From positions 1-21,545 of the IMG/VR virus record IMGVR_UViG_3300024257_000065: DNA of 21,545 nucleotides, one strand, 5' to 3'. This DNA comes from a virus. How positions within the stretch are numbered: the first letter of the stretch is position 1; every line of letters starts with the position of its first letter. The translations under genes were made by a program, and so were the position numbers. The notes below the pieces were generated by a model that worked only from the letters and a program-made list of their open reading frames with translations, was not told the DNA's origin and ran no database searches. Positions 1-21,545 of the stretch are shown here, piece by piece.

Positions 1-15
1 GTTTCAGAATGAAAC
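1..15. repeat. Inverted repeat at window edge
   Basis: GTTTCA and TGAAAC form a perfect 6-bp stem around a GAA loop. The window starts at its first base, so the stem could extend further upstream. It has no T-tract after it. Confidence 0.4.
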
Positions 16-113
16 AAAGTTAACTTCCTCTTATAGTGATTAGAGCTTTAAAAAAATATTGCCTTGTAATTGTTTGATTATGAACCAAATAAAAATTTAT
101 TTTAAAAAAGTCA

Positions 114-143
114 TTGTTTTATAAAAAAGTCACCTTATATTTA
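114..143 (+). promoter_or_regulatory. Candidate Bacteroidetes-type promoter
   Basis: TTG at 114-116 is followed after 19 bases by TATATTTA at 136-143. The known primary-sigma promoter of Bacteroidetes is a -33 TTG-type box, about 19-20 bases, then TAnnTTTG; the -7 box here differs only in the last base. It points at the early genes from 455 on. The two boxes straddle the direct repeat AAAAAAGTCA. In such AT-rich DNA a chance match is possible. Confidence 0.4.
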
Positions 144-229
144 CCTTGCCTTTGAACGACTGGTTCCCATAAAATAGGCTGAAACGGATAGACCTGACCT
201 CAAAGTTTTCTTTAAAAGTTTTGTTCGGT

Positions 230-246
230 ACCTTAGACTCTAAGGT
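230..246. repeat. Hairpin, 7-bp stem
   Basis: ACCTTAG (230-236) and CTAAGGT (240-246) are perfectly complementary around an ACT loop. Only TT follows, so it is not a good intrinsic terminator. Confidence 0.5.
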
Positions 247-275
247 TTAATAGATAGGATAACTTTAAGACTAAA

Positions 276-295
276 GGAGCTTAAAAAAAAGCTCC
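276..295. repeat. Hairpin, 7-bp stem with A6 loop
   Basis: GGAGCTT (276-282) pairs with AAGCTCC (289-295) around six A residues. There is no T-tract on either side, so it is more likely a structural or protein-binding element than a terminator. Confidence 0.5.
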
Positions 296-387
296 CTAAT
301 TAAAACCCTCCCGATACTAGAGATAAGATAGTTTTTTAAACTCACTCAATAAAATATTATTATCTCACCAACCCTAAAAAAATTGGA

Positions 388-434
388 TGCCCTGTGTATG
401 TGATACTTTATTCGGTTCATAACTGAACAGGGCA
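388..434. repeat. Two-level hairpin just upstream of the first leader
   Basis: An 8-bp outer stem, TGCCCTGT (388-395) with ACAGGGCA (427-434), encloses an inner inverted repeat GTTCA (415-419) / TGAAC (424-428). The inner right arm shares bases with the outer right arm, so the two foldings compete. It ends seven bases before the leader of the 455 gene. It could be a 5' UTR structure or an operator. Confidence 0.45.
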
Positions 435-440
435 CAAAAC

Positions 441-454
441 TTAAAAACTCAAAT
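441..454 (+). promoter_or_regulatory. Leader motif, copy 1
   Basis: TTAAAAACTCAAAT directly precedes the ATG at 455. This copy has only 3 bases between ACTCA and ATG, whereas the others have 4 or 5. Confidence 0.6.
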
Positions 455-580
455 ATGAAAACATTTATCATTATCCTTCTGGTTTGTACCTTAAATGGAA
501 AAACAAATCATAATATAGAAGGAGGAAGAAAAGAAGACAATTCGTCAGAAACTTTAAAAACTCAAGATTATGACAACTAG
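455..580 (+). CDS. 41-aa peptide with hydrophobic N-terminus
   Basis: The frame starts MKTFIIILLVCTLNGK, a short basic-hydrophobic stretch resembling a signal peptide or membrane anchor, followed by a polar, charged tail (about residues 15-41). A cysteine lies at residue 11, but the preceding residues are not a canonical lipobox. The start is supported by the leader motif immediately before it. Its TAG stop at 578-580 overlaps the start of the next gene at 570, which suggests translational coupling. The function is not recognised. Early phage peptides of this shape are sometimes membrane-acting, but that is only a possibility here. Confidence 0.5.
   Translation: MKTFIIILLVCTLNGKTNHNIEGGRKEDNSSETLKTQDYDN
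554..569 (+). promoter_or_regulatory. Leader motif, copy 2
   Basis: TTAAAAACTCAAGATT precedes the ATG at 570 and lies inside the 3' end of the 41-codon gene, so the motif is kept even where it must also encode protein. Confidence 0.6.
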
Positions 581-836
581 AAAAAGAAGAACAAAAGCAG
601 AAATGGAACACCAAAGGTATTGCGATGATGTAGATGCATACCAATTCTACCTTATAGAGAAAGCTAACCACCGGATTTGTTCAGGTTGGGAAACTAAGGA
701 AGAATCAGAAGAAGCCCGTTTGGACTTTGATATTGATGAGAATGAAAAGGATATGAAAGAATACCAAACTGTCTCAAAAAAGAAGCTCAAAGCATTAGGT
801 ATTGAAAACCCTAATGAAAAATGGAAAAGATTATAA
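570..836 (+). CDS. Hypothetical 88-aa charged protein
   Basis: Not recognised. The N-terminus is strongly basic (TTRKRRTK), the middle is acidic (residues about 42-65, rich in E and D), and the C-terminus is lysine-rich (SKKKLKALGIENPNEKWKRL). It is probably helical, without signal peptide or membrane segment. The start at 570 is set by the leader motif. A small, highly charged, early-region protein fits a host-interaction or DNA/RNA-binding role, but no motif proves it. Confidence 0.75.
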   Translation: MTTRKRRTKAEMEHQRYCDDVDAYQFYLIEKANHRICSGWETKEESEEARLDFDIDENEKDMKEYQTVSKKKLKALGIENPNEKWKRL

Positions 837-842
837 ACAAAT

Positions 843-858
843 TTAAAAACTCAATATT
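843..858 (+). promoter_or_regulatory. Leader motif, copy 3
   Basis: TTAAAAACTCAATATT ends at the base before the ATG at 859; the ACTCA-to-ATG gap is 5 bases. Confidence 0.6.
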
Positions 859-1122
859 ATGAAAAATTCAAAAACAACTGATCCATATCTTGGAATGGGT
901 GCAAAATCCTTTAAAGTAATTAACAGGAATACAGACAGTGTTCCTCAATCAAGTATAGTTAAGTCATCTGTACTGATACGGAAAAGAGATTATTACAAAA
1001 ACTTAACAGATGATGAAGTTAAAACATTAGCTAAATTTGTTAATGTCAGATGCCACTCCACCTTTAGTATGATGGATTTGCGATCATACTTTATGAAATT
1101 AAGTAATTCAAGAAACAAATAA
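859..1122 (+). CDS. Hypothetical 87-aa protein
   Basis: Not recognised. The first 40 residues are polar and probably disordered (many S, T, N, K). From about residue 44 the sequence YYKNLTDDEVKTLAKFVNVR suggests a small helical domain, ending in a basic tail. Cys65 is the only cysteine, so it is not a zinc finger. It sits 22 bases after the previous stop and 11 before the next start, consistent with one transcript. Confidence 0.75.
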   Translation: MKNSKTTDPYLGMGAKSFKVINRNTDSVPQSSIVKSSVLIRKRDYYKNLTDDEVKTLAKFVNVRCHSTFSMMDLRSYFMKLSNSRNK

Positions 1123-1133
1123 AACGCAAAACC
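1121..1133 (+). promoter_or_regulatory. Leader motif, diverged copy
   Basis: AAAACGCAAAACC precedes the ATG at 1134. It matches the core AAAACTCAAAA with one substitution and keeps the 5-base gap. Confidence 0.4.
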
Positions 1134-1367
1134 ATGGAAAACTCAGCTATCAGAAAATTTAATTATTTCAGTTACAATTACACTCCAGACTTTATTGAAC
1201 AAGTATGGTTTGACAGTCCTTTATTAGCAGGACATCTAAGAACCAAATTCAAAAGCTATTATACCCAAGTGGGAAGTAATGCTGTTATGTTACTCTTTTA
1301 TGTTAACCTTTCTACAGACCATCAAAGGAAGTTGGAAGATTGGATCATTGAAAATTATAATTGTTAA
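1134..1367 (+). CDS. Hypothetical 77-aa protein
   Basis: Not recognised. It is rich in aromatic residues (FNYFSYNYTPDF; SYYTQVG) and has a hydrophobic central strand (AVMLLFYVNL, about residues 50-59) followed by an amphipathic helix (DHQRKLEDWIIENY). That alternation suggests a compact alpha/beta fold, not a membrane protein. Its stop is directly followed by the hairpin at 1369-1408. Confidence 0.75.
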   Translation: MENSAIRKFNYFSYNYTPDFIEQVWFDSPLLAGHLRTKFKSYYTQVGSNAVMLLFYVNLSTDHQRKLEDWIIENYNC

Positions 1368-1368
1368 A

Positions 1369-1408
1369 ACCAGACTGGCAGTCACTCAGGTTCAAGACCT
1401 GAGCTGGT
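1369..1408 (+). terminator. Hairpin with T-tract; terminator or structured leader
   Basis: CTCAGGT (1385-1391) pairs with ACCTGAG (1397-1403) around TCAAG, extended by ACCAG (1369-1373) with CTGGT (1404-1408), leaving an ACTGGCAGTCA bulge. GCAAACTTTTTATT follows. The right half reads as a tRNA T-arm (5-bp stem, loop TTCAAGA), but no other tRNA arm is present. A terminator between the gene ending at 1367 and the one starting at 1440 is the simplest reading; a 5' UTR element is possible. Confidence 0.5.
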
Positions 1409-1424
1409 GCAAACTTTTTATTAA

Positions 1425-1439
1425 CTAAAACTCACAATC
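1425..1439 (+). promoter_or_regulatory. Leader motif, copy 4
   Basis: CTAAAACTCACAATC precedes the ATG at 1440. It lies 16 bases after the hairpin at 1369-1408. Confidence 0.55.
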
Positions 1440-1862
1440 ATGAACAATTTAAACTTATTAAAAGAGTATTATCAAACCCAAAACAACTCCATCAAGGAGA
1501 ATGTTAAAAGAAATTCTAACTGGTCGGAATCAGATTTCAACTACATGCTGAAATTAGAAACACCTACTATTATTGAGCTTATAAATAAAGAAGCCCAAGC
1601 TGTAGAAAGAAGGATTCAAAGAGAAGAGGAAGAAAAGGAAGCAAAAAGATTAGAGAAGGAAGCCAGATGGACCAAAGCCAAATACAATAGGTGGATTAAG
1701 GGAATGGCCTCAAATGGTGGAGCAGAGCATGCCTATGATATGGCAGAAAATGCTAAGTATGAAACTGGATTGATTGCCTATGTTAGAAATATGATCCAAA
1801 AGGATTGGGGCAGTGAAACTCCTCTGGAAAGAATCCAATGGGATATAGAAGCTTGTTCATAA
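1440..1862 (+). CDS. Hypothetical 140-aa coiled-coil protein
   Basis: Not recognised as a family. Residues about 50-85 are a continuous E/K/R/A-rich helix (NKEAQAVERRIQREEEEKEA and onward), a likely coiled coil or long charged helix. A second part (about 85-140, with AKYNRWIKGMASNGGAEHAY) looks like a small globular helical domain. There is no signal peptide. Oligomerisation or partner binding is a reasonable inference from the helix; the target is unknown. Confidence 0.78.
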   Translation: MNNLNLLKEYYQTQNNSIKENVKRNSNWSESDFNYMLKLETPTIIELINKEAQAVERRIQREEEEKEAKRLEKEARWTKAKYNRWIKGMASNGGAEHAYDMAENAKYETGLIAYVRNMIQKDWGSETPLERIQWDIEACS

Positions 1863-1873
1863 ATTTAATTAAC

Positions 1874-1888
1874 TTAAAACTCAGAATA
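1874..1888 (+). promoter_or_regulatory. Leader motif, copy 5 (decides the start)
   Basis: TTAAAACTCAGAATA precedes the ATG at 1889. It argues for that start over the longer in-frame ATG at 1838 inside the previous gene. Confidence 0.6.
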
Positions 1889-2152
1889 ATGGAAAACTCA
1901 TTTTTAATTATCAACTGCCCAAAGCCCTCTTTTACAGATTTAAGGCTTTTAGTATTTTTAGCATCAAGAACAATTTTATCAACCAGAGCTTATATAGAAT
2001 ATAGACTCAACAATCAAGAAGCTATTGACATCCAAGACCTTGTTAGTGAAGCTTGGGACATAGCTGTTTTTTCACCTGAAGTTAAAGAAGCCTATGTATT
2101 GGATGATGAAATTGATCCTGCTGGTGGCTACGGATTAGCTTCGCACATATAA
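1889..2152 (+). CDS. Hypothetical 87-aa protein
   Basis: An in-frame ATG exists at 1838, but it would add 17 residues overlapping the previous gene and bypass the leader motif, so 1889 is preferred. The protein MENSFLIINCPKPSFTDLRL... has a hydrophobic N-terminal strand, a helical middle (RTILSTRAYIEYRLNNQEAI) and an acidic C-terminal part ending GGYGLASHI. It has no membrane segment or recognisable motif; function unknown. Confidence 0.72.
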   Translation: MENSFLIINCPKPSFTDLRLLVFLASRTILSTRAYIEYRLNNQEAIDIQDLVSEAWDIAVFSPEVKEAYVLDDEIDPAGGYGLASHI

Positions 2153-2169
2153 ATTACTTAATCAAATTA

Positions 2170-2184
2170 TTAAAAACTCAAATT
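2170..2184 (+). promoter_or_regulatory. Leader motif, copy 6
   Basis: TTAAAAACTCAAATT precedes the ATG at 2185 with a 4-base gap. Confidence 0.6.
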
Positions 2185-2610
2185 ATGAAAAATTATCAGA
2201 ACTATTTTGAATCATTAGATTTTAGCTATGTTGAAAAGATGATTGCTAATTTAATCGGTTTTACTCCTAAACTTATAACCACCTTGGAAAAAAGAAGAAA
2301 TGGAGATCAATACATTGAGATTCAATCTTTTGACAACCTTGTTAAAACCTCTGGAATATTTGCTTCAATTTTTAAAAATGTACAAATAAATACTTTTAGT
2401 TCATCTTTAAATTATGATGAAGAAAATGATAGATTTGGAGTTTGGTTTACTGTCAATATAAGTTGGAAGCATATAAGTGGAGGAAGTAATGGAGGAGAAA
2501 TGATGAGTGTTTGGTTTAATTCTGAAAACAAACCTAATGAATGGTGTTTCAGAACTCCAGATGGAAAAGTATATGACCAAGAGCAAAATGAAATAATTTA
2601 TAACTGTTAA
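2185..2610 (+). CDS. Hypothetical 141-aa protein
   Basis: Not recognised. The N-terminal third is helical (NYFESLDFSYVEKMIANLIG). The rest alternates polar and hydrophobic residues as in a beta-sheet protein (NDRFGVWFTVNISWKHISGG, then MMSVWFNSENKPNEWCFRTP), and ends with YDQEQNEIIYNC. It is likely soluble. Its stop codon is part of the leader of the next gene, so the two are tightly packed. Confidence 0.78.
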   Translation: MKNYQNYFESLDFSYVEKMIANLIGFTPKLITTLEKRRNGDQYIEIQSFDNLVKTSGIFASIFKNVQINTFSSSLNYDEENDRFGVWFTVNISWKHISGGSNGGEMMSVWFNSENKPNEWCFRTPDGKVYDQEQNEIIYNC

Positions 2611-2622
2611 AAACTCAAAATT
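2607..2622 (+). promoter_or_regulatory. Leader motif, copy 7
   Basis: TTAAAAACTCAAAATT, the copy closest to the consensus, precedes the ATG at 2623. Its TAA is the stop codon of the upstream gene. Confidence 0.65.
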
Positions 2623-2838
2623 ATGAAAACTAAAACTATTGAAGAAATCAAAACGATGTTAGGACTTAATGTAATAATCAGAAATGCTAAAGACAACCCA
2701 ACCTTGTTAGCCAGTAAGGTTAAAAAAGGAGATGTTGGGACAGTTAGTAGCTGGCACAAGAACTTAGCGTGCGGTACAATCTATTTAAAACACCTTAGAA
2801 GAAATGTTCAGGTGTCAATTGAAAACATATTTATTTAA
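2623..2838 (+). CDS. 71-aa protein with KOW/SH3-like segment
   Basis: After a helical start (TIEEIKTMLGLNVIIRNAKD), residues about 33-70 read KKGDVGTVSSWHKNLACGTI and then YLKHLRRNVQVSIENIFI. The KxGDxGTV pattern followed by short beta strands resembles small SH3/KOW-type barrels that bind nucleic acid or protein. That is a resemblance by eye only. Five bases separate it from the next start. Confidence 0.72.
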   Translation: MKTKTIEEIKTMLGLNVIIRNAKDNPTLLASKVKKGDVGTVSSWHKNLACGTIYLKHLRRNVQVSIENIFI

Positions 2839-2843
2839 AAGTT

Positions 2844-3137
2844 ATGCCTACCAAATTGACTAAGAAAGTAACTCGTGAAACTCTGGATGGGCGAATTGTA
2901 ATCCTTAATCCAGAGGGCACCATTTCTTTTAGGAGAAAAGGAAGGAGGACGATGTATCATGTTTCGATTCATAGGGCTTACCAAATGGCTGTTTATGAAA
3001 CCCTATATATGGATTGGCAAAGAAAGCTCAAAAGACATAAGGAGCTTAAAGCCATGGGCCGTAGAACTATCTACCCACGGAAGCCCTCCTTTGAAATATT
3101 TGCTAAAGAAATTAACAAAATTTATTCATTAAAATAA
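2844..3137 (+). CDS. Hypothetical basic 97-aa protein
   Basis: Strongly basic: TKLTKKVTRETLDGR at the N-terminus, RRKGRRTMYHVS in the middle and RHKELKAMGRRTIYPRKP near the C-terminus. Beta strands around residues 17-38 are followed by a long helix (HRAYQMAVYETLYMDWQRKL). Such charge suggests nucleic-acid binding; no family is assigned. This is one of the few genes of the block without the full leader: only TTTAAAAGTT precedes its ATG, five bases after the previous stop, so it may be coupled to that gene. Confidence 0.76.
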   Translation: MPTKLTKKVTRETLDGRIVILNPEGTISFRRKGRRTMYHVSIHRAYQMAVYETLYMDWQRKLKRHKELKAMGRRTIYPRKPSFEIFAKEINKIYSLK

Positions 3138-3148
3138 AAACTCTAATC
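3135..3148 (+). promoter_or_regulatory. Leader motif, copy 8
   Basis: TAAAAACTCTAATC precedes the ATG at 3149; ACTCT replaces ACTCA. It begins in the stop codon of the 2844 gene. Confidence 0.55.
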
Positions 3149-3640
3149 ATGAAAAGAAAAAAGAAAGCATCAAAAAGAAATTGGTTGAACTCTTTTAATA
3201 AGAATTGGCTAAAAGGTAAATGGGTATTTGATCCAGACTCTATTCTGCATAAACCTATCATAAAAGTACACACTGCTGATTTTGGGTATATTCCTATTGC
3301 TGAATGTACCACCAAATATCTTAGAGAAGCAATGCACAAAAATAATCTTGATGTTGCGTGGGATGATGAAACAGATGCAGCAACGGCAAGACTAATGTGC
3401 CATAGCCCACTCCTAATCAATCAACTGATACATTCCTATCTATTTTTACAATCAGAGTCTTTGCGTGATGTAGAGTTTGCTGAAAGGTCGGATGAAAGAA
3501 GGGCAAAAATACGGAACATTATTGCTAGCACTCTAAAGATGGAGGAAGAGGAAGTTCAAAACATTGTTGAAGCAGAAGCCCTCCAAAGAAATATTGAAAC
3601 ATTTGAGGAAGCTCCTATTGTCAGGAGGAAGAAGAAATAA
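3149..3640 (+). CDS. Hypothetical 163-aa protein with basic termini
   Basis: Not recognised. Both ends are very basic (MKRKKKASKRN; IVRRKKK), while the C-terminal half is an acidic helical stretch (MEEEEVQNIVEAEALQRNIE). A central region of about residues 30-75 looks globular. It is the last gene before the strong terminator and so probably closes the early transcript. A nucleic-acid-associated role is possible from the charge. Confidence 0.78.
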   Translation: MKRKKKASKRNWLNSFNKNWLKGKWVFDPDSILHKPIIKVHTADFGYIPIAECTTKYLREAMHKNNLDVAWDDETDAATARLMCHSPLLINQLIHSYLFLQSESLRDVEFAERSDERRAKIRNIIASTLKMEEEEVQNIVEAEALQRNIETFEEAPIVRRKKK

Positions 3641-3676
3641 CATTCAGGATTTTAGTGAGTTTTTATTCTGTATGTG

Positions 3677-3716
3677 GGATGTATCCTGAGGGCAATCCCT
3701 CAGGGCATCCTTTTTT
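3677..3716 (+). terminator. Strong intrinsic terminator
   Basis: CCTGAGGG (3685-3692) pairs perfectly with CCCTCAGG (3697-3704) around a CAAT loop; GGATG (3677-3681) pairs with CATCC (3706-3710), leaving only TAT and G bulged; six Ts follow at 3711-3716. It is the only clear feature of the 105-base gap 3641-3745 apart from the leader of the next gene, and separates the small-gene block from the helicase gene. Confidence 0.85.
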
Positions 3717-3730
3717 AAAAGCTCCAAAAC

Positions 3731-3745
3731 TTAAAACTCAAAATC
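3731..3745 (+). promoter_or_regulatory. Leader motif, copy 9
   Basis: TTAAAACTCAAAATC precedes the helicase ATG at 3746. It lies downstream of the terminator, so the motif is kept on a separate transcript. Confidence 0.6.
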
Positions 3746-5770
3746 ATGACAACTTTATTTGAAATTAAAAACGGCTTTGCCCGTCATAATAAAATCCCTA
3801 TGTGGTTTGCTGGGATTGTTTTAAAAGAAACTGAAAGAGCTGTATATATATATGGCCAAGGAACCACCCAAACTACTAAAACAGGAATTTGTTGCGTATG
3901 TGGAAGGACTCTGACGCACCCTGTTAGTGTTATATTAGGAATTGGACCTGAATGTGGAGGACACTTCCATGATTGGAAAGCAATAGGAGGTTATACAGAA
4001 GCCAATATTGAAAGACTTAAAAGTGCTGTAAAGGAAATTAAAATTGATCAGTGGCTTCCTAAAAGTGTAATCAAAACAAAAGAAGCTTCTGAAGAAATTG
4101 TACAAGCTCCTCAGGACCACTTAATGTTAAAAAGTAAAGAAGAAGAAATGAAACCAAAAACAGTAGCTCTAAGAAGGGCAATATTGATCAAACCCACTCC
4201 CAGTACTAAATTGATTAAAATCTCTTTTCCTTTTAACCATGATGATATTACTAACATTAAAACCCTACCGGGACGAAGATATGTATCCGATGGAAAGTAT
4301 TGGACAAGCCCTGTATCCATAGAAGCTATTGGAAAGCTATCAGGATGGGGATTTGAATTGGAGCAAGTATTGATGGATCATCTTCTAAAATCTACTATCA
4401 AAAAACAAGACCTAAAAGAAGTGGAGGTCAAAGGACTTAAAAAAACTTTATTTCCATTCCAGAAAATAGGAGTCAGTTTCATAGATAAGAAGGATGGGAG
4501 GGCTTTGGTAGGAGATGAAATGGGATTGGGTAAAACTATTCAATCATTAGCTTATCTCCAACTACATCCTGAAAAAAGACCTGTGTTGATTATATGCCCT
4601 GCATCTTTAAAACTGAACTGGGAAAAGGAAATTCAAGAAACAATTGATTACAGATGTATTCAAATACTATCTGGCCAAACACCTACTCCTCTGGTTGGTG
4701 ATATTATTATCATTAACTATGATATTCTTTCTTATTGGATGGAAGCTCTTCGGGCTTATAGATTCCAAGTAATTATATCTGATGAGTGTCACTACTTTAA
4801 GAACAACAAAGCTAAAAGAACAAAGGCAATCAAACTCCTATCTAAAGGTGTACCCCACTTCATAGCTTTATCTGGAACACCAATAGTAAACAGACCAATT
4901 GAAATATTTAATGCTATTAAGATAATTGATGATACGGTAGCTCCTGATTATTGGACTTATGCTAAAAGATATTGTGGTGCTAAATACAATGGATATGGCT
5001 GGGACTTCTCTGGAGCAACTAATACAACTGAACTCCATCAAAAGCTTTCTGAGTCAATTATGATTCGGAGATTAAAGAAAGATGTACTGAAGGAGCTTCC
5101 TGATAAAATTAGAACTTTCACGCCTATTGATTTGGACAATCTAAAAGAATACCAAGAAGCTGAGTCAAACTTTATAAACTGGATGAAAGTTAATAGAGGA
5201 AGTGCCGCGGCTGAGAAAGCTAGTAATGCCCAAGCCCTTGCTGAAATAGAAGTGCTAAAACAATTGGCTGTTAAAGGTAAATTGAATGAAGTTATTAACT
5301 GGGTTGAAAACTTCTTAGAAAGTGGTGAAAAACTTATCCTGTTTGCTAACCATAAATTTGTTATTGATGCCCTGATGGAGAAGTTCAAAAACCTAGCTGT
5401 CAAGATAGATGGAAGTGTGGGAATGGATAAGAGGCATATGGCTGTAGATAGATTTCAAAACTCTGATGAAATTAGGTTGTTCATAGGAAACATTAAGGCG
5501 GCTGGAGTCGGACTCACTTTGACTTCCTCTAGTAATGTTGCTTTTATAGAATTGCCTTGGACTCCGGGTGATCTAACTCAGGCAGAGGACCGGGCTCATA
5601 GAATAGGGCAAAAGAATTGCGTCCACATCCATTATTTACTAGCTTATAATACAATCGAAGAAAAAATAGCAAGACTTCTTGATTCAAAGAGAAGGGTGCT
5701 GGATAGTGTACTGGATGGAAAAATAACTGAAACTGAATCTTTATTAACTGAACTATTAAATAATTATTAA
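3746..5770 (+). CDS. SNF2-family DNA helicase/translocase
   Basis: Superfamily 2 ATPase of the SNF2/SMARCAL1-like type, 674 aa. Residues 46-75 have a zinc-ribbon-like C49-x2-C52 ... GPEC70 pattern resembling the small N-terminal domain of phage and bacterial SNF2 proteins (DUF6011-like). Residues about 143-205 resemble a HARP-type DNA-annealing domain. The ATPase core follows: Walker A GDEMGLGKT (256-263 region), DECH box (346-349), SGTP motif III (376-379), RRLKKDVLKELP, and near the end GVGLTLTSSS and AEDRAHRIGQ (motifs V and VI). All core motifs look intact. Such proteins translocate on DNA, remodel forks or anneal strands; phage versions are linked to replication and recombination. The sigma-like gene starts four bases later. 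Confidence 0.95.
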   Translation: MTTLFEIKNGFARHNKIPMWFAGIVLKETERAVYIYGQGTTQTTKTGICCVCGRTLTHPVSVILGIGPECGGHFHDWKAIGGYTEANIERLKSAVKEIKIDQWLPKSVIKTKEASEEIVQAPQDHLMLKSKEEEMKPKTVALRRAILIKPTPSTKLIKISFPFNHDDITNIKTLPGRRYVSDGKYWTSPVSIEAIGKLSGWGFELEQVLMDHLLKSTIKKQDLKEVEVKGLKKTLFPFQKIGVSFIDKKDGRALVGDEMGLGKTIQSLAYLQLHPEKRPVLIICPASLKLNWEKEIQETIDYRCIQILSGQTPTPLVGDIIIINYDILSYWMEALRAYRFQVIISDECHYFKNNKAKRTKAIKLLSKGVPHFIALSGTPIVNRPIEIFNAIKIIDDTVAPDYWTYAKRYCGAKYNGYGWDFSGATNTTELHQKLSESIMIRRLKKDVLKELPDKIRTFTPIDLDNLKEYQEAESNFINWMKVNRGSAAAEKASNAQALAEIEVLKQLAVKGKLNEVINWVENFLESGEKLILFANHKFVIDALMEKFKNLAVKIDGSVGMDKRHMAVDRFQNSDEIRLFIGNIKAAGVGLTLTSSSNVAFIELPWTPGDLTQAEDRAHRIGQKNCVHIHYLLAYNTIEEKIARLLDSKRRVLDSVLDGKITETESLLTELLNNY

Positions 5771-5773
5771 GAA

Positions 5774-6265
5774 ATGGATAACATAAATCTAATCCGTAAA
5801 ATCACTTGGCAATATTTCATGAACAGTGGAATGGACTTTGATGAGCTATTTGGTGAAGCTTCTGTTGCTTATTATGAAGCATTAGAAACATATGACCCAG
5901 ATAAAGGAAGCCTATCAAGTTATGTATGGAATGGAATGTCAGGACGATTATGTAATGTGCTAACCAGAGAGAAGAGATACACATATGACTCCTTAGAATA
6001 TGAGGATTGTGATGATGATGCCAGCCACACTTATAGTAATGAACCTTATGTGCTACCCAATCTGTTTTTTGAGGTTTGGGAAGAGCTTGGGGATCAAGCA
6101 AAACAAGTAGCATCTATGGTGCTAGCTGATCCATATAATTATCTTGACAAATCCCCTAAATTAGCGAGAGGACAAATTGTACAAGAGCTACGGGGAAAAG
6201 GATGGAGCTGGAGTGTTATTTGGAAAACACTAGGTGAATTAAAAACAACCCTAAATGAAAACTAA
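5774..6265 (+). CDS. Sigma-70 region-2-like protein
   Basis: Residues about 21-67 resemble sigma-70 region 2: DFDELFGEASVAYYEALETY, then DPDKGSLSSYVWNGMSGRLC, matching the family pattern DL.QEA..A...A...YDP.KG.F.TYA......I...L. The C-terminal part (about 130-163, ARGQIVQELRGKGWSWSVIW) could be a helix-turn-helix in the place of region 4, but it is short and diverged. At 163 aa it is the size of a small ECF or phage-type sigma. It is probably cotranscribed with the helicase (3-base gap). The first copy of the two-part promoter element overlaps its last codons, so it may control that promoter class. Specificity is inferred. Confidence 0.8.
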   Translation: MDNINLIRKITWQYFMNSGMDFDELFGEASVAYYEALETYDPDKGSLSSYVWNGMSGRLCNVLTREKRYTYDSLEYEDCDDDASHTYSNEPYVLPNLFFEVWEELGDQAKQVASMVLADPYNYLDKSPKLARGQIVQELRGKGWSWSVIWKTLGELKTTLNEN

Positions 6266-6280
6266 AACTATTGTATAATA
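6251..6280 (+). promoter_or_regulatory. Two-part promoter-like element P1
   Basis: CTAAATGAAAA at 6251-6261 and ATTGTATAATA at 6270-6280, ending 16 bases before the ATG at 6297. The same arrangement over exactly 30 bases recurs at 14070 and 17804. It overlaps the last codons of the sigma-like gene. Confidence 0.65.
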
Positions 6281-6281
6281 C

Positions 6282-6296
6282 TTAAAAACTTAAACC
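6282..6296 (+). promoter_or_regulatory. Leader motif, copy 10
   Basis: TTAAAAACTTAAACC precedes the ATG at 6297, one base after element P1, so both motifs serve the same start. Confidence 0.5.
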
Positions 6297-6521
6297 ATGG
6301 CAAAAAGTAAAACCAGAATCAAAAGAAGGAAGAAGCAAAGCAAAAAAGCAAACCATGATTATGCCTCTTCTAATAGATGGACACCCATGACGGATTTGAT
6401 GGCTAAATTATCCCACGCAAGTGAAGAAGTTGCCTCACAAACTCCTGTTCCTATTCCTGAACAAGCTAAAAAGGAAATGGTAGCTGAAAAGAAATCTCAT
6501 AACACCCAAATAGGAAGCTGA
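6297..6521 (+). CDS. Hypothetical basic 74-aa protein
   Basis: The N-terminus is an extreme basic patch (AKSKTRIKRRKKQSKKANHD), followed by a polar stretch (RWTPMTDLMAKLSHASEEVA) and a low-complexity tail with prolines and lysines. Probably largely disordered and nucleic-acid binding; no family recognised. It is the first gene after element P1. Its TGA shares a base with the ATG of the next gene (TGATG). Confidence 0.72.
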   Translation: MAKSKTRIKRRKKQSKKANHDYASSNRWTPMTDLMAKLSHASEEVASQTPVPIPEQAKKEMVAEKKSHNTQIGS

Positions 6522-6697
6522 TGTTATTTCTAGCACAAATAATAACAAATAAGGACACGGATCATCCTGTTTGGCGACTAGTGGAAGCTGAAGACAGTAT
6601 CTACGCTGACATGACTGTAACAAATGAAATGAATTCCAATTATGATGGGGATTTCCATCATGTAATTATTCACGAAACAATAAAACAAATATTATGA
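6521..6697 (+). CDS. Small 58-aa acidic protein
   Basis: The frame starts at the A of the previous TGA and stops with TGA inside the ATGA that opens the next gene, so it is coupled on both sides. The protein begins MLFLAQIITNKDTDHPVWRL and continues with an acidic middle (EAEDSIYADM) and a C-terminal HHVIIHETIKQIL. It is not recognised. The perfect overlap at both ends is the main evidence that it is real. Confidence 0.65.
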   Translation: MLFLAQIITNKDTDHPVWRLVEAEDSIYADMTVTNEMNSNYDGDFHHVIIHETIKQIL

Positions 6698-6918
6698 AAA
6701 CTCTAACACCAGAACAACATCTGAAAAACCAAGCTAAGAAGAAAAGAAAAATACTTGAAAAGAATCTTGAAAAAATACAACTAATGATGGACACCCATAA
6801 GGTTTCCAAATCAGTAGCTAAAAATATGATTGCTAAAGGATATGGTACACACCCAAGTGATCTAGTTAATTACAAAGCTTATCGCAAAAGGATTTTAAAA
6901 GCAAAAGGAGGAAACTAA
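6694..6918 (+). CDS. Hypothetical basic 74-aa helical protein
   Basis: Lysine-rich (QHLKNQAKKKRKILEKNLEK), then a segment KVSKSVAKNMIAKGYGTHPS that could be a small helix-turn-helix-like unit, then a basic tail (YRKRILKAKGGN). It may bind nucleic acid; no family is assigned. Its start overlaps the previous stop by ATGA, and its last codons contain the AGGAGG that probably serves as ribosome binding site for the next gene. Confidence 0.74.
   Translation: MKTLTPEQHLKNQAKKKRKILEKNLEKIQLMMDTHKVSKSVAKNMIAKGYGTHPSDLVNYKAYRKRILKAKGGN
6906..6911 (+). promoter_or_regulatory. Perfect Shine-Dalgarno AGGAGG
   Basis: AGGAGG lies 8 bases before the ATG at 6920, within the codons of the upstream gene. Most genes here lack any Shine-Dalgarno, so this site is unusual and supports the short gene downstream. 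Confidence 0.5.
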
Positions 6919-6919
6919 A

Positions 6920-7069
6920 ATGTGGGTGTATATAAGAAGTGAACCAAATTTATTTACTGTTGGCTTTTACGCTCCTGATGGAAAATGGCATACAGATAGT
7001 GATCATTCAAATAGTACAGATGCTGCTGATCGTGTAGCTTATCTAAATGGAAGAAAAGATGGCAAGTAA
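6920..7069 (+). CDS. Small 49-aa conserved-type phage protein
   Basis: Begins MWVYIRSEPNLFTVGFYAPD and continues GKWHTDSDHSNSTDAADRVA, YLNG and a basic end. I recall this layout (WVYIRSEPxLxTVGFYxPDGKW...SDxxxxxEAAxRVxYLNG) from many short phage and bacterial hypothetical proteins; no function is known to me. The start follows a perfect AGGAGG, and the TAA overlaps the next gene, whose ATG is at 7059. Confidence 0.75.
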   Translation: MWVYIRSEPNLFTVGFYAPDGKWHTDSDHSNSTDAADRVAYLNGRKDGK

Positions 7070-7214
7070 CATTAAACTAAAATCAAAGTGCTGTGGGGTG
7101 ACTTTAAGATACCGTCAAGTGCTTTTAACCTATGGGAATACGTATTTTATATATTGTTCAGAATGTGGAACACTCCATGGGGATTACAAAATCATTCCTG
7201 AAAAAGATTTGTAA
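7059..7214 (+). CDS. Small 51-aa zinc-ribbon-like protein
   Basis: Contains KCCGVTLRYRQ in the N-terminal part and YCSECGTLHG near residues 32-41: a Cys-Cys pair plus CxxC, suggesting a small zinc ribbon. It overlaps the previous gene by 11 bases, and its TAA shares its last base with the primase ATG (TAATG). It may act with the primase or helicase as a nucleic-acid-binding accessory, by position only. Confidence 0.65.
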   Translation: MASNIKLKSKCCGVTLRYRQVLLTYGNTYFIYCSECGTLHGDYKIIPEKDL

Positions 7215-8104
7215 TGGATATTATCTCTTTGTACCGAAACCATGGTATTCATTTCCTAACAGAAGGGCATAAACATTGTCGGCCCGGCTGGGTCAATACT
7301 CCTTGCCCTTATTGTTCTGGGAATACAGGTATGCATCTTGGATTTGAAGCTGACCAAGGATATTATTATTGCTGGAGATGTGGTTGGCATCCTATTGTTG
7401 GTACAATTGCTAAGATGATGAATATATCAGAACAGGAAGCCTATGGAATAATAAAACCATATGAACTCCTAACAAGTAAAATTAAAGTACACAAGCCCAA
7501 ACAAGAACTTTTCAAACTTCCTAGTAATGTTGGACCATTAGAGAAAAAGCATAAAACCTATTTGACAAAAAGAGGATTTGACCCAGAGGAGCTAATTCAC
7601 TATTGGGATGTTATGGGTACTGGTCCAATTAGCTTGTTAGATAAGATACATTATGGACATAGGATTCTGGCACCCGTATACTGGCAAGGGCAACGAGTTA
7701 CCTTTCAAACAAGGGATATTACCAACAGAAGCCTTACAAAGTATCTCGCGTGTCCTAAACACAGGGAAAAGATACATCACAAACATATTCTCTATGGCAA
7801 GGAAGAAGCTTGGACGCAAACTGGAATATGTGTAGAAGGAATAACAGATGTTTGGAAAATAGGAGGAGAAGCATTTTGTACATTTGGAATAGAATTTACA
7901 AACAGGCAATTAAGAGCTATTGCGGACACCTTTGATAGAGTTGCTATTGTCTTTGATCCTGATCCCCAAGCTATCATACAAGCTAATAAATTAAAAGCTG
8001 AATTGGGATTCAGAGGAGTTGATGCTTGGATTGTTTCTATTACAAATGATCCGGGTAGTATGAAACCCCAACAAATCAAAGAACTAAAGGCAAAAATCTT
8101 ATGA
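7214..8104 (+). CDS. DNA primase (CHC2 zinc finger + TOPRIM)
   Basis: Synthesises RNA primers for replication. The N-terminal zinc finger has C31-P-Y-C34 and C53-W-R-C56 with basic and aromatic residues around them. The TOPRIM domain carries VEGITDVW (Glu209) and VFDPDP (Asp248 and Asp250), the metal-binding acidic residues of the family. At 296 aa it is much shorter than bacterial DnaG (about 600 aa) and lacks an obvious helicase-interaction domain, as in many phage primases. It overlaps the preceding zinc-ribbon gene by one base and the next by ATGA. It lies upstream of the loader and helicase genes in one transcription unit. Confidence 0.93.
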   Translation: MDIISLYRNHGIHFLTEGHKHCRPGWVNTPCPYCSGNTGMHLGFEADQGYYYCWRCGWHPIVGTIAKMMNISEQEAYGIIKPYELLTSKIKVHKPKQELFKLPSNVGPLEKKHKTYLTKRGFDPEELIHYWDVMGTGPISLLDKIHYGHRILAPVYWQGQRVTFQTRDITNRSLTKYLACPKHREKIHHKHILYGKEEAWTQTGICVEGITDVWKIGGEAFCTFGIEFTNRQLRAIADTFDRVAIVFDPDPQAIIQANKLKAELGFRGVDAWIVSITNDPGSMKPQQIKELKAKIL

Positions 8105-8265
8105 GAGGCATTTGTCATTGTAAGGAAAGAAAGAAACCTATTAAAAAAAGGGATTGGCATGTAATAAAACATAATGTAATATCTAAAATGAGATGTGGAG
8201 TTTGTGATAAAATATGGTATTCAAATGCCCCATATACATCTATACTATTTAAAAAAACTAACTAA
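8101..8265 (+). CDS. Small 54-aa Cys-rich basic protein
   Basis: MRGICHCKERKKPIKKRDWH is followed by MRCGVCDKIWYS: C5-x-C7 and C32-x2-C35 with a basic linker, a likely minimal zinc-binding unit. It overlaps the primase stop by ATGA and ends two bases before the next start. The function is not recognised; a nucleic-acid-binding accessory of the replication set is plausible. Confidence 0.62.
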   Translation: MRGICHCKERKKPIKKRDWHVIKHNVISKMRCGVCDKIWYSNAPYTSILFKKTN

Positions 8266-8267
8266 AG

Positions 8268-9038
8268 ATGGCGAAACGATATACTGATACCAATAAATAC
8301 AAAGAAGCTTTTATGAAAAGTTTGCCCGGACCTTATAAGCTCCTCTGGGATTATATAAACCATGACTGCAACCATGCTGGAATCTGGATTGTAGACTTTG
8401 AAGTTGCTCAAATTTATATTGGAAAAGAGATGATGGTAAATAAAAGACAAGCCCTGATTTTGTTCAATACAGAGAAGGAAAAACGTATATTTGAATTTGA
8501 TAGGGGAAAACGATGGCTAATCAACTCATTCTTAACAGAACAGTACGGAATTTTAAACCCGAAAAATAAAGTTCACAATTCTGTTTTAGAAATATTGGAT
8601 TCATTCAATTTAAATACAGAAATTAAGTACCTAACAAGCACCAGTTATGGTGCTAAGGATATAGATAAAGAAAAAGAAAAAGAAAAATTAAACCTAAATA
8701 ATAAAAAAAATCCCAAAAAAATAACACCAGACTTGTTTACTAGATTTTGGAAATTGTATCCAAGAAAGGTTGCCAAACCTACTGCGCAAACTAAATGGAA
8801 CACCATATGTAAAAAAGCTGATGCACCTGATTGGGATATAATCAAAGGCGCTATTCTTGAACAGAAAGAAACAGACCAGTGGGGACGGGGCATAATACCT
8901 CATCCAACTACTTGGTTAAATCAACAACGATGGGATGATGATGTTTCATTTATGAATGACATTAGAAGAAAAACAAATGATAAAAAAACAGGAAGAAAAA
9001 TAACAACCGACTTTGGTCAACCCGATAAAGAAAAATGA
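8268..9038 (+). CDS. Probable phage replication initiator / replisome organiser
   Basis: 256 aa. The N-terminal half (about 1-120: YKEAFMKSLPGPYKLLWDYI, then HAGIWIVDF) has the look of the winged-helix N-terminus of phage replisome-organiser proteins. A lysine-rich linker (about 130-152) leads to a C-terminal module FTRFWKLYPRKVAKPTAQTK with F160, W161 and YPRK (164-167), followed by HPTTWLNQQRW. The FW..YPRK...A...W / P.TWLN..RW pattern is a common C-terminal element of phage replication-initiation proteins next to DnaC-like loaders. It likely binds the origin or recruits the loader. No origin repeats were seen inside the gene. Confidence 0.72.
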   Translation: MAKRYTDTNKYKEAFMKSLPGPYKLLWDYINHDCNHAGIWIVDFEVAQIYIGKEMMVNKRQALILFNTEKEKRIFEFDRGKRWLINSFLTEQYGILNPKNKVHNSVLEILDSFNLNTEIKYLTSTSYGAKDIDKEKEKEKLNLNNKKNPKKITPDLFTRFWKLYPRKVAKPTAQTKWNTICKKADAPDWDIIKGAILEQKETDQWGRGIIPHPTTWLNQQRWDDDVSFMNDIRRKTNDKKTGRKITTDFGQPDKEK

Positions 9039-9325
9039 TTATGACTTATGAAAAATTAAAAACAATTGAAGATGCTAGAAAACTTGCTAAAGGGCTTCGT
9101 GATTCTTTAGAGTTTAAAAAAATGCTAGATGATATAACTTTTGCAATTACAGGAAGGCAATACCCTTTCACAAATGATACAGTCACACCTGTGATTAAAG
9201 AGATTGTGAGAGAAGCAGAAAAAGAAACACCCCATTTTGAAAAAATAAAAGTATTGATGGATAGAGTGCAGGAGCTTATAAATTTTGAAAAGAAAAGAAT
9301 CATACAACAACCTGAGCATAACTAA
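9035..9325 (+). CDS. Hypothetical 96-aa helical protein
   Basis: Almost entirely predicted helix, with alternating charge (KTIEDARKLAKGLRDSLEFK; VIKEIVREAEKETPHFEKIK). A second in-frame ATG is at 9041; 9035 is chosen because it overlaps the previous stop by ATGA. It sits between the initiator-like gene and the loader gene and may be a replisome adaptor, by position only. Confidence 0.74.
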   Translation: MIMTYEKLKTIEDARKLAKGLRDSLEFKKMLDDITFAITGRQYPFTNDTVTPVIKEIVREAEKETPHFEKIKVLMDRVQELINFEKKRIIQQPEHN

Positions 9326-9327
9326 CT

Positions 9328-9924
9328 ATGGAATGTATCAAATGTAAAAGAGAATACAAAAGGCAGGAATGTGAATTTTGTATCAGAGAAGGAAAGTGGA
9401 ACAGCTTGATAAAAGAAAGCTTTATTCATTCAACATTTCCTCCAAGAATTGAAACTGATCTTTTATGCTTAAACCTTCCTGAAATAGAAATGTGGGAAAA
9501 TAGCTATTTGTATGGAGTGGTTAAAAGTGGTAAAACAATAGAAGCCTGTACCATGTTATTGGAAACTAAGCATTTCAATTACATCTACAATCAAGAAGCT
9601 TCCTACTGCTTTAAAAATGCCTCAGACTTATTGGTTGAGATAAAAGCAAGCTATGGAAAGAATGTCATGGATGAGAATCAAATAATTGAAAAATATATAG
9701 CCTATGATTATTTGGTACTGGATGACCTTGGAGCAGAAAGAGTTACGGAGTGGGCATTACAGATTCTTTACATAATCATCAACAGAAGGTATGAATGGGA
9801 AAAAGAAACCATAATAACATCCAATTTTAGTTTGGCTGAATTAGCTCAGAATTTAGGAGATGATCGCATACCAAGCAGAATCCAAAGAATGTGTAAACAA
9901 ATAAAATTCAATAAACCCATATGA
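9328..9924 (+). CDS. DnaC/IstB-like AAA+ helicase loader
   Basis: AAA+ ATPase that would load the downstream DnaB-like helicase. A small zinc knuckle opens the protein (C3, C6, C15, C18). Walker A is GVVKSGKT (63-70), Walker B YLVLDDLGAE (about 128-137, Asp132/Asp133), a sensor-like ITSNFSLAEL follows, and RIPSRIQRMC near the end fits the arginine-finger region. At 198 aa it is shorter than E. coli DnaC (245 aa). Its 3' end overlaps the helicase start by ATGA, which supports the loader role. Confident on family; partner inferred. Confidence 0.88.
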   Translation: MECIKCKREYKRQECEFCIREGKWNSLIKESFIHSTFPPRIETDLLCLNLPEIEMWENSYLYGVVKSGKTIEACTMLLETKHFNYIYNQEASYCFKNASDLLVEIKASYGKNVMDENQIIEKYIAYDYLVLDDLGAERVTEWALQILYIIINRRYEWEKETIITSNFSLAELAQNLGDDRIPSRIQRMCKQIKFNKPI

Positions 9925-11468
9925 ACTTAGAAAGAAAAATCATAATAGGCTTAATCACTTCAACTGATTACATCAAACAGATAGCACCTGTGCTTAAATT
10001 AGATTTATTCCAAAGCGCAGCGGCTGGCATCCTAGCTAAATGGTGTATGGAATATTATGAGCAGTTTAAAAAAGCACCAGAAAAAGATATTGAAATCATT
10101 TACTTTGAGAAAGTTAAGCATAAAAAAATATCAGAGGACTTGGCAGAAGAGATTGAAAATGATATCTTGCCTGATTTAAATGAGGAGTATGTAAGTGACC
10201 CAATCAATATAAAAGCCCTATTAAGCAAAACAAAAAAGCATTTCAAAGAAAGAAAGCTGATTCAATTAAATGAACAAACCCAAACTCTATTAGATGATGG
10301 AAAATTGGAAGAAGCTGAGGCACTGATAAAAGATTACAAATCAGTAGCTGAAGAAAGGATGGACATAAACCTTTCTGATGAATCTACTCTGGATGTTGTT
10401 AGTAAAGCTTTTTCAGAATCCGAAACTCCAATTGTACAATATCCCGGAGCATTAGGAAAGTTTTGGAATCATCAATTTGTTAGAGGAGGTTTGATTGGTT
10501 TAATGGCCCCAGAGAAAAGAGGAAAGACATTTTGGTTATTAGATATGACGATAAGAGCTTCCCGCCAAGGAGCAAAGGTTGCTTTCTTCCAAGCTGGAGA
10601 TATGACCGAAACTCAACAAATCCTTCGTATGTGTATTTACTTAGCCAGAAAGAGCAATCAAGATAGATATACCGGTGCCTTGTGGCTTCCTGTGAAAGAC
10701 TGCCTCCGTAATCAGCTTGATTCTTGTACTTTAGACGAACGGGAGTCAATGATTGGGGTGTTAGATGGGTTAGATTACACTAAGGACACAATCAGGCAGG
10801 ACATTGTATTAGAGGACTTGATACAGTCTTACAAAGACAATCCTGAATATTCACCCTGTTACAATTGTGATCAATATTACAAATACAGATTAGGCACACC
10901 ATGGATTAAAGAGATTCATATCAAAAATGCCCTGAGTAAAAAAGAAGCTCAAGAAAAGTATTCTGACTTTTTCATAAACCATCCTAAACAATTCAAACTA
11001 TCCACTCATGCTAATGGCACCTTGTCTATAAAGGGAATCAATGACATACTTAATATGTGGGAGGTGGAAGATGGGTTTGTACCTGATTTAATAGCAATTG
11101 ATTATGCTGATATTTTAGCTCCTCCAAGTCGGATGGAATTTAGACATCAACAAAATGAAATCTGGAAAGGTTTGAGAAGTATTAGTCAGGAAAGGAATGC
11201 GCTTGTGATAGCACCCACCCAAGCCGATGCTAATAGCTATGAAAAAAACAGCTTGAGTCTAAAAAACTTTTCTGAAGACAAAAGGAAGTATGCCCATGTT
11301 ACAGCCATGTATGGTTTAAATCAAGATTGGAAAGGCAGAGAAAAGAATCTGGGTGTGATGCGAATAAATGAATTGGTAATTAGAGAAGGAGCATTTGACA
11401 GCTCCCAACATGTATATGTTTTACAGAAATTACAAATTGGAAGACCATTTTTAACAAGTTACTTTTAA
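9921..11468 (+). CDS. DnaB-like replicative DNA helicase
   Basis: 515 aa, RecA-fold 5'-3' helicase of the replication fork. Residues 1-145 form a helical N-terminal domain. Walker A is APEKRGKT (196-203) with Ala in place of the usual first Gly, followed by FWLLDMTIRA; QAGDMTETQQI resembles helicase motif H1a; Walker B is LIAIDYADIL (Asp394); IAPTQAD is near 430. An insertion of about 100 residues (about 245-350) lies between these, with C261, C269 and the pair C313/C316 that could bind zinc; typical DnaB lacks it. It follows the loader gene with a 4-base overlap. Function is confident; the insertion is unusual. Confidence 0.9.
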   Translation: MNLERKIIIGLITSTDYIKQIAPVLKLDLFQSAAAGILAKWCMEYYEQFKKAPEKDIEIIYFEKVKHKKISEDLAEEIENDILPDLNEEYVSDPINIKALLSKTKKHFKERKLIQLNEQTQTLLDDGKLEEAEALIKDYKSVAEERMDINLSDESTLDVVSKAFSESETPIVQYPGALGKFWNHQFVRGGLIGLMAPEKRGKTFWLLDMTIRASRQGAKVAFFQAGDMTETQQILRMCIYLARKSNQDRYTGALWLPVKDCLRNQLDSCTLDERESMIGVLDGLDYTKDTIRQDIVLEDLIQSYKDNPEYSPCYNCDQYYKYRLGTPWIKEIHIKNALSKKEAQEKYSDFFINHPKQFKLSTHANGTLSIKGINDILNMWEVEDGFVPDLIAIDYADILAPPSRMEFRHQQNEIWKGLRSISQERNALVIAPTQADANSYEKNSLSLKNFSEDKRKYAHVTAMYGLNQDWKGREKNLGVMRINELVIREGAFDSSQHVYVLQKLQIGRPFLTSYF

Positions 11469-11479
11469 ACAAAAATATT

Positions 11480-11761
11480 ATGAAAAATCCAACAACTATT
11501 TTAGGAACACCAATCCCAGAAAGCACAAGAGGTATTTTGTATTTATGTTATTTTGATATAGAAAAGAAAACTATACAAGTGACTCAAGAACGATTGTATG
11601 TCAATTCATTTCATGCGCTTGATGCTTATGCTAATATACCAAATCCAGAATCACAATTAGTGACAGGAAAGAATTTTGCTGATTTGATTCTTAATCTTAA
11701 TATGCTTCATAACAATCTTAAAGATAAGAATTGGTTGGAAGAGCTTTCAAATTGTTTATAA
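11480..11761 (+). CDS. Hypothetical 93-aa protein
   Basis: Not recognised. Beta strands (RGILYLCYFDIEKKTIQVTQ) are followed by a helical C-terminus (NFADLILNLNMLHNNLKDKN). It has no signal peptide or membrane segment. It starts 11 bases after the helicase stop, with ACAAAAATATT before the ATG, and stops one base before the next gene. Confidence 0.75.
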   Translation: MKNPTTILGTPIPESTRGILYLCYFDIEKKTIQVTQERLYVNSFHALDAYANIPNPESQLVTGKNFADLILNLNMLHNNLKDKNWLEELSNCL

Positions 11762-11762
11762 T

Positions 11763-12032
11763 ATGGAAAGAAATAAAAAACCAGAAAAGAAGTCCAAAGG
11801 ATTCTTTGAAGTCAAACCTCTATGGGAAAAGGAGTGGGAAGGGATGCCTGAATTTACACAGAATGATTTAACCTCCTTCCGTAAAATAATTGTCCACTTT
11901 AGAAACCAAGAAGATGTAGAGGAGTTTGCAAAGCTTCTTAATCAAAGGATAACTAAAAAGCAACCAAGCATTTGGTATCCAAAAAGAGAAATTCGTCATC
12001 ACTTCAATAAACGATACATCGATGAATCCTAA
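11763..12032 (+). CDS. 89-aa protein coupled to the glycosyltransferase
   Basis: After a basic start (ERNKKPEKKSKGFFEVKPLW) comes EFTQNDLTSFRKIIVHFRNQ, then EDVEEFAKLLNQRITKKQPS and IWYPKREIRHHF. I recall this layout (a strand VHF, a helix EDVxxFAxLxxQxIT, then SIWYPK) as a recurrent small domain beside DNA-modification or glycosyltransferase genes in phages of several hosts, but cannot name it. The last 11 bases overlap the next gene, so the two are made together. It could be a partner or specificity subunit of the glycosyltransferase; that role is inference. Confidence 0.75.
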   Translation: MERNKKPEKKSKGFFEVKPLWEKEWEGMPEFTQNDLTSFRKIIVHFRNQEDVEEFAKLLNQRITKKQPSIWYPKREIRHHFNKRYIDES

Positions 12033-12846
12033 ATACCCAGTGTACATACCATCTAAAGGTAGGTGGGAAACCAGATTGACTAGTAAAGCTCTGGAGCTAA
12101 TGAATATGCCTTATTATATAGTGGTAGAAAAAGAAGAGTATGAGCAATATGCTTCTGTCATTTCTCCTAAAAAGATTCTGGTATTGCCCTTTAGCAATAA
12201 GGGATTGTTTTCAGCTAGGAATTGGATCATGGAACATTCCATATCTTTAGGAGCTAAAAGACATTGGCAACTGGATGATAATATTGAAGGCTTTTGTAGA
12301 TTCAATAACAACTACCATGTTCCTGTTACATCAGGCACTATCTTTAGGTGTGCTGAGGACTTTGTGGATAGATATGAGAATATAGCATATGCTGGATTCC
12401 AATATGACTTCTTTGTACCTAGTAAAGTTCTACATCCAGCCTTTGTTATAAACACCCGAATCTATTCCTGCACACTAGTGAACAATGCCATTCCCTTTAG
12501 ATGGAGAAGCCTGTACAATGATGATACAGATGTTTGTTTGCAAGCTTTAAAGGAGAAATGGTGTACGATTCTTTTCTATGCTTTCATACAATTGAAATCC
12601 ACCACAATGACTATTAAAGGAGGAAACACTGAGGACTTATATTTGATCCAAGATGGTCGTTTAAAGATGGCAGAAGCTCTTAAAGAGCTACACCCCAACC
12701 TAACTAGAGTAACATGGAAGTGGGGACGGTGGCAGCACCAAGTAAATTATACACCCTTTAAAAGAAACAAACTGATAAAAAAGAAAGGTTTGGAAATTAA
12801 GAAAGGTGTCGATAATTATGGAATGAAATTAAAGAAAATAAAATGA
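12022..12846 (+). CDS. Glycosyltransferase, TET-associated (TAGT)-like
   Basis: 274 aa GT-A-type fold. Evidence: opening strand YPVYIPSKGRW (residues 5-15), a second strand PYYIVVEKEE, an acidic DxD-like site QLDDNI (Asp85/Asp86) and a second acidic cluster YNDDTD (165-170) where the family has its catalytic region. This layout matches, by memory, the TET-associated glycosyltransferases that add sugars to oxidised bases in phage DNA. No TET/JBP dioxygenase is in the window, so the acceptor base and sugar donor are unknown. The C-terminus is very basic (KRNKLIKKKGLEIKKG), consistent with DNA binding. It is preceded by the coupled 89-aa gene and followed by a methyltransferase gene. Confidence 0.75.
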   Translation: MNPKYPVYIPSKGRWETRLTSKALELMNMPYYIVVEKEEYEQYASVISPKKILVLPFSNKGLFSARNWIMEHSISLGAKRHWQLDDNIEGFCRFNNNYHVPVTSGTIFRCAEDFVDRYENIAYAGFQYDFFVPSKVLHPAFVINTRIYSCTLVNNAIPFRWRSLYNDDTDVCLQALKEKWCTILFYAFIQLKSTTMTIKGGNTEDLYLIQDGRLKMAEALKELHPNLTRVTWKWGRWQHQVNYTPFKRNKLIKKKGLEIKKGVDNYGMKLKKIK

Positions 12847-12904
12847 AACTGAATATAATATGATAACGGACCATAAACATTGTTCTATTTGTAGACAAGA
12901 ATAA

Positions 12905-12917
12905 TTAAAAACGAAAT
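12905..12917 (+). promoter_or_regulatory. Leader-like motif, diverged
   Basis: TTAAAAACGAAAT precedes the ATG at 12918. It matches the leader with one substitution and one missing base. Upstream, 12847-12904 holds no convincing gene. Confidence 0.35.
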
Positions 12918-13682
12918 ATGAAAAGAAACGAAATATATTTAGGCGATTGTCTCGAAGTAATGAAAGACATACCAAATAAAAGTATTGATGCTGTTATTTG
13001 TGATTTACCCTATGGTATAACTAATTGTAAATGGGATAGTGTAATTCCTTTTGATGAAATGTGGCTAAGACTAAACAAACTAATAAAACCTAACGGAGCT
13101 ATTGTATTATTTGGTAGTGAGCCTTTCAGTAGTGCTTTAAGAATGAGTAATATTAAGAACTATAAGTATGATATAATATGGCATAAAAAAAGACCATCAA
13201 ATCCGATGCTGGCTAAAAAACAAGTTATGAAAGTACATGAAAACATATCTATTTTTTATAAAAAATTTGGAACGTATAACCCACAGGGACTTATTAAAAC
13301 AGACGGGAAGCCAAGAGGAGGTGTGAATCCAAGTAAAACAGAGTTGGGATTCGGAAGATCAATAAAGAAACCATATAAGCAGACTCATACTAATTATCCT
13401 AAAAGTATACAAACATTTGGAACAGACAACAGTAGGAATGTTCATCCTACTCAAAAACCAGTTGCTTTGATGGAATACCTAATCAAAACCTACACGGATG
13501 AAGGTGAAACAGTCCTTGATTTTACAATGGGTTCAGGAACAACTGGCGTTGCCTGTGTGAATTTGAATAGAAATTTTATTGGAATTGAAATAGATAATAA
13601 GTATTTTGAAATAGCTAAAAATAGAATTGCTAAAGCTGCATCAAAATTGGCTGATAAGCCAAAAGTGCGTGGGCTTTTTTAA
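12918..13682 (+). CDS. Orphan DNA methyltransferase (N4-C/N6-A, beta class)
   Basis: Transfers a methyl group from S-adenosylmethionine to an exocyclic amino group in DNA. The catalytic motif DLPYG (29-33; DPPY type) comes first, then FGSEPF, HPTQKP (about 176-181) and, at the C-terminal end, the SAM-binding motif DFTMGSGTTG (from about 201) with IGIEID after it. Catalytic motif before SAM motif defines the beta order. Size (254 aa) is normal. No restriction endonuclease gene adjoins it, so it is probably a protective or regulatory orphan. Its target is not visible. The end of the gene, KPKVRGLF, overlaps a terminator-like hairpin. Confidence 0.93.
   Translation: MKRNEIYLGDCLEVMKDIPNKSIDAVICDLPYGITNCKWDSVIPFDEMWLRLNKLIKPNGAIVLFGSEPFSSALRMSNIKNYKYDIIWHKKRPSNPMLAKKQVMKVHENISIFYKKFGTYNPQGLIKTDGKPRGGVNPSKTELGFGRSIKKPYKQTHTNYPKSIQTFGTDNSRNVHPTQKPVALMEYLIKTYTDEGETVLDFTMGSGTTGVACVNLNRNFIGIEIDNKYFEIAKNRIAKAASKLADKPKVRGLF
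13656..13680 (+). terminator. Terminator-like hairpin at methyltransferase stop
   Basis: AAGCC (13656-13660) pairs with GGCTT (13672-13676) around an 11-base loop, and the tract TTTTTT (13675-13680) runs into the stop codon. The stem is only 5 bp, so efficiency may be modest. Confidence 0.45.
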
Positions 13683-13746
13683 TAAGTTGGTTATTAGTTA
13701 TTGGAGGCACCATCGGTATATCATATTGGATTGTTCAATTTATAAA

Positions 13747-14073
13747 ATGGATGTTATGGATCATAGAAAACATTTAGTCAATTTAGTCTTTATGGTAAAG
13801 GGATTGTTTGAAACTCATAGCCAAATGGAACAGGCTAAACTACAAAAAACAATACAACATCATATAAGTTGGCTGGAACAGGAGCTAATAAAAGAACCAA
13901 CTAAATGTGAAGAAGGAAAGTGCACAGAAGCTCCTAAACTACCCGAAACACCAGAGGAGCTCATGGCCTATGCTATGAAGCATTTTGTTAAGGCTTCTTT
14001 AGTATCTAAAAGGAAGTGGGTTGATGGTGTTCTTAAATATAGAAAAGAAAAAAATAATAACCACCAACCCTAA
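13747..14073 (+). CDS. Hypothetical 108-aa helical protein
   Basis: The frame is open from 13627, inside the methyltransferase, but the residues before 13747 look like out-of-frame translation; ATG codons at 13747 (chosen) and 13756 are better starts. The protein MDVMDHRKHLVNLVFMVKGL has helical segments (HSQMEQAKLQKTIQHHISWL), a Cys-containing Pro/Glu-rich linker (TKCEEGKCTEAPKLPETPEE) and a basic end. Not recognised. It ends where element P2 begins. Confidence 0.65.
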   Translation: MDVMDHRKHLVNLVFMVKGLFETHSQMEQAKLQKTIQHHISWLEQELIKEPTKCEEGKCTEAPKLPETPEELMAYAMKHFVKASLVSKRKWVDGVLKYRKEKNNNHQP

Positions 14074-14099
14074 TGCAACCAAAAGGCAATTGTATTATA
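14070..14099 (+). promoter_or_regulatory. Two-part promoter-like element P2
   Basis: CTAAT at 14070-14074 and ATTGTATTATA at 14089-14099, with the same 30-base overall span as the copies at 6251 and 17804. It lies 49 bases before the ATG at 14149, in the only intergenic gap of this area; the gap holds no other feature. Confidence 0.6.
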
Positions 14100-14148
14100 T
14101 AGATGAATGTTAAAATAAAACCATTTTTAAAAAAGTAAAAAAATAATT

Positions 14149-14850
14149 ATGAACAGAAACGATTTAATCAAAGCCGCGAAAGAATTAAATGCTGTGATGG
14201 AACTTGATCCAGCGATTGTAGTAACAACAAAAGCTAAGGATGTTGACCTGAAAGCTGGGATAACAAAAGCTTCCAAGCTTATAACTGAGGATGATGAGTT
14301 TTCAGATAAAACCATTGCTATCTTAGAAGAGATGGGATTGATGGAAGGTGAAGAAGTTGAAGAGGAGGAGGAAGAAGAGGAAGAGGAAGCCCCTGCTCCA
14401 AAAGCTAAGAAAGGAAAGAAAAGCAAGAAAGCTCCTGCCCCTGAACCAGAGGATGAAGAGGATGAAGAGGATGAAGAGGATGAAGAGGATGAAGAGGATG
14501 AAGAGGATGAAGAGGATGAAGAGGATGAGGATGTGGAAGAAGAGGCACCTGCTCCAAAAGCTAAGAAAGGAAAGAAAGCAAAGAAAGCCACTCCTGCTGA
14601 GGATGATGATGAAGAGGAAGCACCTGCTCCAAAGCCTAAAAAAGTAAAGGTTGGAATGACTCGTCTGGATGCAGTTTGTAAAGCTCTGAATGCCAAGAAA
14701 GCTCCTAAAACTATGGAAGCATGGGCAGAAGCTGCAGATGCTCTTTATGAGGATGCTGGTGGAAAAGCCAACTTAAAAGAAACCAAAGACGATGTCCGGA
14801 GAGTTTCAAAGATGGCACCTCACTTTGATATTGATATTCCTACCAAGTAG
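14149..14850 (+). CDS. Acidic repeat protein, 233 aa
   Basis: Three parts. Residues 1-65 (NRNDLIKAAKELNAVMELDP, later ITEDDEFSDKTIAILEEMG) are a small helical domain. Residues about 66-165 are low-complexity: poly-Glu, two copies of an APAPKAKKGKK basic block, and eight DEE triplets in a row, so negative and positive patches alternate. Residues about 166-233 (GMTRLDAVCKALNAKKAPKT, ending HFDIDIPTK) are a second helical, possibly winged-helix, domain. The alternation of disordered acid and base is typical of DNA mimics, histone-like or phase-separating proteins, but no function is known. First gene after element P2; its TAG shares a base with the GTG start of the radical SAM gene. Confidence 0.85.
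   Translation: MNRNDLIKAAKELNAVMELDPAIVVTTKAKDVDLKAGITKASKLITEDDEFSDKTIAILEEMGLMEGEEVEEEEEEEEEEAPAPKAKKGKKSKKAPAPEPEDEEDEEDEEDEEDEEDEEDEEDEEDEDVEEEAPAPKAKKGKKAKKATPAEDDDEEEAPAPKPKKVKVGMTRLDAVCKALNAKKAPKTMEAWAEAADALYEDAGGKANLKETKDDVRRVSKMAPHFDIDIPTK
14392..14577 (+). repeat. 30-base exact direct repeat within acidic protein gene
   Basis: Bases 14392-14421 and 14548-14577 are identical and both encode the PAPKAKKGKK block; a third, diverged copy begins near 14626. The copies flank the 9-base tandem array, so the region could expand or shrink by recombination. Confidence 0.85.
14452..14523 (+). repeat. Tandem array, 8 x GATGAAGAG
   Basis: Eight perfect 9-base units in frame, each encoding Asp-Glu-Glu. 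Perfect identity between units suggests recent slippage and probable copy-number variation. Confidence 0.95.
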
Positions 14851-15905
14851 TGAAGAAGTTAAAAAGTAGTGTAACAGTGAGAGGGGACGGTTTGTACTGT
14901 CCTCTTCCACTTTCTATTGACTCATATGGCAACTGCCTAACAGATTGCCATCATTGTTATTTTAGGAATCTAAATAACATTTGGGATGATGATTTGAAAC
15001 CAGCTGATTTAGACCTTCTTGAAAAGAAATTAGAAAATGGAATTAAAAACAAAAATCCCAAATCAATTCTTGCTCATCTCTTAAAGCAAAAAAAGACTAT
15101 CCGACTGGGAAACAAATCTGACCCATTTCAAGAAATAGAAAACAAACACAAAGTTAGCAGGAGGATTATTCGTTTGCTAACAAGCCTTGATTGGTCCTTC
15201 GTTGTCCAAACTAGGTTCACCCATAACTTACTACCTATTGAAAAAATAATACTCGGAGCCAACCAAGAAAAGCTTATTACAATTATGCCTGTTCTTTCAC
15301 CCGGACTGGAAAAGGATTGGGAAATATTAGAAAGAGGAAAGACCACCCCACCCTTTGATAGATTAAGGCATGCTGAACATTTTATCAATAAAGGAATACC
15401 AGTGGGAATAAATGGTGAACCTTTTATACCGGGCTATCATACTGTTAAGGATTTTGAAGATACTTTAATACTTTTAAAGCACCATAATATACCAAGTTAT
15501 AATACATACAATTTTCATTTCAATGCCTTTGTAGCTAAAAGACTTCATGCCATAGGAATTGATATTGAAAAGATATGGCATTATAATCAAGATAAAGAAT
15601 GGAAAAAGATATTGGCTAAACTTTTAACACTAGCTAAAAAACATAACATAAAACTAGGATGCCCTGATTTTGTAAATACAGGAGCTGATAGAATAGAACC
15701 CACAAACACTTGTTGTGGAGTTGATGTACCTAATCCCTGTACTTTTAATACTCATCATTTTAAGAAATTAAAACAAAAAGGAATACCAGATGACATAATA
15801 GTAAAGACATGTTATGATCATTCTGGAGATTATCAACAGGGCATTGATATAATAACTGGAAAACAATCAAATTTTTACACCCTTAAAGATGCTGGATTAT
15901 TATGA
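14850..15905 (+). CDS. Radical SAM enzyme, spore photoproduct lyase-like (1)
   Basis: GTG start at 14850, overlapping the previous TAG by one base. Residues 29-36 carry C29-x3-C33-x2-C36 (CLTDCHHC), the [4Fe-4S] cluster site of radical SAM enzymes. LGNKSDPFQEIENKHKVSRR, shortly after, and the following VQTRFTHNLL resemble the SAM-binding and barrel segments of the spore photoproduct lyase (SplB) family. Further cysteines near the C-terminus (C288, C289, C297, C321) could form an accessory metal site or assist hydrogen transfer. At 351 aa it is near SplB size. The next gene overlaps by ATGA. Family is confident; substrate unknown, with DNA thymine as a possible target by analogy to SplB. Confidence 0.88.
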   Translation: MKKLKSSVTVRGDGLYCPLPLSIDSYGNCLTDCHHCYFRNLNNIWDDDLKPADLDLLEKKLENGIKNKNPKSILAHLLKQKKTIRLGNKSDPFQEIENKHKVSRRIIRLLTSLDWSFVVQTRFTHNLLPIEKIILGANQEKLITIMPVLSPGLEKDWEILERGKTTPPFDRLRHAEHFINKGIPVGINGEPFIPGYHTVKDFEDTLILLKHHNIPSYNTYNFHFNAFVAKRLHAIGIDIEKIWHYNQDKEWKKILAKLLTLAKKHNIKLGCPDFVNTGADRIEPTNTCCGVDVPNPCTFNTHHFKKLKQKGIPDDIIVKTCYDHSGDYQQGIDIITGKQSNFYTLKDAGLL

Positions 15906-16837
15906 AATTTATTGAAGACAAAGGATTCATGGGGCTTTCTAAAGAAGAAAAAACCATAACAGGAAAAGCCACTGCTGAGGTGGTTGTTATAGGAGCTGGA
16001 ATAATAGGAGCTACCATAGCAACTGCTTTTCGGAATAAAGGGCTGAGTGTTTTAATTATAGATAATGATGACCCAGAGTCTGGAACAAAGCCCTGTGGCG
16101 GTCTTATAAAACCAAGCCCTTTAATGGGATTGGCTAATGAACAAATCAATGCTAGTTTAGATATGCTTGATTCCACTTTTGGATTAAAGAAGGAAACAAT
16201 GATCATCAAACCTAGTGGTAATTTAATTAAAGCATCCGTACGGGGTGTTAACATGGACTTAATCTTTTCAACTGTAAAATCCTATGGACATGTTTGGAAA
16301 ATCGAAACATCACCCAATAAAGTGTACTACATACCCAAAGACACCCAACATACCGTTGTGGTAGATACTAAGATTATTGTAATCGCGGCTGGTATGGGGT
16401 GTCAAGTCCTTCTTCCTCAGCTATTTAGAAAGGATGGATTGGTTGCTAAAAGAGGATTCTCATTTCACTTCAAAGGACAAGTCCAAGAGCAATTTGTTAA
16501 ATTCTGGGCACCCTATAAACAAATAACTATCCATAACACCACCTATGCTGGGGAAAAGATAATTTGGGCAGGAGATGGATCAGCATTGACTCTTCCTAGT
16601 TGGTATGATGGTAGGATTGATGAGGCATTTACTAGAGTGGTTAATGAACTCCCAAGAAAATTTAAGCTATTAAGAACTGTTAGAGGGCTTCGGAGCTTTC
16701 ATAGAAATAAGAAATACAAACCCTGTTATCTAAATAAGATTGATGAGGGGTGTTGGATAGCTACGGGCAGTGGAAAATTTGGTTTAATTTCAGCTGGGTA
16801 CTCAGCTGTAGAAATTTTGAAAGATGAACTTGGATAG
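15902..16837 (+). CDS. FAD-dependent oxidoreductase, DAO family
   Basis: Residues 26-50 (EVVVIGAGIIGATIATAF) are the Rossmann dinucleotide-binding strand-turn-helix with GAGIIG at 31-36; the strand LSVLIIDND that follows ends in acidic residues that would hold the ribose. KIIVIAAGMG and the C-terminal CWIATGSGKFGLISAGYSAV match the D-amino-acid oxidase/glycine oxidase family (DAO). Length 311 aa is slightly short for the family (about 350-380). Such enzymes oxidise amines or amino acids with FAD; DAO-like enzymes also act on amino-acid-modified thymines in phage hypermodification pathways. Overlaps both neighbours (4 bases upstream, 14 downstream), so the three enzymes are made together. Confidence 0.87.
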   Translation: MKFIEDKGFMGLSKEEKTITGKATAEVVVIGAGIIGATIATAFRNKGLSVLIIDNDDPESGTKPCGGLIKPSPLMGLANEQINASLDMLDSTFGLKKETMIIKPSGNLIKASVRGVNMDLIFSTVKSYGHVWKIETSPNKVYYIPKDTQHTVVVDTKIIVIAAGMGCQVLLPQLFRKDGLVAKRGFSFHFKGQVQEQFVKFWAPYKQITIHNTTYAGEKIIWAGDGSALTLPSWYDGRIDEAFTRVVNELPRKFKLLRTVRGLRSFHRNKKYKPCYLNKIDEGCWIATGSGKFGLISAGYSAVEILKDELG

Positions 16838-17801
16838 AATAGAAAAAGTAATAATGGACTGTTATTGGTACAGACCTATTGAAGAGGAGTATCATGATGT
16901 TTTTGATTTCATACAAGGTGTTTTATGGGCAGAACTATGGAGAGGAACAATTTTTGAATATATAGATGAACATGGGCGGGAAGCTCTTTATCGACTTTGT
17001 AAAGAATACCCAAGATTTGTTAACCGTGATTCTGTAATAGATATCATACAACACAATCCCTTCTCTGCTATTAAAATAGGAGTGGGTACATATAAGTGGA
17101 AAGGTGATGAAGCCCCAATCCTTAAAGCTTTAGAATGTGGTGTTAAATTTATAGATACAGCTCCAACTTATGGATTTGGGAAGGTTGAAAAAGCTTTATC
17201 TACCATTGATTTAAAAGAAGTCATATTGGGTTCAAAAATTCCTAAAAATTATATGACCAGAAAAAACATCCACTCCTCCTTAAAAAGAACAAAAGACCTA
17301 TTCCCAAAAAAAGACATACACTACCAACTACATTGGCCAAACAATAAGTATGGATTGTATGATTCTTGTAATACACTGGCTTTCTTAAAAAGACAAAATA
17401 GCATCCCTTCAGTGGGGCTGTGTAATTGTTCAGTACAGCATATAAAATATGCTTTGGGATTTGTAATGATTGATACTCTTCAAATCCCATTCAATCCTTT
17501 TAGAAAGGAGTTTTTAAATTATCTTATTCCATTTGCGAAAGAGTCAAATATAAGAGTCATAGCGCATAGTCCATTTGGGCAGGATTTCAAAAAGTTTATG
17601 GCTCAGGATAAGAAGAAAGAAATGTTCAGAGTTGCTAAGAAATTGAATTGCACAATACCCCAATTGATACTGGCTTGGATTATACACCATGATATTATAC
17701 CTATTCCCAAGACAAACAGTTCCAAGCATATGGAAGAAAATTTGGATTCAGTTAATTTAAAACTACCAAATTGGGCTGTGGAAATAATGAACAATCTTTA
17801 G
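16824..17801 (+). CDS. Aldo/keto reductase with N-terminal extension
   Basis: 325 aa. Residues about 81-325 are an AKR barrel: IGVGTYKW, then FIDTAPTYGFG, GSKIP and YQLHWPN, giving the complete catalytic tetrad Asp111, Tyr116, Lys138 and His170. PIPKTNSSKHMEENL near 289-303 is the usual NADPH-binding segment. The first about 80 residues (DRIEKVIMDCYWYRPIEEEY and on) are a separate helical, acidic domain not found in ordinary AKRs. Members reduce aldehydes or ketones with NADPH, so it could act on an aldehyde or imine made by the preceding oxidase; this pairing is inference. It overlaps the DAO gene by 14 bases. Confidence 0.88.
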   Translation: MNLDRIEKVIMDCYWYRPIEEEYHDVFDFIQGVLWAELWRGTIFEYIDEHGREALYRLCKEYPRFVNRDSVIDIIQHNPFSAIKIGVGTYKWKGDEAPILKALECGVKFIDTAPTYGFGKVEKALSTIDLKEVILGSKIPKNYMTRKNIHSSLKRTKDLFPKKDIHYQLHWPNNKYGLYDSCNTLAFLKRQNSIPSVGLCNCSVQHIKYALGFVMIDTLQIPFNPFRKEFLNYLIPFAKESNIRVIAHSPFGQDFKKFMAQDKKKEMFRVAKKLNCTIPQLILAWIIHHDIIPIPKTNSSKHMEENLDSVNLKLPNWAVEIMNNL

Positions 17802-17803
17802 GT

Positions 17804-17833
17804 CTAAATGAAAAGAATCTTAATTGTATAATA
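17804..17833 (+). promoter_or_regulatory. Two-part promoter-like element P3
   Basis: CTAAATGAAAA at 17804-17814 and ATTGTATAATA at 17823-17833, ending 15 bases before the ATG at 17849. It is nearly identical to P1 in both boxes, with the same spacing, although the DNA between the boxes differs. Confidence 0.65.
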
Positions 17834-17848
17834 TATTAAAAATTAGAT

Positions 17849-18259
17849 ATGTCAGGAAGCAAAAAAAATTGTCGAATTGAAGACCTTCAAAAAATCTTTA
17901 ATCAGAAATGGCCTGATTACATAGTTGTGGGCAGTCGCCCCAATGTTAAGGGCTGTGAAGTATATAGGAAAGCCAAAGGTGATGACCAACCTATATTGTG
18001 CCAAAACTTCTCTAAAAACTATGATCTATTTGAAGCGGTACTTGATCCAAGATATGACCCAAGCAAACCTTGGCCCATTATGGTCGCAGGTTTGTTTGAA
18101 GACAATACCTGTCTAATTAGTACAGGTCGACAACGATTAACACTAGAGAAGACACTGGACACAGCTTTAAAGCTCCAAGAAGTATTAGTGTTATATGACT
18201 TACAACTGAATCCTTCTATTATTGACAAACTTAGGAAAATTTATAAAAAAATTAAATGA
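17849..18259 (+). CDS. Hypothetical 136-aa protein
   Basis: Not recognised. The start, MSGSKKNCRIEDLQKIFNQK, resembles a small helical N-terminus; the middle (YIVVGSRPNVKGCEVYRKAK, later PWPIMVAGLFEDNTCLISTG) is beta-rich, and a long basic helix closes it. It is first after element P3, and its stop overlaps the second radical SAM gene by ATGA, so it may be an accessory or substrate-carrying partner of that enzyme. Confidence 0.78.
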   Translation: MSGSKKNCRIEDLQKIFNQKWPDYIVVGSRPNVKGCEVYRKAKGDDQPILCQNFSKNYDLFEAVLDPRYDPSKPWPIMVAGLFEDNTCLISTGRQRLTLEKTLDTALKLQEVLVLYDLQLNPSIIDKLRKIYKKIK

Positions 18260-19665
18260 ATTATTGGGAATTGAGAACCATTGTTAGCAAAATCATACCC
18301 CGTATGACCCAGCTAAGCAGTAGCAAGCGCAAAGCTTCTGCTGTAAAGGAAAAAGGAAGAAAAAAGAATTACAGCCAATTTAACATTCGACATAATGAGT
18401 GGAGGAAGCAAGAAAGGTTATTGAATACAGAAGAGATTAACAGCTTTTTGGAAATCTCTTTGAGGGCTTCAGCCTGCCCAATGCCTTTCAATATGGACAT
18501 CTGGGATGGATTGATTTGTCCATTCGCATGTAAATATTGTTTTGCCAATGCCTTTCGGGCTTCCTTATATACTGCTTTTTTTGATAATAGTAAAACCATG
18601 GGATTCAGACATTGTAATCCAGATAAATATAAACTGGAAATGGATGGTATGGATAAATTCAGAGGAAGGAGTTTTGAGGACAAGAAGAAGTTGTCAGGAA
18701 TCAATAAAGCTTTTGCCTTGGAAATCCCAGTACGTATGGGGATAAGGTTTGAAGATTTCTTAAAGAATGAAGGCCAAGAGGGTGTTAGTTTAAAGATGTT
18801 GGAATACTTAGCTGATATTGAATACCCTGTAATGATAAATACCAAATCTGGATTAGTGGGACAAGAAGCCTATGTCAAAGCCCTATCTGAGAATGCAGCT
18901 GGAGCCGCTGTACATGTTACTGTTATAACCAGTAATGATGTTATCAATAAAAAACTGGAACCGGGTGCACCTCCTTTTAAAGAAAGGATGAAAGCTATCA
19001 AAGTAATGGTTGCTTCAGGAATAAGAGTGGTTGCCCGTATTGAGCCATATTTATTCCTTCTTAATGATAGGAAGGAGGATGTTGATTATTATATGGAACA
19101 AATGTGGGATGCTGGTGTTAGGCATATAACCTTTGACACTTATTCTTATACAGCCCTGAACCAAGGAATCAGGCAGAGCTTCATGAATGTTGGTTATGAT
19201 TTTGATCGAATCTACTTAGCTGGATGTGATAGCCAACCTTTAGGAAGTTTATTGCTGGGTAAATTTATGGACTTATTTAAGGAAAGAGGATTTTATTGCT
19301 CAACCTTTGATATGGGAAATGTGCCTGATAATCATGATTCTATTTGTTGTGAAGTTGGGGATTGGTTTGGTGACAATACAAGTTGGAATTATGGAAGTAC
19401 AGTAATGGCGGCAAGATTTATCCAAGAAAAGAAAGGCACCAATGTTAGTTGGAATATGTATGAAGCCTATGTAGATAAACATGGTGGCTTCTTAACTGAA
19501 CAATTAAGAGAAGAAGTAAAGCTGTTATGGAATCTGGAAGGCAATAATGCTTATAGTCATAAGTGGGCCAGAGGGCTTACAGCTAATGGAAGAGATGAAG
19601 ATGGATTGTTATGGAGATGGGATGACACTGATTACAGAACAGATTTATTAAACACAATTATATGA
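18256..19665 (+). CDS. Radical SAM enzyme, spore photoproduct lyase-like (2)
   Basis: 469 aa. Residues 88-95 have C88-x3-C92-x2-C95 (CPFACKYC), the radical SAM cluster site, preceded by FNMDIWDGLI as in the SplB family. Later segments (VMINTKSGLV; VHVTVITSND; GIRVVARIEPYLFL) fit the strands of the radical SAM barrel. An N-terminal basic region (about 1-55) and a C-terminal part of about 120 residues with Cys-Cys (DSICCEVGDW) lie outside the core. It differs clearly from the first radical SAM gene in length, cluster loop and tail, so the two are not a recent duplication and probably catalyse different steps. Substrate unknown. Confidence 0.87.
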   Translation: MNYWELRTIVSKIIPRMTQLSSSKRKASAVKEKGRKKNYSQFNIRHNEWRKQERLLNTEEINSFLEISLRASACPMPFNMDIWDGLICPFACKYCFANAFRASLYTAFFDNSKTMGFRHCNPDKYKLEMDGMDKFRGRSFEDKKKLSGINKAFALEIPVRMGIRFEDFLKNEGQEGVSLKMLEYLADIEYPVMINTKSGLVGQEAYVKALSENAAGAAVHVTVITSNDVINKKLEPGAPPFKERMKAIKVMVASGIRVVARIEPYLFLLNDRKEDVDYYMEQMWDAGVRHITFDTYSYTALNQGIRQSFMNVGYDFDRIYLAGCDSQPLGSLLLGKFMDLFKERGFYCSTFDMGNVPDNHDSICCEVGDWFGDNTSWNYGSTVMAARFIQEKKGTNVSWNMYEAYVDKHGGFLTEQLREEVKLLWNLEGNNAYSHKWARGLTANGRDEDGLLWRWDDTDYRTDLLNTII

Positions 19666-19859
19666 AAGCAATAATAACAATTGAAAAGATTGATGGTGTG
19701 AATAATATTAATGTTAAAAATGATGATTATTCTCCATTTGAATTAGTGGGAATAATGGAATATTTAAAAAGCACCATATTGAATCATATTGCTTCTCACA
19801 TAACAAATAGTGACAACTCTAAATTTGAAGATGATGCACAACCTATTAAAAGAAATTGA
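19662..19859 (+). CDS. Small 65-aa protein
   Basis: MKAIITIEKIDGVNNINVKN is a beta-hairpin-like start; YSPFELVGIMEYLKSTILNH is a helix. I recall similar short proteins (strand pair, then a PFExxGxLEFxKxxxLN helix) among small hypothetical genes in Bacteroidetes and their phages. It overlaps the radical SAM stop by ATGA and the next gene by 29 bases. Confidence 0.68.
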   Translation: MKAIITIEKIDGVNNINVKNDDYSPFELVGIMEYLKSTILNHIASHITNSDNSKFEDDAQPIKRN

Positions 19860-20037
19860 AAAGTGGAGTGAGCATTATGATTTCAGTTTTCAGTTTTGGG
19901 GCAAAGGACAGAATAATGTCTACATAGAAAGAGATGGTGTGGAATTACAATCCTTTGGAGGAGAAGAAACAATTGAGGACATACTCAAGATAGCATTAGA
20001 CTGGATTAAAAAAGTTAACAAACAAACAAACAAATGA
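19831..20037 (+). CDS. Hypothetical 68-aa protein
   Basis: The frame is open from 19810, but ATG at 19831 (MMHNLLKEIEKWSEHYDFSF) gives a cleaner helical start; 19834 is also possible. A helix is followed by strands (FQFWGKGQNNVYIERDGVEL) and a closing helix (TIEDILKIALDWIKK). No family recognised. It overlaps the previous gene by 29 bases and the next by ATGA. Confidence 0.66.
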   Translation: MMHNLLKEIEKWSEHYDFSFQFWGKGQNNVYIERDGVELQSFGGEETIEDILKIALDWIKKVNKQTNK

Positions 20038-20807
20038 AAATATCAAATTTAATAGAACAGATTTTTGCCCAAGCTGTCGCACTGGATCAGCAAGGAGGAT
20101 TGCGCAACACCATTTACGCAATAAAGAATGAAATTTATATTATGAGTTACGATCATACAGTCTTATTAAGATTCAGATTGCGTGACTCAGAAATATCCTT
20201 TTCACAACCTATTAGTTTCAAGGCTAATGATTATGACAGTAACATCTTTGAAGAGGTGGGTGGTAGAATTATATTCCATACTGAGAATGAGGAATACTCA
20301 AGAAAGAAGGTATGCGGTACAACGGATCAGACACCCGAAGAGATACGTTCATTGTTTAAACAATATCTAACTAAGGAAGCAGACAAAGTCAACTTACAGT
20401 TGTCCAAGGATGTGTTAGAGTTGCTTGATCCAGCCCTGAGTCATATAGAGTTTAGTGGTGTGGCTGGTGAACCTATGAAAATGGTACAAAGGAATATCTA
20501 TTCAGGTGGTATTATAGAAATACAACCAAAAGCAAAAGGATTCTTCAAAGCCAGTTTAGAAAAAGACTTTGGACCAATAGCTTTAAAAACAAATGATTTT
20601 AAAGCTTTATTTGCTTTTCAGAACATTCTACAATTTAGCTTTACCACAAGTGAGGAAGAGGATTATGTTTTGGTGAAGAGTATTGACAAGAACAAACGAG
20701 ACATGAAAGGTTTGATTGCCTGTTGTGTCTATGATGAATTGATAAACTTAAAAAAGGAGGAAACAACTGATGGGAGGAAAAAGCAGAAAAGCGGGCGGGG
20801 TGTCTAG
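20034..20807 (+). CDS. Hypothetical 257-aa protein
   Basis: Not recognised with confidence. The protein alternates strands and short helices (NTIYAIKNEIYIMSYDHTVL; LRFRLRDSEISFSQPISFKA) and contains a second similar half (about 125-235). The repeated strand-helix layout is reminiscent of sliding-clamp-like folds, but no clamp motif can be pointed out, so this is a guess. The C-terminal tail is strongly charged (LINLKKEETTDGRKKQKSGR). Its end overlaps the next gene by 38 bases, and that part carries the AGGAGG of the next start. Confidence 0.75.
   Translation: MKISNLIEQIFAQAVALDQQGGLRNTIYAIKNEIYIMSYDHTVLLRFRLRDSEISFSQPISFKANDYDSNIFEEVGGRIIFHTENEEYSRKKVCGTTDQTPEEIRSLFKQYLTKEADKVNLQLSKDVLELLDPALSHIEFSGVAGEPMKMVQRNIYSGGIIEIQPKAKGFFKASLEKDFGPIALKTNDFKALFAFQNILQFSFTTSEEEDYVLVKSIDKNKRDMKGLIACCVYDELINLKKEETTDGRKKQKSGRGV
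20755..20760 (+). promoter_or_regulatory. Perfect Shine-Dalgarno AGGAGG
   Basis: AGGAGG lies 9 bases before the ATG at 20770, inside the 257-aa gene, and supports the overlapping short gene. Confidence 0.5.
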
Positions 20808-20946
20808 GAAATTGATTGCCCATATTAAATCAGGTGGTTCAATGACCACTAAGAAAAAGAAGTGTGTATCCAATAAATATACTACTGATGAAGAGCAAAC
20901 AAAAAACAAGACTAAACCATTATTTGGAAGTAGCGAAGATGTATAA
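20770..20946 (+). CDS. Small basic 58-aa protein
   Basis: MGGKSRKAGGVSRKLIAHIK begins a strongly basic, glycine- and serine-rich peptide, followed by MTTKKKKCVSNKYTTDEEQT and a C-terminal PLFGSSEDV. I recall short phage proteins starting GGKSRKTGGVSxxLI, so this is probably a conserved phage family of unknown function; a nucleic-acid-binding role would fit the charge. It is supported by AGGAGG at 20755. Confidence 0.66.
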   Translation: MGGKSRKAGGVSRKLIAHIKSGGSMTTKKKKCVSNKYTTDEEQTKNKTKPLFGSSEDV

Positions 20947-21545
20947 TATAATGCCAAATTTCTTTATGAGTTTGGCTTATTTGCAAGCATCTAATGCCCA
21001 AGCATATACTGAAAATAATTGGATATGGATTGAGGATGAAGATTGGTGTTTATTTCCTCCTCTAAGGACAGAAACAGAAGTTGGTAAATATCCAGCTATT
21101 GAAAAGGTCTGGGCAAGCTTTCTAAACGGAATTATCAATTTAGACGGTTCCTATGCTCCGTATGTGTTAGATTGTAATTATATATTCGATCCAGTCCGTT
21201 TCCAAGACCTTAGTGGGAAAGAGTGGGCGACATTTAGAAAGAACATCAGGAAGTGGCCCAGAAGGAATCCAAACTCAGTATATATTTTTGGCAATAATCC
21301 AAAGCAAATGCGTACATTATTAGGCTTATGGCTTGAGAAAAAAATGGAAGTTGTGGAGGATGCTGATGTGATTTGTAAGCTTATTTTAGAGGATAATTCA
21401 AATGTTTTTAAGAAGTGTTTGTATAATTCTGACAACAAATTAGTAGCTATCAACTGTTGGGATTCCAATTGGAAATACATAAATTATAGGCTTTGTATTA
21501 CTCTTCCTGATGAGCCTTTTTTAGAGGAGTTTGCTCGATATTCCT
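20939..21545 (+). CDS. Incomplete gene at window end; possible GNAT-fold protein
   Basis: An open frame of at least 202 codons runs off the window. The ATG at 20939 overlaps the previous gene by 8 bases; ATG at 20951 is the alternative. Segments such as QDLSGKEWATFRKNIRKWPR, then VYIFGNNPKQM, resemble the Arg-rich strand-helix of GNAT-like acyltransferase folds (lysyltransferase/DUF2156 style), but this is a visual resemblance only. Many Trp and Cys residues are present, without a regular metal motif. If it is an acyltransferase it would fit a base-hypermodification pathway. The 3' end is needed for any assignment. Confidence 0.72.
   Translation, partial: MYNIMPNFFMSLAYLQASNAQAYTENNWIWIEDEDWCLFPPLRTETEVGKYPAIEKVWASFLNGIINLDGSYAPYVLDCNYIFDPVRFQDLSGKEWATFRKNIRKWPRRNPNSVYIFGNNPKQMRTLLGLWLEKKMEVVEDADVICKLILEDNSNVFKKCLYNSDNKLVAINCWDSNWKYINYRLCITLPDEPFLEEFARYS

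Follow-up and report, generated by a model that had tools for sequence, protein, structure and literature searches.

A gene module with two radical SAM enzymes in uncultured phages, probably acting on thymine in the phages' own DNA

A stretch of 21,545 nucleotides from the virus record IMGVR_UViG_3300024257_000065 (here called the window) carries genes that, on balance, are best viewed as part of a phage-encoded pathway for post-replication hypermodification of thymine in the phage's own DNA. A preliminary description of the same DNA had grouped four of these genes, encoding two radical SAM enzymes (rSAM1 and rSAM2), a "DAO-type" oxidase, and an aldo/keto reductase (AKR), as a multistep base modification system. 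DNA base modification is still the favored interpretation, since the "DAO" is homologous to flavin-dependent lyase (FDL) and relatives carry the PLP enzyme of phage M6 in the same slot, but the four genes are not the unit. The unit is larger and differently bounded, and what matters most in it is a clamp-fold gene, a GNAT gene, a set of cassettes that replace one another, and the absence of the canonical front half.

Comparison of 55 viral loci resolved a constant core and an exchangeable part. The core, which lies inside the replisome gene block, consists of one radical SAM enzyme (rSAM1 or a substitute), rSAM2, the clamp-fold protein, and the GNAT-type transferase. The exchangeable part is a cassette located either between the radical SAM genes or next to them; in the virus of the window it is FDL–AKR and elsewhere a homologue of the M6 PLP enzyme (24 of 55 loci; 33% to the M6 enzyme, E = 1e-46) or a methyltransferase-like protein with an AKR. 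The expectation that the four genes co-occur was borne out for the radical SAM pair, which is linked in 54 of the 55 loci, but FDL and AKR are separable from it and vary, and a fixed four-gene set was therefore rejected. Cassette changes on the rSAM2 tree numbered 28, versus 30.8 for shuffled labels, meaning that swapping is almost random. Such near-free movement is expected of tailoring steps that act on a common scaffold.

Features of the locus are collected in Table 1. The open reading frames of rSAM1, the FAD enzyme, AKR, and rSAM2 match the preliminary description, including the 4-nt and 14-nt overlaps that join the first three. The element TTGTATWATA occurs four times in the window (0.28 expected from shuffles). 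A generic sigma-70 promoter scan gave no usable excess over shuffles. At the copy at 14090, the adjoining downstream gene encodes an acidic protein whose C-terminal domain resembles, by eye, proteins preceding rSAM1 in three other loci (L008, L009, and L024). The proposal that rSAM2 has its own copy of this element was partly right, in that a copy is present at 17824, but a 136-aa ORF stands in between, its end overlapping the rSAM2 start by 4 nt.

Table 1. Positions of module features and neighboring elements in the window
Feature	Position	Strand	Basis or remark
TAGT-type glycosyltransferase, accessory	12022..12846	+	PF20691, 2.8e-43
TTGTATTATA element, promoter-like	14090..14099	+	5' of acidic protein, rSAM1, FDL, and AKR genes; shuffle comparison
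Acidic low-complexity protein, short C-terminal domain	14149..14850	+	ORF; likeness by eye
rSAM1, radical SAM enzyme, 351 aa, GTG start	14850..15905	+	CxxxCxxC, NCBIfam, AF2 model
FDL, flavin-dependent-lyase homologue, FAD (DAO fold), 311 aa	15902..16837	+	PDB and PaMx11 gp47 homology
AKR, aldo/keto reductase, ~80-aa N-terminal extension, 325 aa	16824..17801	+	PF00248
TTGTATAATA element, second copy	17824..17833	+	5' of 136-aa ORF and rSAM2
136-aa ORF	17849..18259	+	Same place directly 5' of rSAM2 in L006, L011, and L021
rSAM2, radical SAM enzyme, 469 aa	18256..19665	+	CxxxCxxC and CC motifs, PF04055, PHROG 13321
Sliding-clamp-fold protein, 257 aa	20034..20807	+	AF2 model and Foldseek
GNAT/DUF2156-type transferase	20864..21545, truncated by window end	+	Full 274 aa at G001 5194-6018

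One link to known DNA hypermodification is the FAD enzyme. A role of the phage thymine hypermodification type had been suggested for it, and its sequence is in keeping with this: it is a homologue of the FDL in the PaMx11 thymidine hypermodification operon, with lyase activity predicted. In addition to a Pfam DAO match (1.5e-14), residues 25 to 307 match PDB entries 8z2o/8z79, named "Flavin-dependent lyase" (E = 2e-31), and PaMx11 gp47 aligns at 28% over 294 aa (E = 4e-37). Homology to this lyase is full length and is accompanied by the FAD motif GAGIIG, which had been noticed before, and by the shared motifs WAPYxQ, GxGSA, KPC, and ISAG. The AKR matches Aldo_ket_red (PF00248, 6.6e-31), and the full catalytic tetrad reported for it (D111, Y116, K138, and H170) is invariant in 11 homologues.

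Gene order in the module parallels both M6 (ADDT–PLP–radical SAM) and PaMx11 (ADDT–FDL–GNAT); rSAM1 occupies the position that ADDT, the amino acid:DNA transferase, has in those phages. The PaMx11 operon runs ADDT gp46, FDL gp47, GNAT gp48, kinase gp50, and TS-like gp51, and the window shares with it a nearly full-length FDL homologue (28%) and an installer–FDL–capping-transferase layout. It differs in lacking the ADDT, kinase, and TS-like enzyme, in having two radical SAM enzymes, an AKR, and a clamp-fold protein, and in its GNAT, which is of another kind than that of PaMx11. In M6, where the modified base is 5-(2-aminoethyl)dU, the order is ADDT gp51, PLP gp52, radical SAM gp53, kinase gp55, and TS-like gp58. 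Here the likeness lies in radical SAM enzymes that belong to a common PHROG (13321) and in the gp52-type PLP enzyme found directly 5' of rSAM2 in relatives of the window module, whereas the window itself has FDL–AKR where M6 has PLP, and the front half is missing. The CmoA/CmoX/CmoY carboxymethylcytosine system is a case of phage base hypermodification with a handle other than hydroxymethyl, but it acts on cytosine and uses Cx-SAM (PMC12783734), and none of its enzymes was recognized by annotation in the window module.

Thymidine hypermodification is said by Lee 2018 and Lee 2022 to begin at 5-hydroxymethyl-dU (5-hmdU). Enzymes of this route were searched for in contigs that included the near-complete ~60 kb of the window's virus. 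ADDT (PF18724) and the 5-hmdU kinase HMUDK_hel (PF18723) were undetected in 38 contigs, with M6/PaMx11 controls positive, except that one part of the PF18723 scan carried no positive control. The TS-like dUMP hydroxymethylase (PF00303) was undetected in 15 contigs, including G000, G014, and G001, with M6 and PaMx11 positive; thymidylate synthase does lie near the module in two other relatives (L085 and L137) outside these 15. A TET/JBP dioxygenase (PF12851) was likewise undetected in the 15 contigs, a search that carried no phage positive control, and a TET/JBP route was set aside; the likeness to TET/JBP and TAGT glycosylated-base systems is confined to the TAGT-family glycosyltransferase 2 kb upstream of the module. 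Compared with a 5-hmdU-dependent system of the M6/PaMx11 type, tailoring enzymes were found (FDL in the window, PLP in relatives, and radical SAM enzymes of PHROG 13321), but hydroxymethylase, kinase, and ADDT were not.

A host enzyme or an unrecognized phage family could be the source of a hydroxymethyl handle. An ordinary 5-hmdU pathway would then operate, with its front half supplied by diverged phage proteins or by the host and with both radical SAM enzymes acting as M6-type isomerases, in keeping with the homologues of FDL, PLP, and radical SAM enzymes in M6 and PaMx11 that act on products of the front half. We regard this as unlikely given the negative searches above. Gene lists of the ~60 kb window virus and of a 62.9-kb relative, assessed by reading, also contain no leftover conserved P-loop kinase- or ADDT-like protein, and we know of no bacteria that make 5-hmdU in DNA at scale.

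Evidence that the module is directed at DNA comes from its position and from the 257-aa protein, which is predicted with good confidence to have a sliding-clamp fold. Its AF2 model (pLDDT 83) matched the 9-1-1 clamp (E = 8e-9), PCNA, and beta clamp in Foldseek (probability 1.00, TM ~0.6). The phage's own replication clamp is a different protein, and the profile likeness between the two is weak (hhalign E = 8e-4, probability 24%). For the 257-aa protein, PDB sequence searches with its family returned nothing useful, and cultured phage records contained no match. That it is a replisome component unconnected with the radical SAM genes is disfavored because rSAM2 is present in 45 of the 46 loci with the clamp-fold protein, the remaining locus ending at a contig edge. 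The genes that follow downstream encode a clamp, DNA polymerase, clamp loader, and UvsX-like recombinase. The GNAT family matches LPG_synthase_C in 7 of 14 members (best 6e-6) and PDB 2hqy (4e-4).

It is improbable that the target of the module is tRNA, a peptide, or a small molecule. Enzymes of the radical SAM and AKR kinds have many substrates, the GNAT resembles transferases that use aminoacyl-tRNA, and in the window's virus an acyl carrier protein gene adjoins the GNAT gene, all of which would fit such a role. However, a dedicated predicted sliding clamp, a location within the replisome block, cassette enzymes homologous to DNA hypermodification enzymes, and, in several loci, a TAGT glycosyltransferase close to the module or inside it (the latter in L134 and L185) argue for DNA.

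Both radical SAM enzymes have the intact CxxxCxxC motif reported earlier. In rSAM1 the motif (C29-x3-C33-x2-C36) and the cysteines of GCPDFVN and NTCCG are invariant in 16 aligned homologues; in rSAM2 the motif (C88-x3-C92-x2-C95) and a CC motif are invariant in 15. The fold was modeled for rSAM1 only, where the AF2 model (pLDDT 88) has radical SAM enzymes as its best PDB structural matches. The two proteins are dissimilar, as previously described, yet detectably related (hhalign E = 4e-14 over 277 columns), and both share PHROG 13321 with M6 gp53. Family profiles place them only loosely: rSAM2 falls just under the cutoff of Pfam Radical_SAM (PF04055, 3.4e-6), rSAM1 is below Pfam detection and matches NCBIfam rSAM_PA0069 at 6e-11, and the nearest NCBIfam families, PA0069 and Rv2578c, score far below their cutoffs, so that by sequence neither protein is a member of them. 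PDB sequence searches with either protein gave nothing useful. rSAM1 had no match among cultured phage records, and a scan of ~85,000 bacterial and archaeal species genomes turned it up once, on a short MAG contig.

The suggestion that these enzymes are SplB-type was not upheld, as neither of the two matched a spore photoproduct lyase (SPL) family in Pfam or NCBIfam and SPL was absent from the best structural matches of the rSAM1 model. Spore-photoproduct-lyase-like DNA repair, with the other genes incidental, is accordingly very improbable: M6 gp53 is annotated "DNA repair photolyase" and one rSAM2 relative has a subthreshold SPL match (E = 0.0014), but repair would leave FDL, PLP, GNAT, cassette swapping, and the joint retention of two different radical SAM enzymes unexplained.

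For thymine hypermodification, a sequence of steps can be proposed. The radical SAM pair would install an amino-acid-like substituent by making the first C–C or C–N bond at the 5-methyl group of thymine, and would replace the hydroxymethylase, 5-hmdU kinase, and ADDT of M6-type phages. FDL would trim this substituent to a 5-aminomethyl-type base, with an M6-type PLP enzyme acting instead in relatives, AKR would reduce a released or base-linked aldehyde (glyoxylate is a guess), and the GNAT would add an acyl or aminoacyl cap to the amine. The clamp-fold protein may tether these enzymes to newly made DNA, and the phage would gain protection from host restriction. We infer thymine as the substrate base from homology; at 28% for FDL and 33% for PLP, that homology leaves room for other substrates. 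More tentatively, the route may be free of hydroxymethyl altogether, with a clamp-guided radical SAM pair bonding an amino-acid-like group to the methyl of ordinary thymine and an FDL–AKR, PLP, or methyltransferase-like–AKR cassette plus the GNAT finishing the product. To our knowledge, direct radical functionalization of thymine for genome protection has no precedent. Known thymidine hypermodifications begin at 5-hydroxymethyl-dU, whose formation either precedes or follows replication (PMC6449724). The literature covered, which took in little of the subscription literature, did not describe a module that has two radical SAM enzymes but lacks kinase and ADDT.

Across dozens of diverse uncultured phages, the module keeps homologues of finishing enzymes while the known starting enzymes are lacking. 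Should the radical SAM pair carry out the start, phages would have a second chemical way into modified thymine, and these enzymes would offer a new means of attaching groups to native DNA. The module also predicts new bases in a widespread group of uncultured phages and a clamp dedicated to DNA modification. The gene set probably decorates thymine in the phages' own DNA, and because two radical enzymes stand where known thymine-decorating phages use hydroxymethylation, phosphorylation, and amino acid attachment, it may represent a new chemical way to disguise a genome.

ORF checks and homologue alignments of the 21,545-base virus record recovered every gene, overlap and catalytic motif of the preliminary description, with all motifs intact. 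Its repeated promoter-like element, TTGTATWATA, was also real (4 copies versus 0.28 expected), but the second copy precedes a 136-amino-acid ORF that overlaps the radical SAM gene rSAM2 by 4 bases, rather than rSAM2 itself. A separate element in the early small-gene block, TTAAAAACTCA, lies a few bases 5' of several start codons, a spacing too short for a promoter, and is perhaps a translation-start element.

The gene previously described as a DAO-type oxidase encodes a flavin-dependent lyase (FDL) homologue; its product matches the lyase structures PDB 8z2o and 8z79 (E 2e-31) and aligns along 294 residues with gp47 of the Pseudomonas phage PaMx11 (28%, E 4e-37). In the PaMx11 thymidine-hypermodification operon, the amino acid:DNA transferase (ADDT) gene is followed by the FDL gene (gp47) and a GNAT acetyltransferase, after which come genes for 5-hmdU kinase and for a thymidylate-synthase-like protein. 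ADDT reportedly adds glycine to phosphorylated 5-hmdU, and FDL is said to cleave the adduct to 5-aminomethyl-dU.

Pfam models for ADDT and 5-hmdU kinase had zero matches in 38 contigs of module-bearing viruses, and those for thymidylate synthase and TET/JBP had zero matches in the 15 contigs tested; the ADDT, kinase and thymidylate synthase models readily detected PaMx11 and a second such Pseudomonas phage, M6. The contigs searched included a 62.9-kb relative that carries genes for terminase, portal and replication, and about 60 kb of the window's virus in three overlapping records (G014, G000 and G001), with one gap left that is probably small. Two other relatives encode thymidylate synthase close to the module, so its absence is not universal. 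Judged by these searches, the module has one of the features that define the 5-hmdU pathway and lacks three, and therefore should not be classed as a member, although its second half would work alike. That the entry chemistry is categorically new is a tentative reading, somewhat on the doubtful side.

A search of 2.9 million viral contigs placed rSAM1, the first radical SAM gene, at 59 loci and rSAM2 at 77. Among 55 loci with enough flank, another radical SAM gene lay upstream of rSAM2 in 54, being rSAM1 in 43 and a different gene, rSAM3, in 13 (loci can be counted under both); rSAM3 is the gene found in relatives that lack rSAM1. The genes for the 257- and 274-amino-acid proteins were present in 52 and 53 of these loci, and 50 encoded the sliding clamp. 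A variable cassette lies between the radical SAM genes or next to them, containing a PLP enzyme homologous to M6 gp52 (24 loci; 33%, E 1e-46), a methyltransferase-like gene (18), an aldo/keto reductase (AKR; 12) or FDL (2, plus the window). AKR follows FDL in every case (the window, L005 and L082). Mapped onto a tree built from 61 rSAM2 sequences, cassette type requires 28 changes, compared with 30.8 when the labels are shuffled, indicating that cassettes are exchanged nearly freely while the core stays constant.

Profile comparison showed that rSAM1 and rSAM2 share a radical SAM core and a C-terminal CC motif, and both, like M6 gp53, match PHROG 13321. The nearest PDB folds to rSAM1 were radical SAM enzymes such as OxsB, SuiB, DesII and lysine 2,3-aminomutase, all with modest scores; spore photoproduct lyase was not among the closest folds in this structure search. 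In four relatives rSAM2 is interrupted by inteins near CxxxCxxC, and the two-ORF arrangement in two of them looks like split inteins.

AlphaFold2 modelled the 257-amino-acid protein well (pLDDT 83), and the PDB structures that matched the model best were those of the 9-1-1 clamp (E 8e-9), PCNA and beta clamp. For replication the phage encodes a separate clamp further downstream (PHROG 947, 1.4e-30), to which the 257-amino-acid protein has weak profile similarity. Of the 46 loci encoding the 257-amino-acid protein, 45 also carry rSAM2, and the remaining locus is cut at its end. Profile matches assign the 274-amino-acid protein to GNATs of the LPG_synthase_C/DUF2156 type (hits for 7 of its 14 family members, best 6e-6; PDB 2hqy, 4e-4). 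Among the loci scanned, only the window's virus has an acyl carrier protein gene next to that for the GNAT; its product might serve as acyl donor for the GNAT. The phage DNA polymerase I appears, by eye, to be fused to a uracil-DNA-glycosylase-like domain.

Among cultured phage records, rSAM1 and the clamp-like protein had no match and rSAM2 a single weak one. Across roughly 85,000 species genomes of bacteria and archaea, rSAM1 occurred once, on a 13.4-kb contig (L185) with the same module. This contig, binned as a Thioalkalivibrio MAG, carries the full module, a TAGT gene and a sliding clamp; it is probably viral, and its binning is possibly a host clue.

Locations of features noted in the window and related viral loci
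Feature	Location	Remark
TTAAAAACTCA	window 554, 843, 2170, 2607	
TAGT-type glycosyltransferase	window 12022-12846	a short way upstream of module
N6/N4 DNA methyltransferase	window 12918-13682	a short way upstream of module
TTGTATWATA	window 14090, 17824	
Acyl carrier protein, 80 aa	L029 (G001):6182-6421	PP-binding 5e-13; between GNAT and sliding clamp, downstream of window
DNA polymerase I	L029 (G001):7397-10054	apparent N-terminal fusion
Thymidylate synthase	L085:12615-13430	
Thymidylate synthase	L137:12727-13494	
rSAM2 with intein	L024:8334-9326 and 9323-11167	two ORFs, 4-base overlap; Hint/Intein_splicing
rSAM2 with intein	L011:11481-12044 and 12041-13876	two ORFs, 4-base overlap; Hint/Intein_splicing
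rSAM2 with intein	L082:9958-10491	Hint/Intein_splicing
rSAM2 with intein	L102:8320-10113	Hint/Intein_splicing
rSAM3	L026:6717-9632	relative without rSAM1; after DUF362 and glycosyltransferase-like genes
TAGT gene	L134, L185	between GNAT and clamp

What the analysis establishes is which genes are present, their homologies, their linkage and the folds predicted for them; going from these to substrates and reactions, we infer that thymine itself receives a substituent from the radical SAM pair. This is because the finishing enzymes are homologous to enzymes acting on amino-acid-substituted thymidine in DNA, the module lies among replication genes and includes a clamp-fold protein of its own, and in the operon rSAM1 occupies the position of ADDT. 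A radical at the thymine methyl carbon has a precedent in spore photoproduct lyase chemistry, which is invoked as such and not as a sign of family membership for the pair. After rSAM1 and rSAM2 had placed the substituent, FDL would trim it, an aldehyde product would be reduced by AKR and the GNAT would add a cap, while the clamp-fold protein would keep these enzymes on new DNA.
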